A DNA stretch of 64,000 nucleotides from Desulfobulbaceae bacterium (lineage in GTDB: Bacteria; Desulfobacterota; Desulfobulbia; Desulfobulbales; Desulfobulbaceae), in the NCBI GenBank assembly GCA_023544645.1, contig JAMJFO010000005.1, forward strand, positions 1 through 64,000. The letters are read 5' to 3'. Numbering within the stretch: the stretch's first letter is position 1; every line of letters starts with the position of its first letter. The translations under genes were made by a program, and so were the position numbers. Shown here piece by piece: positions 1 to 64,000 of the stretch. The notes under the pieces were generated by a model. The model saw nothing but the letters and a program-made list of their open reading frames with translations, had not been told where the DNA came from and did not search any database.

Positions 1-1
1 C

Positions 2-280
2 TTGCAATCTATTGCCTGCAAAATTCAAGAGACCTCGGCCATTCATGTTTACCCTGAACCGCTTGACAGGATTATTCCAGCATTGTTGCCGATTGTCGCC
101 AACTACCTCGACTTGCACTTGCCAACGGGAACAATTTTTAAGGGCTGCAAAATTCAACTGGCGGATGAAGTAAAACTGAGTAAAGGCGTAGTCTATTATG
201 AACTTGATGATTTAGTTGAAATATCATTTCGCGTGCTCGACAAACAACTCACGCCCGATGCAGTAACTCGGGTAAATTAG
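2..280 (+). CDS. Hypothetical protein, C-terminal part (gene cut by window edge)
   Basis: The frame is open from the first bases of the window to a TAG at 278-280 and reads 92 residues. It could begin at the TTG at position 2, but more likely this is the C-terminal end of a longer gene that starts upstream. The visible part is soluble, with alternating short hydrophobic and polar stretches, and has no motif I recognise. No function is proposed. No strong terminator follows; there is only a weak 7-bp inverted repeat with a 23-base loop at 315-351. Confidence 0.45.
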   Translation: MQSIACKIQETSAIHVYPEPLDRIIPALLPIVANYLDLHLPTGTIFKGCKIQLADEVKLSKGVVYYELDDLVEISFRVLDKQLTPDAVTRVN

Positions 281-455
281 AGCCATGTCATATTTGATAT
301 GTTATAAAAAATCAGGCATGGGCAGAAAAAATGGAGAAAAAAAACCATGCCCAAAATCAACTGAAATAGAACAGATTGGTCGGAAAGCAGAATGGAGAGC
401 GGCTGAAAAAAATTAAACTCTCCGCTTTTGAACAGCCTTTCCAAAAAGAGTTTTT

Positions 456-1208
456 CTACAGACTTCTTGAATATAAACCGCTATCAAACATGTATTTATA
501 TTTTTGATATATAAGTTCTTTGACTTCATCCGTGAGTGCTGATTCAATCATACGCTGCTGATGTGTTTTATGTATATTCTTTCCAAACAGGGTAGATAGA
601 TTAGCCCATATACCTCTTTTTTCCTGGGTATATTGCGTCTTATTTCTTGTTGGAAACTGATAGGTACTATCAGTTTTTATAAATGGAGCAACTGCGCCAA
701 CAAAAGCAGGAACAATTTCTTCGAAACGTATCAACTCGACATTATGAGGAATTTCCCCGCTCAAACGAAAGAACTGGTCAGGAGAAATATTGGTTCTATG
801 ATATCCTCCTTTTTTCACAAAATCGATAAATTCCCCTGCGGCTAACTCCAATAATTCAGGTTGATTTTTACGAAATTTTTTTACATGTGGTTTTCGTAAA
901 TGAGAGTAAAAGGAGTATTCAAGAGTGAAAGGGTGGCGTATAACTGCAAATACTTTCTTAAAATCATCGAGTTGCTTCCCGTTAAAACGTTTAATATACT
1001 GCAATGCTTCAGCTAATGTACTATGTCTACTTACTTCCATATCGATGCAAGGAATAATATCTGAAAGCCCCACAAGTTTCGAGTCTATTAAAGCATCTTT
1101 ATGACAGTTGTATACCGGCCGTTTTAAATTGTGCAAAAGATATCTCGTACAACTCATTCCGGCAGTTTTACCGATATGGATAAAAATTACTTCGTCATTA
1201 AAAATCAT
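456..1208 (-). CDS. Sulfotransferase family protein
   Basis: This 250-residue soluble protein opens with a hydrophobic strand followed by HIGKTAGMS (about residues 11-19), which matches the 5-prime-phosphosulfate-binding P-loop of PAPS-dependent sulfotransferases. AVIRHPF (about 89-95) matches the second, 3-prime-phosphate-binding motif. Such enzymes move sulfate from PAPS to a sugar or other hydroxyl. It is one of three sulfotransferase domains in the first 12 kb, close to a glycan ABC exporter and glycosyltransferases, so a carbohydrate acceptor is likely by context. There is no signal peptide, so action is cytoplasmic. The start is the ATG at 1208; its ribosome site is weak. The acceptor cannot be read from sequence. 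Confidence 0.75.
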   Translation of the reverse strand: MIFNDEVIFIHIGKTAGMSCTRYLLHNLKRPVYNCHKDALIDSKLVGLSDIIPCIDMEVSRHSTLAEALQYIKRFNGKQLDDFKKVFAVIRHPFTLEYSFYSHLRKPHVKKFRKNQPELLELAAGEFIDFVKKGGYHRTNISPDQFFRLSGEIPHNVELIRFEEIVPAFVGAVAPFIKTDSTYQFPTRNKTQYTQEKRGIWANLSTLFGKNIHKTHQQRMIESALTDEVKELIYQKYKYMFDSGLYSRSL

Positions 1209-1316
1209 TTATAATACTCGTATCACTCATGGTTCATAAAAGAAAAAATCTGAAGGTGATGAAAATCAAAAAATTGATCACCTCTATTTTAAGAAAATTT
1301 CATTATTGAGCAATGA

Positions 1317-1547
1317 CTACTCAGTGCAATCTTGCCCTTTTGTATCATCACACGCTACATGGACCTTGTTGTGGACGCTGAAACAGAAGGTCTGCCACTA
1401 TTTCATTATGATCCGGATAAAATCATCGTCTACCAGTCCCTCTTTTTTGAACATTGCCAGAATATTGGCATAAAATATCTTTTGCAGGGAGCGAAGGTCC
1501 GCATTTCTGGGACGGATGAATAAATAAAGTATTAAGGGGCACCAATG
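1317..1547 (-). pseudogene. IS91-like (Y2) transposase C-terminal remnant
   Basis: Read on the minus strand in the frame whose codons start at multiples of three, this stretch gives a run resembling the late part of IS91-type transposases. A segment like ILAMFKKEGLVDDDFIRIIM is followed by an in-frame TAG (1398-1400), then a tryptophan and FSVHNKVHVACDDTKGQ, then a TAG at 1317-1319. The family pattern is an EG-x-DD-x-FI helix, then W-x-HTSGFSVHN-x-V-R, then a D-x-x-G turn. The frame is closed upstream by a TAG at 1548-1550. No terminal repeats and no catalytic tyrosine region remain. The rest of the 1209-1679 gap holds nothing else I can support. The family name rests on memory of the motif. 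Confidence 0.6.
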
Positions 1548-1679
1548 CTATCGGCAAGTGAAAAGAAGGAAGAGGCTGGATATTGCCAGCACCAACAAGA
1601 CAGCTGAATAACACTGCGGCGCCACTTCCTGCCACAATGGAAACGCTTCTCTATCTTGACGGTTACTATAAAATCGGAA

Positions 1680-2555
1680 CTAATACCGCTCAATGTAATC
1701 GATCATTTCAGCCATGCTTTTCCCCGCTAGGGGATTCTGCACACCCGGCTGTTCATACCCTTCCCGGTAAAGAATGATTTCGTATTTCTCCCCCCCCCTG
1801 CCGTCAGGCACACTCCGCATCGAAGCCCTTGGCATATCTCTAGCAAAGCTTGCAAGCACCTCATTCTCAAGGACAAACTGTTCCGCTGCCGTATCGGGAC
1901 CACTCACGTCTACTTTCGGCATGGATACGGACAAGCGGCACATGGATGTGCGGCAGTCAATGGAGGTCAGGTCCACACCGACCAAGGCATTATTCTTATA
2001 AAAATTCGTCTTGATATTATCCTCGGATTCAACGGCCCAGCTTTCATCAATCTCTTCTTCCTGAAAATAACGATTAATCAGCTGATGTTTTTCCTTAGAC
2101 TGGTCTGCCAAAAATAGAGCGTATTTATTCCGCATGACAGGATTATTAGCCGCTTCCTTCAATTGACGCATGCCATCTATAGCTTTAGGAGTCTCCGTCA
2201 TTCCTGCATGAGCAACAGCCTTGGTAAGTTCTGTAACCTGTTGAGTGAGGAGATCGAGCTGTTTTTGCAATAACTCAATTTCTTTTGAGCTGGAAGAGCT
2301 CACATCATCATCTGCATTTGATTCATTGTTGGCGATCTGATTCTCCATTTGCTGGAGCCTGGTCATGAGATCGTCGCTCGAGACTCCTGTTCTGTTTTGT
2401 TTCTGATCTTTTTCTACAGAAAGGATTTCATTTTGCTCCGTTTCTGTATTATTGATAAGTATCCTGGATGCCACCACACAGACGACCAGCACGGCAAGCA
2501 ACACTGAAACCAGTCCCCATGTCTTTGCATTTTTATCCAAGTCCCACCTCACCAC
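1680..2555 (-). CDS. Membrane-anchored coiled-coil protein of unknown function
   Basis: This 291-residue protein has a short basic N-terminus and one hydrophobic segment (about 13-33), then a polar linker. A predicted coiled coil (about 75-115) is rich in Gln, Leu and Glu. A C-terminal globular part (about 130-290) has a cysteine pair in DCRTSMCRL. It is probably anchored in the inner membrane with the bulk in the periplasm, where the two cysteines could form a disulfide. I do not recognise a named family. It is transcribed alone: a terminator of the next gene lies just upstream of its start. No function is proposed. Confidence 0.65.
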   Translation of the reverse strand: MVRWDLDKNAKTWGLVSVLLAVLVVCVVASRILINNTETEQNEILSVEKDQKQNRTGVSSDDLMTRLQQMENQIANNESNADDDVSSSSSKEIELLQKQLDLLTQQVTELTKAVAHAGMTETPKAIDGMRQLKEAANNPVMRNKYALFLADQSKEKHQLINRYFQEEEIDESWAVESEDNIKTNFYKNNALVGVDLTSIDCRTSMCRLSVSMPKVDVSGPDTAAEQFVLENEVLASFARDMPRASMRSVPDGRGGEKYEIILYREGYEQPGVQNPLAGKSMAEMIDYIERY

Positions 2556-2590
2556 GAAAACTTTCCTTATCCTTTGTTTATTGCTCCAAC

Positions 2591-2618
2591 AAAGAAAAAC
2601 CCCGGCTTGCGCTGGGGT
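2591..2618 (-). terminator. Rho-independent terminator of the secreted protein gene at 2741-3310
   Basis: Read on the minus strand, ACCCCAGC - GCAA - GCCGGGGT forms an 8-bp stem with one G-U pair and a tetraloop, followed directly by TTTTTCTTTG. It lies about 120 bases past the stop of the gene at 2741-3310 and just before the next minus-strand gene. It therefore separates the two transcripts. Confidence 0.75.
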
Positions 2619-2740
2619 AAGAGTCTTTAATTAAAGCAGCTACCAGCTGTATTTCTGTTGTACAAAACTTGTCAATATAGGCCATTCATTGGCCACTCAT
2701 GAACCTGCCTAAAGTTTAACAATCACTCTTTCTGTTCAGG

Positions 2741-3310
2741 TTAAGGTGTTTCAAGACCACCACTAACGCGGACAGCATTAATCCCTGTGCCTGGAGGCAG
2801 CCTGCAGGTTACTGTAGCCGGAAAAGGAAGTATAAGACCAGGTGTGCCACCGGCTCCCTGTGAAGTCCAACCTGATGCATCAAAGGCCTGCAAAACTACT
2901 TCAGGGGCACTGCCTGTTGGAGCAATATCATGAACTACAGCATTGGTTGGCGTGGTATCAATGACTACAGGGTCCATTTCCCTGGCAATGCAGGTAACGG
3001 GTGTTGATCCGTCTGAACCTGCTCCGAACCAGGCGTATACAAGTAGATCCGCAGCATACATATATGAACTAAGATCTGCAGCTGCGTAATCTGTTGCCAT
3101 TTCAACCGGGCATATTACCCAACGGAATTTGGTGCCGGGATTGTAGACTCGGGCATGGTCCCAGGCCAGGTCAAAGGCCTGATTCAACGTGGCTGCCCTG
3201 CATGATGCGCCATTATTGTTTTTGTAATAAGCTCCAGCCATTACGCTGCTGGCCATAAAAACCACAGCCAACGATACGATGAACATTGTAATCGGTCTTG
3301 ATCTCTTCAT
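2741..3310 (-). CDS. Small secreted cysteine-containing protein
   Basis: The ATG at 3310 is preferred over an upstream in-frame start because it is preceded by a GGGGG ribosome site and begins a good Sec signal peptide (MKRSRP, then a hydrophobic core ending ASSVMAG). The mature part is about 165 residues, has four cysteines spaced along its length (SCRAA, ICPVE, TCIAR, TCRLP) and looks like a small beta-rich secreted domain with two disulfides. It has its own terminator at 2591-2618. It sits beside the glycan exporter genes but nothing ties it to them functionally. No named family was recognised. Confidence 0.7.
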   Translation of the reverse strand: MKRSRPITMFIVSLAVVFMASSVMAGAYYKNNNGASCRAATLNQAFDLAWDHARVYNPGTKFRWVICPVEMATDYAAADLSSYMYAADLLVYAWFGAGSDGSTPVTCIAREMDPVVIDTTPTNAVVHDIAPTGSAPEVVLQAFDASGWTSQGAGGTPGLILPFPATVTCRLPPGTGINAVRVSGGLETP

Positions 3311-3598
3311 ATTGCCCCCACAGTTTGAATTTAAATTTGCCTCCCCTCCTGACGACAGGGAGACAACAAATAAATATTGTTTTCTTAAAAGCAATCTAAG
3401 ACAACCCCAAATTTAATTAAATTATACACGCATTGAATTGAAAATCAAATTTTTTTCTGATGACCACTCAAGTTCAGTATCGATTTTTTTGAGTGCTTAT
3501 CACTATATGAGTTACTCAGGCAGGCGATGATTTTCACATACAATTGGTTCGCTGGTATCGACCAAGCCCGATTCCTAGCGGGTCTTAAATATATTCCT

Positions 3599-4327
3599 CT
3601 ATGCACTCTGTGAGCAATCAGGGGTAGTTTTTCTCGTGTCATAGCACGCTAAAACCTCCTCGGCCGTTCCTTCCATTGTACTCTTCCCATTCTCGATCAA
3701 TACAACCCGGTCACACAGCTCCATGAGGGTTTTAGGATTATGGGTCACTATAATAACAGTCTTGTCTGAAGATATTTTCTCCTTCATGGCCACGGTGGAT
3801 TTTTCCTTGAAATCAATATCTCCGACACCGAGCACTTCGTCTATCAGTATGGCATCCGGATCCGAATGGATGGCCACAGCAAATCCCAGGCGGGCACGCA
3901 TCCCGGTTGAATAGGTGTTTACAGCCTGATCTATAAAGGGTCCAAGTCCGCTGAATTCAACGACCTTGTCGAGCATCTTTTGCATCCGCTGCGGCTCAAT
4001 CCCGTAGAACAATCCACTGAGGATTATGTTTTCCCGCCCGGTGAGTGCCCCTACAAAACCTGTTTGCAGGGAAAGCAGCATCGGGTTAAAATTTTTTTTC
4101 ACGGTTGAGATAGTCCCTTTATCCGGAGTAATTATACCAGACAGGACCTGCAGCAGGGTACTCTTCCCGGCGCCGTTTCGGCCAATGATGCCGAGGGTTT
4201 CGCCTTCATAGACGTTGAAAGAAACATCCTTCAAAGCCCAGACTGTCTTTTGTTTCATGAACCCGGCCCGCACCCGATACGCCACTGCAACGCTTACCAG
4301 GTTCATCACACTTTTTCTCTCTTCCAT
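3599..4327 (-). CDS. ABC transporter ATP-binding protein for surface glycan export (Wzt-like)
   Basis: This is the nucleotide-binding subunit of an ABC-2 exporter that carries O-antigen, capsule or teichoic-type glycans across the inner membrane. Visible motifs are Walker A (GRNGAGKST), a signature in the form NTYSTGMRARLGFA, Walker B (ILIDEVLGVGD) and the H-loop (IIVTHN). The protein is about 242 residues from the ATG at 4327; a second candidate start at 4306 fits the usual family N-terminus equally well. It lacks the C-terminal carbohydrate-binding domain found in Wzt proteins that recognise a finished O-antigen, so it is closer to the KpsT/short type. The permease gene lies just upstream, 28 bases away. 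Confidence 0.85.
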   Translation of the reverse strand: MEERKSVMNLVSVAVAYRVRAGFMKQKTVWALKDVSFNVYEGETLGIIGRNGAGKSTLLQVLSGIITPDKGTISTVKKNFNPMLLSLQTGFVGALTGRENIILSGLFYGIEPQRMQKMLDKVVEFSGLGPFIDQAVNTYSTGMRARLGFAVAIHSDPDAILIDEVLGVGDIDFKEKSTVAMKEKISSDKTVIIVTHNPKTLMELCDRVVLIENGKSTMEGTAEEVLACYDTRKTTPDCSQSA

Positions 4328-4355
4328 GGGAAAGCCTATTCTTTTTCCAGGGTAA

Positions 4356-5114
4356 TCAGCGGATAATTTTCGGGTAATTATGGGAATACCGGGAAAGGAA
4401 AATGCTTGCCGTAAACAGCAGCCCGACTGCAACAACAAACAAGATCGCCAGTTGCAGGAAATTTGGGCTGGTTCCGTTTACAAGCACTGCCCGGTAGGCG
4501 GCAACCAGGGTAGCCATGGGATTGAGCATCAGCAGGGTGCGGACAGGTTCGTTCATTGCCGAAATATCGAAGAAAATACCTGACAGAAAAAAAAGCAGCA
4601 TCAACATGTTCGGTACTACATACTGCAAATCAGGTATAATGGGAACGACGGCAGCAACCCAGAATACCAGCGCTGAAATGATAAGCAGCTGAACGAGCAA
4701 AATCATCGGCAGTGTCCACCAAAACGCGCATGAAAGGTCCGTTGAGAAGGCCAGAAAAAGCAGGAGAATGGAGAAAACAATCAGGAACTTAAAAGTATTG
4801 ATAAAAATCGTTACTGAAGGAAAAATATAAATTGGCAGTTTCACCTGCTTGAGAATATTCGCATTTGAGGTCAGAATGTTCCCTGATTTACCCACACTGG
4901 TGGCAAACCATTTCCAGGGAACAAGACCGGTCAGAAAGAACGGCACCGCATCAATGCCCCCTTTGCGAAGCCCGGCTGCAAAAAGAACAAAAAAAACGGA
5001 CATATAAAGTACAGGTTCAATTATCCACCAGAGCACGCCAAGGTATCCGCGCCGGATTTCAGCTCGCAGCTCAGCCACAGACCTGTACTTAATTATCTGA
5101 AAGGGAGAAACCAT
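4356..5114 (-). CDS. ABC-2 type glycan exporter permease (Wzm-like)
   Basis: This 252-residue inner-membrane protein has about six hydrophobic segments and matches the ABC-2 polysaccharide/polyol-phosphate permease family. That family starts with a cytoplasmic amphipathic stretch (here YRSVAELRAEIRRGYLG), followed by the WWIIEPVLYM first membrane segment. It would form a dimeric channel with the ATPase encoded directly downstream. The LTGLVPWKWF segment between the first two membrane helices is also typical. With the neighbouring glycosyltransferases and sulfotransferases it suggests export of a modified surface glycan. Confidence 0.88.
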   Translation of the reverse strand: MVSPFQIIKYRSVAELRAEIRRGYLGVLWWIIEPVLYMSVFFVLFAAGLRKGGIDAVPFFLTGLVPWKWFATSVGKSGNILTSNANILKQVKLPIYIFPSVTIFINTFKFLIVFSILLLFLAFSTDLSCAFWWTLPMILLVQLLIISALVFWVAAVVPIIPDLQYVVPNMLMLLFFLSGIFFDISAMNEPVRTLLMLNPMATLVAAYRAVLVNGTSPNFLQLAILFVVAVGLLFTASIFLSRYSHNYPKIIR

Positions 5115-5376
5115 ATCGTATTTATTTCTGTTGACAGGCGTAGAAAATTAACTTTTTGTCGCAAACAATACTAATACGCAACCGAATGCATGAAAAGGAT
5201 AAAAAAAGAGATGTTGACCTCAAATTCCTTTTGCTGAAAAAGGAGTAGACTCAACTTTCTGCCTTGAGGTGGATCATATATTAACAAGTTGAAATAATAA
5301 ATTTTTTAATGAAAAATCCCCTTGCTGCCTGGTATTTTGAGTTCGGGAAAAATATAATAAAAACAAGGAGAAAGAA

Positions 5377-5667
5377 ATGATGCAGTTTAACCAGATACTG
5401 CACGAGGAGCAAGAGGCAATTCGCCTGGAGAATACATTGGTTCGCTTTTTAGTGATTTCCAGGTGGACGGCCTGCTCAATGGTGCCGGTATTCGCTTGCT
5501 GCAAGGCACCTCCGCCGCTGAAAATTTTCGGCACGATTTTTCAACTGCCTTTTGAGAGGGACAATTTCTTCCGCAGCATCGCCAAAAATCAAGCGGTGGA
5601 ACCTGGTAAAGATATAGCCTTTACCAGCTCCGCAACCCCAGACACAACTTGCGCAAACTCATTTTGA
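5377..5667 (+). pseudogene. Probable decayed gene with two compensating frameshifts
   Basis: An AAGGAG ribosome site precedes the ATG at 5377. The reading frame is plausible for about 23 residues. The protein-like signal then seems to move to the next frame after a run of five T (5456-5460), giving FSDFQVDGLLNGAGIRLL and more until a stop at the end of AF. It then returns to the first frame for ERDNFFRSIAKNQAVEPGKD and ends at TGA 5665-5667. Restoring both shifts would give about 97 residues. I do not recognise the product. The undisturbed first-frame ORF (96 codons) could also be real, but its middle is cysteine- and proline-rich in an unlikely way. Confidence 0.3.
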
Positions 5668-5962
5668 GCCTAGTCGTAAAATTTGCTAGTTTGTTCTCCA
5701 TCCTCACGGATGATACGAGAGACAATATTCTGATCTCTGATAGCAGCATCTACAATCGGTCCCGTTCGAAAAAGATCGAGTTGCTTGCCTGGGTCTCTGA
5801 TCATACTCCGGATAAATCTCTGCGTGAGTTCAGCATGCTCGACAGCCGAGTATACCAGAATGGCGGACTCGGATCTGCGATTCAAATCGTCTTCCTCTGG
5901 GCTGGGACAATGCCCGCTTCCACCAGCAGGCCGTGTTTGCCGGCTACGCTGGGCAAACAAAA
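5668..5962. other. No supportable gene
   Basis: Together with 5115-5376 this forms the non-coding stretch between the exporter permease and the small secreted protein at 6020. Minus-strand positions 5670-5960 are open for 96 codons and contain a reasonably protein-like middle (IRSMIRDPGKQLDLF), possibly another decayed gene, but there is no ribosome site and no family match. Positions 5115-5376 are AT-rich with nothing clear. Confidence 0.4.
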
Positions 5963-5988
5963 AAACCCTGCCTTTTCAGACAGGGTTT
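5963..5988 (-). terminator. Rho-independent terminator after the small secreted protein at 6020-6361
   Basis: On the minus strand AAACCCTG and CAGGGTTT form an 8-bp perfect stem around a 10-base loop, followed by a run of T interrupted only by G. It lies 31 bases past the stop codon of the gene at 6020-6361 and fits a monocistronic transcript. Confidence 0.8.
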
Positions 5989-6019
5989 CACATTCGTTTT
6001 CGGTGCGGCTGTTTATTAC

Positions 6020-6361
6020 TTAGCGTCCATCCAAAGCAACAGCTGTAACGATGTCCTTATTATCCATATTATCTGTCGGCGAGTAAACCCATACAGTTTT
6101 CTGCAGGCTTGCGGCGGTTAAAAGAATCGCCAGCAGTTGATCATTCTTATTGGCATCGAGCTGAAATAGCTGCATAGTTCCAGCGGGCAGAGGACCGCAT
6201 GCTGCACCTGTCCTGTTAACCAATTGCACACTTGTGGCGTTGATCAACGCCGGCTGCATTGCTCCGCATTTGAATGTAGCAGCAAAACCACTTGCGCTGA
6301 ATACAAGCGTCAAAGCCAAAGCAAGTGTGATACCACCTAGCACTTTCATACCTTTTTTCAT
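6020..6361 (-). CDS. Small secreted protein of unknown function
   Basis: The ATG at 6361 is chosen because GGAGG lies five bases upstream, although the frame is open to a GTG at 6373. The 113-residue product starts MKKGMK, has a hydrophobic Sec signal core ending near SASGFAA, and leaves a mature part of about 83 residues. The mature part has two cysteines (FKCGAM and AACGPL) that could form a disulfide and several Asn/Gln/Thr-rich stretches. It ends with a strong terminator at 5963-5988. No family recognised; a small periplasmic or extracellular protein is the most that can be said. Confidence 0.65.
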   Translation of the reverse strand: MKKGMKVLGGITLALALTLVFSASGFAATFKCGAMQPALINATSVQLVNRTGAACGPLPAGTMQLFQLDANKNDQLLAILLTAASLQKTVWVYSPTDNMDNKDIVTAVALDGR

Positions 6362-6689
6362 CACATCCTCCACATTAATTTTCCGGATAATTTTTCTGGA
6401 TAACGTTGAACCAACTTTATACTAATTACTAATTATAAGTTATCACAGCTGAACATCCGAGTCAACAAATCACTTATCACTTCTGCTTTTTTATCTGTTT
6501 TACTTTTTGCCATTACCAAACAATTACTTTCAATTATCATGCCAAAGCAACACACCATCCTGTTTTTTTCAAGCCGTGAAAAGGGTGTGGAAAAACCATA
6601 AGGAGCATACCCAATGAAGAATATGACGGCTCTTGTTTTGGTCACATATCACCAGTTGAGGATATGTGACCACACGGCTTGTCATTTTT
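6362..6689. other. AT-rich intergenic stretch, no gene seen
   Basis: The stretch lies between the start of the secreted protein and the end of the GT2 gene. It holds TATAAT-like and TTGACT-like hexamers on the minus strand (around 6432-6437 and 6460-6465), but their spacing of 22 bases is too long for a convincing promoter. A 70-codon frame at 6433-6645 has no ribosome site or family signal. Confidence 0.4.
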
Positions 6690-7463
6690 TTATTTTCGCA
6701 CCAAACTCTTAATTTTTAATTGTATAGCCGGGACTGAAAGAAAATACCTTGCCATACTCATAAAATGGTGCCGGCGATATCCAGGGTCGGAATGGCTTTT
6801 CCTTTGCGCTTCATGCTGAACGGCAATCCCATGGCAATAAATAATGGAATACCCGGCAAGCTTCAACCGGGCGCAGATGTCCACATCTTCATAATACAGA
6901 TAATATCTCTGGTCAAACCCCTGCAACTCTGCAAAGATATGACTTGGAAAAACCATGAACATACCTGCCACCCAGTCAGGGCTTCCCGTGTTTTTTAGTA
7001 CAACTGAATTTTCTCTTCCAATCAAGGCTTTGGTAAAGATGGACAGCGGAGTGGGAAAGCGCCTCGCACTCTCTTCTATCCGTCCGTCTGCATTAATTAC
7101 CTTTGGCGCCACGAGACCCACCCCCGGCTTGAAACTGGAAAGCAAGGCAGGAAATGGGTTTTCCGGCAGGCGGATATCCGGATTGAGCACACAGAAATAC
7201 CTTCCTCTGGCTTGCGCAAAGGCTTGATTGTGGTTAGCCGAAAATCCTGAAGGTTCCTTATTCCGGATAATCCTGACAGGGCACTGGAAGGAAAAATTAT
7301 CAAGGGGCAACGTTTCTTCAATATTCAGCGTGACGATCAATTCATCTTTTACGGTGCAGTATTTTTGCAAATCAACAAGTAATTGACGCACAAGATTTCC
7401 CTGGCCATGGCTAACCACTGAAATTGAAAGCCGGGAATCATTTACGCCTTCACTTTCAATCAT
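6690..7463 (-). CDS. Family 2 glycosyltransferase (rhamnosyltransferase-like)
   Basis: This 257-residue enzyme has the GT-A fold layout of GT2 glycosyltransferases: an N-terminal nucleotide-sugar strand (SISVVSHGQG), the metal/sugar-nucleotide motif around CVLNPDIRL (about 92-100), then VGLVAPKVINADGRIEES, as in WbbL-type rhamnosyltransferases. Near the C-terminus, FDQRYYLYYEDVDICARL is the ED-containing acceptor region of this subgroup. It has no membrane segment. Its ATG overlaps the TGA of the upstream 1110-residue gene by four bases (ATGA), so the two are translationally coupled and very probably build the same glycan. The actual sugar donor is not readable from sequence. Confidence 0.85.
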   Translation of the reverse strand: MIESEGVNDSRLSISVVSHGQGNLVRQLLVDLQKYCTVKDELIVTLNIEETLPLDNFSFQCPVRIIRNKEPSGFSANHNQAFAQARGRYFCVLNPDIRLPENPFPALLSSFKPGVGLVAPKVINADGRIEESARRFPTPLSIFTKALIGRENSVVLKNTGSPDWVAGMFMVFPSHIFAELQGFDQRYYLYYEDVDICARLKLAGYSIIYCHGIAVQHEAQRKSHSDPGYRRHHFMSMARYFLSVPAIQLKIKSLVRK

Positions 7464-10400
7464 TCCTGATTTTTCCCGGCGTCCAGAATTGATTCCCGCA
7501 AAGCTTTCTCGGCGAGTTCCATGGAAAAAAGCTCCTGGATATTTTTAAAACCGGCCTGGACCAGGTCCCCCCACAAGTTCTCATCGGCATGCAGCTCTAC
7601 AACCGCCTGCGCAAATGTTTCGGCATCATCAGCAATCATTGCATTGTTCTTGTGAATCAACCCCATGCCTTCAGCCCCGATGGATGTTGTTACCACAGGC
7701 ACCCCAAAACTCATGCTCGAATTAATCTTTCCCTTGATGCCGGCGCCAAAGCGCAGCGGCGCAACCGATAGCCGCACCTCTTCAAAATATGGCTGAATAT
7801 CTTCCGCATACCCTGTAACCTGTACTTCAGGAAACTTTTTAGACCATTGTTGAATACTTTTGGGAGGATGAGCCCCTATTACATAGAACGGAACCGCACC
7901 CAACTCTTCCCGGACTTTTTCATGCACCTGCTCAAAATAGAAATTCACCGCGTCCACATTTGGCGGGTGCATGAAACTGCCTACAAACAACATACCTTTT
8001 CGCTCAGAAAATTTATTCGCTGTGGGCTCAATATCATGCAGCAGAGAAACCACATGCACCGGAATTTCAGGTGTGATTTCACGCAGCAGTGAAGATTCAG
8101 CCTCACTTACCACCCAGACTTCATCAGCTTCAGCAGCCAGTTCCATTTCTTTACATGATTGTGCGCATTCCCTCATATCAATGCTTTTTCCGGAAGAAAC
8201 CCCCTTTTCCCTGGCCTCTCTGACAAAATGCAGGTCAACAGTATCAAAGATCACTTTGGCATTAACACAGTATCGCCTGACAGACTTAATAAATTGATCG
8301 GCTACATCCCGCCGGCTCAGAATAACTGCATCAAAAGAGGGACCTCTCTCTTCTAAAAAAGATTCAATTTTCCGGACATACGGATGGCATATGGTTTCAA
8401 TCCCAATCTTTCTCAAGGCTGTGCTGTATTGCGGATGGAAACCGAGATTTTCCGCCGAGAAAGTCACCTTATATCCCATCCGGACAAAAATCTGCAGGAT
8501 GTGAAACATACGCAGCGATCCTGCATCACGATCCGGCATGGGCGTGTAAGAATCAATGACTAGAATGCGCTTCTTGTTCACTCGGTTACAGGCAAATTCA
8601 GGATCGCTGCCATGTGGTAAATGATCCTGGAGGACGATTTCCCACTTTTCCTGAAATTTTTTCCGGTTCACCACCTGATACTGCTTTGCCCCGCTGCCCA
8701 AATCCGTCCCGGATGTAATCCCTTCGAAATGAATCACTTCCGCAAATGGTTGATAAATGACTTTTTTGCCTGCAGCCCTGACACCAAAAGCCAGATCCGT
8801 GTCCTCGTAATAGGCCGGCTTGTACCGCTCATCAAACCCACCCAGATCCTGAAAAAGTTTTCGCGGCACCAGTATGCACGCGCCGGAGCAGTAATCGACC
8901 TCCCGAATGTAATTATATTCGGGCGCATCTGGATCCTGCATCCTTCCATAATTCCACCCGGAACCATCCTGCCAGATAATCCCCCCTGCTTCCTGCAATC
9001 GACCATCAGGATAGATAAGCTTTGCCCCGACCAAACCGGCATCTGGAAATTTGACAAAACCATCAAGCAGGGCATCGAGCCAATCCGGACAAACGATGGT
9101 GTCGTTATTGAGAAAAAGCAGGTATTCTCCTTTTGCCGCTTCTGCCCCTGCATTACATGATCCGATAAACCCGGAATTTGCATCATTGCGAATCAACCGA
9201 ATGCCAGAAACGTATTCTCCGATATTTTGCGTCAGGTCTGTTGAACAGTCATCAACCACAATGACTTCATACTCGCCCGACGTTTCTTGAAGAATGGACT
9301 TAAGGCAGGCAAATGTGTATTCGAACTTATTGTAAACCGGTATGATTATTGATACTTTTGGCTGTCTTGCGAGAGGAAGTTCAATATTGGCCAAATCGTC
9401 AAGTGTCGGTTCAGGATGTCCTTGTCGGCTTTTAATTTCAAAGGGCGGCTGCTGGAGACGAAGAGCTACCTGTTTGAGGAGAAAACCGGCGCCATGCTGC
9501 CTCAGCATTTGCCACGAGAGAGAGATCCTTCGTTTATCGATCCGCAGCGCTCCAGGCGAAAATTCCTTGAGCAGACGAAAACCGGCCCTGAAAGGACGGG
9601 TTACCTTCCAACTGTACGTGGAATGAACGTAATCAAGCCACGCCTGAGCCTCATCCCGCTGTGCAATTACACTCAAGATATCATGCTGTAGATTTTTTTC
9701 CACTGATTTGAGCCGCTTGCAATCCTCCTCTGCCTTTTGCAATCCATCCTCTGCCTTTTGCAATCCATCCTCTGCTTTTTGCAACCTCTCTTCCAGCCCT
9801 TCTTTGATATTTTCCGTCTCAATCAGCTTATTCCGCCACAGCATTTTCCTTTGCGTTTCAACCAGCGCAGAGCCCATGAGCATCGGATCCGGGGCCGAGG
9901 GCACATGTTCAGACAAAAATTGCGCTATATTTTCAGCACTGGAACGAGGGCCTGCAATTATCGATATGAATTGCTGGAACTTTTTGGCGATGTCATCTAT
10001 TGCGTCCCAACGCGTTTGATTGTCTTCCCCCGAAGATAACAAACCATAAAGTTCATACACCAATGGCTTTATTGCGGCTGCGTCTCCGGAATAGCCCTCT
10101 TTCCTTTTCTGGTGGCACAGTCCCGGGTCCAGAAATTCCTCAATCGCCGATGCGGCGTCATCAAACGCTACCGGCCAGCTGATCCGCAAAGTTTGTTGAA
10201 TATGGCCGACCACGCAGCGCCAGTCCGCCAGCAAATCATTATATGTCACCCAAACCCGGGTCATTTCCCTGGAATTCCTCTCTGCATCGAGAACATATCT
10301 GATCCAGAGCAACAGGCCGTAATAGAGGGGAAAACCTTCCCGGGCATGAAGCGAGAGGGCAACTTCCATGGGATCTCTTACAATGAGCACAGCCCTTGCT

Positions 10401-10792
10401 TCGGCACCTGCCGCTTTTAAGGACTCCTTATATACCGGAAGCAGGCGGCACAACCTGGGATCTTTCAACCCCCACAAATCAGAGGTGCCAAACTCAGTTT
10501 CAAGGACCTTGACAATCTCGTCTCTAATGGGAAAAACCCGCTCACTCTGACTCCAGTTTTCGGGCAACTCCCCAATGTCATCCCATCGCAGCCCGAATCC
10601 GGCGAGCAACTCATCGTTGAGCGCGACAATTTCGGCCTCTTCCCAGAAACCTTTTATATTATCCGGCTTAGCCGCCATCAGATTCCGCCCCAGGTCAACC
10701 CCCAAAAGATTGAGGGTTCGTGCCAGCGCGGACGTACCGCTTCTGTGCATTCCAAGGACGAATATCGATAGATTATTCAAAAAGCCCTCCAT
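7460..10792 (-). CDS. Trifunctional sulfotransferase - GT2 - GT-B glycosyltransferase fusion
   Basis: The 1110-residue protein carries three enzyme-like parts. Residues about 8-300 are a sulfotransferase with the P-loop LGMHRSGTSAL and the second motif VRDPMEVALS. Residues about 310-400 are a coiled coil including a tandem heptad repeat, leading to a segment containing SWKVTRPFR that often precedes GT2 domains. Residues about 473-720 are a GT2 domain (VSIIIPVYNK, VVDDCS, FLNNDT, and YYEDTDLAF). Residues about 740-1105 are a GT-B type domain (VIDSYTPMPDRDAGS, LFVGSFMHPPN, APLRFGAGIKGK, FGVPVVTT). It would both sulfate and glycosylate a surface glycan in the cytoplasm. The next gene overlaps its stop by four bases. 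Confidence 0.85.
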   Translation of the reverse strand: MEGFLNNLSIFVLGMHRSGTSALARTLNLLGVDLGRNLMAAKPDNIKGFWEEAEIVALNDELLAGFGLRWDDIGELPENWSQSERVFPIRDEIVKVLETEFGTSDLWGLKDPRLCRLLPVYKESLKAAGAEARAVLIVRDPMEVALSLHAREGFPLYYGLLLWIRYVLDAERNSREMTRVWVTYNDLLADWRCVVGHIQQTLRISWPVAFDDAASAIEEFLDPGLCHQKRKEGYSGDAAAIKPLVYELYGLLSSGEDNQTRWDAIDDIAKKFQQFISIIAGPRSSAENIAQFLSEHVPSAPDPMLMGSALVETQRKMLWRNKLIETENIKEGLEERLQKAEDGLQKAEDGLQKAEEDCKRLKSVEKNLQHDILSVIAQRDEAQAWLDYVHSTYSWKVTRPFRAGFRLLKEFSPGALRIDKRRISLSWQMLRQHGAGFLLKQVALRLQQPPFEIKSRQGHPEPTLDDLANIELPLARQPKVSIIIPVYNKFEYTFACLKSILQETSGEYEVIVVDDCSTDLTQNIGEYVSGIRLIRNDANSGFIGSCNAGAEAAKGEYLLFLNNDTIVCPDWLDALLDGFVKFPDAGLVGAKLIYPDGRLQEAGGIIWQDGSGWNYGRMQDPDAPEYNYIREVDYCSGACILVPRKLFQDLGGFDERYKPAYYEDTDLAFGVRAAGKKVIYQPFAEVIHFEGITSGTDLGSGAKQYQVVNRKKFQEKWEIVLQDHLPHGSDPEFACNRVNKKRILVIDSYTPMPDRDAGSLRMFHILQIFVRMGYKVTFSAENLGFHPQYSTALRKIGIETICHPYVRKIESFLEERGPSFDAVILSRRDVADQFIKSVRRYCVNAKVIFDTVDLHFVREAREKGVSSGKSIDMRECAQSCKEMELAAEADEVWVVSEAESSLLREITPEIPVHVVSLLHDIEPTANKFSERKGMLFVGSFMHPPNVDAVNFYFEQVHEKVREELGAVPFYVIGAHPPKSIQQWSKKFPEVQVTGYAEDIQPYFEEVRLSVAPLRFGAGIKGKINSSMSFGVPVVTTSIGAEGMGLIHKNNAMIADDAETFAQAVVELHADENLWGDLVQAGFKNIQELFSMELAEKALRESILDAGKNQE
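9726..9788 (-). repeat. 21-bp tandem repeat encoding heptads inside the fusion protein
   Basis: Two exact 21-bp units (9726-9746 and 9747-9767) and one diverged unit (9768-9788) encode LQKAEDG-type heptads in the coiled-coil linker between the sulfotransferase and GT2 domains. The exactness at DNA level indicates recent slippage expansion, and copy number may vary between strains. Confidence 0.85.
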
Positions 10793-10828
10793 TTCGTTTT
10801 ACCGCCCATCCAACGCTTTCAGTGTTCA

Positions 10829-11710
10829 TCACTCTGCCTGCAAAACCCGGCATCGTTTTTTAAACGCCTCAAGTTTGCCGGAAAAATCGTCCACTTTTTC
10901 TTTTCGCCGCGCCAGCTCCTTTTCAGCAAGATCATATAACTTCAGGTCCCAATAATTTTTGTCGAGCAACTCCCGATATAAATCCTCCCCGAGTTCCGAG
11001 CGCAATGCTTGGATCCGCTCATCCCGTGACTTTTTTTTCGTTTGTCCGACGTTCTGCATACGATACGACAGATCAATCTCCGGAAAAAAGGAACGAATGC
11101 ATTCCTCAAAAAAAACCATGCTCTCATCAAAATGCTCGACCAGACCCACCATATCCGCGGAGCATATGGTTGCAGCGGCCTGCGTAAACGCTTTATCAGT
11201 AATATTTTTCTTAAAGACATATTTGTTGTGGCCATGCAGACACTTGATGGTCTGGAAATTGCGAATTGTTGCTCCGCTGTCCGGCCGCATACGCCATGCC
11301 ACATATTCTTTAAAATTATATTTTCGCGCTTTCTTCGCTCCCGGCGTCGAGCCTCTTTTTTGCCTCCGCTCAAAATTATAGACGGACTGTACCCGTTCAA
11401 TGGGGTGACGCAGCATGACAATCATGAACAGTTCCGCACCGTTTACCACGGGCAGCGGCAGCACCAAATGATGGGTTGAGAGCGCCCTGATGTTACGATG
11501 GCCGGCAAGGTAGGGACCAAGATACCCTGCTCCGCGACGCATATTGGCATCATCCCTGTGATCGACAAAATCCATACCGAAATTGCGCTCAAGTGCCCAA
11601 TCGATAGTAGAACCAGCGTTTTTAAAAAAATGATTATGAATTATGATATTCTGCCTGCCAGAAGGAATATTTTCCCCCTTGGCAAATATTTTCCTGAAAA
11701 AATCAAACAC
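10829..11710 (-). CDS. Sulfotransferase family protein (carbohydrate type)
   Basis: This 293-residue soluble protein has HNHFFKNAGSTID (about 25-37), a P-loop typical of the carbohydrate 2-O-sulfotransferase-like family, and LRHPIERVQSVYNF (about 100-113), the 3-prime-phosphate motif. The C-terminal 60 residues are highly charged and probably helical. The start is taken as the GTG at 11710, which follows AGGGAGGG about nine bases upstream. It lies 36 bases upstream of the trifunctional fusion gene and in the same direction, so it is probably the first gene of the three-gene unit sulfotransferase / fusion / GT2. The substrate is presumed to be the glycan made by these partners. Confidence 0.8.
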   Translation of the reverse strand: MFDFFRKIFAKGENIPSGRQNIIIHNHFFKNAGSTIDWALERNFGMDFVDHRDDANMRRGAGYLGPYLAGHRNIRALSTHHLVLPLPVVNGAELFMIVMLRHPIERVQSVYNFERRQKRGSTPGAKKARKYNFKEYVAWRMRPDSGATIRNFQTIKCLHGHNKYVFKKNITDKAFTQAAATICSADMVGLVEHFDESMVFFEECIRSFFPEIDLSYRMQNVGQTKKKSRDERIQALRSELGEDLYRELLDKNYWDLKLYDLAEKELARRKEKVDDFSGKLEAFKKRCRVLQAE

Positions 11711-11787
11711 AACTCAAACTTCCCTCCCTGCTCAATTATGCAAACTTTCTTTTACCGGAGAAACAGTAAACAGCCAGGCTGATGACT

Positions 11788-11859
11788 CGTCAATACTCAC
11801 GGAGCAGAGCAACCACCCATTACACTTTTACCAACATTTACAGCGGTTACAGGGTGGCG
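11788..11859 (+). repeat. Dispersed intergenic repeat, copy A
   Basis: About 72 bases that recur at 38665-38736 (same orientation) and 40317-40386 (opposite orientation). Shared blocks include an AGAGCA-CCAC core, TTTTACC-ACATTTA and AGCGGTTACAGGG. All three copies are intergenic. Copies A and B differ at roughly one base in five by eye. Confidence 0.75.
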
Positions 11860-11866
11860 CGGAGCC

Positions 11867-11911
11867 GCGAAAAAGGCCTGCCCGCTACACATTAAGGTAT
11901 GCGGGCAGGCC
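11867..11911 (-). terminator. Probable terminator downstream of lnt
   Basis: GGCCTGCCCGC (11875-11885) and GCGGGCAGGCC (11901-11911) form a perfect 11-bp stem with a 15-base loop. On the minus strand the stem is followed by TTTTTCGCGG. It lies about 320 bases past the lnt stop, so either lnt has a long 3-prime untranslated region or a small transcript ends here. Confidence 0.65.
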
Positions 11912-12229
11912 GATGCAAAGGATTTGCGGCCCCCTGTGGCCGCTTACGATGACTCTAGGGCCATTACAAACCTGGGTGCCTTGAAAACGCAGCAATAAAT
12001 GCAGCGGTATTTCGACATTTCTTACCATTGGACCACGGGAAGAAATCTCAGGTCAAAACTTTACAGATCTCCCTTATTCGTTCAAAACCACATAAAAACA
12101 CAAAATCAAAAAGTACACTTGCAAATGATAATTAAGCTGAACTTTTATGGTAATAAAATTTAAAAGCGACAACCATAAACCAAAAAAGGATAAAAATACA
12201 ATGGGAATACCAAACATTCGGCAATCACG

Positions 12230-13810
12230 TCATGATTGTCTATGACCGCTCATTGTCAATGGCTTTAACCATGACAAGCATAAATACAGCAGCATATAGA
12301 CACAAACCAGCAACATAAATATGTCGCCGTGCCTGTTATAAAAAGTCCTTCCATATCCTGGCACTATTTCACCGATTGCCGTGCCGGTTTCAAAAAGGTG
12401 CGGGACCTGCGCGGCAATACGTCCATGCGAATCGATGATCTGTGAAGGTCCGGTATTGGAGGAAATGACAACCGGAGTGCGGTTTTCAACAGCACGGAAC
12501 ACTGAAGCTGAATTGTGCTGGGAAGAAGCAGAAGTTCTGCCAAAATCACTGTCATTAACCAGATGCAGAATTACTGACCGGTGATCAACTATTGACCGCC
12601 GAACGAAATCAGGAAATATATTTTCCCAGCAGATGATTGGAATAGCAACAACATCATCTTTGAATTGAAAGGCGACACGCTTATTCCCGGGAGTCAACCC
12701 GGCCGACTTTTTCACCAACCATTCGGGCCATTTCACCTTTCCTTCGAGAGGAGTGTATTCACCAAAAGGGACCAGTATATGTTTATTGTAGGGACCGAGT
12801 ATCATCCCTCCAGGGTCTATGTAAAATGCTGAATTTTGCTGTTTGCCCTCCAGGTAGTCCTTGCCTTCGTCATTATTTTTATAAAATTTAAAAATATCGG
12901 TGACTCCAACCACCAGGGGCACTCCAGCCCTTTCAGCTAGAGTGCTTATTCGTGATACAAGCGTCGGATTATTCTGCCAATTTGTAAAAAAAGATTCCGG
13001 CGAAACAATCAGGTCAGGTTCTTTTTCAACAACGGAAAGAATAAGGTGTTCCAAGATTGCAAGACTTTGAAAATTATCAGGTCCAGCATTTGGCAACAAA
13101 GGTGGGCGTGCCGGCTGGAGAACTGCGACCGTAACCGGCTCCCCCTCACCAGCCTGAATAAGATTCCATGAGCCCCATGAATAAACTCCCAGCAATATTA
13201 ATCCACTAAACACAAGGGTGTTCAGCTTCCTGGTCACGAAATACTGGGCCAGGGAGGTATTTATCAGAACCACCAGAAAGGTAACCCCATACTCCCCTGT
13301 GATTGAGGCGATCTGGATGACAGGCAGGGATGCATGTTGACTGTGGGCAAGTGCACCCCAGGGCATAGAGAGAAAATCAACTTGGGATTTCAGGTAATGA
13401 AGCACCGCCCAGCTTGCCGGGATAAAGAGCATAGAAAAAATTGAAGTGGCCCCTGTGAGAGATACCAGTACACACCACGCCGCTGGATACAGGGCAACGA
13501 AAGAAGCAAGCAGGAGGCAGTGGTACACCTTGATAGCTGGCAAGGGGTACATCCATTGAAAAATTCCATGGGCCACTGCAAAACCAAAGAGGAAACCATA
13601 GGCCCAGGCCGCTTTGGCCCCGGAGCGCCAACAGACGATGATGAGTGGAACCAGCGCTATCCAGGCCAGAAAAGAAAAAGAATAGGTGGGAAAAGCAAGC
13701 ACCAACAGAACAGCCGAGCAAAACGTTACCGCCAGTCCCTGCCCAAAAGGATATTTCCCGGTCATCCTGATTATCCTTGGGGCAGATTTAATATCTTTCA
13801 ACGTATTCAA
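12230..13810 (-). CDS. lnt: Apolipoprotein N-acyltransferase
   Basis: Lnt transfers an acyl chain from phospholipid to the N-terminal cysteine of apolipoproteins in the inner membrane, the last step of lipoprotein maturation. The 526-residue product has about six to seven N-terminal membrane segments (residues 25-215), a periplasmic nitrilase-type domain (about 225-480) and a C-terminal membrane helix. The catalytic triad is visible: Glu272 in SPESF, Lys343 in YNKHILVPFGEY and Cys394 in IICWENIFPD. The gene stands alone here between surface-glycan and protease genes, not with its usual neighbours. Lgt, the first enzyme of the same pathway, is encoded at 54491. Confidence 0.92.
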   Translation of the reverse strand: MNTLKDIKSAPRIIRMTGKYPFGQGLAVTFCSAVLLVLAFPTYSFSFLAWIALVPLIIVCWRSGAKAAWAYGFLFGFAVAHGIFQWMYPLPAIKVYHCLLLASFVALYPAAWCVLVSLTGATSIFSMLFIPASWAVLHYLKSQVDFLSMPWGALAHSQHASLPVIQIASITGEYGVTFLVVLINTSLAQYFVTRKLNTLVFSGLILLGVYSWGSWNLIQAGEGEPVTVAVLQPARPPLLPNAGPDNFQSLAILEHLILSVVEKEPDLIVSPESFFTNWQNNPTLVSRISTLAERAGVPLVVGVTDIFKFYKNNDEGKDYLEGKQQNSAFYIDPGGMILGPYNKHILVPFGEYTPLEGKVKWPEWLVKKSAGLTPGNKRVAFQFKDDVVAIPIICWENIFPDFVRRSIVDHRSVILHLVNDSDFGRTSASSQHNSASVFRAVENRTPVVISSNTGPSQIIDSHGRIAAQVPHLFETGTAIGEIVPGYGRTFYNRHGDIFMLLVCVYMLLYLCLSWLKPLTMSGHRQS

Positions 13811-14184
13811 TCATTTCGGATATATTTTTCTCGCCAGGTGATGCTGGGATTGTGGCGGTTTATATCCTTCACGATAAAGAAATTTTTCTGATTTCCATCA
13901 AAGCTCAGCTTGTAACGTGTTGGTGATTTATGTTTTTTGGCCTTGCGCCCCTGGGAGAGAAATCCGTCAATCACGATCATGTAGTTTCCTGCAATCGCTC
14001 AAAATGACCAGAACACATACATGCGGCGCCATATTGCCTGGCCGGCTTTGCCTTTCTGCTGCATATAGAAGCCGGAGGAAATGCCAGGTTATCGCCCACC
14101 CGGTGAACGGTTACAAAATTTCAAACAAAGTTTTGCGCTGCTTCAGTCCGGATCGAGAAGGAGGCAGCTCTTTGCCGCAACATA
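13811..14184. other. Intergenic stretch, nothing recognised
   Basis: About 370 bases between the lnt start and the end of the STN-domain gene. A plus-strand frame of 99 codons (13917-14216) overlaps the end of the neighbouring gene and shows no ribosome site or family motif. The stretch should contain the lnt promoter on the minus strand but I see no clear hexamer pair. Confidence 0.4.
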
Positions 14185-15045
14185 TCATTCAGCATTTTCA
14201 GGGAGGGGTTGAGTAACCTCGCTCAAGGGGTCAAACATGTCCGAGTTTTCTCTTTTCATATCCAACTGCCGCTGGTTCTCCCTCAGGACAGAGTAGGGGG
14301 CCCCGCTCAGGGGATCAACAACATCTCCGCGTTCTCTTTGCTCGTCCAGCTTCGCCTGGTTCTCCTTTAGGGTAGCGATCGGCACTTCGCTCAACGGGTC
14401 GACAGCATCCGGCTCCTCTCTTTGCCGGTCCACTTCGGCCTGGCTTTCACTGATCCCCGGATATGATGCGCCGCTGAAGGGATCAAGGGCATCGGGATCG
14501 GTCAACTGTTTTTTCATCTCAGCCAACTGCTGTTCCTGCAGCTCCCGCAACGTTGCGTACGGAATACCGCTCAACGGTTCAATGGCGCCTGGATCTTCAG
14601 CCTGGGTGGCGGATAATTCATCCCCGGATACGGAAACAAAATTACCTTCACCCCCGGACCGACCTAAATTCTCGCCAAACCCCCGAACTGTCGCTATTTG
14701 CGCATTGTCGTCATATACAACGGAAACATTATATTTTTTCAAGGCTCGGCGCAAAAACTCGTCAATGGACAAGTCCCAATAGACACCTTGAATGTTAAGC
14801 TGAGCCAACTCCTCGCTGACATACACCTTGTATCCGGTCTGCCGATAAATCTCTGTTAATGCCTCCTGCAGGGGGACCTGCTGGTTAAAGGCAACCCTGA
14901 TATTCTTCTGGTCCAGCTTTTCCGCCTGGGACGGCGTTTGACCCGCGACCACCAGCCCCGCGACCAACAACGTCAAAACACTTAATCGTCCCCAACAGAT
15001 AAAAAACTTCCGAATTGTATCGTTCAACACAACAGTACCTCTCAT
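14185..15045 (-). CDS. Secreted STN-domain protein with C-terminal DPLSG repeats
   Basis: The 286-residue product has a Sec signal peptide (hydrophobic core 20-35, cleavage near residue 41). An STN-like domain (about 47-120) is of the type found at the N-terminus of secretins and TonB receptors: VPLQEALTEIYRQTGYKVYV, then QGVYWDLSIDEFLRRAL. The rest (about 150-286) consists of five imperfect repeats of 28-32 residues centred on DPLSG-x-PYATL-x-ENQ with charged helices between them; the last is truncated. No membrane or barrel domain follows, so this is a stand-alone periplasmic STN protein. It is 37 bases downstream of the subtilase gene and probably co-transcribed with it. The function is unknown; a protein-binding or docking role is a guess. 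Confidence 0.75.
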   Translation of the reverse strand: MRGTVVLNDTIRKFFICWGRLSVLTLLVAGLVVAGQTPSQAEKLDQKNIRVAFNQQVPLQEALTEIYRQTGYKVYVSEELAQLNIQGVYWDLSIDEFLRRALKKYNVSVVYDDNAQIATVRGFGENLGRSGGEGNFVSVSGDELSATQAEDPGAIEPLSGIPYATLRELQEQQLAEMKKQLTDPDALDPFSGASYPGISESQAEVDRQREEPDAVDPLSEVPIATLKENQAKLDEQRERGDVVDPLSGAPYSVLRENQRQLDMKRENSDMFDPLSEVTQPLPENAE

Positions 15046-15082
15046 ATCTTTTTAGATTTTCTTCACCATGACACATTTATTT

Positions 15083-16912
15083 TCATTTCCGCAACAGCAA
15101 AAACCTGATGCCGGGGTTTATTATACCGAACATCAAATCCATCACTCGCTCCGCCATTACAAGTCCATGGCCGGAATCTCGATCCCAGCCGGGCGCCTCT
15201 ATATCAAAGGATGAATTAATAAAGGCCTGGCGTGCCTGGGCAACGGTCAAATCCGGTTTGCCGGAGAGCATCAGGGCGGCGATGGCCGCGGCATGCGACG
15301 CGGCAGCCGAAGTTCCGCAAAATCGCGAAAACCCTGGAGTAGCAGTCCTTACACAATCGGCCGCGGCAATATCAGGCTTCAGGCGGAGAGCTCCCCCGGT
15401 GGAGGAAAAATCCAGATTAATGGGAGTGCCGTCGGGATAATAAAAAACACGCCGCGGACCATCGGAGGTGTAGGGCTCCACGTTTTCCGTGCCGGCAAAA
15501 GGTGAAGTTCTGTTTTGCGCATTAACCGCTGCTACAGCGAACGCATCAACCGCCGCCGGATGCCCCCAAATCTGCCCGTCCGTCACGTGTACAAGTCGCC
15601 CGCTGTTGGCGCTGAGATGAAGGAACCGGTTCTGGCCGTTAAATCTTGCTACAACCAGGTGATAGTTTGTCACGTCCTCTCCATCGGCCAGACAAAAACC
15701 TTCCAGGGGATCCTGAAATCCGTCCTGATACGCGGAGGATTCTCCCACAACAGTTGTGCCGGTGGGATCCAGCAGATACAGGTCATAATCATTGTTGGAG
15801 GCGCCAAGGGGATCGGACCAGAACAGGGTATAGCAGCCGGCATCCCGGGTGATCCGGTTTGTCCAGTCTCCACCCCCGAAATCATGCACCTCGGCGAGCT
15901 GCCCATCAATAACTATTGAATATGGACGATAATCCCCCTCCCATACACCCGAGGTGCCGTCATTCAGGTTGCCGCCGTTGCCGGCCGCGGAGAAATAGAG
16001 GACACCCTGGGAGGTAACGGTATTGACGGCCCGGGAGATGATATCATCCTGGAAGGGCGATTCATCCAGGTAGCCGACATCATCAACGATGACGTCGCAG
16101 CCGGCATTTGCCAGAGCCTTGATATTGCTGGCAAAACTCGCTTTGCCGTTCCAGGCGGTGGCAAAATAGAGTCGCGCGTCCGGAGCCAGGTCATGGATGA
16201 TCTCCAACATTGCCGTGCCTTCACCACTATTGCCGGGGGCATTTTGCAGCACCGTCACACCGGGCAGATCCCCCAGCGACTGCACATAGGAGAGATAATC
16301 CACGGAATCGGACAATACACCGACCTTGATCCCCTGGCCTGTTTTGATATTTTTACCGGTCAGGGAATATTTTTTTCTTGCCGTGTCAGCGCCATGGGCA
16401 ATATCCCCTTCGCTGGTATCGGCCTTGCGCAGAAATGGCCGGGATGCCTGGCGGATGGAATGCACATCGCCTCCTTCAGCCAATGATTCCATGGCCTCCA
16501 GCGGCAGGCGGGCGCGGATGGCGCCATATTCCGCGTGGGAGCTGATGACCTCGCCGCCCAGCCAGGCAATTTCTCCAAGCAGTTGGGGAGACACATCCGC
16601 CTTGATGTCAACCAGGACCGTATCATCCACCGCGACCCGGACCATGGGGTCAAGGGAAGGAAGCTGCCGCAGAGCGGGATCACCGCGGCGCAGCTTGATC
16701 GTGTGCACAAGCTGGGAGCTCATTTTCCGCTGGGCCGCGGTCCTTGATCTCTTTTCCTCTCCCAGCAGTTTGATCTGGTTCACCACCCTGGCGCTCAATG
16801 TTGGCGGTGTTCCCTTGCCGCCCTGTGCGCAAACGTCCGCACCCGCAACCAGTACTGATGACGCTGCCAGCAGAAGCAACAAGGACAAATATCGTGTGAA
16901 TTTCAGAACCAT
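15083..16912 (-). CDS. Secreted subtilase-family (S8) protease with Glu at the His position
   Basis: The 609-residue protein has a signal peptide (hydrophobic core 8-22), a prodomain-like region to about 190 and an S8 fold. Asp202 is in GVLSDSVDY, the oxyanion Asn312 in SAAGNGG and Ser535 in CGTSAAASH. At the place where classic subtilisins have GHGT it reads GEGTAMLEIIHDLAP, so Glu231 replaces the catalytic His; His240 lies nearby. A Ser-Glu-Asp arrangement recalls sedolisins (S53). An insert (about 335-450) looks like a beta-sandwich carrying a DYDLYLLDP motif, seen in pre-peptidase C-terminal-type domains. It is encoded directly upstream of the STN-repeat protein. Activity against peptides is probable but not certain. 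Confidence 0.82.
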   Translation of the reverse strand: MVLKFTRYLSLLLLLAASSVLVAGADVCAQGGKGTPPTLSARVVNQIKLLGEEKRSRTAAQRKMSSQLVHTIKLRRGDPALRQLPSLDPMVRVAVDDTVLVDIKADVSPQLLGEIAWLGGEVISSHAEYGAIRARLPLEAMESLAEGGDVHSIRQASRPFLRKADTSEGDIAHGADTARKKYSLTGKNIKTGQGIKVGVLSDSVDYLSYVQSLGDLPGVTVLQNAPGNSGEGTAMLEIIHDLAPDARLYFATAWNGKASFASNIKALANAGCDVIVDDVGYLDESPFQDDIISRAVNTVTSQGVLYFSAAGNGGNLNDGTSGVWEGDYRPYSIVIDGQLAEVHDFGGGDWTNRITRDAGCYTLFWSDPLGASNNDYDLYLLDPTGTTVVGESSAYQDGFQDPLEGFCLADGEDVTNYHLVVARFNGQNRFLHLSANSGRLVHVTDGQIWGHPAAVDAFAVAAVNAQNRTSPFAGTENVEPYTSDGPRRVFYYPDGTPINLDFSSTGGALRLKPDIAAADCVRTATPGFSRFCGTSAAASHAAAIAALMLSGKPDLTVAQARQAFINSSFDIEAPGWDRDSGHGLVMAERVMDLMFGIINPGIRFLLLRK

Positions 16913-17011
16913 ACCGCTACCTCCCGGGGAAAATAAACAAAATCATAGTAACTATCATATCATATCTGCCAATCGACTTTCTATTTAAGCAAGTTATAGC
17001 ATTCATCCAAC

Positions 17012-17758
17012 TCAATCCCGGGAAAAAACCTTCCACGAGCCGCCCAGGAGCAGTTCATGAGGTTTGAACGCCGCCTTGTAGGACATGGATGAAATCCCTC
17101 TGATCAGATAGCCGAGGTACAGCAGGCCTATGTTGTTCCGCCGGCAGAAATGCATGAGGTTGAGGATATTCATGACTCCGGGACTGCGCCAGGCCTCGTC
17201 CGGATCGAAATAAAAATAGACGGCATTGAGCCACCGCTCCGAGCCGTCGACCACCGAAACACCCACCAGCCGGTCATCCACCCTGTACCTGATCTCAAAG
17301 CATCGCGAAATGGCGCTGATGAAAAAGCCCGCGTAATAGTCCTCGGCCGAGCTTTTGCTGTCCGGGAACCTGGTTTTCAGATATTTGTCCAGCAGCGCCA
17401 GGTTTTCCTCGCACATCCTGAGCGGCGCGATGCCGGCGGTGAGATCGCTGTTCTTTTTCCTGACCCGGCGCTGGGTCCGGGTCGGTCTGAACTTCTCCGG
17501 CCGTACCCGTATAGGCACGCAGGCCCGGCAGCCCGGGCACCGCATGGAATAGATGCAGTTGCCGTTGCGACGGTATCCCCGGTCAAAAAACATTTCCAGG
17601 GTGTCGTCACCGATGGAGGTGAACATGGCCTGGTGATAGACGGCAAGCTGATCCAGTCCATAGGGACAACTGACACTGACGTCGACAAAATAGCGTTCCA
17701 GCTCGGAATCGATCTGCAGTTCTTCGGGCCTGCCCGAGCGCTCATGTACGGCCATCAA
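17012..17758 (-). CDS. bpt: Aspartate/glutamate leucyltransferase (Bpt-type aminoacyl-tRNA-protein transferase)
   Basis: The enzyme attaches leucine (or arginine in some relatives) from aminoacyl-tRNA to N-terminal Asp or Glu, making substrates for ClpAP/ClpS N-degron breakdown. The 248-residue product, close to the family length, shows an early Cys-Pro-Tyr (CPYGLD), then RRNGNCIYSMRCPGCRACVPIRV, the cysteine-rich N-terminal signature. The GNAT-like half has the conserved FYFDPDEAWRSPGVMNILNLM region and LYLGYLI. The gene is read alone; a large palindrome separates it from gdhA upstream. Two adjacent ATG codons open the frame, so the start is uncertain by one residue. Confidence 0.88.
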   Translation of the reverse strand: MMAVHERSGRPEELQIDSELERYFVDVSVSCPYGLDQLAVYHQAMFTSIGDDTLEMFFDRGYRRNGNCIYSMRCPGCRACVPIRVRPEKFRPTRTQRRVRKKNSDLTAGIAPLRMCEENLALLDKYLKTRFPDSKSSAEDYYAGFFISAISRCFEIRYRVDDRLVGVSVVDGSERWLNAVYFYFDPDEAWRSPGVMNILNLMHFCRRNNIGLLYLGYLIRGISSMSYKAAFKPHELLLGGSWKVFSRD

Positions 17759-17787
17759 ACAAATCCTTCAACCATGTTTCATCACTT

Positions 17788-17940
17788 GTAACTATCCAGC
17801 TTAATGCCGGAAATGACACAAATCACCAAGCCGTAACTGTTCAGCAGTGCCCCAGATTGCGGTAAGCGGGACGGCGAAGCGTACATCGGGTACGTGAGCC
17901 GGCCCGATCGCCGCAAGATGGGGTGCTGCTGGATAGTTAC
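17788..17940. repeat. Large imperfect intergenic palindrome between gdhA and bpt
   Basis: GTAACTATCCAGC (17788-17800) is repeated inverted at 17928-17940. A second, diverged left arm starts at 17833 (GTAACTGTTCAGCAG) and pairs for about 40 bases with the right half 17899-17940. The apex region contains GGTACGTGAGCC (17889-17900). The right end is only six bases past the gdhA stop. A transcript from gdhA would fold into a long hairpin of about 108 bases, so a role in 3-prime end formation or mRNA stability is possible. Confidence 0.8.
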
Positions 17941-17946
17941 CATCAC

Positions 17947-19302
17947 TTAAACCAGCCCCTGGTCGAGCATGGCATTCACTACCTTGACAAATCCGGCAAT
18001 ATTGGCGCCGGCAAGGTAATTTCCTTCCAAACCGTACTCTGCGGCGCTGTTTAAACAGGTACGGTGAATTCGTTTCATTATCTGCTGCAACCGCTGGTCA
18101 ACCTCTTCCCGCGGCCAATGCAGGCGCATGGAGTTCTGGGCCATTTCCAGGCCGGACACAGCCACGCCTCCGGCATTTGCCGCCTTGCCCGGCCCGTAGA
18201 GTATCCTGTTGTCAAGAAACACCTTAACCGCGCCCGGGGTGGAAGGCATGTTGGCCCCTTCACAGACCAGACTCACCCCGCTGTTGACCAGATTCTGCGC
18301 GTCCTTTTCATTTATCTCGTTCTGGGTGGCGCAGGGAAACGCGCAATCCGCATGGTGCGCCCAGAGAGGATTATGATCCAGCTCCGGGTCCACTTCCACA
18401 TACACCGCCCGGGGATACTTGCCGGCGTACTCCCGTATCCGGCCGCGCCTGATGTTCTTGAGATGCATGACATATGCCAGTTTATCCCGGTCAAGGCCTT
18501 CCTCGTCAAACACATAGCCGGACGAATCGGACAGGGTGACCACCCGGCCGCCGAGCTCAAGTATCTTCTCCACGGCAAACTGGGCCACATTGCCGGAACC
18601 GGAGACCAGGCAGGTCCTGCCTTCCAGGGTCTGCTCCCGGATTGCCAGCATTTCCGCGGCAAAGTAGACCATACCGTACCCGGTGGATTCCGGACGAATC
18701 AGGCTGCCTCCCCAGTCAAGGCTTTTGCCGGTGAGCACCCCGGTGAATTCGTTCCTCAGCTTCTTGTACATGCCGAAGAGGTAGCCGATCTCCCGGGACC
18801 CTACCCCGATATCGCCTGCCGGAATATCGGTATTGGACCCGATATGCCGCTGCAACTCCGCCATGAAATTCTGGCAGAAGCGCATGACTTCTCCGTCCGA
18901 GCGTCCCTTGGGGTTGAAATCCGAGCCCCCTTTGCCTCCGCCCATGGACAAGGTGGTGAGGCTGTTCTTGAAAACCTGTTCAAAGGCGAGAAACTTGATA
19001 ATCGACAGGGTGACGGACGGATGGAAGCGAAGCCCGCCCTTGTAGGGACCGATGGCGGAATTCATCTCGACCCGGAATCCCCGGTTGACATGCACCTGCC
19101 CCTGGTCGTCATTCCAGGGCACCCGGAACATGATCACCCGTTCCGGCTCGGTGATCCTCTCCATAACCGCCTGGCGGCGAAACTCGGGATTGCGGTCGAG
19201 AACCGGACGCACCGACTGCATTACCTCCTGGACGGCCTGGTGGAATTCCTTTTCCTGGGGATCACGCTGCACTATGGAAGAAAAAATGGTTTCCATGACC
19301 AA
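17947..19302 (-). CDS. gdhA: NADP-type glutamate dehydrogenase
   Basis: The hexameric enzyme aminates 2-oxoglutarate to glutamate with NADPH in the cytoplasm. The 451-residue length is typical of the bacterial 50-kDa class. KGGLRFHP and GGGKGGSDFNPKG carry the substrate-binding and catalytic lysines, and PAGDIGVGSREIGYLFGMYKKL follows as in the E. coli class. The Rossmann motif appears as VSGSGNVAQFAVEK. Residues FPCATQNEINEKDA and NAGGVAVSGLEMAQNS are further signatures. It lies 16 bases downstream of the receiver/PEP-synthase-like gene on the same strand and may be co-transcribed with it. Confidence 0.95.
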   Translation of the reverse strand: MVMETIFSSIVQRDPQEKEFHQAVQEVMQSVRPVLDRNPEFRRQAVMERITEPERVIMFRVPWNDDQGQVHVNRGFRVEMNSAIGPYKGGLRFHPSVTLSIIKFLAFEQVFKNSLTTLSMGGGKGGSDFNPKGRSDGEVMRFCQNFMAELQRHIGSNTDIPAGDIGVGSREIGYLFGMYKKLRNEFTGVLTGKSLDWGGSLIRPESTGYGMVYFAAEMLAIREQTLEGRTCLVSGSGNVAQFAVEKILELGGRVVTLSDSSGYVFDEEGLDRDKLAYVMHLKNIRRGRIREYAGKYPRAVYVEVDPELDHNPLWAHHADCAFPCATQNEINEKDAQNLVNSGVSLVCEGANMPSTPGAVKVFLDNRILYGPGKAANAGGVAVSGLEMAQNSMRLHWPREEVDQRLQQIMKRIHRTCLNSAAEYGLEGNYLAGANIAGFVKVVNAMLDQGLV

Positions 19303-19318
19303 GTTTTACCCTTTTTTT

Positions 19319-22300
19319 TCATTTCCCGCCACCATCACCCGCATCAAGCACAACAGCCTGGGAAGTATGTCCGTCCGCCTTGAGGATGAATGGCTTCTTC
19401 AGCCGGACATGGCAGACATGCTCGGTTTCCTCTACTATTTCACGGCTCGTGAGCCAGGACCAGTCAAGACTCCCGGCCATTTCCGGCGCATCCTGGCCAT
19501 TCATCATATTTTCTTGCACCATCAGGTAGGGAATGCCCAGGGAGGTTATGTTGTGAAAGAAGTGCGCCCCCTGGGAAGGCTCCGCCGTGACACCGCGGCC
19601 CTGTATTTCAACAATCGCCCCGCTGGCGGAAATATCGTGCCACTTGACCGGGATCCCGAGCCAGGGGTCGGCGGTTCCCCACCTGCCGAACCCGACCAGA
19701 AGCATCTTCCTGCCCTCCCTGGCCAGCGAACGGTTCATCCGGCTAATCTCAGAGGCAATATCCCTGGTCGCTGCCGCATCAAAGTTTTCCGGCTTCACGT
19801 ACAGGATGTCGGCCATGGACTGGAACATGCCGTGGCCCAATGCCCGGGCGGAATAGATCACTGCCGCGGCCCGGTCATCCCCGCTTATGGCCACCTCCCT
19901 GCTTTCGCCGGCAGCGGCAATGGGGCGGATCTGGAGAAAGGAGAAAGTACTCTTGGCGGGATCGTCGGCAAGATCCAGGGCAAACTCTATCTCCACTTCA
20001 CTGCCCAACCCCTCCCGGCCCAGAGCAACAAGCTCATTCATGATTCCGGACAGGGGGAAAAAATTATGCTTGAGCAATGCGGCAAAAGTCAGGATCTTGG
20101 GCCCGGGCTGATCAACGTCACGCACCCGCTGTTCTTCGGGGAAATAGGTGCTGGACAGGAACCGGACCGGATATTCGTCAGCCGCGTCATCCAGCTCCCG
20201 GCGGACCAGGTTGGAGTTTTCGGGAAAAAAGGAGGCTGAAGCGCCGCAGTCCAGGCTGTAAAACCAGCGCTGAGTGTTCTTCAGCATATCCTCGGCAGTG
20301 GACATGTGGGGAAGATTTTCCGGATATTTGGGGGAAAAGCGCAGGCTGCGCTCCCCTTCCACCACTGTTTTGCCGAACCCGAGGGCGATGTGGGCTATGC
20401 CATCCTCCTGCTTCATGGGAGCAAGGGGATAAAAATTATAGCTCTGGATCGTCCCGGAGATGGCCGGGTAAAAATGGTCTCCATACCGACCGCCGGCCAG
20501 CCGCTGAATGATCACGGCCATGGCGTCTTCATTCTGCTGGTTGATGGAGCGGGAAAAGGAGCGGGGCCCTTCAAACCAGGTTGACGCATAGACCAGCTTG
20601 ACCGCCCGGACCAGCTGGCTGAAACGCACGGCAAAATCAGGATCCGCATTGGCCAGCATGTAGGTGCTGTACAACCCCGCATAGGGCATGGCTTGAGCAT
20701 CTTCGAGCATGCTGGACGAGCGGACGGAGAGGGGATGGCCGGTCTGTGCGAGGTATGCCCGCAGATCTTCAAGAAGCCATTCTGGCATCTCCGCGCTCTC
20801 GAAACGGTGCGCGATCTCCGCATCGCTCAGCTCATCATCAGGATGCAGGTGATTATGGGTGATGAAATCATCAAAACCTTCGGTGGTTATCACGCAGGTC
20901 CGGGGCACATGGACCCTGCCCCCGGACAAAAGGGAGTCCTGATGCCCCGGCCGCTGCAACTGCGAGCTGATAAAGGCTATCCCCCTGGCCTTGCCGCCCA
21001 TAGACCCCTGCCCGATCCTGACAAAATCAGTCACTTCCGGATCAAACCCCTCCCGCAGGAACTGGGTCACAATCCCCTTCTGCCTGAGCCGGCGCAGCGC
21101 GTGCACCTTGAAAAGGATATCCTCCCGCAGGCACGCCGGGTCATCGACCCCGGTAAAATAACGCCTGTTCAAACGCGAGGCAAGGGCGATCTCGGCCCTG
21201 GCCATCACCCAGTGGGAAAAATGATTGCGCCGGGCATGGTACATCAGGGAGTCGTCAGGTATTGCGCGCAGCATTTGTTCAAACTCGAACAGGTTTGACG
21301 CCCTGCCGATCTCCGCACCGTCCGGCAGCCGGAAAATAAAGTCCCCGAAACCAAGATAGTTGAGAAAAAAACCGTGAATGTCCTCCCTGATGGTTGCCGC
21401 ATCCTTCAAAACGAACATTGCCTGCATGGACAGGGCCTTTTCTTTGTTCTGTGCATCAGCACTCATGACCAGAACAGGCAGATCGCGCACTTCCCGGCGG
21501 ATTTCCGTTATCAGCATGATGCCGGCATCCTCGGTCGCTCTTCCTCCCCTGGCAAAACGGACATCCGTCAGCAGGGCGTAGAGAGTATGCCGATACCTGG
21601 TAACAAGATCCATGGCCTCCTCGTACGAACCGGCAACAAGGATCTTCGGCCGGGCACGCATCTTGAGCAGCCGGTGCTGATCGTTGAGCCCCTCATCCAG
21701 CACGGCCTGGGTCTGCCTGACAACCTCATGGTACAGGATGGGCAGGATCCGAGACCGGTGGACGGGAGAATCCTCCACGTACAGAATCACCCGGACCATG
21801 GCCCTGGCGGTGTCGAAATCCACATTCCTGCGGTCCTCGACGCTCTTGACAATGGCCATCAGGATACTGGAGTCGCAGCACCAGATATACCTGTCGTCAA
21901 TGACGCAGGGTTCTTTATCCTCCATGCTCTGTTCGGCATCCCTGGGATTACGCGCCAGCAGAATAACCGGCGTCTGCGGATATCGCTTTTTGACTTTGCC
22001 GGCAAATGTCGCGCAGTCCATACCGCCGAAATAGGGCATGGTCAGAATAAGGTCATAGGAATTTTCCTCCAGCATCTCCAGCGCTTTTTCAACACTGGAG
22101 ACCCTGGTGATGCGGGGAGGACGGCTCAGGTTGAGGCCCCGGTACTCGTTGATGATCCGCATGGCGAGGCTGCCGTCCTCTTCCATGATATAGGCGTCAT
22201 AGGCGCTTGAAACCAGCAGGATCTCCCGCACCTTGAAGGCCATCAGGTCATAAAACACCCCGAAATGGGGATCATGGCCGCTGACGGACGGCGGCACGGA

Positions 22301-22333
22301 TGACCAGGATACCCTGCTGCGGGCCTTTTCCAT
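19319..22333 (-). CDS. Two receiver domains fused to a PEP synthase-like ATP-binding domain
   Basis: The ATG at 22333 is chosen over earlier in-frame starts because AAGGAG lies nine bases upstream and it follows the previous stop by five bases. The product has 1004 residues. Residues 36-170 resemble a receiver domain, but the expected phospho-acceptor stretch reads YDLILTMP, without the Asp. Residues 182-325 form a complete-looking receiver: acidic E187-D188, acceptor D257 in LLTDVRF, S291 and K310. From about 430 on, the protein matches the ATP-grasp N-terminal domain of PEP synthase/pyruvate phosphate dikinase (IGQGSMGGKARGIAF, LSVRSSSMLEDAQ, PYAGLYSTYM). The phosphohistidine and PEP-barrel domains of PEP synthase are not seen, so it is unlikely to make PEP. 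A signalling or regulatory phosphotransfer role is inferred. Confidence 0.85.
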   Translation of the reverse strand: MEKARSRVSWSSVPPSVSGHDPHFGVFYDLMAFKVREILLVSSAYDAYIMEEDGSLAMRIINEYRGLNLSRPPRITRVSSVEKALEMLEENSYDLILTMPYFGGMDCATFAGKVKKRYPQTPVILLARNPRDAEQSMEDKEPCVIDDRYIWCCDSSILMAIVKSVEDRRNVDFDTARAMVRVILYVEDSPVHRSRILPILYHEVVRQTQAVLDEGLNDQHRLLKMRARPKILVAGSYEEAMDLVTRYRHTLYALLTDVRFARGGRATEDAGIMLITEIRREVRDLPVLVMSADAQNKEKALSMQAMFVLKDAATIREDIHGFFLNYLGFGDFIFRLPDGAEIGRASNLFEFEQMLRAIPDDSLMYHARRNHFSHWVMARAEIALASRLNRRYFTGVDDPACLREDILFKVHALRRLRQKGIVTQFLREGFDPEVTDFVRIGQGSMGGKARGIAFISSQLQRPGHQDSLLSGGRVHVPRTCVITTEGFDDFITHNHLHPDDELSDAEIAHRFESAEMPEWLLEDLRAYLAQTGHPLSVRSSSMLEDAQAMPYAGLYSTYMLANADPDFAVRFSQLVRAVKLVYASTWFEGPRSFSRSINQQNEDAMAVIIQRLAGGRYGDHFYPAISGTIQSYNFYPLAPMKQEDGIAHIALGFGKTVVEGERSLRFSPKYPENLPHMSTAEDMLKNTQRWFYSLDCGASASFFPENSNLVRRELDDAADEYPVRFLSSTYFPEEQRVRDVDQPGPKILTFAALLKHNFFPLSGIMNELVALGREGLGSEVEIEFALDLADDPAKSTFSFLQIRPIAAAGESREVAISGDDRAAAVIYSARALGHGMFQSMADILYVKPENFDAAATRDIASEISRMNRSLAREGRKMLLVGFGRWGTADPWLGIPVKWHDISASGAIVEIQGRGVTAEPSQGAHFFHNITSLGIPYLMVQENMMNGQDAPEMAGSLDWSWLTSREIVEETEHVCHVRLKKPFILKADGHTSQAVVLDAGDGGGK

Positions 22334-22338
22334 CACTA

Positions 22339-22809
22339 TTACTCCTTCCATCTTAAATAAGGGTTTCTGACCAGGGCTGCATTGAAATATTTCGGATCGC
22401 CGGTGACTTCCCTGCCGACCCAAGCGGGCAGAGAAAACATCTGATCCTCGCGTTCAAGTTCAACTTCAGCAACGATCAGACCGCTGTTCTCCCCGAGAAA
22501 CTCATCAACCTCCCAGATCATCCCCGCATGTTCAAATGTATAGCGGTTTTTCTCAATGAGCGGTTTTTCGCACAACCGTTCCAGCATCTCCCGGGCATCA
22601 ACAACAGGTATCGCATATTCATACTCCCTGCGGGCAATGCCGGCTCCTTTTCCCTTGATGGTCAGATATCCTTTGCCGGCCATGACCCTGACCCTGACCG
22701 TGATCCCGCTTCCAGGGCAAAGATATCCCTGGCAACACCTGACAGCCTGGATGCTTTTTTTCCAGCTGCTGTCATTTACCAGGAATTTCCGTTCAATTTC
22801 TATTCCCAT
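22339..22809 (-). CDS. CYTH domain protein
   Basis: The product has 156 residues and begins MGIEIERKFLV, the E-x-E-x-K strand that binds metal and polyphosphate in CYTH (adenylate cyclase class IV / thiamine triphosphatase) enzymes. Later strands carry the usual basic and acidic residues of the tunnel fold: VRVRV, YLTIKGKG, REYEYAIP, EVDEF and VAEVELE. The ATG at 22809 is preferred to a GTG two codons earlier because GGAGG is five bases upstream. CYTH enzymes of this size hydrolyse triphosphates or short polyphosphate. The stop is five bases from the start of the receiver/PEP-synthase-like gene, so the two are co-transcribed. Confidence 0.88.
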   Translation of the reverse strand: MGIEIERKFLVNDSSWKKSIQAVRCCQGYLCPGSGITVRVRVMAGKGYLTIKGKGAGIARREYEYAIPVVDAREMLERLCEKPLIEKNRYTFEHAGMIWEVDEFLGENSGLIVAEVELEREDQMFSLPAWVGREVTGDPKYFNAALVRNPYLRWKE

Positions 22810-22904
22810 TGCCACCTCCCAGGTGATTACTCATTGATTCAACTTTCTGACTTTTGTTAACTTACTGTAAAGAAAACAAAGTGTGAGGATTCAACTCGCT
22901 TATT

Positions 22905-22983
22905 GTTCAAGCTGCAGGCTGAAGACTATCAGGCTACTTGCGAAAACCGCCCCTAAAAGCCTATAGCCTTAACAGCTAACAGC
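22905..22983. repeat. Short degenerate repeats of AGGCTA/GCCTATAG type
   Basis: The non-coding stretch after the antiporter stop is built of short direct and inverted variants of GCAGGCTGAAG, CAGGCTAC, AGCCTATAGCC and CAGCCTATT. It looks like a decayed simple intergenic repeat. No terminator-like stem with a T run is evident. Confidence 0.35.
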
Positions 22984-25110
22984 CTATTCCAACTCCGGAA
23001 TATAAACAACCATCACCGGTTTCTCACAGTCCTGGACCACACTGTCCGACAGCGAGCCGAAAAACATCTTCTGGAACCCATGACTCCTGGCCGCCGACAT
23101 GATAATCAGATCATGATATGCGGCTTCCTGCAGAATATATTCAAGCCGGGATTCGGATGCCACGACCATGTGCCGGGTCTGGATATCGAAAAAATTATCG
23201 GTGAGCCATTCCTGCAGTTCGCTGTCTGCCGCCTGAACTTCATCCCTGGTGCAGTCAAAATGCAGCAGATGAAGAAAGGTAATTCTGGGCATCACCGCCA
23301 TGGCCATTGCCTCCAGCACAGGCATCAATTCCTCCAGCTGGGAGATGGACAGAAAAGGCACCAGAATCCTGTCCGACCTGAAAGCTCCCACAAACCGCAC
23401 AGCAACCAGGGGACACGAAACATTTGCCGCGACCGTTTCAAGCACCCGTTGAAAATTTCGCGGGTTTCTGCCCAGCGGATAGCCCAGCACCACCGCATGC
23501 GTGTTACTGAACTCCACGGCTGAAACCAGCCCTGCAGCCGGTGAATCAAAGATCAGCTCCTTTTTCATCGGGTAGCCGAGCGAATTCACCTCATCGTTTT
23601 CCGGCATAAACAGTGATTCATGCTCATGGGGTTTATAATGGTCCATCTCGGCCTTTCCCAGGACGCGGACCGACATGGGCAGGGCATGATAGTGATGGGC
23701 AAGGATGGTGGCAATCCTGGCAAGACCGCGAACCGTCGAAAAATGATATGCGCCGAAAACAACAACGCCGTCCGCGTTGGCCGCCGGCCGGATCCTGTCT
23801 CCGGACCAGGGTACCAGGCTGACCCCCTCGGGACTGCGGAGCCATAACCTGCACGCCCGGATGCCGCGGTTCCCGCATTCCGGATGCGGCTCAATCTTTT
23901 CCCCCTCCCCTGCCTTCTCAATGGCAAAACGGGCAAGCAGCGGACCGCCCAGCTCTGAAAAAATCACCCCCGCCAGGACCACCGGGGTTATGACCACCGA
24001 CCAGGCAGACAGGTCTTTATCGCTGCTGATCAAAACAACCAGGCCGATGGCAACCCCTGCCTGCGGCAGCAGGGCCAGGCCGAGATACCTGCGAACCGTA
24101 TCCGATGCTCCGGACATCCATGCGCCGAACCAGGCGCCGTAATACTTGCCGACGATCCTGCCGACAAAATACACCAGCCCTATCCATCCGGCCAGCTTCA
24201 GCGCGGACAGATCAAGATGCAGACCCGCCAGGGTAAAAAAAAGGACATAGATCGGCGGTTCAAAAGCATTCAGCGCCCGGAACAGGCGGACATCCCTCTC
24301 AGCCCGGTTGATAATCGTAAAACCGGCGGCCATCCCGGCCAGCAGGGGAGAAAGATCAAAATACCGGGTAGTCTCTCCGCAAAGCAGCAGCAGGGCAAGG
24401 CCGGCGGTCAGCATCTCCCCGCGATTGTGCAGCTTCTTGAGAATAACATCAATCAGCAGGCCGGTCGCCACCCCGATGAACAGGGAAAAAAGAATTTCGG
24501 AAACAGACGCGTAGAGAGCCGGCCACAGGGCAACATCACTTGGGGCTACCAGTTGGTGGGAGATGGAAACAGCCATCCCGAAAACCATGATGGCAACGCC
24601 GTCACCGACCGCCACCACGGCCATCAGGGTCGACGTCAACACCCCCCTGGCTCCCATTTCCCTTGTAATAACCAGGAGGGTGGCCGGTGCGTTTGCCAAA
24701 GCCACCGAACCCAGGAGCAGGGACAGAATAAAGGTTTCAAGATGGTTGACGGCTTCTCCGGCAATCAACCATGAGGTCAGGTAGGTCCCCGCGGAAACCA
24801 CGAAAAACACCCCCAAAGCCTGAAGCAAACATATATATCCGACGTCCCTGGCGAAACTGCCCATCCTTCGCAGTTCAATATGCTCGCCGATGCTGAAGGC
24901 GATGAGCATCAATGCAATCTGGGTAAAATGCTCCAGCCGGTGGCCAACGCTTTCCATGGATATAACTCCAAAACAGGACGGCCCCAGGGCCAGGCCGGCA
25001 AGGATATACCCGGTGACCGAGGGCAGGCCGATCAGCTGGCAGACTTTGGCAAATACCAAACCGGCCGAGAGAAGCAGGGCCATGCCCAGGGTTATTTCAA
25101 TTTCACTCAT
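22984..25110 (-). CDS. Cation/proton antiporter (CPA2-like) with C-terminal universal stress-type domain
   Basis: The start at 25110 (MSEIEITLG) is chosen because it overlaps the TGA of the upstream gene as ATGA; the open frame further upstream is arginine/glycine-rich and unlikely. The 708-residue product has about 12 membrane segments (residues 5-400) of the Na+/H+ exchanger type, including GLPSVTGYILAGLALGP and the NAPATLLVI region. A cytoplasmic tail (about 420-705) ends like a universal stress protein: HLLHFDCTRDEV, HDLIIMSAARSHGF, then GSLSDSVVQDCEKPVMVVY. The tail probably binds a nucleotide and regulates exchange. It is coupled to the small gene upstream. Confidence 0.85.
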   Translation of the reverse strand: MSEIEITLGMALLLSAGLVFAKVCQLIGLPSVTGYILAGLALGPSCFGVISMESVGHRLEHFTQIALMLIAFSIGEHIELRRMGSFARDVGYICLLQALGVFFVVSAGTYLTSWLIAGEAVNHLETFILSLLLGSVALANAPATLLVITREMGARGVLTSTLMAVVAVGDGVAIMVFGMAVSISHQLVAPSDVALWPALYASVSEILFSLFIGVATGLLIDVILKKLHNRGEMLTAGLALLLLCGETTRYFDLSPLLAGMAAGFTIINRAERDVRLFRALNAFEPPIYVLFFTLAGLHLDLSALKLAGWIGLVYFVGRIVGKYYGAWFGAWMSGASDTVRRYLGLALLPQAGVAIGLVVLISSDKDLSAWSVVITPVVLAGVIFSELGGPLLARFAIEKAGEGEKIEPHPECGNRGIRACRLWLRSPEGVSLVPWSGDRIRPAANADGVVVFGAYHFSTVRGLARIATILAHHYHALPMSVRVLGKAEMDHYKPHEHESLFMPENDEVNSLGYPMKKELIFDSPAAGLVSAVEFSNTHAVVLGYPLGRNPRNFQRVLETVAANVSCPLVAVRFVGAFRSDRILVPFLSISQLEELMPVLEAMAMAVMPRITFLHLLHFDCTRDEVQAADSELQEWLTDNFFDIQTRHMVVASESRLEYILQEAAYHDLIIMSAARSHGFQKMFFGSLSDSVVQDCEKPVMVVYIPELE

Positions 25111-25526
25111 CGCGTTTTCCCGGCACCGCCTGGAAGCCATTCCGCCGCAACGATGCCGTCCAGACCCTGGACAAGATGCTGCCGCGCGTCCGGGTCGGAA
25201 AACTGCTCCAGCAGCATTCCGACCAGCTCCCGGGCTTTTTCTTCCACCTCCTGTCCGCACCCCACGGCTCCCGGGAAAGAATTCTCGGCCAGTTCAACGG
25301 CGATAATCGACAGGGCCATATCTATCCGCCGGCGGTCTTTGAGCAGCACCGCTGCCCAGAAAAGATGGTCAGCGCGAGGATTGATCTTGGGATCGCGCAT
25401 CCAGAAAGCGGGGGGGAGTTTGACTATCCCCAGTTTTTTGGTCAAGGCGAATTCAAAGCGTTTTTGCAGCAATTCAGGATCCGGCAGCCTGTTGCCGCGT
25501 ATCGCTGCAATCATTTCAGAAAACAT
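25107..25526 (-). CDS. Small helical protein of unknown function, coupled to the antiporter
   Basis: The 139-residue product is soluble and mostly helical, without cysteine-rich or membrane segments. It contains FEFALTKKLGIVKLPPAFW and a long acidic helix near the C-terminus. The gene overlaps the antiporter start by four bases, so translation is coupled and a role in antiporter function or regulation is suggested by position only. No family recognised. The next gene on the other side, plsC, is divergent. Confidence 0.6.
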   Translation of the reverse strand: MFSEMIAAIRGNRLPDPELLQKRFEFALTKKLGIVKLPPAFWMRDPKINPRADHLFWAAVLLKDRRRIDMALSIIAVELAENSFPGAVGCGQEVEEKARELVGMLLEQFSDPDARQHLVQGLDGIVAAEWLPGGAGKTR

Positions 25527-25773
25527 TGCCCTTGCCTTTCGTTTTCGAATATATTCAAAAAACAGTGGTTTTTTTTAGAATTTCACGTTTATTTTACCCC
25601 ATTCCATGGCGGTTCGACAATGAGAGAAAGGAAAAAGACGGACTGTTTGCGGTTTCAGCCCATAGAGGGAGCGGATTTCCGGCGCCGGGGATCAACAACC
25701 GGCCCGCTGGAGAACAAACCGCCGACAACCCGCAAATCGACAACGTAAATTGGAAATATTGCAACTGTTCACA

Positions 25774-26502
25774 ATGTCTCCCCTCCAGTATATCCGCGCC
25801 CTCCTGACCCTGCTGCTTGCGGCGCCCCTCACCCTGTTGTTCAGCGCGTTAACCCTGGGGGATATCTTTCTGGTCCGGCGTTCGCAGCAAAAGGTCCAGG
25901 TATTCCCCAGAACATGGGGCAGATTAATCTGCCGTCTGGCCGGGGCCAAGGTGCGCATCGAGGGAGCGGACAATCTTGCGCCGGACCAGACATACATTTT
26001 TGTCGGCAACCATGTAAGCCAGTTCGACATCTTCAGCTTCCAGGGATATTTCCCCCATGACTTCCGCTGGATTGCCAAAAAAGAGTTGTTTCGCATTCCT
26101 CTGTTCGGCCCGGCCATGCTTCGGTCGGGAATTGTGCCCATTGACCGGTCCCACGGCAGAGAGGCCTTAAAAAGCCTGAACCGGGCCGCTGAAAAGATTG
26201 CCGGCGGCACCTCGGTCCTGATTTTCCCGGAAGGCACAAGGAGTCCGGACGGGCGCCTGCATCCATTCAAGACCGGCGCGGTAATGCTGGCGATCAAAGC
26301 AGGAGTCCCGGTCGTCCCCATTGGGTTTAACGGCACCTACTCGATCCTGCCCAAGGGAAAACTGCTGCCGGACCACGGGGAAATAATCATCCGGATCGGC
26401 GCCCCCATACCCACTGACAGCTATAAGTCCCGCGACAAACAGGAACTCGCGGACCATCTCCACGACCGGGTTGCCCAACTGCTGGACAGCGAAAAGAAAT
26501 AA
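25774..26502 (+). CDS. plsC: 1-acyl-sn-glycerol-3-phosphate acyltransferase
   Basis: PlsC adds the second acyl chain to lysophosphatidate to make phosphatidate at the inner membrane. The acyltransferase motifs are clear: NHVSQFD (the H-x4-D catalytic motif), RSGIVPIDRS, FPEGTRSPDGRL and VPVVPIGFNGT. A hydrophobic N-terminal segment (about 6-28) anchors the protein. The product is 242 residues from the ATG at 25774; an in-frame TTG eight codons earlier is also possible, and neither has a strong ribosome site. It is divergent from the antiporter unit and precedes bamA by about 145 bases. Confidence 0.9.
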   Translation: MSPLQYIRALLTLLLAAPLTLLFSALTLGDIFLVRRSQQKVQVFPRTWGRLICRLAGAKVRIEGADNLAPDQTYIFVGNHVSQFDIFSFQGYFPHDFRWIAKKELFRIPLFGPAMLRSGIVPIDRSHGREALKSLNRAAEKIAGGTSVLIFPEGTRSPDGRLHPFKTGAVMLAIKAGVPVVPIGFNGTYSILPKGKLLPDHGEIIIRIGAPIPTDSYKSRDKQELADHLHDRVAQLLDSEKK

Positions 26503-26646
26503 AAAAGCCTCCACGACTCCGAAATGCGCTGCCCTGCGACCGCGGAACAACTTTTTCCTCAAGACCGACAATTGCTTTGCAACTCTTGTTTGAACATGGC
26601 ATAATCCTCAATCATTCAATACACTCAACACTACGGGAACTGATTT

Positions 26647-29331
26647 ATGCAGCTTTCATCGCGCTTCTTGGACTGGTTAAAGCCACTGCCGAATATTGCC
26701 ATTGCCCTGGCGCAGCTCGTCATATTGTGCCTCTTGGCTGTCCCCGGCGTTTTTGCCGCGGAACAGAATACGGCGTTCATCCCTTTTAAGATAAATGCCC
26801 CTGATCCCCAGGAAATGAAGCTCCTTGCCGATGAAGCCCTGCGCAAGGAACTTGACGCGAAAAAATTCACCATGCTCACCCGGGATGAAGCCCGGAACCT
26901 CGTCGATTATGAGGGTTCATGGCCTCCTCCTGCCGCGGACCTGGCCAAAGTGGCGGAGGAAACCGGACTTGATTATGTTGCCGTCGGCACGATTACCCGG
27001 ATCACCGGCCAGTTGAGTATTGATATCCAGGTCTTTGATATACTCGCTCCCGACACCGTCCATTCATTCTACCGGGGGGGCGTCCCGGCAACCGAACTCA
27101 ACACGGTTATCAGGGAATCGCTCACCGATATCCTCAACTACACCAGCCGGGAATTCCTGGTAGCTTCAATCGCTCCGGAAGGAAATACCAGGATCGATTC
27201 AGGCGCCATCCTGCGGAAGATAACGACCGAGCCCGGTGATCTTTATGATCCGGTACAACTCAGATCAGACCTCAAATCGATTTTTTCCATGGGCTATTTT
27301 GATAATGTTGAGATCGAAGCCAGGGATACGGACAAGGGCAAGGCAGTCCTCTTCCGGGTTAAAGAAAAGCCCGTTATCAAGAAAGTTCTCATCACCGGCG
27401 CCGATGAACTGGAAGAAAATGATGTGCGCGATGCAGCAGGGATCATTCCCAATTCCATCCTCAATCCGACCCGTCTCAACGAAGCGGTTGACCGCATCAA
27501 CGAGCTCTATAAGTCAAAGGGGTATTACAATACCACAACAGACGTCAGTGTCAGCTACCCCTCTGAAAACCAGGCCGAAGTTACGTTCAGCATCGATGAA
27601 GGGAAAAAAATATTTATCGGTGAAATCCGTTTTGAAGGCAACACCACCTTTGATGACGGCGACCTGAAAGACGTCATTGAAACCGCGGAGAGAAACTGGC
27701 TTTCATGGATAACGGAAACCGGCGTCTTGAAGATGGAGATCCTCAAGCAGGATGCCTTCCGCATAGGGGCTTTTTACAATAACAACGGGTTCATCGAAGT
27801 CAAAGTCGGTGAACCGGTGGTTGAACAGAGGGAAGATAAACTGTTCATCACCTTTCACATTGAGGAAGGCCCGCGTTACAGGGTGGGAACCGTGGACATT
27901 GCCGGCGACCTTCTCGAAGACAGGGACAAACTGCTGGCCCGGCTCAAAATACGCGACGAGGAATTTCTCAATCGCCAGACCCTGCGCACCGATTCCCTTG
28001 GCCTGACCGATATGTACGCGGAAAAGGGATACGCGTTTGCCGAAGTCCGGCCCAGGGTTGACAGCGCCCCGGACACCAAGCGGGTTGATATTGTTTTTCA
28101 GATCGACAAAGGGCCCCTGGTCTATTTCAACCGGGTCGAGATCAGCGGCAACACCAGAACCAGGGACAACGTTATCCGCCGCGACCTGACGGTCAAGGAA
28201 GGCGGGGTATTCGACTCCAAGGCCATCCGCAAGTCAACGGAAAACCTTAACCGGCTGGGCTTCTTTGAAGAGGCATCGGTCATCCCCCAGCCCACCCTGC
28301 TGGAGAACCAGATGGATGTGCAGGTCGAAGTCAAGGAAAAATCCACCGGCCAGTTCAGTATCGGCGCCGGCTACAGTTCCTCCGACAAACTGCTTTTCAT
28401 GGCGGAGGTTTCCGAGAACAATCTCATGGGCACCGGCAACCGCCTGGCCCTGGCCGCCAACCTGAGCAGTGTCAGCAACTATTATAACTTGAGTTTTACC
28501 AATCCCCGCATCATGGATTCCAAGGTCCTGGCCGGTTTCAACGTGTTCAACTGGGAGAAGGAATACGACGACTACACCAAGGAATCGACCGGCGGGGGAG
28601 TCAACTTAGGTCATTCCCTCTTTGAAGAGTGGCGGATTAACTACGGCTACGCCTATACGGACACCGATTTGACGGATATTGCCGAAAATGCGTCCATAGT
28701 TATCCTGCGGTCCAGAGATATCAACATCACCAGCGCTGTTCGTGTTTCCGTGGGCAGGGACACCCGCAACAATTATTATAACGCCAGTTCCGGTTCAGTG
28801 AATACGGTCAGTGTGGAGTACGCCGGAGGAGCCCTGGGCGGCGATGCCGAATTCACCAAGGTGGAGGCGACTTCAAGCTGGTTCTTCCCCCTCCCCTATG
28901 ATTTCGTTTTTCATCTCAAGGGTTCTGCCGGCCAGGCCTTTGAAAACGAGGATGACAAGCTGCCGGTATATGAACATTTCTATCTCGGCGGCCTCAACTC
29001 CATCCGCGGCTTCGAGACCTCCCGTGTCAGCCCCATCGATCCTGTTACCGGTGAGCGGATAGGCGGCGACAAAATGTGGTATGCCAACATCGAGGTCATT
29101 TTCCCGCTGTTCGAGGAGATGGGATTGCGGGGGGTTGTATTTACCGATTTCGGCAATGTGTACGATGTTGATGAGGGATGGGATTTCGGCAAGGTAAAAA
29201 AAGCGGCTGGCATCGGCTTCCGGTGGCTTTCACCTGTAGGCCCTCTGCGTCTGGAATGGGGATACAACCTCGACCCGGAAGATGACGAAGACTCATCTGT
29301 ATGGGATTTCAGCATCGGCGGCGCCTTCTGA
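26647..29331 (+). CDS. bamA: Outer membrane protein assembly factor BamA with an extra N-terminal domain
   Basis: BamA folds and inserts beta-barrel proteins into the outer membrane. The 894-residue product has a signal peptide (core 18-37) and then about 130 residues not found in E. coli BamA (about 40-170), including FTMLTRDEARN and LDYVAVGTITRITGQLSIDIQVF. Such a fold resembles the nucleotide-free alpha/beta domain of FlgO/CsgG/TolB N-terminal type proteins (my inference). Five POTRA-like repeats follow (about 172-560), e.g. ending in SAPDTKRVDIVFQIDKGP, then a barrel with the conserved LGGLNSIRGFE motif and a C-terminal strand ending in Phe. The start has a GGGAACTG stretch upstream but no ideal ribosome site. 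Confidence 0.93.
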   Translation: MQLSSRFLDWLKPLPNIAIALAQLVILCLLAVPGVFAAEQNTAFIPFKINAPDPQEMKLLADEALRKELDAKKFTMLTRDEARNLVDYEGSWPPPAADLAKVAEETGLDYVAVGTITRITGQLSIDIQVFDILAPDTVHSFYRGGVPATELNTVIRESLTDILNYTSREFLVASIAPEGNTRIDSGAILRKITTEPGDLYDPVQLRSDLKSIFSMGYFDNVEIEARDTDKGKAVLFRVKEKPVIKKVLITGADELEENDVRDAAGIIPNSILNPTRLNEAVDRINELYKSKGYYNTTTDVSVSYPSENQAEVTFSIDEGKKIFIGEIRFEGNTTFDDGDLKDVIETAERNWLSWITETGVLKMEILKQDAFRIGAFYNNNGFIEVKVGEPVVEQREDKLFITFHIEEGPRYRVGTVDIAGDLLEDRDKLLARLKIRDEEFLNRQTLRTDSLGLTDMYAEKGYAFAEVRPRVDSAPDTKRVDIVFQIDKGPLVYFNRVEISGNTRTRDNVIRRDLTVKEGGVFDSKAIRKSTENLNRLGFFEEASVIPQPTLLENQMDVQVEVKEKSTGQFSIGAGYSSSDKLLFMAEVSENNLMGTGNRLALAANLSSVSNYYNLSFTNPRIMDSKVLAGFNVFNWEKEYDDYTKESTGGGVNLGHSLFEEWRINYGYAYTDTDLTDIAENASIVILRSRDINITSAVRVSVGRDTRNNYYNASSGSVNTVSVEYAGGALGGDAEFTKVEATSSWFFPLPYDFVFHLKGSAGQAFENEDDKLPVYEHFYLGGLNSIRGFETSRVSPIDPVTGERIGGDKMWYANIEVIFPLFEEMGLRGVVFTDFGNVYDVDEGWDFGKVKKAAGIGFRWLSPVGPLRLEWGYNLDPEDDEDSSVWDFSIGGAF

Positions 29332-29363
29332 TCCAATCCGCTTTGTAAAGGCAGGCTGAAACA

Positions 29364-32300
29364 ATGCAGTCGATCCTCAAACGGCTGCGGACAAGCCGTT
29401 CACCTCTTGATATCTGCGGCCTTCGCGGCAGCAGCGCCGCCCTATTTCTTGCCCGGGCTGCCATGCAGCTTGAATGCCCGGTCTGCTGTGTTGTTCCCAC
29501 CGACGAACAGATGGAGATCCTTGCCCAGGATATTCCCCTCTTCACCGGCATTGACGTCCTGGTCTATCCCAGTTTCGAGATACCTCCCTACACCCCTCTT
29601 TCCCCTGACCCGGCAACGGTATGCCAGCGGCTGGCAACACTTTACCGGCTGCAAAACAACAACGGCCCGGCAATTATCCTAACCTCGGCAGAAGCCGCTC
29701 TGCGGCGTATTCTGCCCCAGAACGCGCTGACCTCCAGCTGCGAACTGGTGATGGCCGGGGAGGAGACCGACCGTGAAGAACTCATCAGGACACTGGTTCG
29801 AACCGGCTATGAATCGTGTTCCATGGTCCAGCACGAAGGGAGCTTCTCGGTGCGCGGAGGCATCGTTGACATTTTTGCCCCCGCCGCCGACCCGGCTCTG
29901 CAGGGACCGCTGCGCCTGGACTTTTTCGGCGACACCGTGGAATCAATCCGCACTTTTGATCCCGTAAGCCAGCGTTCCATGGCCGAGCTTGACGAAGCAA
30001 TTCTTCTTCCTGCTTCGGACATCCTTTTTCCCCCGGAAGAGGACCACGATAAATGGCTGCAATACATTCGAACCCAGGGAGAAAAACTTGGGTGGCCGCA
30101 AGATGAACGTGACCGTCTGGTGGAGCAGTTTGACCAGCATGTCCGGTTCACCGGGATCGAATTTTATCTCCCCCTGGTATACGAAGCATTCACTCCCCTG
30201 CAATCCCTGTTCGATTATCTGCCCGAAAAAACCCTGACCGTGGCTTTTGAACCGTCTGAAATCGTCCGCCAGGCCGACCTGCTCTGGGAACGCATCATGG
30301 CCAATCACCAGGAGGCTTCTGCCGGCAAGGTGGGAACCCTGCCGCCGGACCGACTGTTCATCGCTCAAGATGCACCGGTTAAAGAGAGTTCCGTCAATCT
30401 TTGTTCCCTGCCTGATCCTGAAAGTCCTCACGAAAAAATATTCCTCAACCTGGGAGACCACACCCTCCTGGGCCAGGAAATAGAAATTCACCGGAAAAAA
30501 CGCGGTAATCTTGCGCCGCTGGCTGACCGGATCATTGCCTGGGGAAGGAAAAAGGAGAAAACCATCCTTGCCTGCCGGCCAGGCAGGCAGGCACGACACC
30601 TGAAGGAAATGCTTGCCGGCTACGAAATATACACAGCGGAAGCGGCTGCTCCACTGGAACCGGATTTTTTCCTTTCCGAGGACCCGGCGGTGGCGCTGGT
30701 CGAACACCATCTGAGCAAAGGCTTTGACCTGCCCGGGGAAAAAATCCACATCCTCTCCGCGGCTGAACTGTTCGGGGAAAAGCGGCTGCGTCCATCCAGG
30801 CGGAAGAAAAGCGGCGCCCCGGACCAGGAAGCGGTCCAGATAGAAACCATCAGCCCCGGGGATATTGTGGTCCACCGCGATCACGGCCTCGGCAGTTTCC
30901 AGGGGCTGATGAACATGGAGTTTGCCGGCCAGACCGGCGATTTCATGCTCATCGAATACCGTGACGGCGACAAGCTGTATGTGCCGGTGGACCGGCTGCA
31001 TTGGGTGAGCCGCTACCAGGGAATTACCGACCAGGTCCCGAAACTTGACCAATTGGGTTCGAGTAAGTGGCTGACCACCAAGAACAAGGTGACCGAAGCG
31101 GTCTGGAAGGTGGCGCAGGAACTCCTCGACATCTACGCCAAAAGGGCGCTCAGGGAAGGGAAGAAATTTTCATCCACCGGCGAACTCTATCACGAACTGG
31201 AGCAGTCCTTTCCCTATGACGAGACCAGCGGCCAGCTCAAGTCCATTGATGCGGTGCTGGATGATCTGACCAGCGACCGGCCCATGGACCGCCTGGTGTG
31301 CGGAGATGTCGGCTACGGCAAAACCGAGGTCGCGGCGCGCGCGGCCTTCAAGGTTATCGAGGATGGCTACCAGGTGGCCGTCCTCGTTCCCACCACTGTT
31401 CTGGCGGAACAGCATGCGGCAACCTTCCGTGACCGGTTCGAATCATTCCCGGTCCGGGTTGCCTGCATCAACCGGTTTCGCACTCCGGCCCAGCAGCGGG
31501 AGATTGTCCGCGACCTTGCCAACGGCCGGATCGACCTGGTCATCGGCACCCACCGGCTGCTTTCCAAGGATATTACTTTTTCCCGGCTCGGCCTGCTTAT
31601 AGTGGATGAGGAGCACCGCTTCGGCGTGACCCATAAAGAAAAAATCAAAAAAATAAAGTCAGCGGTTGATGTCCTCACCCTGACCGCCACGCCCATCCCG
31701 CGCACCCTGCAGATGTCCCTGCTGGGTATCCGCGACCTTTCGGTTATTTCAACCCCCCCGCGTCAGAGGAGATCGGTCAAAACCTTTCTGGCCAGGGAGG
31801 ACGATCTGGTTATCCGGGAAGGCATTGTCCGGGAGCTTGCCCGCGGCGGCCAGGTCTTTTTCGTCCACAACCGGGTCCGCACCATTGGCGGCATCGCCGG
31901 CAGAATAGAAAAGCTGGTCCCCCAGGCCCGCATAGCCGTCGCCCACGGGCAGATGCCCGGCCGCACGCTTGAAGATATTATGGTCAGGTTCATCAATCAC
32001 GAGATCGATGTGCTGGTCTGCACCACCATTATCGAATCAGGACTTGATATAGCCAATGCCAACACCATTATCATCAACCGCGCCGACCAGCTCGGCCTGG
32101 CCGATATTTATCAGCTGCGCGGACGGGTGGGCAGATCAAGCCGCCAATCCTACGCCTACCTGCTGGTGCCGTCGCTGGAAAGCCTCACCAGGGATGCGAA
32201 ACAACGGCTGCAGGCCCTGATGGACTGCAACGAACTGGGCAGCGGGTTCAAACTGGCCATGAACGACCTCCAGATCCGGGGCGGCGGCAACCTGCTGGGG

Positions 32301-32876
32301 GTATCCCAGAGCGGCCATATTGCCGCGGTGGGCTATGATCTTTACCTCGACCTGCTCCAAGCCACGGTGACTGACCTGAAAAACAAGGCGGAAGGCCGGG
32401 AGGGTAATGGACGGGAAGAAATCGATCCGGAGATCAAACTCAGGGTCAATGGATACATTCCGGAACAGTACATTGAAGATCCTGCCCAGCGCTACCACCT
32501 TTACCGCCGGATATCGGCGGCCGGCAGCGCCTCGGCCGAAGAACTGGACGGGCTGTATGCCGAAATGGCTGACCGGTTCGGCAAACTTCCCCCCCAGACC
32601 GAGGACCTGTTCCGGATCATCTCGCTGAAACACCGCCTGCGCGAGTTGGGGATCATCAAGCTCGAGCAGTCGGCGGATGCGCTCATTTTTTCCTTCAGCG
32701 CGCAGACCTCAGTCGATCCCCAGGTCATACTTGAGTTGATCAGCAAAAAGCCGAAAAAGAATGAAAAACCGTTTCGCCTGACCCCGGACAACCGGTTCAT
32801 TGCCCCCTATGACCAAAGCAGGAACCTGTTTGCCGAAATCGACATGCTCCTTAACGTCCTTGCCCGAAAAGAGTAG
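29364..32876 (+). CDS. mfd: Transcription-repair coupling factor
   Basis: Mfd removes RNA polymerase stalled at DNA lesions and recruits UvrA. The 1170-residue length is typical. Visible parts in order: a UvrB-like N-terminal module (FEIPPYTPLSPDP, SVRGGIVDIF); the RNA-polymerase-interacting Tudor-like domain (GDIVVHRDHGLGSFQGL, YRDGDKLYVPVDRL); the RecG-like helicase with Walker A GDVGYGKTEVA (about 645) and the DEEHRFGV box (about 746); the TRG region; and the C-terminal domain. It starts 32 bases after the bamA stop and probably shares its transcript, or has an own weak promoter. Confidence 0.96.
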   Translation: MQSILKRLRTSRSPLDICGLRGSSAALFLARAAMQLECPVCCVVPTDEQMEILAQDIPLFTGIDVLVYPSFEIPPYTPLSPDPATVCQRLATLYRLQNNNGPAIILTSAEAALRRILPQNALTSSCELVMAGEETDREELIRTLVRTGYESCSMVQHEGSFSVRGGIVDIFAPAADPALQGPLRLDFFGDTVESIRTFDPVSQRSMAELDEAILLPASDILFPPEEDHDKWLQYIRTQGEKLGWPQDERDRLVEQFDQHVRFTGIEFYLPLVYEAFTPLQSLFDYLPEKTLTVAFEPSEIVRQADLLWERIMANHQEASAGKVGTLPPDRLFIAQDAPVKESSVNLCSLPDPESPHEKIFLNLGDHTLLGQEIEIHRKKRGNLAPLADRIIAWGRKKEKTILACRPGRQARHLKEMLAGYEIYTAEAAAPLEPDFFLSEDPAVALVEHHLSKGFDLPGEKIHILSAAELFGEKRLRPSRRKKSGAPDQEAVQIETISPGDIVVHRDHGLGSFQGLMNMEFAGQTGDFMLIEYRDGDKLYVPVDRLHWVSRYQGITDQVPKLDQLGSSKWLTTKNKVTEAVWKVAQELLDIYAKRALREGKKFSSTGELYHELEQSFPYDETSGQLKSIDAVLDDLTSDRPMDRLVCGDVGYGKTEVAARAAFKVIEDGYQVAVLVPTTVLAEQHAATFRDRFESFPVRVACINRFRTPAQQREIVRDLANGRIDLVIGTHRLLSKDITFSRLGLLIVDEEHRFGVTHKEKIKKIKSAVDVLTLTATPIPRTLQMSLLGIRDLSVISTPPRQRRSVKTFLAREDDLVIREGIVRELARGGQVFFVHNRVRTIGGIAGRIEKLVPQARIAVAHGQMPGRTLEDIMVRFINHEIDVLVCTTIIESGLDIANANTIIINRADQLGLADIYQLRGRVGRSSRQSYAYLLVPSLESLTRDAKQRLQALMDCNELGSGFKLAMNDLQIRGGGNLLGVSQSGHIAAVGYDLYLDLLQATVTDLKNKAEGREGNGREEIDPEIKLRVNGYIPEQYIEDPAQRYHLYRRISAAGSASAEELDGLYAEMADRFGKLPPQTEDLFRIISLKHRLRELGIIKLEQSADALIFSFSAQTSVDPQVILELISKKPKKNEKPFRLTPDNRFIAPYDQSRNLFAEIDMLLNVLARKE

Positions 32877-32883
32877 AAGGGTC

Positions 32884-33591
32884 ATGAAAAAACGTGAAAA
32901 AATCCCCCCCCGATTCCATTGGACAGATGTCGAAACCGTACTGCTGGACATGGACGGCACCCTGCTGGACAAGCATTTTGATGACTATTTCTGGGAGCAG
33001 TACCTTCCGGAGCACTTCTGCCTCAAACACGACATCTCGCTGGAACAGGCCAGGCATGAGCTGCTCTCGCGCTACCGCAAAGTAGAAAGCACCTTATGCT
33101 GGACAGACCTTGACTACTGGTCTGTCCAGCTGGGCCTGGATATCGCCCAGCTCAAAACCGGGCTAAATCACCTCATCGCTGTTCACCCTTATGTTACACA
33201 ATTCCTTCACTTCTGCCGCAACAGAGGTAAAAAGGTTTATCTGGTGACCAACGCCCACCCGAAAACCCTGAGCATCAAGCTGGAGAAAACAGCCATCGGC
33301 CATCTTTTCGACCGGATTATCTGTGCCGACGAGATCGGTCTGGCCAAGGAGGAGGGTGCTTTCTGGCAGCGGCTGGAACAACGGCTTGGATTTGACCGGG
33401 CCACCACCATGCTGGCCGATGATACGGAAAAGGTTCTGCGCTCGGCAGAACAATACGGCATGGGTCTGTTAATTTATGTTGCCAGACCGAGCAGCAGAAA
33501 ACCGGTGGCATATTCCACCCGCTACCCGTCCATCGAATACTTCAGCGAACTCATACCGCCGCCGGAACGACAGGCGGAGCAACTGCCGTAA
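32884..33591 (+). CDS. HAD hydrolase, GMP/IMP nucleotidase (YrfG-like)
   Basis: The product has 235 residues and the four HAD motifs: DMDGTLLDKHF (nucleophile Asp and general acid Asp), LVTNAH, the lysine in LAKEEGAFW and LADDTEKVL. The cap region begins WEQYLPEHF and follows the YrfG family, which dephosphorylates GMP and IMP. The ATG at 32884 is preceded by AAGGGTC and lies seven bases after the mfd stop, so it is probably co-transcribed with mfd. Substrate assignment is by family resemblance. Confidence 0.85.
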   Translation: MKKREKIPPRFHWTDVETVLLDMDGTLLDKHFDDYFWEQYLPEHFCLKHDISLEQARHELLSRYRKVESTLCWTDLDYWSVQLGLDIAQLKTGLNHLIAVHPYVTQFLHFCRNRGKKVYLVTNAHPKTLSIKLEKTAIGHLFDRIICADEIGLAKEEGAFWQRLEQRLGFDRATTMLADDTEKVLRSAEQYGMGLLIYVARPSSRKPVAYSTRYPSIEYFSELIPPPERQAEQLP

Positions 33592-33619
33592 CCAGCCTTA
33601 TCCCCGAGAAAAAAACGGG

Positions 33620-34615
33620 TCAGCCGTTTTTGCGCCGGTAGCGGATGTAATCCCTGGTCAGGGAAGGATGGGCACCAATGATCTCCGCCGTCCTGCCCTT
33701 TGTCTGCGCGACAAGATGTTCAATCACCTGGTCATAACTCATTTCTTTATCCAGGGTCTCGGTTACCAGCTGCTCGATTTTTTCCTGCATCGGCCGGTTG
33801 TCGAGATGATCAAAAAGCCGGTGTTCAACCGGTTCTTTTCGCGCCCGGCCACCATCTTCCGCTGTGATTGTTTCCGCATTTGCCTGCTGCCGGAAGCCGG
33901 CCATATCCTCCTGCAGAGCAGCCACGGCCGCAGCCAGGGAATCGATCCGCTCCTTCATATCCGTTATTGCCGATTCCGCCACTTCGGAACTTGAATCGCG
34001 AACCAGCTGATCGACATTCTCCTGCAGAGCAGCCATCCGGTCCCGGATCTTTTCAAACCCGGCGGCAAGGCTCTGGATACTTTCCTCCTGTGCTTGCCCG
34101 CGATCAACCAGCGACGCAATACCCTCACCCTGTTCCACATGTTCGAGACGCCGGGTCAGCCGCTCTATTTTCCCTTCGATACTGTTCTGCCCTGCTCGCA
34201 GCGCCGCCAGCTCATCCCCCATTGCTGCAAGCATTGCCTTTTCCACGCCTGAACCATGCCCCTGCAGAGCCTGTGCTCTCCCGGAAGGCTCATCCCTGAC
34301 AACCAGTGACCTGACAAAAAGCAGCTTGCCGCTGATATCCCGACGCAGATGATCCGCCATCCTGGCCGCGCTCTGCCTTGAAACAATGGCCACACCTCCG
34401 AGAAAAATACCGGTCAGCACGGCCAGGCAGAAAAAAAGGGCTAATATCAGGCCGAGACTCAGCTGGGCGCCCCGCACAGTTGCCATGAACAGTGTTGCCA
34501 GCGAGTTCCAGATGCTCCCCTCAGGAGAGGTTGCGGTAAGATAAACCAGAAGAGTAATTACCGCCAGCAGCGAAGCTGATTTAATAAGAGGCGCTCGAAG
34601 CATATTCCTGTTCAT
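33620..34615 (-). CDS. Inner membrane protein with a long coiled-coil domain, unknown function
   Basis: The ATG at 34615 follows a strong AAGGAGGAATG ribosome site. The 331-residue product has two hydrophobic segments (about 13-29 and 50-80), then a long Gln/Glu/Ala-rich region (about 95-255) predicted as coiled coil, with repeated QSLAAG, DQLVRD and DSLAAAV blocks. A C-terminal piece ends in HPSLTRDYIRYRRKNG. Both ends of the protein are probably cytoplasmic. It is convergent with the HAD gene and has no recognisable family; a structural or scaffold role is a guess. Confidence 0.7.
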   Translation of the reverse strand: MNRNMLRAPLIKSASLLAVITLLVYLTATSPEGSIWNSLATLFMATVRGAQLSLGLILALFFCLAVLTGIFLGGVAIVSRQSAARMADHLRRDISGKLLFVRSLVVRDEPSGRAQALQGHGSGVEKAMLAAMGDELAALRAGQNSIEGKIERLTRRLEHVEQGEGIASLVDRGQAQEESIQSLAAGFEKIRDRMAALQENVDQLVRDSSSEVAESAITDMKERIDSLAAAVAALQEDMAGFRQQANAETITAEDGGRARKEPVEHRLFDHLDNRPMQEKIEQLVTETLDKEMSYDQVIEHLVAQTKGRTAEIIGAHPSLTRDYIRYRRKNG

Positions 34616-34894
34616 GAACCATTCCTCCTTATAGGATTTCCAGACGGTACAGGGCTCACCGCGGCCGGCGATATCGGCCCGGGCCATTACAGACAGGAAG
34701 GAAGCTCCTGCTGCCGGCGCAAAAGCAGAGAATACCGCATTGTTTTTCCATCCGCAGCTCGCCGATCCACAGATTGAAATTCATTGCGACTTTCACCTGT
34801 ACTGTGTAAACAATATAGTTTAATTATAATCGCAGAGGCAACTTAATCAAATATCAGGACTGGTTTTTCCTGTAAACTACAAATTTTCTTTATC

Positions 34895-35884
34895 ATGATT
34901 TTATGTAAAAGGACTATTGCGGCATTTGCCATCCTCCTCACCCTGGCGGTTGTTACCCATGCGGACGTTGTGGATCGGGTGGTGGCCATTGTCAACGACG
35001 AAGTCATCACTCTTACCGAGGTAAACGAAGAGGGCAAACCGCTGCTGCAGCGGGTTGCGGAAACTGTTCCCGCCACGGAGCTTTCCGAGGCCCTGAAACA
35101 GGTGCGCCAGACAGTCATTGAAAAGCTCATCGAAAGAAAAATAATGCTGCAGGAAGCGGAAAAAAACAAAATTTCCGTGACCGACGAAGAGGTAGAACGG
35201 GCCTATGAGCGAATCCTGGAACGGAACAACATGACCCCTGAGTCCTTCCGGGAACAGCTTGCCACCCTCGGCATGAACGAAACGCAGTACAGGGAAAACC
35301 TGCAGACGCAGGTGCTCAGCTCCAAGCTGGTGAACCTGGAGATACGGTCAAAAGTGATCATCCCCGAAAACAGGATCATTGACTACTATGATGCCAATTA
35401 TACCGAACGCGTCGAAGAAGGAGGGTATTACATTCTGCAGATCGGCATCAAATGGGATGAAAAAGCTGCAGAGGGTTCAGGAATCCCCCGGACCAGAGAG
35501 GCGGCAAGAGAAAAAGCCGAGCAGATCAGGAATCTCGCCGTGAACGGCGGGGACTTCAGAAAGCTTGCCCGGGACCACTCCAATCTTCCTTCAGCCGTTG
35601 ACGGCGGCGACATAGGTATTTTAGACGAAGATGACATGCCCTCCAATATGCTGGAGGCCATTACCGGGACCAGGCCCGGCGGCATTACTCCGATCATCGA
35701 CACCTCTTCCGGCTACCAGTTCTTCAAGGTGTTGTCCAGCCAGGAGGGACAGATCATCACCAAGGTCCCGTATGAATCGGTGAAAGATGAAATTTACGAT
35801 ATCCTGTACCAGCAGGAGATGGAGGCCCGATACGAGAAATGGCTTAAAGAAGTGAAAAGCAAGGCATACATCAAAATACTTTGA
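34895..35884 (+). CDS. Periplasmic SurA-like peptidyl-prolyl isomerase / chaperone
   Basis: The product has 329 residues with an N-terminal signal (core 8-20) and begins its mature part with VVDRVVAIVNDEVITLTEV, the SurA N-terminal motif. A helical chaperone region follows (about 45-165). One parvulin-type rotamase domain (about 175-285) contains the GGDFRKLARDHS and GGDIGILDEDDMP signatures. E. coli SurA has two parvulin domains; this one has a single one, as in many deltaproteobacterial relatives. It delivers outer membrane proteins to the BAM complex, matching the bamA gene nearby. It leads the run surA-like / RodZ-like / recO. Confidence 0.88.
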   Translation: MILCKRTIAAFAILLTLAVVTHADVVDRVVAIVNDEVITLTEVNEEGKPLLQRVAETVPATELSEALKQVRQTVIEKLIERKIMLQEAEKNKISVTDEEVERAYERILERNNMTPESFREQLATLGMNETQYRENLQTQVLSSKLVNLEIRSKVIIPENRIIDYYDANYTERVEEGGYYILQIGIKWDEKAAEGSGIPRTREAAREKAEQIRNLAVNGGDFRKLARDHSNLPSAVDGGDIGILDEDDMPSNMLEAITGTRPGGITPIIDTSSGYQFFKVLSSQEGQIITKVPYESVKDEIYDILYQQEMEARYEKWLKEVKSKAYIKIL

Positions 35885-35997
35885 TCGGACCGACAGGACA
35901 AGGCAGCCATGAACTGCGCCTGCTCCCGGCGTCAGCAGGCGTCCAGAGGATGGTGTTGGTCAGCCCACATCCTGACCTCACAGGCGGAGCGAACATC

Positions 35998-36696
35998 ATG
36001 AGCAAATCCGGGAAATCGAACAGCAGTAAAAGTAAAAATAAAGAGCAAAAGCAGGAACCAGAGACCACCGAACTCGAAAATACCGGGAACTATCTGCGTA
36101 CACTCCGGCTGGGCAAAGGCTTAAGCATAAAGGATGCTGCCGAGGCCACCCGCATCTCCGCGTCCAACCTTAACGCCATCGAAGACCAGAATTTCTCCGC
36201 CCTGCCGGCCAATACCTTTACCCGCGGCCTGCTGAACATTTACGCCAACTATCTCGGCGCCGATGCCAAAGCAGTAGTCGGAAAGTTCATGGAAGAGCGC
36301 GGAAACAGTGTTTTGCAGAAACAACGTTTTGACACCAGACAGCCGCGCCATCTACTGACACCGAAACGCCTGGCCGAACCTTCACATATTTCCTCAATGA
36401 CCATGGCCGGGATCCTTCTCCTGTTCATCATTGTGTCGTTTACCGCGTACTGCGTGTATACATCCTGGAACCCCTTCAGTTTTCTCATGAAGAAAAGCGG
36501 GGAGATTGAATCGATCCTGCTAGACAACATTCTCGAAGAAAACTCTGCGCCAGTCGACCCTGCCGGAGACCAGACACTTCCCTTTGAAGAAGATCCTCTC
36601 ACGGCAATACCTCCCCAGCCCATCGATGAGGGGTGGGAAGAGCCCTCCCCGCCCCCGGATGCCGGTGCGGACAAAACGACAGAACTGGATGAATAA
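35998..36696 (+). CDS. RodZ-like helix-turn-helix membrane protein
   Basis: The ATG at 35998 is preferred because GGAG lies about eight bases upstream. The 233-residue product has a lysine/serine-rich start, then a helix-turn-helix domain (about 28-95: GNYLRTLRLGKGLSIKDAAE, then ISASNLNAIEDQNF and NTFTRGLLNIYANYLG) of the RodZ type. One membrane segment follows (about 137-157), then a short acidic, proline-rich periplasmic tail. RodZ links MreB to the membrane and supports rod shape. The tail is shorter than in E. coli RodZ and lacks its beta domain. The gene overlaps the recO start by eight bases. Confidence 0.82.
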   Translation: MSKSGKSNSSKSKNKEQKQEPETTELENTGNYLRTLRLGKGLSIKDAAEATRISASNLNAIEDQNFSALPANTFTRGLLNIYANYLGADAKAVVGKFMEERGNSVLQKQRFDTRQPRHLLTPKRLAEPSHISSMTMAGILLLFIIVSFTAYCVYTSWNPFSFLMKKSGEIESILLDNILEENSAPVDPAGDQTLPFEEDPLTAIPPQPIDEGWEEPSPPPDAGADKTTELDE

Positions 36697-37456
36697 CTGC
36701 TGCACCCGTGGTCTGGTTCTCAGCATCAGCGAACACAGTGAATCCGACAAGATCGTCACCTTTTACAGTCCTGATCTGGGAAAAGCGGCCGGCATCGCCA
36801 AGGGAGCCAAACGGAGCAAAAAAAGATTCGTCAACAAGCTGGAGGAGTTCTCGCTCCTCCGGATACTTTATACCCCTCCGAAAAGAGACAGTCTGCATTT
36901 TCTTCGTGAAGCCGAACTGGAGAATGCTTTTCTCTCGCTGCGGAACACCTATCCCCGATATGTTGCGGCAACATTTATCGGGGAACTGACCCTGCGTTTT
37001 ACCAGGGAGCACGATCCCGATCCAACCATCTTTGAACTCCTGCTCTGGGCCATACAGAATCTTGAAAACGGCCGCGCCCCCCTGGAGATATGCGCCCTTT
37101 TCCATCTCCGCATCCTGGGCGCGGCCGGTTACCAGCCGGTGCTCGACTGCTGCGGCGTCTGCGGAGAAACCATCCGGGCCGGACAGCGCTATGGGCTGCA
37201 CACCGGAGGAGGCGTCCTGGTATGCGATACATGCCGCGGCGCCATCCATGGAGGGTCCACGGCAATAACCGTCCAGACCCTTAAATTCCTGCATCACGCC
37301 CAGCGGGCGGAACTGGGAACCCTGGAGCGGCTGCGGCTGTCACCCAAAAACATTGCGGAGACCCTGGCAATCCTGCACAAATACACCCTGCACCTGCTCC
37401 AGCACGACATCCATTCATGGCAGCAGATCAGGACCCTGCTGGAATCCTCGAGGTAA
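36689..37456 (+). CDS. recO: DNA repair protein RecO
   Basis: RecO anneals single strands and loads RecA with RecR in the RecF pathway. The 255-residue product begins with the OB-fold (TRGLVLSISEHSESDKIVTF, then GIAKGAKRSKKRF), continues with the helical core and has a four-cysteine zinc site (CCGVCG and CDTC). The end matches the family. The ATG at 36689 overlaps the preceding gene by eight bases, so translation is coupled. Confidence 0.93.
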   Translation: MNNCCTRGLVLSISEHSESDKIVTFYSPDLGKAAGIAKGAKRSKKRFVNKLEEFSLLRILYTPPKRDSLHFLREAELENAFLSLRNTYPRYVAATFIGELTLRFTREHDPDPTIFELLLWAIQNLENGRAPLEICALFHLRILGAAGYQPVLDCCGVCGETIRAGQRYGLHTGGGVLVCDTCRGAIHGGSTAITVQTLKFLHHAQRAELGTLERLRLSPKNIAETLAILHKYTLHLLQHDIHSWQQIRTLLESSR

Positions 37457-37675
37457 AGTTTTCGCTATTCCGTCGCAACTTTTCACAGAACATACAACAA
37501 AACGCAATGATTACCAAAAAGGTTGCAAATGTTCCAGATACCGCAGATTTACACAGGCAAGGGCAGACTCCGGGTGCGAATGCCGCTATAGCAGGTATAG
37601 CAGGCTATGCGGTCATGAACAATCGTGCGAAGATGGGGCGCCTTTGCCCATTTGCTTCGCTTGAGCCTGGATTTA

Positions 37676-38611
37676 TTACTCAATATCCAGGTAGATAATC
37701 TCGCCGCTGTTTTCAATGACAAAAGATCCGTTTTCCAGCTCCATGACCAGCCCCCCGGAACTATCGACATCCCTGACCGTTGCCCGATACAGGGGACTGC
37801 GCACCACATCGTACCCATAAACAACCCGGCGGCCCAGTGAATCGGCCACGCCTTTCCAGGCCGCCACCACCGGATCCGGCGGGCTGCCCTGTCCGCCGTC
37901 TCTTTCCCAGGCCAGGGTCTGCTCCTCCTGGAAATGGATCAGGCCAAAATTCCATGCCAGGCGGGCAAGCAGCTCCAGGGTAAAGCGGTCCAGATCAACA
38001 GCAGCATGCAGCTCGTTTTGCATGCTGGTCGCGCTCACCTCCAATTCTGCCGGAAAGGAGGTATTGTTGCAGTTGATTCCTATGCCGACAAAATGATAGC
38101 AATCGCCGGGATGTTCTCCGGCAACTGTTTCACAGAGCACACCGCCTATCTTGCGGCCGCGGACATGGATATCATTCACCCACTTGACCGCGGCATCAAT
38201 GCCAAAGGCCCTGACGGCTTCACAGCTGGCAATACCGGCAGCCAGGGGAAGCAGGCGGGCAAAATCGGGCAGCAGGGTATCGGCCCAGGCCACGGCCATC
38301 CACAAACCGCCGGACGGCGCAAACCACTGCCGATCAAAACGGCCGCATCCCTCCAGCAGCCGGTGGGCTATCACCACGGTACCACTGGGCAGGGGATCAT
38401 TCTCCTGCCGCGCGCAGCCGATCATTTCCCGCAATCGCCCCATGCACCGAGGGAGGATGTCGTGCTGCTCGATCAGCCTGCCCAGGGGGGAACCATAGCG
38501 CAGCACCCTGTCGATTGTCCCGGGTGAAAAAAGAGAATATTGCTGCCGGAATTCCGGACTCTGCAGGTAGATTTTCAGGGAGGCGGTTAAACCGGGATGA
38601 GGAAAAAACAT
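37676..38611 (-). CDS. birA: Biotin--[acetyl-CoA-carboxylase] ligase
   Basis: BirA activates biotin as biotinyl-AMP and attaches it to a lysine of carboxyl-carrier domains. The 311-residue product shows the catalytic signature as GCGRFDRQWFAPSGGLWM, where the usual GRGR is changed to GCGRFDR, plus KWVNDIHVRGRKIGGVLCE and VGIGINCNN. It has no N-terminal DNA-binding domain of the E. coli type; residues 1-60 are instead a different helical stretch, so it is not a repressor. The next gene upstream encodes a protein with a biotinyl-like domain. The start ATG at 38611 is not strongly supported by a ribosome site. Confidence 0.88.
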   Translation of the reverse strand: MFFPHPGLTASLKIYLQSPEFRQQYSLFSPGTIDRVLRYGSPLGRLIEQHDILPRCMGRLREMIGCARQENDPLPSGTVVIAHRLLEGCGRFDRQWFAPSGGLWMAVAWADTLLPDFARLLPLAAGIASCEAVRAFGIDAAVKWVNDIHVRGRKIGGVLCETVAGEHPGDCYHFVGIGINCNNTSFPAELEVSATSMQNELHAAVDLDRFTLELLARLAWNFGLIHFQEEQTLAWERDGGQGSPPDPVVAAWKGVADSLGRRVVYGYDVVRSPLYRATVRDVDSSGGLVMELENGSFVIENSGEIIYLDIE

Positions 38612-38664
38612 GCTTGTTGAGGAAGTTATGTCGGCTTTTTCAGAATAAAGACTGGTTGAACAAA

Positions 38665-38736
38665 GGTAAATACTTACAGGACAGAGCAGCCACGCATTGC
38701 GCTTTTACCGACATTTATAGCGGTTACAGGGCGGCG
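38665..38736 (+). repeat. Dispersed intergenic repeat, copy B
   Basis: Same element as 11788-11859 and in the same orientation, with blocks ACAGAGCAGCCACGCATTGC, TTTTACCGACATTTATAGCG and GTTACAGGGCGGCG. It lies between birA and the biotinyl-like gene. The opposite-strand copy is at 40317-40386. Confidence 0.75.
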
Positions 38737-38754
38737 AAAAGTTTCCGGCGGGGA

Positions 38755-39405
38755 TCACTCCCATTCCGCCTTAACCCGGGTGATTATCTTCTGGATCAGC
38801 GGCAGTTTACTCTCACCGCACACCCCGATCAGCGGAGTCCCCTGGTCGATGCTGTCGCCCGGCTTGAAGTAGACGGAATGGATAATACCCGGTTCACCAT
38901 TATAGAATACCGGCGTATCCCTTTTCATCAGCGACATGGTGATGATTTCATCGCCCGGCTGGATATAGACCGAACGGGCGCCCTTCTGATCTATCCTGGA
39001 CTGGATATCCATGGCAAAATAGTAGCGGGCCCTTTCCGGCGCCGAAAACAGATACAGCACTTCCTGCAGAATGGATTCGATGATCTCTTTTTTCTTCAAA
39101 GGATGGCGGATGGTCATCAGCTTCTCACCCGCTTCAACAAACCGACCGTCAAGCTCTTTACGAAGGGCGGAGACGATCCCGTTGGTCTTTGAGGAAACAG
39201 CCTTGGTATTGTTTTCCCTGGTTATCCTGTACAGGCTGGTTCCAGGGATGTGCCTCCATTCACCGGTTACGCCCTCGACTTCGGCGCCCTCATCGACCAG
39301 GAACTGCACCTGCCCGGCATGGACAGCAAACATATCCACATAGTGAAAAGGATCGGAGCGGTAGCGGCTGAAAATCTCGTCGAAATGTATATCCTGTTGC
39401 GACAC
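38755..39405 (-). CDS. Biotinyl/lipoyl-like domain protein without the target lysine motif
   Basis: The 216-residue product has two beta-barrel-like halves with the spacing of biotinyl/lipoyl domains: TKAVSSKTNGIVSALRKE (about 65-85), and GEPGIIHSVYFKPGDSIDQG (about 170-190). The first half has Ser-Ser-Lys-Thr where carboxyl carriers have Met-Lys-Met; SSK may still allow modification of that Lys. It has no membrane segment. It is encoded upstream of birA on the same strand, with one dispersed-repeat copy between them. Members are known in deltaproteobacteria as biotin-attachment proteins, but a function is not assigned. Confidence 0.7.
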   Translation of the reverse strand: MSQQDIHFDEIFSRYRSDPFHYVDMFAVHAGQVQFLVDEGAEVEGVTGEWRHIPGTSLYRITRENNTKAVSSKTNGIVSALRKELDGRFVEAGEKLMTIRHPLKKKEIIESILQEVLYLFSAPERARYYFAMDIQSRIDQKGARSVYIQPGDEIITMSLMKRDTPVFYNGEPGIIHSVYFKPGDSIDQGTPLIGVCGESKLPLIQKIITRVKAEWE

Positions 39406-39474
39406 GGTAATTCAGGGTATGATTATGGCTTCAGGGCCGTTGATAATTGTCTGTGGACATGGTGGAAAATTGTA

Positions 39475-39999
39475 TCAGTGACCTGTGGGAATCTGTTCTC
39501 CGTGGCCGGTTTCCATAGTCCCGCCATACCCGTCGTCCAGGTGACGATCCAGAGTGAAAAACGGTCTTTTGACCGGCTGGAAATCGGTGATACCGCACTG
39601 CAGAGCCCGGGCATTGCTGTTGACAAACCGCCTGGAGACCGAAGAGAGCTGCGCTTGATGCATGGCCGGAATCGTTTCAGCAAGATTCCATACATGCCTG
39701 TCCCGGTAGATGCCGTTTTCATCCATAAACTCACAAAGAACAGTGATATTTTTTATACTGTGGTCCGAATTATTCCGGATGAGAAAATCCGCCGCCACCA
39801 TATTATTCATGCCTTCACTGATCTGAAATTTCGCCAGCTGGATATCATGCAGAATCTTCCCGGCCTCTTGCGACGGCTCGGGTTCACAGACGAATAACCC
39901 TTTGGGGGCAAGCACTGAACCGACCTGAGTGACAGAAAAAATAGCCAGCGCTGCCAAAACGATGCACAGGACCAGATTGGCCCAGTATTGCCTGGTCAT
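39475..39999 (-). CDS. Membrane-anchored protein of unknown function
   Basis: The ATG at 39999 is supported by AAGGAGG five bases upstream. The 174-residue product has an N-terminal hydrophobic segment (about 7-25) and a periplasmic part of about 145 residues with an immunoglobulin-like stretch: AADFLIRNNSDHSIKNITVLC (split by short turns), then FMDENGIYRD and a second strand set ending QCGITDFQ. This resembles FxLYD-type domains that follow membrane anchors, judged by pattern only. It stands alone, ending 69 bases before the biotinyl-like gene starts. Confidence 0.6.
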   Translation of the reverse strand: MTRQYWANLVLCIVLAALAIFSVTQVGSVLAPKGLFVCEPEPSQEAGKILHDIQLAKFQISEGMNNMVAADFLIRNNSDHSIKNITVLCEFMDENGIYRDRHVWNLAETIPAMHQAQLSSVSRRFVNSNARALQCGITDFQPVKRPFFTLDRHLDDGYGGTMETGHGEQIPTGH

Positions 40000-40205
40000 G
40001 TTTCCTCCTTGCACAACTCGATGAACTCCCTGTAAGCCGGAAAGACTCCATGGGCGCCACGTTGCACCAAGCGGCTGAAATACTGATCCGACGGCGGGAC
40101 AGGTCTTTGCGCGGACGACAACCCTGGTTTTCCCACCGTTTTTCCTCCTGCATTGTATACTTTCAGTTTGACAAGATAGCAAGGCTATTTTACACCTGTC
40201 CGGAC

Positions 40206-40338
40206 GTAAGCGTTCACAGGAGACCGCATCCAGGAGCCCCGCAGACTCGCTTACCTCTTTGCCATCGGCCGGTCCGTAAACCTGATGTACAGCGGCCGGC
40301 CTCTTTCGCGGATCTGCGACGCCCTGTGAGCGCTTGCC
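40206..40338. repeat. Imperfect intergenic palindrome upstream of cmoA
   Basis: GTAAGCGTTCACAGG (40206-40220) pairs with CCTGTGAGCGCTTGCC (40323-40338) with two mismatches. Between them lies GACTCGCTTACC (40244-40255), whose complement GGTAAGCGAGTC matches the apex motif of the palindromes at 17889 and 56473. Its right arm overlaps dispersed repeat copy C. Confidence 0.6.
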
Positions 40339-40386
40339 AATGCTGATAAAATGCAATGCGTGGTTGCCTTGCCGTGCGTGTTTACG
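40317..40386 (-). repeat. Dispersed intergenic repeat, copy C
   Basis: Inverse orientation of copies A (11788) and B (38665). Shared blocks are CGCCCTGT, AATGC-AATGCGTGG-TGC and a GTG-GTGTTTACG end. It lies directly upstream of cmoA. Confidence 0.7.
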
Positions 40387-40419
40387 TCTCTACCACGCAC
40401 CCAACTGTGGACCAGATAT

Positions 40420-41157
40420 ATGAACAAGGATAAACTTTTCGAATCCGGCTCTGTTCAGGAAGATTTCACTTTCAACGACAGCGTCGCCGAGGTCTTCGAT
40501 GACATGCTCAATCGCTCGGTCCCGTATTATTCGGCCGTGATTGACGGCATCGTCGGTCTGCTTCAGCATCAATCTGTTTCAGGCCGAACCATATACGACC
40601 TGGGCTGTTCAACCGGAACCACCCTGCTTGAGCTTGCCCGGCGGCTGCCGGACAGCGGCTGCCGGTTTGTCGGCATAGACAAAGCCCCGGCCATGATAAA
40701 CAAAGCCCGGCAAAAGGCCGAAATGTTATCCATGCCGGCATCGGTGCAATTCAAAGTAGGCGATATTACCACAGCCGACCTTGACGACGCGGGAGCAATC
40801 CTCTGCAACTACACCCTGCAATTCATCCGCCCCATGGCCAGGCTGCAGTTTGTCCGCAGGCTGTATAACGCGCTGCCGGCCGGGGGCATGTGCATTGTCA
40901 GCGAAAAAGTGATCTGCCACGACCGGAAGCTGAACCGTGACTTCATCAACATGCACCACCGGTTCAAGCGGCGCCAGGGATACTCCGAACTTGAAATCGC
41001 GGCAAAAAGAGAAGCCCTGGAAAATGTGCTGGTCCCTTTTTCCATCGAGGAGAATATCGATCTTCTGCGTCAGTCCGGCTTCCAAGCGGTGGAAACGTTT
41101 TTTCAGTGGTTCAATTTTGCCTCCTTTGTTGCCCTGAAGGAAGAATGCCTGCGATGA
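40420..41157 (+). CDS. cmoA: Carboxy-S-adenosyl-L-methionine synthase
   Basis: CmoA makes carboxy-SAM from SAM and prephenate for the wobble modification cmo5U34 of tRNA. The 245-residue length equals that of the E. coli enzyme (247). Visible features are FNDSVAEVFDDMLNRSVPYY, the SAM-binding loop YDLGCSTGTTLLEL and IDKAPAMINKAR, then NYTLQFIRP. The start is the ATG at 40420. It overlaps cmoB by four bases as ATGA. Confidence 0.93.
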   Translation: MNKDKLFESGSVQEDFTFNDSVAEVFDDMLNRSVPYYSAVIDGIVGLLQHQSVSGRTIYDLGCSTGTTLLELARRLPDSGCRFVGIDKAPAMINKARQKAEMLSMPASVQFKVGDITTADLDDAGAILCNYTLQFIRPMARLQFVRRLYNALPAGGMCIVSEKVICHDRKLNRDFINMHHRFKRRQGYSELEIAAKREALENVLVPFSIEENIDLLRQSGFQAVETFFQWFNFASFVALKEECLR

Positions 41158-42110
41158 ACTATCTGGACCTCCTCCCCTCTGCCCGGCATGATGCGGTTCT
41201 TGCGCTGCAGGAGCAAAAGCGTTGCTGGATCAGCCAGACCAAAAAAGGATTCCTCCGCTACCGGCAGCCCGGTGAATCGGTCAGCCACATCAAGGCGTCT
41301 TGGTGCGACTTCTCCGGAGATGTCATCCATATCGGCCGGCCCGGAGAGGTTGACGAAACGGACCGGCAGAAGATACTCCAGGCCATGCGCTCCTTCATGC
41401 CCTGGCGCAAAGGTCCTTTCAGGGTTTTCGGCATTGATATTGACGCGGAATGGCGCAGTGAACGGAAATGGAACCGGCTGCTGCCGGAAATTCCTCCGCT
41501 GGCCGGCAAGCTGATAGCCGATATCGGCTGCAACAACGGGTATTACATGTTCCGGGCCGCGCATCATCAGCCCCGCCTGGTCCTGGGTTTTGAACCCTAC
41601 GTTCAGCATTATTACACCTTCCGCACCCTCAATGGTTTTGCCGGCCAGGGCAGCCTCGAGATCGAACTCTTCGGGGTCGAGGATCTGCACCTGTTCCCGC
41701 AATGCTTTGATGTCATCTTTCTCCTGGGCATAATCTATCATCGGCCATCTCCCATCGACGCGCTGCGGGACATATTCACCGCCCTGAAGCCCGGGGGAAC
41801 CCTGCTGCTTGAATCACAGGCCATTCCGGGAGAAGAGCCCGTGGCCCTTTTTCCGGAAAGCACCTACGCCAAGGTGCCCGGCACCTGGTTCATACCCACC
41901 GGCGCCTGTCTATACAACTGGCTCAAACGAACCGGTTTCAGCAACATCAAGCTCTTCTGCAGCCATCCGATGAGCAGTGATGAACAGCGGCGGACCGACT
42001 GGATGATTTTCGAATCCTATGAAGATTTTATTGACAAGGAAAACCCTGAGCTTACTATAGAGAAGTATCCTGCCCCATGGCGGGTTTTTTTTAAGGCTGA
42101 AAAGAGATAA
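41154..42110 (+). CDS. cmoB: tRNA U34 carboxymethyltransferase
   Basis: CmoB transfers the carboxymethyl group of carboxy-SAM to 5-hydroxyuridine 34 of tRNA. The 318-residue product (E. coli 323) contains SERKWNRLLP, the methyltransferase loop IADIGCNNGYYMFR, then VLGFEPYVQHYYTF and VIFLLGIIYHRPSP. The ATG at 41154 overlaps the cmoA stop, so the two genes are translationally coupled. Such pairs are common in gammaproteobacteria and less so in deltaproteobacteria. Confidence 0.93.
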   Translation: MNYLDLLPSARHDAVLALQEQKRCWISQTKKGFLRYRQPGESVSHIKASWCDFSGDVIHIGRPGEVDETDRQKILQAMRSFMPWRKGPFRVFGIDIDAEWRSERKWNRLLPEIPPLAGKLIADIGCNNGYYMFRAAHHQPRLVLGFEPYVQHYYTFRTLNGFAGQGSLEIELFGVEDLHLFPQCFDVIFLLGIIYHRPSPIDALRDIFTALKPGGTLLLESQAIPGEEPVALFPESTYAKVPGTWFIPTGACLYNWLKRTGFSNIKLFCSHPMSSDEQRRTDWMIFESYEDFIDKENPELTIEKYPAPWRVFFKAEKR

Positions 42111-42242
42111 CCTCATGAAATGCCGGGAAAGGGCACAGGCAGACAGGTACCGGCACACATTGCCGCGCTGATCCTTTGCCGGAGCAGCCATGTATGAGGC
42201 GACAAAAGAGCAATCATCTCTCAACACAAACAGGTGAAAATT

Positions 42243-42788
42243 ATGAAAAGTGAAGAGTGTACATTATACCATGGTGGACTCAAAGGCGCGGAATCTGTTT
42301 TTGGTGAAACAGCCGAGCAATACGGTCTTAACGAAATCATATTCACTTTCGACGGCCATAAGCTGGGCAGGGACAGGAACTCCGTCGTTCTCAGCGATGC
42401 AGACCTGCAGCGGGGAGATATCAGCATGGAGATCGCCTCCCGGATGATGAATCGGACCTACTACGAAACGGACAAGATCCGCAAGGTCCTGCAAACCATC
42501 TTCCACATGGTCAACAAGGGACACCAGGTTTTCGTCATCGGCATCATACTTGATGACAACTCGGTCAAGGGTGGCACCGGCTGGGCAGTTGAGCTGGCCA
42601 AACTCTTTAACCGTCCTCTCCACGTCTTCGATCAGAACCGCAACCAGTGGTTTACCTGGAAGGACGGTTCCTGGACTGAAGATACTCCCAAGATCACCTA
42701 TACAACCCTGGTCGGGTCCGGAACCCGCTATCTGAGCGAAGAAGGCCGTTCAGCCATTGAAAAGCTTTTTGCCGACTCCTTCAACTAG
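42243..42788 (+). CDS. SLOG-like Rossmann-fold protein of unknown function
   Basis: The ATG at 42243 follows AGGTG by seven bases; an earlier in-frame start at 42234 is less likely. The 181-residue product has a nucleotide-binding-like N-terminus (YHGGLKGAESVFGE), and in the second half a glycine motif SVKGGTGWAVELAKLF followed by the HVFDQ strand. This resembles the SLOG superfamily (molybdenum-carrier/LOG/DprA type), where GGT followed by a helix binds a nucleotide or related ligand. The assignment is by pattern and not certain. It is alone, with a strong stem-loop after its stop. Confidence 0.6.
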   Translation: MKSEECTLYHGGLKGAESVFGETAEQYGLNEIIFTFDGHKLGRDRNSVVLSDADLQRGDISMEIASRMMNRTYYETDKIRKVLQTIFHMVNKGHQVFVIGIILDDNSVKGGTGWAVELAKLFNRPLHVFDQNRNQWFTWKDGSWTEDTPKITYTTLVGSGTRYLSEEGRSAIEKLFADSFN

Positions 42789-42802
42789 TTCAACCTCACA
42801 AC

Positions 42803-42827
42803 GGCGGCCGGTTTCCTGCCGGCCGCC
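42803..42827 (+). terminator. Stem-loop after the SLOG-like gene
   Basis: GGCGGCCGG (42803-42811) and CCGGCCGCC (42819-42827) form a perfect 9-bp GC stem with a 7-base loop, 15 bases past the stop. There is no T run after it, so it may act as an mRNA-end stabiliser or an inefficient terminator. Confidence 0.5.
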
Positions 42828-42981
42828 TGCATCAAGCCGCCATTATAACCGCTTCAGGGGCATCATCTCCGTAACGGATGAATCATATTGCAAAAGAACG
42901 GCAACATGGATATGATGGCTTACAAAATCGAGCTCGGCAACCAACAGTCGTGCATCCCCCGGAAAAAAAAATCAGAAAAGA

Positions 42982-43896
42982 ATGGCTCAGGACAAGCTCC
43001 ATATCATAATCACCGGTGAACAGGGCAATGGACGCTCTTTTGCCGTCTGCAAAAAAACAGCCCGGCGTACGATCATTGCCGTTCTTTCGATCTCCATCAT
43101 CCTGATCCTGGGCTTTCTGGCCGGTATTGCTTTTTTCAGCCAGAACCTGAATCTCTCCTCAAAAAACAGAGTTCTTGACAGCCGGCTCGTAGAAACGATG
43201 ACGGCGCTTGACGAAATCCAGGCCTCCAGAACCAATCTCATTGCCAGATACGAAGACAAAATAGCAAGGCTGGAGGAAGACCGCGAGAATCTGCTGGAAA
43301 GCAGCATCAGCAGGCTTGACGAGAAAAGCAAGGTCATCGAAAAGGTCATGGACAATATCGGGGTAGAGGTAAAAATAGAGGAAGACCCGAATCACAGCGG
43401 CGGGCCCTATATCTCTCCTGATGAACAATATTGCGATCAATTGATCCTCAAGGCTGACCGCTACCTGGAAGTATTGAACAAGATCCCGCTGGGCCGGCCG
43501 GTTCCGGGAAAAATAAGTTCAAAGTTCGGCAACAGGACCGACCCGATCAAGAAGAGACAAGCCTTCCACCCGGGGATCGACTTTCGCGGCAACACCGGCG
43601 ATGAGATCAAGGCAACCGCCGACGCGGTGGTGAAGACCGCCGCCTCCAACAACGTGCTGGGCAACCATATCATACTAGCCCATGGCAATGGATATGAGTC
43701 CATCTTCGCCCATCTGCACAAGCGACTGGTAAAAAAAGGCGACAAAGTCAAACGGGGCCAGGTTATCGGCCACATCGGAAATACCGGGCGCAGTACCGGG
43801 TCCCACCTCCACTACGGGATCCGCTACAACAAAAAATCAATCGATCCCATGAAATACCTCCAGGTTGCCGACCTGACCCTCAGCCTCAGCAAGTAA
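42982..43896 (+). CDS. M23 family peptidase (LytM-type) with membrane anchor and coiled coil
   Basis: The 304-residue product has one membrane segment (about 29-52), a coiled coil (about 60-125) and a C-terminal peptidase M23 domain. Zinc ligands are visible in FHPGIDFRG and HLHYGIRY, and the general-base region is HGNGYESIFAHL. Such proteins cut peptidoglycan cross-links in the periplasm or act as cell-wall amidase activators. The bactofilin gene follows 20 bases downstream; this pair is widespread, and in curved or prosthecate bacteria it localises peptidoglycan remodelling to a bactofilin scaffold. Confidence 0.92.
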   Translation: MAQDKLHIIITGEQGNGRSFAVCKKTARRTIIAVLSISIILILGFLAGIAFFSQNLNLSSKNRVLDSRLVETMTALDEIQASRTNLIARYEDKIARLEEDRENLLESSISRLDEKSKVIEKVMDNIGVEVKIEEDPNHSGGPYISPDEQYCDQLILKADRYLEVLNKIPLGRPVPGKISSKFGNRTDPIKKRQAFHPGIDFRGNTGDEIKATADAVVKTAASNNVLGNHIILAHGNGYESIFAHLHKRLVKKGDKVKRGQVIGHIGNTGRSTGSHLHYGIRYNKKSIDPMKYLQVADLTLSLSK

Positions 43897-43916
43897 AAGA
43901 GCATACAGGAGAGAAC

Positions 43917-44390
43917 ATGTCACTATTCAATAAAAAAGATTCTGATCCCCAAGAAGCTGCGGCGGCCCCGACCAGAGCCGCCAAAACATCGGGCGATGTC
44001 ATTTCCTCAATCATCTCTACAGATATGCGGGTAACCGGGGAACTGAGCTTTAAAGGCAAAACCAGGGTTGACGGCACAGTCGAAGGAAACATCAAGGGAG
44101 AGCATTTGATCCTGAGCGAATCGGGCAAGATCCACGGGGATCTTGAGCTCGCCAGCCTGATCTGCCACGGCACCATCGAAGGCAATGTCAAGGCCCAGAG
44201 GGTAACGGCGCACAGCAGCGCCTCCCTCAAGGGGAACCTGATTGCGACCAGCCTGACGGTTGAATCCGGCGCCAGGCTCAACGGTGAAGTTTCCTCATCA
44301 TCGCAGCCGCAGCAACAGCCGCAGTCGAAAACTCCGCCGCCGGCAGCACCCCAGAAAGCAGAACCGGAAAAAAAGGACGCGCCTAACTGA
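43917..44390 (+). CDS. Bactofilin (polymer-forming cytoskeletal protein)
   Basis: This 157-residue protein has the bactofilin right-handed beta-helix core (about 30-120) with regular short strands (ISTDMRVTGELSFKGKTRVD, TVEGNIKGEHLILSESGKIH and VKAQRVTAHSSASLKGNL), between a polar N-terminal tail and a Gln/Pro/Lys-rich C-terminal tail. It polymerises without nucleotide and scaffolds cell-wall enzymes at the membrane. The gene follows the M23 peptidase gene and is convergent with mnmE, whose end lies only 16 bases away. Confidence 0.92.
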   Translation: MSLFNKKDSDPQEAAAAPTRAAKTSGDVISSIISTDMRVTGELSFKGKTRVDGTVEGNIKGEHLILSESGKIHGDLELASLICHGTIEGNVKAQRVTAHSSASLKGNLIATSLTVESGARLNGEVSSSSQPQQQPQSKTPPPAAPQKAEPEKKDAPN

Positions 44391-44406
44391 TTTTATTCAG
44401 CTCCGC

Positions 44407-45798
44407 TTACTTGCCGATACAGAATTCGGCAAATATCCTGTCCAGCACATCATCGGCGGTTGTCAGGCCGACGATATCGCCGAGATGATCAAGGGCAGCC
44501 TGTACTTCAACAGCCGCCAGGTCCACTGTTACCGCTGCCTGCAACCCTTCGCGCAAACGCCTTGCCGCCCCAAGGCTCTGCTCCAGCACGCTGCGGTGAC
44601 GAATGTTCGGAGCGCAGGAACACCGCTCGTCGAGCAGGGGCCCCTGCCCGACAATACTCTCATATATCGCATCCTGGAGCTCCGGCAGTCCCCGGTGATG
44701 CCGGGCGGAGATCCGGACCACTCGCTCCCCGGCAAACTGCCGGGCCATGGAATCAACATCCTCCCGGGCCGCGATATCCACTTTATTCAGCACCACAACC
44801 CGCCTGGTATCGCCCATGGAATTGTACAGGATCCGGTCCTGGTCGGTAAACGAAGTTGACGCGTCAACCATAAACAGCACCAGATCGGCCTCGCGCATTT
44901 TCTGCCGGGCGCGCTGGATGCCCATTTCCTCCACCGATCCGGCATGCTCCCTTATCCCGGCGGTATCAACCAGACGGGCCGGCACCCCCCTGATGGAGAT
45001 GAACTCTTCGATGGTATCCCTGGTCGTACCCGGAACAGGGGTCACCAGGGCGCGTTCCTCCTGAAGGAGGGCGTTGAGCAGGCTTGATTTGCCGACATTG
45101 GGCAAACCGGCGATAACCAGATGAATACCGTCGCGAATAATTTTTCCCTGCTCGGACAAGGCTATCAGTTCGGCCAGCGGTTTTTCAACCTCTTCGCTTA
45201 TCCGTCCCAGCATTTGCTCACGATCGACCAGCTCCACATCATCATCCGGAAAATCAATGGCCACCTCAAGAACTGCGAGGATGTTGACCAGGGCATCCCG
45301 GATGTTCTCGATGCGATGATGCATCTCGCCCTGCAGCTGACCGACCGCCAATCTGAGGCCGGTGCCGGTCTTTGCCTGCAGTAGATCAATAACCGCTTCA
45401 GCCTGGGTAAGATCTATGCGGCCGGCGAGAAATGCCCGCTTGGTGAATTCTCCCGGTTCAGCCGGCCGGGCGCCGTTGCGGATGATTTCCGCCAGAATGG
45501 AATTGAGTGCGAGGTAGCTGCCATGACTCTGGAGTTCAACCACGTCTTCCCGGGTATAGCTATGGGGGGATCGCATGTACACGGCCAGAGCCTCGTCGAG
45601 CACACTGCCGTCGGCGGCATTGACAGTGCCGTAATACATGGTATGGCTGGCAAAAGAGGAGCGGGGCCGGGATGGCCTGAATACGTTGTTCAGAATACCC
45701 AGGGCGTCCGGGCCGCTGATCCGGATTATGCCGATGCCGCCGGTTCCGGGCGGGGTGGCGACAGCGGCAATGGTATCACTTTTCTGCTGAACCGCCAC
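44407..45798 (-). CDS. mnmE: tRNA modification GTPase MnmE
   Basis: MnmE with MnmG forms 5-carboxymethylaminomethyluridine at the wobble base of tRNA. The 463-residue product has the N-terminal folate-binding domain (TPPGTGGIGIIRISG), helical domain, and the inserted G domain with GLPNVGKSSLLN (G1), GTTRDTIEE, DTAGIREHAG (G3) and LNKVD (G4), ending with the catalytic FCIGK. It starts inside the end of jag (23-base overlap). Its partner mnmG lies at 52599 on the other strand. Confidence 0.96.
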   Translation of the reverse strand: MAVQQKSDTIAAVATPPGTGGIGIIRISGPDALGILNNVFRPSRPRSSFASHTMYYGTVNAADGSVLDEALAVYMRSPHSYTREDVVELQSHGSYLALNSILAEIIRNGARPAEPGEFTKRAFLAGRIDLTQAEAVIDLLQAKTGTGLRLAVGQLQGEMHHRIENIRDALVNILAVLEVAIDFPDDDVELVDREQMLGRISEEVEKPLAELIALSEQGKIIRDGIHLVIAGLPNVGKSSLLNALLQEERALVTPVPGTTRDTIEEFISIRGVPARLVDTAGIREHAGSVEEMGIQRARQKMREADLVLFMVDASTSFTDQDRILYNSMGDTRRVVVLNKVDIAAREDVDSMARQFAGERVVRISARHHRGLPELQDAIYESIVGQGPLLDERCSCAPNIRHRSVLEQSLGAARRLREGLQAAVTVDLAAVEVQAALDHLGDIVGLTTADDVLDRIFAEFCIGK

Positions 45799-46702
45799 CC
45801 TGTCGACCCCTGCGCCTGCCGCCCGATTTCTTTGCCTTGCTGCCGGGCTTGTAGATCAGGACCTTTTTGAACAAGCCGTCCCCAACACTTCTTGAACGGA
45901 TCGCTTTATCATCCTGGAGGGTGACATGAACCACCCTTCGTTCAGAAGGATTGAGGCCGGGTATGGCCTGGGTCTTGCCGTCGGCTTTCACCTTCTCCGC
46001 CAGTTCAACAGCGCTGTTTTTCAATTCCTCTATCCGCCGCTCCCGGAAATCACCTGCATTGAGATCGATCATCATTCGATCCGGCAGTTCACGGCTGGAC
46101 ATCTTTCGCAAGAGGTACTGCAGGCTGTCAAGAGTTCTTCCCTGGGAACCGACAATGCTCTCCTCATGCTCGCCGTTTATCTGACAGAGGATTGTCGCGT
46201 CTTCAAAAGACACGCTGGTCTCGGACGCAAAACCCATGAGCTGCAGAATCCGATCCAGGTCGCTCTTGACCAAGGCAAGCACTTCGTCGGTTGGAGGCGT
46301 TAGCGGTTCGGGCTCGACGACCTTGCCAACGGCGTCATCCTCTTTCCTGCTTTTCGGCTTGCCGCGCCCCCTTTCCCCCCGTTTTTCCGGCCGCTTCGCG
46401 TCAACGGCTGCCTTTTCCTGCGCATCCGCAGGCGGCGGAACCGGGGCTTCTACTTCCTTCACAGGCTCCTGCTCGGCAACCGGGGGTTCGGCTCGGGTTT
46501 TGGAAGTTTTTTTCACCGGCGCGGATTTCTGCTTGAGGGCCGCCCTGATATGCGCCCGTTTCTTACAAAGGCCGAAAATGCCGGCCGAACCGGTTTCCAC
46601 TATTTCAATATCAAGTTTTTCCTGGGAGGTGGCGAAATCAGCGCACGCCTGACGAATGGCTTCTGCTACGCTTTTACTGTAATAGTCTTTTGCTTTTGTC
46701 AT
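45776..46702 (-). CDS. jag: Jag/KhpB-like RNA-binding protein
   Basis: The ATG at 46702 follows AAGGAAA and is preferred to a TTG five codons upstream. The 308-residue product has the Jag N-terminal domain (SKSVAEAIRQACADFAT), a long lysine/glutamate/proline-rich linker (about 70-140), a KH domain (about 160-235, GEHEESIVGSQGRTLDSLQY) and an R3H domain (about 245-300, LNPSERRVVHV). It binds RNA and in Gram-positives influences cell elongation. It sits in the classic place just after yidC. Confidence 0.9.
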   Translation of the reverse strand: MTKAKDYYSKSVAEAIRQACADFATSQEKLDIEIVETGSAGIFGLCKKRAHIRAALKQKSAPVKKTSKTRAEPPVAEQEPVKEVEAPVPPPADAQEKAAVDAKRPEKRGERGRGKPKSRKEDDAVGKVVEPEPLTPPTDEVLALVKSDLDRILQLMGFASETSVSFEDATILCQINGEHEESIVGSQGRTLDSLQYLLRKMSSRELPDRMMIDLNAGDFRERRIEELKNSAVELAEKVKADGKTQAIPGLNPSERRVVHVTLQDDKAIRSRSVGDGLFKKVLIYKPGSKAKKSGGRRRGRQGGGSAEK

Positions 46703-46725
46703 GAGAGTTTCCTTCAATCCATGGA

Positions 46726-48381
46726 TTATGACCTGGTCTGCCGGTTAATGAGCTGCTGCTGCAGAATCGACAGGAGGTTGTTAACAAACCAGTACAGAAC
46801 AAGTCCTGATGCAAAGTTAAGAAACATGAACGTAAATATTATAGGCAGCATCTGCATGATTTTTGCCTGGGTGGGATCCGCGGTGGTCGGGGTCATTTTC
46901 TGCTGCAGGTACATGGAAGCGCCCATCAGCAGGGTCAGGACCGGGATCCCGTGCAGAAAGGGAATATCAAAGCCTATCCACAGGCGGTCCGGGGCTGACA
47001 GATCATTTATCCACAGCATAAACGGGGCATGCCGCAGTTCGATGGACATGAGCAGAACCTTATACAGGGCAAAGAAAAAGGGGATCTGCAGGACCAGGGG
47101 GAGGCAGCCGCCCAGGGGATTGACCTTGTATGTCTTGTACAGGGCCATCATCTCCTGGTTCATCTTCTGCGGATCGCCCTTGAACTTCTCCTTGAGCTTG
47201 GCGACCTTGGGCTGCAGCTTCTGCATGTTTTTCATCGACTTCATGCCTTTCTGGGTTATCGGCCAGAAAGCGCCCTTAATCAGGACAGTCAGCAGGATAA
47301 TCGCCACCCCGTAATTCCGGATATAATCATAGAAAAAATTGAGCAGCCAGAGCATGGGTTTGGCCAGGACATCGAACCATCCGAAATTGATCGCTCTGGG
47401 CAGGTCATGGCCGATCTCTTTCAGGATAGACAGTTTTTTGGGCCCGAAATAAAGACTATAGCTGAATTCCCGGGGGACGCCGGGAGTGAGCGTCACATTG
47501 CCTTCGGTGATAACGGTGCGCACCGTTTCACCCACGGCGCTCATCTGTATCCCGCGGGCCCCCTCAGTCTCGGGCATAACCGCACAGATGAAATAGTTGT
47601 CCTCATATGCCGACCATCTGACATTGCCCTGAAACGTCTGGGGCCCCTTGGTCAGCTTTTTCCCCTTCACCTCGGAAAGTTCTCCGTCGACAAGGGCCAC
47701 AGGACCACTGAACATGAAGCGGCTGGCGGAATTCTCAACGGCAAAGGGCCTGTTGGCCATGACTAGGGCGGGCGCCCTTGCGACAGGATCGGAACCTGTA
47801 TTGACAACCTGATACCGATCATCGATCAGATAGGAGGCTGCATCAAAAACCAGGGTGCGGGTTATTTCCAGGCCCTGGCCCAAGGAAGCGGTCATGACCA
47901 GACTGGCTTTGCCGCCATTCTCGCCAAGAATGATTTTTTCCTTATCCGCCTTAAATAGCTGCAGCCCCTGCAAATCGCCGTTCTGCAAAGAAAAAACAAT
48001 GGGCAGCTCCCACGGAAGTTCGGTCTGAACCAGCTCCATATGGCCCGAATCCCCGTTCAACTCCTCCTGGTAATTCTTCAGAACAAAGCTCTTAAACCCC
48101 CCGCCCTGTTCATCAATGACCGCGGTGTACAGGGGGGTCTCAATGGTAATATCCCGGGCGCTCTTATCGATAACTCCACCCTGGCCCGGGACCGACTGAA
48201 CCGGCGGGGGGTCAAACTGCTTTTGCTGAGCGGTTCCGGATGGTGGCGTCTCTGCTTCCTGCTGCACAGCATCCTGCGTCGGCGGGGCCTGATTGACCGC
48301 TGGCGCGACGAAAAAATACTGGTAGCCGACCAGGATAAGGAAAGAAATTATAATGGCCAGAAAGGCCCTGTACATGTCCAT
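46726..48381 (-). CDS. yidC: Membrane protein insertase YidC
   Basis: YidC inserts and folds inner membrane proteins alone or with SecYEG. The 551-residue product has an N-terminal signal-anchor (about 5-22), a large periplasmic beta domain with SARDITIETPLYTAVIDEQGG and DDRYQVVNTG, then a five-segment core (about 330-540) with KNMQKLQPKVAKLKEKFKGD, NPLGGCLPLVLQIPFFFALY and SGLVLYWFVNNLLSI. It is the long Gram-negative form. It follows yidD and precedes jag, as in most bacteria. Confidence 0.96.
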   Translation of the reverse strand: MDMYRAFLAIIISFLILVGYQYFFVAPAVNQAPPTQDAVQQEAETPPSGTAQQKQFDPPPVQSVPGQGGVIDKSARDITIETPLYTAVIDEQGGGFKSFVLKNYQEELNGDSGHMELVQTELPWELPIVFSLQNGDLQGLQLFKADKEKIILGENGGKASLVMTASLGQGLEITRTLVFDAASYLIDDRYQVVNTGSDPVARAPALVMANRPFAVENSASRFMFSGPVALVDGELSEVKGKKLTKGPQTFQGNVRWSAYEDNYFICAVMPETEGARGIQMSAVGETVRTVITEGNVTLTPGVPREFSYSLYFGPKKLSILKEIGHDLPRAINFGWFDVLAKPMLWLLNFFYDYIRNYGVAIILLTVLIKGAFWPITQKGMKSMKNMQKLQPKVAKLKEKFKGDPQKMNQEMMALYKTYKVNPLGGCLPLVLQIPFFFALYKVLLMSIELRHAPFMLWINDLSAPDRLWIGFDIPFLHGIPVLTLLMGASMYLQQKMTPTTADPTQAKIMQMLPIIFTFMFLNFASGLVLYWFVNNLLSILQQQLINRQTRS

Positions 48382-48531
48382 CTAGTTAATACCTCGTTTA
48401 ATTTCTCCAAATTGCCGAACCGGTGATGAGAGCAAATCGAAAACTCTTTCCTGCAGTTCAACCGGCAGAACAGGAACCAGCGGCACCCCTGGCAGGGACT
48501 CATTGACAGCGCTGTCAGTCAACCGGATCAT
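48382..48531 (-). CDS. Possible small protein between yidD and yidC
   Basis: A 49-codon frame starts at an ATG (48531) preceded by AGGGGCGGG, overlaps the yidD end by 17 bases and stops immediately before the yidC start. It reads [15 protein letters not shown], then a proline/valine-rich strand and a short charged helix ([19 protein letters not shown]). No family recognised and it may be a non-coding spacer; the tight fit between two genes is the only support. Confidence 0.3.
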
Positions 48532-48796
48532 ACCCGCCCCTGGCAAAGGGATGACAGCGTAAAAGACGTAGGACAGCAAGAAAAAGTCCGCGCACGAGCC
48601 CGCGGCTGCGAACGGCATCAATTGCGTATTCTGAACAGGTTGGGGTAAATCTGCAGCTTGGGGGGAAAAGGGGCGAAATGAACCGCTTATAGCCTCTCAA
48701 CAGGGTCACGCACCAGCGAACAGGAAGACCGGGTCTATCCGGGGCCTGAACATTTCCGGGTACGCTACCGTCTTGTTTTACACAACTGCAGCTCAT
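48515..48796 (-). CDS. yidD: Membrane protein insertion efficiency factor YidD
   Basis: YidD is a small membrane-associated protein that helps YidC-dependent insertion. The 93-residue product contains the family core: [31 protein letters not shown] and the [16 protein letters not shown] end. Its ATG overlaps the rnpA stop by four bases. The N-terminal 25 residues are less conserved, so the true start may be internal. Confidence 0.92.
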
Positions 48797-49146
48797 GTCA
48801 TGCCCGATGCCTGTCGTCCTGCAAGTCCTGCAACAGCCTGGCGGACATCTTCGGCGTTCCGCAGCCTGAAATCAGGCGCCACAGTGAAAACTATATCGCA
48901 TGAACCGGGAAACAGATCCTGGTGCAGGCGATAGATCTCCCTGATGATCCGTTTCATCCTGTTGCGTCGAACTGCGCCGCGTATGAGTCTGTGCACACTG
49001 ATCCCCAAACGGCTGCGGGACAAATCATTAGCCAGGAAAATCAGTGAAAACCCTTTACCCTTCAGCCGCCTTCCTTTTTTGTACACCCGCGAAAACTCGT
49101 GCGGTTTCCTGAGAAGGCTTTCCTTGGGAAGCCCGAATCTTTTCAC
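48793..49146 (-). CDS. rnpA: Ribonuclease P protein component
   Basis: RnpA is the protein subunit of RNase P, which trims tRNA 5-prime ends. The 117-residue product has the family features [41 protein letters not shown] (written here in two parts by function: the basic RNR region is [15 protein letters not shown]) and a [10 protein letters not shown] end. The start is four bases from the end of rpmH. Confidence 0.94.
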
Positions 49147-49150
49147 CAGC

Positions 49151-49288
49151 CTACGCGGACAGACGCTTTCGTCCTTTGGCCCTTCTGCTTCTGATCACGG
49201 CCTGTCCGGCCCTGGTGCTCATCCGTGCCCTGAACCCGTGGGTCCGTTTACGCTTAATATTGCTTGGCTGAAATGTTCTTTTACTCAT
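49151..49288 (-). CDS. rpmH: 50S ribosomal protein L34
   Basis: This 45-residue, strongly basic protein is read from ATG 49286-49288 to TAG 49151-49153. It begins [19 protein letters not shown] and contains [11 protein letters not shown] and [11 protein letters not shown], an unmistakable L34. It is the first gene of the rpmH-rnpA-yidD-yidC-jag-mnmE cluster, with a promoter-like pair upstream at 49478-49507. Confidence 0.97.
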
Positions 49289-49477
49289 CGGTTACATTCC
49301 TTCTGTTCGTTGACAAGTGAAGCTGCGCGAACAACCATTGCTTTCCGTCAGTACTACCCTCGTTATGATACCTGTACCGGGCCACAGCTGCGATCCAGAC
49401 AAAAATATGCTGGTCCCTGCATGAGCATGTACCACAGGCGCAAACAAAACTTGCCATTTACTTTATCAAAATTTTAT

Positions 49478-49507
49478 ATTTTAATCATAGGCGGGTTACT
49501 CTGTCAA
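49478..49507 (-). promoter_or_regulatory. Sigma70-like promoter candidate for the rpmH cluster
   Basis: On the minus strand TTGACA (49502-49507) and TAAAAT (49478-49483) are separated by 18 bases. The predicted transcript start lies about 180 bases before the rpmH ATG. Confidence 0.5.
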
Positions 49508-49570
49508 ACTATTTTACCTTCTGGTTGTATATATTATGACAACAATCCAGCCCGATATCCTTGACTGGAA

Positions 49571-49599
49571 TTGCAAATAGAGGCCAACCAAACTATACT
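49571..49599 (+). promoter_or_regulatory. Sigma70-like promoter candidate for trkA
   Basis: TTGCAA (49571-49576) and TATACT (49594-49599) are separated by 17 bases. The predicted start, near 49606, lies about 40 bases before the trkA start, which has an AAGGAG ribosome site. Confidence 0.5.
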
Positions 49600-49646
49600 A
49601 TGATTTTTTGGTACAAAAAAGAGATATACAGTAAGGAGCTCCCCGC

Positions 49647-50999
49647 GTGCAGATCATGATCGTTGGCGCCGGCCTGGTGGGTCACTACCTCTGTGAAAAA
49701 TTTTCCATCGAAGGCCAGGAGGTTATCCTCATTGACCGGGACAAGGAAAAACTGCAACGAATCGAACGGGAACTGAACATCATGACCGTTCACGGATCAG
49801 GGGCTTCGGCCAGAACACTTGCGGAAGCCGGGATCGCCCGGACCGACCTGTTCATCGCCGTCACCGACAGCGATGAAGTCAACCTGGTCTCGTGCATCAT
49901 GTCCCGCCAGTATGATGTCAAGACCCGCATTGCCCGAGTCCGCAACGAGGACTTTCTCACCCCAGGTGTTTCCCTCAACGAGGAGGCTCTCGGCATCGAC
50001 CTGATCATCAGCCCCGACTGGGCCATGGTCGAGGTCATAATCAAGCTGGCCCATGCATCCGAAGCCTTTTACACCTCGGAATTCGCCAATGGCCAGGTCC
50101 TGCTCATCGGCTATCAGGTCCATGAAGACAACCCTTTTATCGGGTTGAATCTCTTTGAACTCAAACAGCAGCATTCCACGCGCCAGTATGTTATCACCGC
50201 AATCATCCGGGACGGCAAGACCATCATCCCCCATGGCGCCAGCACCATCCAGGCCGGTGACAAAATCTATCTGATGATCCTGAAAAAGGATATGGGCCAG
50301 GTGGAACAGCTGTTCAAGATTGCCAGCCACCTCCCGCGCAAGGTTTTTATCATCGGCGGCAGCAATATCGGCTACATGGTAGCCCGCCAGCTCGAGGAAC
50401 TGAATATTGAAGTCAAAATAGTTGAGGCGGATGCCGAGCGCTGTGATTTTCTTTCCGAAAATCTCGGCCAGTCTATCGTTCTCAACTTTGACGGCCTGGA
50501 CGCCCACGATCTGCTTGAGGAAGGCATTGAATTCGCCGATCTGGTCATTTCGGTCACCGGTTCGGACACAACCAATATCCTGTCCAGCCTGCTGGCAAAA
50601 CACCATGGCGCCAAGCGGTGCATCACCAAGATCACCCGGCACGACTTTGTCCCCATGCTGGGCAAGCTCGGCATTGACGTCGCCCTCAGCCCCCGGCAGG
50701 TTGCCGCTGACATGATCCTGCGCTATGTCCGCCGCGGGTCCATTATCTCGGTTGCCACGATCCTGGACACCGACACCGAGGTCATGGAGGTAAAGGTGCC
50801 TGACCATGAGTCATTCAACCAGGTGCCGATCAAGGACCTTGCCTGCCCGTCCGGCGTCCTGATAGGGGTTGTTGTCCGCGACCAGCAGGCGTTCATCCCC
50901 TCCGGCGGCACCATCATCAAACCCGGTGACACCCTGGTCACTTTTTTCACCCAGGACGTGACGAAAGATGTTGAAGATTTCTTTTCACCCAATGAATAA
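49647..50999 (+). CDS. trkA: Trk potassium uptake regulatory protein TrkA
   Basis: TrkA is the cytoplasmic NAD-binding regulator of the TrkH potassium channel. The 450-residue product has two RCK units: the first begins MIVGAGLVGHYLCEKF and contains the acidic residue pattern of VILIDRDKEKL; the second begins VFIIGGSNIGYMVARQLEE. A TrkA-C domain follows each. The start is the GTG at 49647 after AAGGAG. The channel gene follows 67 bases downstream. Confidence 0.95.
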   Translation: MQIMIVGAGLVGHYLCEKFSIEGQEVILIDRDKEKLQRIERELNIMTVHGSGASARTLAEAGIARTDLFIAVTDSDEVNLVSCIMSRQYDVKTRIARVRNEDFLTPGVSLNEEALGIDLIISPDWAMVEVIIKLAHASEAFYTSEFANGQVLLIGYQVHEDNPFIGLNLFELKQQHSTRQYVITAIIRDGKTIIPHGASTIQAGDKIYLMILKKDMGQVEQLFKIASHLPRKVFIIGGSNIGYMVARQLEELNIEVKIVEADAERCDFLSENLGQSIVLNFDGLDAHDLLEEGIEFADLVISVTGSDTTNILSSLLAKHHGAKRCITKITRHDFVPMLGKLGIDVALSPRQVAADMILRYVRRGSIISVATILDTDTEVMEVKVPDHESFNQVPIKDLACPSGVLIGVVVRDQQAFIPSGGTIIKPGDTLVTFFTQDVTKDVEDFFSPNE

Positions 51000-51066
51000 T
51001 CACCCCTTCTCCCGGTCCATTTCCTCTGGCCTGCTGCCAAGTTAACCAGGACGGCACTCTACTCTT

Positions 51067-52596
51067 ATGCGAATCGGCGGAGTCCTCAATCTTCTCGGCA
51101 AGCTGCTGCTCATCCTTTCGATGATGCTGCTGACACCGATCCCCTTCAGCCTCTATTACCATGACGGCATGGTGCTGTCTTTTGTGGCCTGTTCGCTCAT
51201 CGGCCTGAGTGGCGGCGGCCTGCTTGTCGCCGTATTCCTGCCGGAAAAGGAACTGGGCTACAGGGACGGCTTTGCCATCGTCACCTTCAGCTGGCTGGGG
51301 CTGGCCCTGCTCGGCTCTCTTCCCTATTACTATTCAGGGTATATTCCCGGCTTCATCGATGCATTGTTTGAATCCATGTCCGGATTCACCACCACCGGAT
51401 CAACAATCCTGACCGATATTGAAGTGCTTCCCAAAAGTCTTCTCTTCTGGCGGGCTTTAACCCAGTGGCTGGGCGGCATGGGAATTATTGTCCTCACCTT
51501 GGCCATTCTTCCCCTGCTGGGCATAGGCGGCATGCAGCTTTTTCAGGCTGAAGTCCCGGGCCCGACCAAGGACAAACTGGCCCCGCGGATTCAGGATACG
51601 GCCCGCATCCTGTGGAGTGTCTATCTGGTCATGACCATAATGGAAACCATCCTGCTGATGCTGGGAGGAATGGATTTTTTCAACGCCCTGACCCACTCGT
51701 TCACCACCCTTGCCACCGGCGGATTCTCAAACTTCAACTCCTCCATCGGTCATTACCAGTCCCCGTATATTCACTCGGTGATCATTCTCTTCATGTTCCT
51801 GGCCGGGGTCAGCTTTTCCCTCCATTTCCTGGCCCTGCGGCAGAATCTCACTTCCTACTGGAAGAATGAGGAATTCCGCTTTTATGTAGCCGTCATCTCC
51901 ATCGCAATCATGCTGGTGTTTACTGCCAACATGGTTGCGGGCATATATGACAATGCGGGCCGCAACCTTCTCGATGTGCTGTTCCAGGTCGTTTCTCTCA
52001 TGACCACCACCGGGTACGGAACTGCCGACTTCGATGTGTGGCCGCCCTTCTGCAGAATCCTTCTTGTCTCCCTCATGTTTATCGGGGGGTGCGCCGGTTC
52101 CACCGGCGGCGGCATAAAGGTCGTCCGCTTTCTCCTCTTTTTTAAATATGCCCGATCCCAGCTCCATAAACTGGCTCATCCCCGGCAGGTTGAAACTATC
52201 AAGCTCGGCAAGACCAAAGTGCCGCAGGACGTCATGATCGCCATCCTGAGTTTTTTTGCCATTTATCTTGCCGTTTTCCTGGTTGCCAGTCTTATTGTCA
52301 CCGCTCTGGGAGTCGATATCATAACCGGACCCTCTGCAGTCATCGCCACCCTGAACAATATCGGCCCCGGACTTGCGCTGGTCGGCCCGACCCAGAATTT
52401 TTCCCATCTGCCGGACCTGGCCAAACTGGTCCTGATCTTCTGCATGCTGGCCGGCAGGCTGGAACTGTATACGGTTGCCATCCTTCTGACCCCGAGTTAC
52501 TGGCATCTGACCAGAAGGCCTATGCTGCGCTGGAGAAAAAAAAATGTTATCAAGGAAACCGGGGCGCCGGTTAACAAGAATGTTGCTATCCAATAA
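51067..52596 (+). CDS. trkH: Trk potassium uptake channel TrkH
   Basis: The 509-residue product has about ten membrane segments and four pore-loop repeats. The selectivity regions are visible as [31 protein letters not shown] and [11 protein letters not shown]. It forms the ion-conducting part of the Trk system with the TrkA encoded upstream. The mnmG gene starts only two bases after its stop. Confidence 0.95.
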
Positions 52597-52598
52597 TC

Positions 52599-54482
52599 AT
52601 GAATGAATTTGATATTGCTGTTATCGGCGCCGGTCATGCCGGTTGCGAAGCGGCCCTGGCCTCAGCCCGGATGGGGCTGCGCACCCTGGTCTGCATCATG
52701 AATGCCGACACCATCGGGGCCATGTCCTGCAACCCGGCCATCGGCGGACTGGCCAAAGGGCACCTGGTCAAGGAGATCGATGCCCTGGGCGGTGAAATGG
52801 CCAAAAACATCGACGCCACCGGCATCCAGTTCCGCCGGCTGAATACCAGTAAAGGCCCGGCGGTGCGATCATCCAGGGCCCAGGCCGACCGGCTGCTCTA
52901 CCGGCTGCGGATGAAAACGGTGCTGGAAAACCAGCCGGGCCTCGAAATCCGCCAGACCGTGGTCGACGAAATCCTGGTCAAGGATGGGCGGGTCACCGGC
53001 ATTCGCACCTCCCTGGACGAAATGATCGGGGTCCGGGCAGTGGTGGTCGCCACCGGCACCTTTCTCAACGGGCTCATCCACATCGGCATGAAAAATTTCC
53101 CGGCCGGCCGCATGGGCGACACCCCGTCCACCCGACTGGCCCAATGGTTCAAAAACACCGGCTTTGGTGTGGGACGGATGAAAACCGGGACCGTGCCGAG
53201 GATTGACGGCAACTCCATCGATTACGCCGGCCTGGAGCCCCAGTACAGCGATAATCCGCCCAATCTGTTTTCCTTTGCCAGCGCCGGCCCGCCCCCCCTT
53301 GCGCAGCGCCCCTGCCATATTACCTATACCAACGAACAGACCCATGAGATCATCCGCGGCGCAATCAGCCAGTCGCCCATGTATGCCGGGATCATCAAGG
53401 GGATCGGCGCCCGCTACTGCCCGTCCATCGAGGACAAGGTCATGCGGTTCCCGGACAAGATCCGCCACCAGATATTCCTGGAACCGGAAGGCCTGGACAC
53501 GGTCGAGATCTATCCCAACGGCATCCCCACCAGCCTGCCCCTGCAGACCCAGATCGCCATGGTGCATTCCATTGCAGGCATGGAAAAGGCGCGGATCATC
53601 CGCCCCGGGTATGCCATTGAATACGACTTCGTCGACCCCCTGGAACTCAAGCCCTCTCTGGAAACCAAAAGAGTGGCGGGACTCTTCCTTGCCGGGCAGA
53701 TCAACGGGACCTCCGGGTACGAGGAGGCAGCTGCCCAGGGACTCATGGCCGGGATCAACGCGGTCCGGCAGGTCCGGGGCGACGAGCCGGTCATCCTGGA
53801 TCGCTCCCAGGCCTATATCGGCGTCCTGATCGACGATCTGGTGACCAAGGGCACCAGGGAGCCGTACCGCCTCTTTACCTCCAGGGCCGAGTACCGGCTG
53901 CTCCTGCGCGAAGACAATGCCGATCTGCGATTGCGGGAGATCGGCTACCGGATCGGCCTGGTTGACCGAGAGACCTGGCAGAGATTCACCGAGAAAAAAG
54001 CGCAGATCGAGCAGACAATAGCCCGGCTCAACAGCGAGCGGATCCGCCCCACCGAACGGGTCAACCAGGCCCTGGCGCAACTTGGCTCGGTCAGCCTCAA
54101 GCAGCCCCAGTCCCTGGCCGACATGCTCCGCCGCCCGGAGATCGATCTGACCGCCCTGGCCCGCCTGGCGGAGCAGGCGGAGCTGCCCCTGGCAATTGAC
54201 CTGACCGACCTGCCTTTCAGGGAGGTGGTGGAGCTCCAGGTCAAGTATGAGGGCTACATCCGGCGCCAGGAGGAACAGGTTGCCCGCTTCCGGAAGCTGG
54301 AACGCACCCTGCTGCCGTCCGACATGGAATACACCGGACTGCCGGGCTTGTCCAACGAGGTGGTGGAGAAGCTCAATGCGGTGCAGCCGCTCTCCCTGGG
54401 CCAGGCGTCGCGCATTTCCGGAATGACCCCGGCAGCGATCTCCGTACTGCAGGTGCACTTGAAAAAACAGGGACATATCTGA
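52599..54482 (+). CDS. mnmG: tRNA uridine-5-carboxymethylaminomethyl modification enzyme MnmG
   Basis: MnmG binds FAD and with MnmE modifies wobble uridines of tRNA. The 627-residue length is normal. It begins with the dinucleotide fold [19 protein letters not shown], continues with [17 protein letters not shown], and has the C-terminal [11 protein letters not shown]-like and [17 protein letters not shown] stretches. The gene is directly behind trkH and 8 bases before lgt, so they form one operon. Confidence 0.97.
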
Positions 54483-54490
54483 AGGAAGCC

Positions 54491-55288
54491 ATGCTCACCT
54501 ATCCTGAAATAGACCCGGTCATCATTTCTTTCGGCATATTCAAGGTGCGCTGGTACGGACTCATGTACCTGCTGGGATTCGGCGCCACCTATTTTCTGGT
54601 TCTCAGGCAGCTGAAGCAGTTCAAGTGGCAGGAGCTTGCTCGGCAGTTCGACAACCTCAACCTGTACCTTATCCTTGGCGTAATCCTGGGCGGCAGGCTG
54701 GGATATGTCCTCTTTTACCAGCCTGCCTATTACCTTCGCCATCCCCTTGAGATCCTGGCCACCTGGGAAGGGGGCATGTCCTTTCACGGCGGCTGCATCG
54801 GGGTGATCCTTGCCGGCATTTTGTTCTGCCGGTACCACCGTCTTGATTTCTGGAAAGGAGCGGACCTCTATGTGGTCACGGTGCCCATCGGCCTGGGACT
54901 CGGCCGGATCGGCAACTTTATCAATGGCGAACTCTACGGCCGGGTAACCGATGTCCCCTGGGGTATGGTTTTTCCCGGCGGCGGCCCCCTGCCCCGTCAT
55001 CCTTCCCAGATCTACGAGGCCCTGCTGGAAGGGCTGATCCTTTTCATCCTGCTCTGGTCGCTCAAAAACAGACCCTGGCGGACAGCGCCCTCACGTATCT
55101 GGCCGCACGGTTCCATGCTGGCCCTGTTTCTCGTCGCCTACGGGATCATCCGCATCATCGTTGAATTTTTCCGCGAGCCGGATCCACACCTCGGCGAAGT
55201 ACTGCTCGGCTTTACCATGGGCCAGATCCTGAGCGGCATAATGATGGCCGCAGGCCTGCTGCTTTGGTCATTAAGAGTCAAAAAATGA
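54491..55288 (+). CDS. lgt: Prolipoprotein diacylglyceryl transferase
   Basis: Lgt transfers a diacylglyceryl group from phosphatidylglycerol to the lipobox cysteine of prolipoproteins. The 265-residue product has about seven membrane segments and the family signatures WYGLMYLLGF, GGRLGYVLFY, WEGGMSFHGGCIG, then GRIGNFINGELYGRVTD and HPSQIYEALLEG. It is the last gene of the trk/mnmG operon. The third enzyme of the same pathway, lnt, is at 12230. Confidence 0.96.
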   Translation: MLTYPEIDPVIISFGIFKVRWYGLMYLLGFGATYFLVLRQLKQFKWQELARQFDNLNLYLILGVILGGRLGYVLFYQPAYYLRHPLEILATWEGGMSFHGGCIGVILAGILFCRYHRLDFWKGADLYVVTVPIGLGLGRIGNFINGELYGRVTDVPWGMVFPGGGPLPRHPSQIYEALLEGLILFILLWSLKNRPWRTAPSRIWPHGSMLALFLVAYGIIRIIVEFFREPDPHLGEVLLGFTMGQILSGIMMAAGLLLWSLRVKK

Positions 55289-55383
55289 TCAATGCTTTGC
55301 AACCGGCATGAAAGATGCTTAAAATTGACCAAACAGCTCAACAACGCAAGTGTACTGACACCGGCATTTTATGGGAGAAAACA

Positions 55384-55611
55384 ATGACGACGCTTAAAGC
55401 CGTCATCCTGCTTATCATCAGTGCAACGCTGCTCTGCTCCTGTTCAGGTGACAATGAAAAAAATGGCGAAACAGGAAAAATCGAATCCATGACCAAAGAA
55501 ATGGGCCAGGAAGCCGTTCGCGTTATCAAAACCCCCATTGAAAAGGCCCAGGCAGTAGCCGACAAAGAAGAAAAGCGGACTGACGAAATGAATGACCGCA
55601 ACAACCAGTAA
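55384..55611 (+). CDS. Small lipoprotein of unknown function
   Basis: The 75-residue product from the ATG at 55384 (in-frame starts upstream lack a ribosome site) has a hydrophobic signal segment ending SATLLCSC, a lipobox, then a charged helix rich in Lys, Glu and Met (GKIESMTKEMGQEAVRV, then KAQAVADKEEKRTDE). It is probably attached to a membrane by lipid. No function can be proposed. Confidence 0.6.
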   Translation: MTTLKAVILLIISATLLCSCSGDNEKNGETGKIESMTKEMGQEAVRVIKTPIEKAQAVADKEEKRTDEMNDRNNQ

Positions 55612-55712
55612 CCAAATAATCCAATCCATTCAGTCATGCTCTATTTTGCCTATGGCTCAAACCTCTCCTTTGCCCGGCTGAGAAAAAGAGTTTTATTTCA
55701 TTCTACACAGCA

Positions 55713-56363
55713 ATGCCCGGACAGAACCTGCTGAAAATTTACAGACTGTATGCATCCTGGGCCGAGGAATTCGCCTTTGCCTGCCGGAAAGGGTGCTCCA
55801 CCTGCTGCACCCAGAGCGTTTCCATGACCATGCTGGAAGGAGAATTAATCCATGATTACATCCGGTCGCAGAGGCCGGAACTCATGAACATTCTGGATAA
55901 CCTCCCCGAGGGTTCCTCACCTCCGAAAACAACCAACCAGTTCGCTGCCGCCTGTCTGATGGAAGAAGAAAGCGACGACGGCCCGGTCTCCTGGAACATG
56001 GCCCCCTGCGTCTTTCTGCGTGATAACTGCTGCAGCATCTACCCGGTCCGATCGTTCATGTGCAGGAGTTTCGGCTCAACGGTCCGATGCGATATGCTGG
56101 GTGAGGCCGAGATTGAACCTCTTTTCCTGACCTTGAACACCGCCATTCTGCAATGCATAGAACATCTTGATCAAGGACGGCCCTGGGGCAACATGAACAC
56201 CATCCTGCAGATGGTGCAGGAAAAAAGATCCGGAGAATGGGGCCGCCAGATAAAAAATGTTCGTGTCTGTTCTCCCCTGCCGGGCTTCCTTATCCCCCCG
56301 GATGAAGCTGACTCCATGCGCGGCAAGCTGCAAATACTCATGGATATTGTCGGCAGGGGGTGA
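55713..56363 (+). CDS. YkgJ-type cysteine cluster protein
   Basis: The 216-residue product has the zinc- or iron-chelating cysteine arrangement of the YkgJ family: CRKGCSTCC near residue 25, then FLRDNCCSIYPVRSFMCRSFG around 108-128. It is soluble and cytoplasmic. Family members are often near flagellar, lipoprotein or proteolysis genes, without agreed function. It starts at the ATG at 55713. Confidence 0.85.
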   Translation: MPGQNLLKIYRLYASWAEEFAFACRKGCSTCCTQSVSMTMLEGELIHDYIRSQRPELMNILDNLPEGSSPPKTTNQFAAACLMEEESDDGPVSWNMAPCVFLRDNCCSIYPVRSFMCRSFGSTVRCDMLGEAEIEPLFLTLNTAILQCIEHLDQGRPWGNMNTILQMVQEKRSGEWGRQIKNVRVCSPLPGFLIPPDEADSMRGKLQILMDIVGRG

Positions 56364-56396
56364 TTCCGGTCAGGAGGAAATCCCGGTACAAAAAAA

Positions 56397-56420
56397 GACG
56401 GGCCCCCTGAGGGACCCGTC
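56397..56420 (-). terminator. Rho-independent terminator of the SlyD-like gene
   Basis: On the minus strand GACGGGTCCC and GGGGCCCGTC form a stem with one mismatch around a four-base loop, followed by seven T (56390-56396). It lies about 125 bases past the SlyD-like stop. The palindrome at 56434-56528 sits between stop and terminator and is therefore transcribed. Confidence 0.75.
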
Positions 56421-56433
56421 CTGAAACAACAAT

Positions 56434-56528
56434 CTAGTGTCCGTCCAGAAACGGTCTTTTCGGAGTCTCGCAGGCTCGCTTACCTGACCTCGAACAAAAA
56501 TCCTCGTTTCTGGATGGACACAATCTAG
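56434..56528. repeat. Imperfect intergenic palindrome in the 3-prime region of the SlyD-like gene
   Basis: GTGTCCGTCCAGAAACG (left arm, within 56438-56454) pairs with CGTTTCTGGATGGACAC (right arm, within 56505-56521) with one mismatch, flanked by CTAG-type ends. The apex holds GGCTCGCTTACC (56473-56484), complement GGTAAGCGAGCC, shared with the palindromes at 17889 and 40244. Confidence 0.7.
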
Positions 56529-56544
56529 CGAAAAAACCTGTCCA

Positions 56545-57075
56545 TCAGCAGCTGCATCCGGATCCGCAATTGCTCTGCTCATCAGTTCCACAACCGCAGC
56601 CGCAGGCAGCTGACTGCTGTTCAAGCTGGGCCAGCTCCGCCGCGCTGGGCTCCCTGACTTCAACGACCTTGACGTCAAAATGGAGCTGTTCACCGGCCAG
56701 TGGATGGTTCAGGTCAACGACGACCATGTTGTTGTCTTTCACTTCTTTAATTTTCAACATTACCGGCCCCTGCGGCCCCTGGGCCTGAAAGGTCATTCCA
56801 GGCTCAACTTCGCAGTCAGCGGGAAACTGGTCCCCGGGAATTTCCTGGAGCAGATTTTCGTTGACTGCTCCGTAGCCATCTTCCGGATCAACAACGATCT
56901 TTTCCTGGTCCCCTGCTGTCTTGCCCATGAGCTGGCTCTCCAGGCCGGGAATGATTTGACCCGTCCCGGTTATAAAACCGAAAGGCCGGCCTTCAGGAGA
57001 ACTGTCCACTTCTTCCCCGGAAGCAAGGCTCAGTTTGTAATCAATTGCGACGTACACATTGTTATCAATTTGCAT
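56545..57075 (-). CDS. slyD: FKBP-type peptidyl-prolyl isomerase, SlyD-like
   Basis: The 176-residue product has the FKBP domain halves YKLSLASGEEVDSS, FGFITGTGQIIPGLESQLMG and the inserted flap domain (about 75-130, QEIPGDQFPADCEVEPG). It ends in a cysteine-rich tail with CGCGCG and CGSGCSC. E. coli SlyD has a His/Cys tail that binds nickel for hydrogenase assembly; here the tail is Cys-only. It catalyses proline isomerisation and acts as a chaperone in the cytoplasm. Its terminator is at 56397-56420 with a palindrome between. Confidence 0.9.
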   Translation of the reverse strand: MQIDNNVYVAIDYKLSLASGEEVDSSPEGRPFGFITGTGQIIPGLESQLMGKTAGDQEKIVVDPEDGYGAVNENLLQEIPGDQFPADCEVEPGMTFQAQGPQGPVMLKIKEVKDNNMVVVDLNHPLAGEQLHFDVKVVEVREPSAAELAQLEQQSAACGCGCGTDEQSNCGSGCSC

Positions 57076-57284
57076 AATCTACCTCTTCACTTAAAAAAAA
57101 TCCCGATGCTGCCGGATGTTCCGGCTTCATCGGGTTCCACTGTTACTTTTATAAATAAATCGTTTGTGCCGAAAGTCAACCCGCAAAACCTCGGCAGACT
57201 GAAACTTTTTCCCCGAAAGGACGAATACTCTTCTTCTTACGGCTGTCCGGAAAATTTCACCAGCTGTACTTCAATCCTCTCCGG

Positions 57285-58418
57285 TCATGCTCCATGAACA
57301 AAGTCAATGATCGTTACTTCAGGAGGCGCAAGGAAGCGAATGGGCGGCCCCCACGTGCCGCTGCCGTTTGATATATACAGATAGCCGTATTCAAGCATGT
57401 TTATGCCGCCGGGATAGTGGAACAAAAGCCAGGGGAACAGGTTATAAGGGAATATCTGCCCCTTGTGGGTATGACCGGACAACTGGATATCGAACAGGCC
57501 GACACTTTCGGGATTAACAACAGCCCGGTGTTTGAGAAGGACGGTGAAGGTATTCCTCCGCTGCCGGCGGAGCAGTTCCAGCTCTTTTCCTTCAGCCTTG
57601 TCGCCAAAGCGTTCCGATGCCTGGTCATCAATGCCGACAAAGGCAATCCCGCTGACGTTGACAACCTGGTTGCGCAACATCATGAATCCGGCTTTATCCG
57701 CAAAATCAAGCGACTCCGCCAGCCCAGCATAAAACTCATGATTGCCGGTGACCGCCAGCTTGCCATAAGGCGGATTCACCTGCTCCAGCATTTTGCCGAC
57801 CCTGGTGAGATCATTCAACTGGCCGTCAACCAGGTCGCCGGTTGACACCAGCAGGTCCGGTTCCGCCTCTTTCACTTTAGCCAGGATTCGTTCCAGCCTC
57901 TTCTCCCGCACTATCAGGCCGAGATGCACGTCGGATATCATGGCCACCCGCAGTCTTGCAGCATTCTGTGGTATCTTGGGACTGGTCAGGGTTATATGCA
58001 CGGTGCGGATCTGGTTGGCCTCGAAAAGGCCGTAGCAGTAAACAGCCAGTACGATCACCAGCTGGACGAGAAACCTTCTACGCCTGTACTGGCTGGTTAA
58101 TTGAGCAGGTTTTTTCCTCAGCCGTAAAAACAACCATTTTCCCATGGCGCAAACGTCATAAAACGCGGCAACCGCCACAAAGAGCAGCAGTATCCCCATC
58201 CAGGTAAATCCCGCGTAGGCCAGGATTCTCGGTCCGGTTTCCAGCCCCTGCTCTTCAGCCAGACGAACAATAATCGGTGAAGCAGTCATAAATACCGAGA
58301 ACAGGGCAGTGAACACAATGGTCTTTCTGCCGTACTGCAGCGAGAGAAATGCATGATAAAAAGCATACAGATGCATCAGCAGGTAAATCGAAATATACAA
58401 GGCAAGAAACAGGGTCAT
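57285..58418 (-). CDS. Membrane-anchored metallophosphoesterase
   Basis: The ATG at 58418 follows GGAG; the longer open frame upstream covers a repeat and is not believed. The 377-residue product has about four membrane segments (residues 1-150) and a calcineurin-like phosphoesterase domain with the metal motifs ISDVHLGLIV, STGDLVDG, VTGNHEFYAG and LSGHTHKGQ. The YaeI-like group acts on phospholipid or lipid-A-type substrates at the membrane; here the substrate is unknown. The gene is divergent from the metalloprotease at 58804. Confidence 0.85.
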   Translation of the reverse strand: MTLFLALYISIYLLMHLYAFYHAFLSLQYGRKTIVFTALFSVFMTASPIIVRLAEEQGLETGPRILAYAGFTWMGILLLFVAVAAFYDVCAMGKWLFLRLRKKPAQLTSQYRRRRFLVQLVIVLAVYCYGLFEANQIRTVHITLTSPKIPQNAARLRVAMISDVHLGLIVREKRLERILAKVKEAEPDLLVSTGDLVDGQLNDLTRVGKMLEQVNPPYGKLAVTGNHEFYAGLAESLDFADKAGFMMLRNQVVNVSGIAFVGIDDQASERFGDKAEGKELELLRRQRRNTFTVLLKHRAVVNPESVGLFDIQLSGHTHKGQIFPYNLFPWLLFHYPGGINMLEYGYLYISNGSGTWGPPIRFLAPPEVTIIDFVHGA

Positions 58419-58803
58419 TGATATCGCTCCGGACCAAAAAAAACCTTTGAGAATGGCAGAATCAAGTATGATGGCGTCGTAAAAAATCCGATCTACTGCG
58501 TCATAGCGGGTACGGCCGATGCTCGACGTAACATATGTACGCCTCCGCTTGACCGACACCACTATTCCTTGTATATCGAAATTTTTACTTAGCCATCTTT
58601 TAGTGTGTGATGGACTTTTTACGAGTCCATCAAGTATATAACTGTATGCTGATATAAAAAAATATTCAACTTTCCTCCCGCTCACCTGTCAGGACGGAGT
58701 AAGCGCCTTTATCCGCCTTCCCTTGCAAATTGGCCCTGCCGGACTTAACGTTGTTTACCAGGCATCAATAATTCAAGAGTGTTGCGCAGATCATCTGCCC
58801 CTA
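58419..58803. other. Divergent intergenic region with inverted repeats
   Basis: The region between the metallophosphoesterase and metalloprotease starts. It contains the inverted repeat listed at 58470-58631. Otherwise it is AT-rich in its second part. No promoter hexamer pair is convincing. Confidence 0.5.
58470..58631. repeat. Intergenic inverted repeat with two homologous arms
   Basis: GATGGCGTCGTAAAAAATCC (58470-58489) recurs inverted as the right hairpin GATGGACT - TTTTACG - AGTCCATC (58609-58631), which itself has an 8-bp stem. TTTTACTTAGCCATC (58583-58597) is a further partial inverse of the left arm. A symmetrical centre around GTAACATATGTAC lies between. Such long palindromes are typical of mobile intergenic repeats. 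Confidence 0.6.
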
Positions 58804-59403
58804 ATGAAATCACCATCCCTTTTATTCCTGTTCTGCCTGCTCGTTCTGCTTCCGGCACTCCCGGCATACTCCGCAATAGATCATACCCTGCCGGCTTCTG
58901 TTGCGCATCAACCCATCCTTCACGTCCCCCTCCGCGTCCATCTCGGCAACAGCGGCAGAAGCCCCGGGGAATGGCTGCCGATCCTTGAAGAAATAAACTT
59001 CATCTGGCTTTCCCAGGCCGGAATCTGCTTTGCAATGCATACGGTCACCCACGATGAGGAACTTGAAAATGGCTTTGACCTGTGGTTTGAATTGACCATC
59101 CCGGAATGGAACGGCTATTTCACCGGCCCGCACGATATGCATGTACGGGACAATCCTGACCTGCGGCCGGCCAGGCGGTCCGCCACCTCACCGGCCGCCC
59201 GCACAGCCGCCCATGAAATCGGCCACGCCCTCGGCCTTGCCCACAGGCAGGATTCCGACGAGAATCTCATGCGTTCCAAAACGTACGGATGGCAGCTGGA
59301 TGAAAATGAGACAACCCGGGCCCGAACGGCCGCCGAACAACTGAACGGCGTCAGCACAGGCAGCCTGCCCTGCGGTCCGCCGGAAATTCACTTAACCCCG
59401 TAA
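58804..59403 (+). CDS. Small secreted zinc metalloprotease (matrixin-like)
   Basis: The ATG at 58804 gives 199 residues with a Sec signal peptide (core 6-22). The catalytic zinc motif AAHEIGHALGLAH is at about residue 137, fitting H-E-x-x-H-x-x-G-x-x-H metzincins, followed by ENLMRSKTYGWQL, whose Met supplies the Met-turn. There is no prodomain of normal size; residues 25-115 form the short N-terminal half with FIWLSQAGICFAMH. A secreted protease acting in the periplasm or outside is likely. Confidence 0.8.
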   Translation: MKSPSLLFLFCLLVLLPALPAYSAIDHTLPASVAHQPILHVPLRVHLGNSGRSPGEWLPILEEINFIWLSQAGICFAMHTVTHDEELENGFDLWFELTIPEWNGYFTGPHDMHVRDNPDLRPARRSATSPAARTAAHEIGHALGLAHRQDSDENLMRSKTYGWQLDENETTRARTAAEQLNGVSTGSLPCGPPEIHLTP

Positions 59404-59489
59404 TCGGTAGATTTTATTGTACATTCTGTCCAAAATCATGTCATAATAAAGATGTTGCACCAAATCCCAATCTGCCAGGACGTCACATT

Positions 59490-61967
59490 ATGGCCGCAAA
59501 AACCGATGCCCGCTGCAGCAGGCTGCTGGACATTCTTTTCAACCCCCGCGACAGGGAGGAGATAAAAAACAGCATTCTCTATCACCTGATGAGCCTGCAG
59601 GGGAGAGATCCTGAACGGGCCGGCCCCGGCGACATGTACAAGGCAATCGCCTACATGATGCGTGATTCCCTGGTGGAAAAATGGATCAGGACCCAGCGGC
59701 AATATTACACGGGCAAAAAAAAGAGGGTCTACTACCTGTCCATGGAATTTCTCGTGGGCCGTTCCTTGGACAACAGCCTGATCAACATGGGCATCAGGGA
59801 TATTGCCGCGGATGCGCTGGAAGAGCTGGGATTTGATCTCGATGAAATAATCGAGAAAGAAGAGGACGCCGCCCTGGGCAACGGCGGCCTGGGAAGGCTT
59901 GCCGCCTGTTTCATGGACTCCATCGCCACGATGAAAATCCCGGCCTACGGTTACGGGATAAACTACGAGTACGGATTATTCTACCAGCGGATTATTAACG
60001 GCTACCAGGTGGAAAGCCCGGACAACTGGATGCGGTTCGGAACGGCCTGGGAATTTGAACGGCCCATGCCGCTCTACCCCATTAATTTCTACGGCAGGGT
60101 TGAAACGAAACTCGACGACAACGGCCGCCTCCGTTCAGAGTGGATCGACACCGAAGTTGTCATGGCCGTGGCCTGCGACGTTCTGGTGCCGGGATTTTGC
60201 AACAATAATGTCGTCAACATGCGGCTGTGGAAGGCCAAGGCGTCGCGCGAGCTCGATCTGGCCTTTTTCGACCGGGGCGATTACATCGGCGCCGTGCATA
60301 CCAAGGTCCATTCGGAAACCATCTCCAAGATCCTTTACCCCCCGGACAAGGCTCACGCCGGGCAGGAACTCCGCCTGAAACAGCAGTATTTTTTTGTCGC
60401 CGCCACCTTCCAGGACATCTTCAGACGCTACAACCGGATCAATGACGATCTGCGCGGCTTCAGCAGCCAGATCGCCGTCCAGCTCAATGACACCCACCCG
60501 GCCATCGCCATCCCTGAACTGATGCGCCTGCTGCTCGACGAATTCGGCATCTCCTGGGAGCAGGCCTGGGAAACCTGCGTCAACACCTTTGCCTACACCA
60601 ACCATACGCTGATGCCCGAGGCCCTTGAAACCTGGGCCGTGGACATGCTGGAGGGCCTCCTTCCCCGGCACCTGCAGATTATTTACGAGATCAACCAGCG
60701 GTTCATCGACCGGCTGCGGGATATCTACCCGGGGGACGAAGAAAAAATCAGGGAAATGTCCCTGATTGATGAAGGACCGCCGAAACGGGTCCGCATGGCC
60801 AATCTGGCGATTATCGGCAGCCATTCGGTCAACGGTGTAGCCGCCTTGCATACTACCCTGCTCAAAAACAAAATGTTCAGACATTTCCATGAACTCTATC
60901 CCGACCGGTTCAACAACAAGACCAACGGCATCACCCCCCGGCGCTGGCTCCTGCTGTGCAATCCGCCCCTGAGCAATCTTATCAGCAAAAGGATCGGCAC
61001 CGACTGGATCACCGATCTGACAAAGCTCAAGCAATTGACCCGGTATGCGGACGATAAGGTTTTTCAGGAAATGTTCATGGCCGTGAAAAAAACAAATAAA
61101 AGACGCCTTGCCCGACTTATCTCCACGCTCTGCGGCGTTGACGTGGATACGGAATCGCTTTTTGACGTGCAGGTGAAACGCATTCACGAGTACAAACGGC
61201 AGCTGCTGAACATCCTGCATGTCATAACTCTCTACCACCGCATTGTCTCGCAGCCGGAAAAGGACTTCCTGCCCCGCACCGTCATCTTCGCCGGCAAGGC
61301 CGCGCCGGGATACCGGAAGGCGAAGCTGATCATCAAGCTGATCACCTCGGTGGCGGAAACCATCAACTGCGATCTGCGGGTCCGTGATCTGCTGAAAGTG
61401 ATCTTTCTGCCCAATTACGGCGTCTCCCTTGCCGAGAAAATCATCCCGGCGGCCGATCTTTCGCAACAGATCTCCACCGCCGGCACCGAGGCCTCGGGCA
61501 CAGGGAACATGAAGTTTGCCCTCAACGGCGCCTTGACCATCGGCACGCTGGACGGAGCCAACGTGGAGATACGGGAAGAGGTCGGCCCGGACAATATCTT
61601 CATCTTTGGCCTCACTGTCGAACAGGCGGAATATGAACGGAAAATGCCGGGACGAACTCCCCGGTCCATCTACGAACAGAACCCCGAGATCCGTCTCGTG
61701 GTCGACAGCATCCGCGATGGATCATTCAGCAAATCCAATAAAAATCTTTTTCAATCCATTGTGGACGACCTGCTTGACCATCATCGCGACCCGTACCTGC
61801 ACCTGATCGATCTTGAAGATTATCTGCAATGCCAGGAACAGGTCGCCCGGACCTACCGTGACAAGAAAAAATGGTGTAGAATGGCAATTCACAATGTCGC
61901 CAACATGGGCAAGTTTTCCAGTGACCGGACAATTCAGCAATATGCATCTGAGATCTGGGGAGTATGA
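59490..61967 (+). CDS. glgP: Glycogen/starch phosphorylase
   Basis: The enzyme releases glucose-1-phosphate from alpha-1,4-glucans with pyridoxal phosphate. The 825-residue length matches GlgP/MalP. Signatures are VYYLSMEFLVGRSLDNSLIN, EDAALGNGGLGRLAACFMDS, NDTHPAIAIPELMR, then HEYKRQLLN and the cofactor site EASGTGNMKFALNGALTIGT with the Lys at about residue 675. No glycogen-synthesis genes are seen nearby. It starts at the ATG 59490. Confidence 0.96.
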   Translation: MAAKTDARCSRLLDILFNPRDREEIKNSILYHLMSLQGRDPERAGPGDMYKAIAYMMRDSLVEKWIRTQRQYYTGKKKRVYYLSMEFLVGRSLDNSLINMGIRDIAADALEELGFDLDEIIEKEEDAALGNGGLGRLAACFMDSIATMKIPAYGYGINYEYGLFYQRIINGYQVESPDNWMRFGTAWEFERPMPLYPINFYGRVETKLDDNGRLRSEWIDTEVVMAVACDVLVPGFCNNNVVNMRLWKAKASRELDLAFFDRGDYIGAVHTKVHSETISKILYPPDKAHAGQELRLKQQYFFVAATFQDIFRRYNRINDDLRGFSSQIAVQLNDTHPAIAIPELMRLLLDEFGISWEQAWETCVNTFAYTNHTLMPEALETWAVDMLEGLLPRHLQIIYEINQRFIDRLRDIYPGDEEKIREMSLIDEGPPKRVRMANLAIIGSHSVNGVAALHTTLLKNKMFRHFHELYPDRFNNKTNGITPRRWLLLCNPPLSNLISKRIGTDWITDLTKLKQLTRYADDKVFQEMFMAVKKTNKRRLARLISTLCGVDVDTESLFDVQVKRIHEYKRQLLNILHVITLYHRIVSQPEKDFLPRTVIFAGKAAPGYRKAKLIIKLITSVAETINCDLRVRDLLKVIFLPNYGVSLAEKIIPAADLSQQISTAGTEASGTGNMKFALNGALTIGTLDGANVEIREEVGPDNIFIFGLTVEQAEYERKMPGRTPRSIYEQNPEIRLVVDSIRDGSFSKSNKNLFQSIVDDLLDHHRDPYLHLIDLEDYLQCQEQVARTYRDKKKWCRMAIHNVANMGKFSSDRTIQQYASEIWGV

Positions 61968-62043
61968 ATCATGTTTCCGCCACCCGCTTCCGGGATTCAT
62001 CCTCTGCCGCCCCAGGGCGAAGAAAGAATTTTTCACTGACACC

Positions 62044-63042
62044 ATGACCACCACGCCGCTAACCATGAGAAACAGCCTTAGCCAATTCCCCCTACTGCTT
62101 CTGGTTTCAGCCTGCCTTATCCTTTCCGGCTGCCGGGAGAAACAGCAGAACTATTACCAGGGATATGTCGAGGGAGAATTTCTCCATGTCTCCTCCCCCA
62201 TTGGCGGCAGGCTGGAAGCGCTTGCTGTTTCCCGGGGAATGTCTGTTGCCGCGGGCGACGCCCTTTTCACTCTTGACCGCACGGTTGAAGCCGCCGAGGT
62301 CGCTGAAGCCGAGCAGGGGCTGCAACGGGCAGAAAACCAGCTGGCGGACCTGACCAAGGGGTTGCGCAGTTCAGAGATCCAGGCCATGGAGGCCCGCCGG
62401 GAGCAAGCCCGGGCTGTTTATGACCTTGCCAAAATCCAATATGAGCGCAGCAGGCAGCTTCTGCAACAGAAAGCTGCTGCCAGGGAGACCCTGGACAGGG
62501 CGAAGACGGAAATGGAACGGAGCGCCGCGGAAGTCGCCCAGCTGGACGCCGAACTCGAAACCGCCCGGCTCGGCGCCCGCCCCGATCTCATCGCAGCAGC
62601 CCGCACCGATGTCGATGCCGCCCGGCAGCGCCTTGTCCAGGCCCAATGGAGGATGGACGAGAAAAAACTGGCGGCCCCGCAGCAAGCGCTTGTCTTTGAT
62701 ACGTTTTATGTGGAAGGAGAATTCGTCCCGGCGGCCTACCCGGTTGTCAGCATCCTGCCCCCAGGCAATATCACGGTCCGTTTTTTCGTTCCAGAACCTG
62801 TTGTCGGCACCCTGAAGACAGGGCAGAAAATATCAATCAATTTTGACGGGGCAAAGAAACCGTACCAGGCGGCCGTCTCCTATATTTCTCCCCGGGCGGA
62901 ATATACGCCGCCGGTCATTTACAGCCGCGAAAGCCGCACCCACCTCGTCTTCATGATCGAGGCCCGGGTCAATGCCGATGATGCCACTGCCCTGCATCCG
63001 GGCCAGCCCGTGGATGTGCGCCTGGAGCCGCCCCATGGCTGA
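62044..63042 (+). CDS. HlyD-family periplasmic adaptor lipoprotein (YbhG-like)
   Basis: The 332-residue product has a signal segment ending LILSGC, a lipobox, so it is probably lipid-anchored. It has a biotinyl-like hybrid domain (VSSPIGGRLEALAVSRGMSV), a coiled-coil hairpin (about 85-195, with RREQARAVYDLAKIQYERS) and the C-terminal barrel region. Such adaptors bridge an ABC exporter to an outer membrane channel. The ABC ATPase gene overlaps its end by eight bases. Confidence 0.88.
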   Translation: MTTTPLTMRNSLSQFPLLLLVSACLILSGCREKQQNYYQGYVEGEFLHVSSPIGGRLEALAVSRGMSVAAGDALFTLDRTVEAAEVAEAEQGLQRAENQLADLTKGLRSSEIQAMEARREQARAVYDLAKIQYERSRQLLQQKAAARETLDRAKTEMERSAAEVAQLDAELETARLGARPDLIAAARTDVDAARQRLVQAQWRMDEKKLAAPQQALVFDTFYVEGEFVPAAYPVVSILPPGNITVRFFVPEPVVGTLKTGQKISINFDGAKKPYQAAVSYISPRAEYTPPVIYSRESRTHLVFMIEARVNADDATALHPGQPVDVRLEPPHG

Positions 63043-63955
63043 CGCCTCTCCGGTTATCGCTGTCCGGAACCTGACCAAATCATTCTCGGGGAAAACAGTG
63101 GTCAACAAACTGTCACTGCAAATCAACCCTGGAGAGATCTATGGTTTCCTCGGCCCCAACGGCAGCGGCAAAACCACCTTCATCCGCATGCTGAGCGGCC
63201 TGCTGCGCCCGGATTCCGGATCCGGCACCTGTCTTGGTTTTGACATCCTCCGGGAGTCGGGAAAGATCAAACCGCTTATCGGCTACATGGCCCAGCGATT
63301 CAGCCTGTATGAAGATCTCAGTGTCCGGGAGAACCTGAATTTCATGGCCCGCATCTACCGGATCAACAATATGCGGAGAACGGTTGACGAAACCGTTGAA
63401 CGCATGGGGCTCAGCCGTTTTGCCAACCAGTTGGCCGGCACCCTGTCCGGCGGCTGGAAGCAGCGGCTGGCCCTTTCCGCCTGCCTGCTGCACCGTCCGC
63501 GCCTTCTCCTGCTGGACGAACCCACGGCCGGAGTCGATCCCAAGGCCCGGCGGGACTTCTGGGACGATATCTACAGTCTGGCCGCCGAGGGCGTCACCTC
63601 TCTCATCAGCACCCATTACATGGACGAGGCCGAGCGCTGCCACCGTCTTGCCTACCTGGCGTACGGCGATCTCCTGGTATCGGGGACCGCCGACGAGGTC
63701 GTCTCCCGGTCGGGACTCAAGACCCGGGCTGTCTCAGGCGCCAATCTTCATCTCCTCTCCCCGGAGCTCAAACCCCTGGCCGGGGTGGAACAGGTTGTTC
63801 CGTTCGGCAGCACCCTCCACGTGAGCGGACACGACGAGGAGCTCCTGGACCAAAGTCTGAATTCCCTGAAAAACGGTAAATACACCTGGCAGAAGATCGA
63901 CGCCAACCTGGAGGAAGTCTTTATCAGCCTGATGCAGGAACGGGAGGGCGGTTGA
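63035..63955 (+). CDS. ABC transporter ATP-binding protein (YbhF/CcmA type)
   Basis: The 306-residue product has Walker A GPNGSGKTTF, Q-loop region YMAQRFSLYEDL, the signature LSGGWKQRLALSA, Walker B LLLLDEPTAGVDP and an H-loop ISTHYMDEAE. It powers an ABC-2 exporter; E. coli YbhF has two ATPase halves fused, this one is single. The ATG at 63035 overlaps the adaptor stop by eight bases; the permease gene follows immediately. Confidence 0.92.
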   Translation: MADASPVIAVRNLTKSFSGKTVVNKLSLQINPGEIYGFLGPNGSGKTTFIRMLSGLLRPDSGSGTCLGFDILRESGKIKPLIGYMAQRFSLYEDLSVRENLNFMARIYRINNMRRTVDETVERMGLSRFANQLAGTLSGGWKQRLALSACLLHRPRLLLLDEPTAGVDPKARRDFWDDIYSLAAEGVTSLISTHYMDEAERCHRLAYLAYGDLLVSGTADEVVSRSGLKTRAVSGANLHLLSPELKPLAGVEQVVPFGSTLHVSGHDEELLDQSLNSLKNGKYTWQKIDANLEEVFISLMQEREGG

Positions 63956-64000
63956 ATGGGCTTTGGCGGATATTTCTCCTTCAACCGCTTCCTGGCGGTC
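63956..64000 (+). CDS. ABC-2 permease, N-terminal fragment (cut by window edge)
   Basis: The ATG at 63956 follows the TGA of the ATPase gene directly. Fifteen codons are visible (MGFGGYFSFNRFLAV). The fragment fits the cytoplasmic start of an ABC-2 permease of the YbhS/YbhR type, expected here from the adaptor and ATPase genes. Confidence 0.6.
   Translation, partial: MGFGGYFSFNRFLAV

Follow-up and report, generated by a model that had tools for sequence, protein, structure and literature searches.

A 64,000-nucleotide stretch of a Desulfobulbaceae genome (contig JAMJFO010000005.1, positions 1 to 64,000; hereafter, the window) encodes what is likely an active, exported and self-processing protease with a subtilisin fold, a member of a deep clade whose active site was rewired once and whose predicted catalytic residues are Ser535, Glu231 and Asp278. 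We further lean toward the view that this clade represents a third architecture within clan SB, structurally and biochemically uncharacterized: a Ser-Glu-Asp site with its acid on the strand that bears Ser125 in subtilisin and a second invariant Asp adjacent to it, which has a single origin in the coupled replacement of three or more residues and is spread over many phyla. No biochemical study or assay of a clade member was found in the open literature that we searched, and one may exist. The features of the protease and of its downstream neighbor are located in Table 1.

Table 1. Positions of the protease, its predicted catalytic residues and its STN-like neighbor in the window.
Feature	Position	Strand	Evidence
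Glu-type subtilase, 609 aa, Pfam Peptidase_S8	15083..16912	-	ORF; PF00082 6.4e-16; AlphaFold pLDDT 90.3; subtilisin fold, Z 33-34
Likely signal peptide (hydrophobic N-terminus, residues 1-30)	16823..16912	-	Sequence LSLLLLLAASSVLVAGADVCAQ; low confidence in the AlphaFold model
Subtilisin-type prodomain, residues 98-161	16430..16621	-	Strands and helices of the model; aligns from residue 97 with pro-subtilisin E and pro-Tk-subtilisin
Ser201, subtilisin Asp32 position	16310..16312	-	S in 83/83 Glu-types; D in all alignable His-types
Glu231, subtilisin His64 position, predicted general base	16220..16222	-	E in 83/83; H in all His-type sisters
Asp277-Asp278, Leu124-Ser125 positions; Asp278 predicted triad acid	16079..16084	-	Both in 83/83; His-types read x-S; position-125 geometry from PMC11593635
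Asn312, subtilase-type oxyanion residue	15977..15979	-	N in 83/83; PMC11593635 table 1
Inserted beta domain, about residues 323-440	15593..15946	-	Model strands; conserved W365/D367/DYDLYL region; common to the His-type sister subfamily
Ser535, predicted nucleophile, in GTSAAA	15308..15310	-	S in 82/82 readable sequences
STN-like protein of 286 aa, secreted, stand-alone, with degenerate repeats	14185..15045	-	Neighbor; functional partnership only putative
STN-like domain, about residues 46-120	14686..14910	-	Pfam PF07660 3.3e-4, sub-threshold; alignment with homologues
DPLSG-type repeats, five degenerate copies at 28-32 aa spacing, residues 156-276	14218..14580	-	Same repeat type in homologues

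The first-pass annotation of this DNA had pointed out that the GHGT motif of subtilases is changed to GEGT, with Glu231 in place of the catalytic His, and the alignment agrees: GEGTAM carries Glu231 exactly where His-type relatives read HGT. It had also described Asp202, Asn312 and Ser535 as kept. The latter two are indeed present, but Asp202 is off register, since aligning VLSDSVD of the window protein with VLDTGID places Ser201 at the Asp32 position of subtilisin and Asp202 at the position of Thr33. The Asp202 column also varies among 83 Glu-type proteins (D in 78, N in four and G in one), and on both counts we rejected this residue as the catalytic acid. Asp277 and Asp278, both invariant and specific to the clade, had been overlooked. 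Compared with subtilisin (MEROPS S8A), which it resembles in its fold, prodomain, GTS nucleophile motif, Asn oxyanion residue and Pfam family (PF00082), the window protease differs in having Glu231 for His64, Ser201 for Asp32 and Asp278, with Asp277 beside it, for Ser125; Ser535 and the oxyanion Asn312 were retained through the swap.

Relatives were gathered with two short patterns, neither of which includes the Glu231 column. At least 523 loci in species genomes encode such relatives, and the best 80 of these are distributed over Acidobacteriota, Verrucomicrobiota, Kiritimatiellota, Actinomycetota (many of them Amycolatopsis), Pseudomonadota, Bacteroidota and others. The 83 Glu-type proteins that were aligned are about 45% identical to the window protein, and Ser201, Glu231, Asp241, Asp277, Asp278 and Asn312 are invariant in all of them; Ser535 is found in each of the 82 that reach its position. 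No other His fills the catalytic place: the best His column is occupied in 80 of the 83 proteins, and none is invariant. His540 is common to most His-type proteins, and His240 sits on the Glu231 helix. Plasmid records contributed three distant matches, of which two proved to be Glu-type when read through; phage records held no match to the protease, and no specific family was matched in NCBIfam, PHROGs or PADLOC.

The inserted domain is also carried by the nearest His-type proteins, most of which belong to the window's phylum and one to its genus, and the nearest sisters read D201, H231 and S278. Beyond the Glu clade, the full-length relatives closest to the window protease are subtilases of this kind (for example, L009, L028 and L172-L178), which share the flanking motifs with it but possess the classical D-H-S residues. 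The alignment reveals a two-state switch: S-E-D-D-N-S in every aligned Glu-type protein, one of which is truncated ahead of the Ser, and D-H-x-S-N-S in every His-type protein alignable at the motifs. Among the readable aligned sequences, no intermediate occurs. In a maximum-likelihood tree built with the motif columns left out, a single branch (support 100/99) separates all 33 Glu-type proteins from the rest. Judged from these sequences, the Glu-types are one clade with a single origin, a result that rests on the branch between the Glu-type and the ingroup His-type proteins, as the outgroup branches are long; three outgroup rows misaligned at the motifs (L012, L030 and L184) were excluded from the tree. 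The clade is large, old and apparently unstudied.

Structure prediction, one of the checks that the first-pass annotation had proposed, yielded a subtilisin fold with its prodomain. The AlphaFold model (64 sequences; pLDDT 90.3, pTM 0.89) aligned to subtilisins with Z scores of 33-34 in VIA-align, including 247 residues at 1.9 Å to BPN', prodomain included; together with the profile match of 6.4e-16, this places the protein in the subtilase fold (PF00082, clan SB). Glu231 begins a helix in the model, as the equivalent subtilisin residue does, strands span residues 274-277 and 279-281 around Asp277 and Asp278, and a flexible junction follows the prodomain at residues 165-167. A sequence search of solved structures returned no clade member, matching only ordinary subtilisin regions, mostly that of the Ser. 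No sedolisin appeared among the structural-comparison matches listed, an absence that is uninformative.

A 2024 structural survey distinguishes two arrangements only, with the catalytic acid borne either by a segment of its own, as in subtilases, or by the helix of the base, as in sedolisins (PMC11593635). According to the same survey, the active site has two halves linked by the tripeptide 123-125, residue 125 touches the nucleophile loop with its side chain, and in PCSK9 a gamma carbon at position 125 lies 3.0 Å from an oxygen of the catalytic Asp (PMC11593635). Because Asp278 is located at position 125 of subtilisin and residue 32 is reduced to Ser, the Asp278 carboxylate could occupy the site of the Asp32 carboxylate and pair with Glu231. 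In the mechanism that we propose, Ser535 would be the nucleophile and Glu231 its general base, while Asp278 would extend from its strand into the vacated Asp32 site and hydrogen-bond Glu231, playing the role of the helix-borne Asp84 in sedolisin; Asn312 would lie in the oxyanion hole, and Asp277 may structure the site or share a proton. The prodomain would be cleaved in cis at the flexible junction near residues 165-167, and activity would probably be highest at acidic or near-neutral pH.

Alternatively, the same enzyme might pair Glu231 with Asp277 as its acid, alone or jointly with Asp278. Both Asps are equally invariant and equally specific to the clade, and the preference for Asp278 comes from the alternation of side chains along a strand: in published structures, positions 123 and 125 point toward the active site and touch one another, whereas position 124 contacts residue 152 (PMC11593635 tables). 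We regard a catalytic Asp277 as unlikely on this ground.

The main competing possibility is that catalysis was lost together with the His and that the protein was kept for binding or sensing, like CspC and CspA of Clostridioides difficile. The CspC-CspA heterodimer and CspB of Clostridium perfringens head the Foldseek matches to the model, and these subtilases contain an inserted jelly roll similar to the inserted domain of the window protease; a Foldseek rank, however, tells of overall shape only. The insert does not imply a loss of activity, because it also occurs in ordinary His-type proteases. The residues differ as well, as CspB is D-H-S and none of these three Csp proteins has the Glu or the Asp-Asp pair, and whereas CspC lost both its Ser (G485) and its His (T170) (PMC6636752), Ser535 is kept in all readable sequences of the clade. 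Invariance across the clade could, taken alone, also reflect a conserved binding site in a non-enzyme. Nevertheless, loss of activity becomes less likely because the nucleophile and its GTS motif, the Asn of the oxyanion hole and the newly gained Glu and Asps never vary across many phyla, and we consider a pseudoprotease an unlikely reading of the protein.

The reading of an active Ser-Glu-Asp enzyme also invites comparison with the sedolisins, to which the first-pass annotation had likened the site. The likeness is well supported by the invariance of the residues, the coupled replacement of Asp32 and His64, the subtilisin fold and the lack of an invariant His, with an Asp other than the one originally named. 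Sedolisins and kumamolisins (family S53) share with the window protease the fold, the Glu base, the Ser nucleophile and an acid partner for the Glu. In S53, however, the acid follows four residues after the Glu on the helix (the ExxxD motif), where the window protein has Met235 and its clade Met (82 of 83) or Leu; the oxyanion residue is Asp, rather than the Asn312 found in 83 of 83; and the prodomain is of the pro-kumamolisin type, whereas the clade matches only PF00082 in Pfam (64 members), with a prodomain that aligns with pro-subtilisin E. Despite the Glu in place of His and its acidic partner, it is thus extremely improbable that the protein is a true sedolisin filed as S8, and we rejected S53 membership on account of the strand-borne acid, the Asn in the oxyanion hole and the subtilisin-type prodomain. 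His-type S8 proteins are also the nearest sequences beyond the clade.

Siezen, Renckens and Boekhorst (Proteins 2007, 67:681) reportedly described a subset of prokaryotic subtilases resembling sedolisins, with Glu at the His position and an Asp carried by a beta strand at a topologically comparable site instead of by the Glu helix. The window protease resembles the subset so described both in the Glu at the catalytic His position and in a conserved strand Asp (D277/D278) off the Glu helix. If that description is accurate, the window protease would be a further member of a kind already predicted in 2007. The conserved-domain model CDD cd05562 is presumably the one named 'Peptidases_S53_like'. 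The 2007 paper is cited by its title in PMC2605481 and PMC9549277.

If the proposed site is correct, the triad acid has moved to a second new place, and subtilisin, sedolisin and the Glu-type clade represent three catalytic solutions built on the same fold. Enzyme chemistry is taught from textbooks with subtilisins as a standard example, and the His-type sisters with the same insert provide a close comparison for reconstructing the exchange of a whole triad. An ordinary laboratory host would suffice for a direct test of the prediction that S535, E231 and D278 are needed and D202 is not.

The protease gene is followed after 37 nt, also on the minus strand, by the gene of the STN-like protein. 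A Pfam search identified an arginyl-tRNA--protein transferase gene upstream of the two genes and an apolipoprotein N-acyltransferase gene downstream. In the genome assembly of 3.85 Mb, only two subtilase genes were found besides the Glu-type one. Just upstream of the Glu-type gene, three congeners (G001, G003 and G005) carry a His-type subtilase gene of the classical kind (L034:10175-11905, L035:1031-2923 and L036:1588-3477); the window does not have this gene, which was either lost or never present.

The downstream protein had been described as a STN-domain protein with five DPLSG repeats and no secretin or receptor body. Such a body is indeed missing, and a STN-type region is common to the full-length homologues; the match to PF07660, at 20.8 bits, is below the gathering cut-off of 28.4, and the protein is STN-like by homologue alignment only. 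The five repeats are real but degenerate, conforming to [DE]P[LF]S[GE] at spacings of 32, 28, 28 and 28 aa, with DPLSG exact in only one. They do not arise by chance, as five copies occurred in none of 20,000 shuffles, in which the maximum was one. Among the members of this protein family that were tested, no Pfam repeat family was matched. The repeat unit has diverged, being of the DPLSG type with 28-32 aa spacing in the window (14185-15045) and of the DDNEVLDGGMTRGEIR type elsewhere; homologues are found at L069 and L070.

The two genes had been proposed to encode a secreted processing or signaling pair. Their shared strand and short distance fit this proposal, as does the same adjacency in congener G001. 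A search of 96 relatives and of the flanks of 80 other Glu-protease loci (the best 80 of at least 523), however, found the arrangement only in the window and in G001. The congeners G003 and G005 retain the protease with no STN match anywhere in the genome, glycosyltransferase-type genes following the protease in G005, and none of the 80 loci is flanked by a STN gene. Homologues of the STN-like protein occur in 18 of the 96 relatives (including the window genome), not all with repeats, and those with repeats are mostly in genomes without the Glu-type protease, three of them right after gspE. Because the STN gene is absent from two protease-bearing congeners and from the 80 other loci, a dedicated pair is not supported; we consider it improbable and rejected the two genes as a unit. 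The STN gene is a genus-level neighbor and probably only a local companion of the protease.

Three genomes from the same family as the window have a gene for a stand-alone STN-like protein with DPxSG-type repeats directly behind gspE (L064:8558-9229, L066:1354-2256 and L067:8677-9324), in L066 and L067 after gspD-gspE, which hints that the STN-repeat protein is an accessory of type II secretion. The gspD-gspE genes of the window genome (L199) have no adjoining STN-repeat gene. Just downstream of the STN-repeat gene, three genomes encode a protein that is small and secreted and has a YATxLTALS-type motif (L034:6485-6934, L065:9267-9635 and L070:9460-9855); the one member tested had no Pfam match.

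Further genes in the window stood out when inspected by eye. An ORF of 1110 aa (7460-10792) apparently fuses a sulfotransferase-type domain to glycosyltransferase domains. Another, of 1034 aa on the minus strand (19319-22423), apparently fuses response-regulator-type domains to a PEP-synthase-like part and is adjoined by a gene that looks like a glutamate dehydrogenase (17947-19302).
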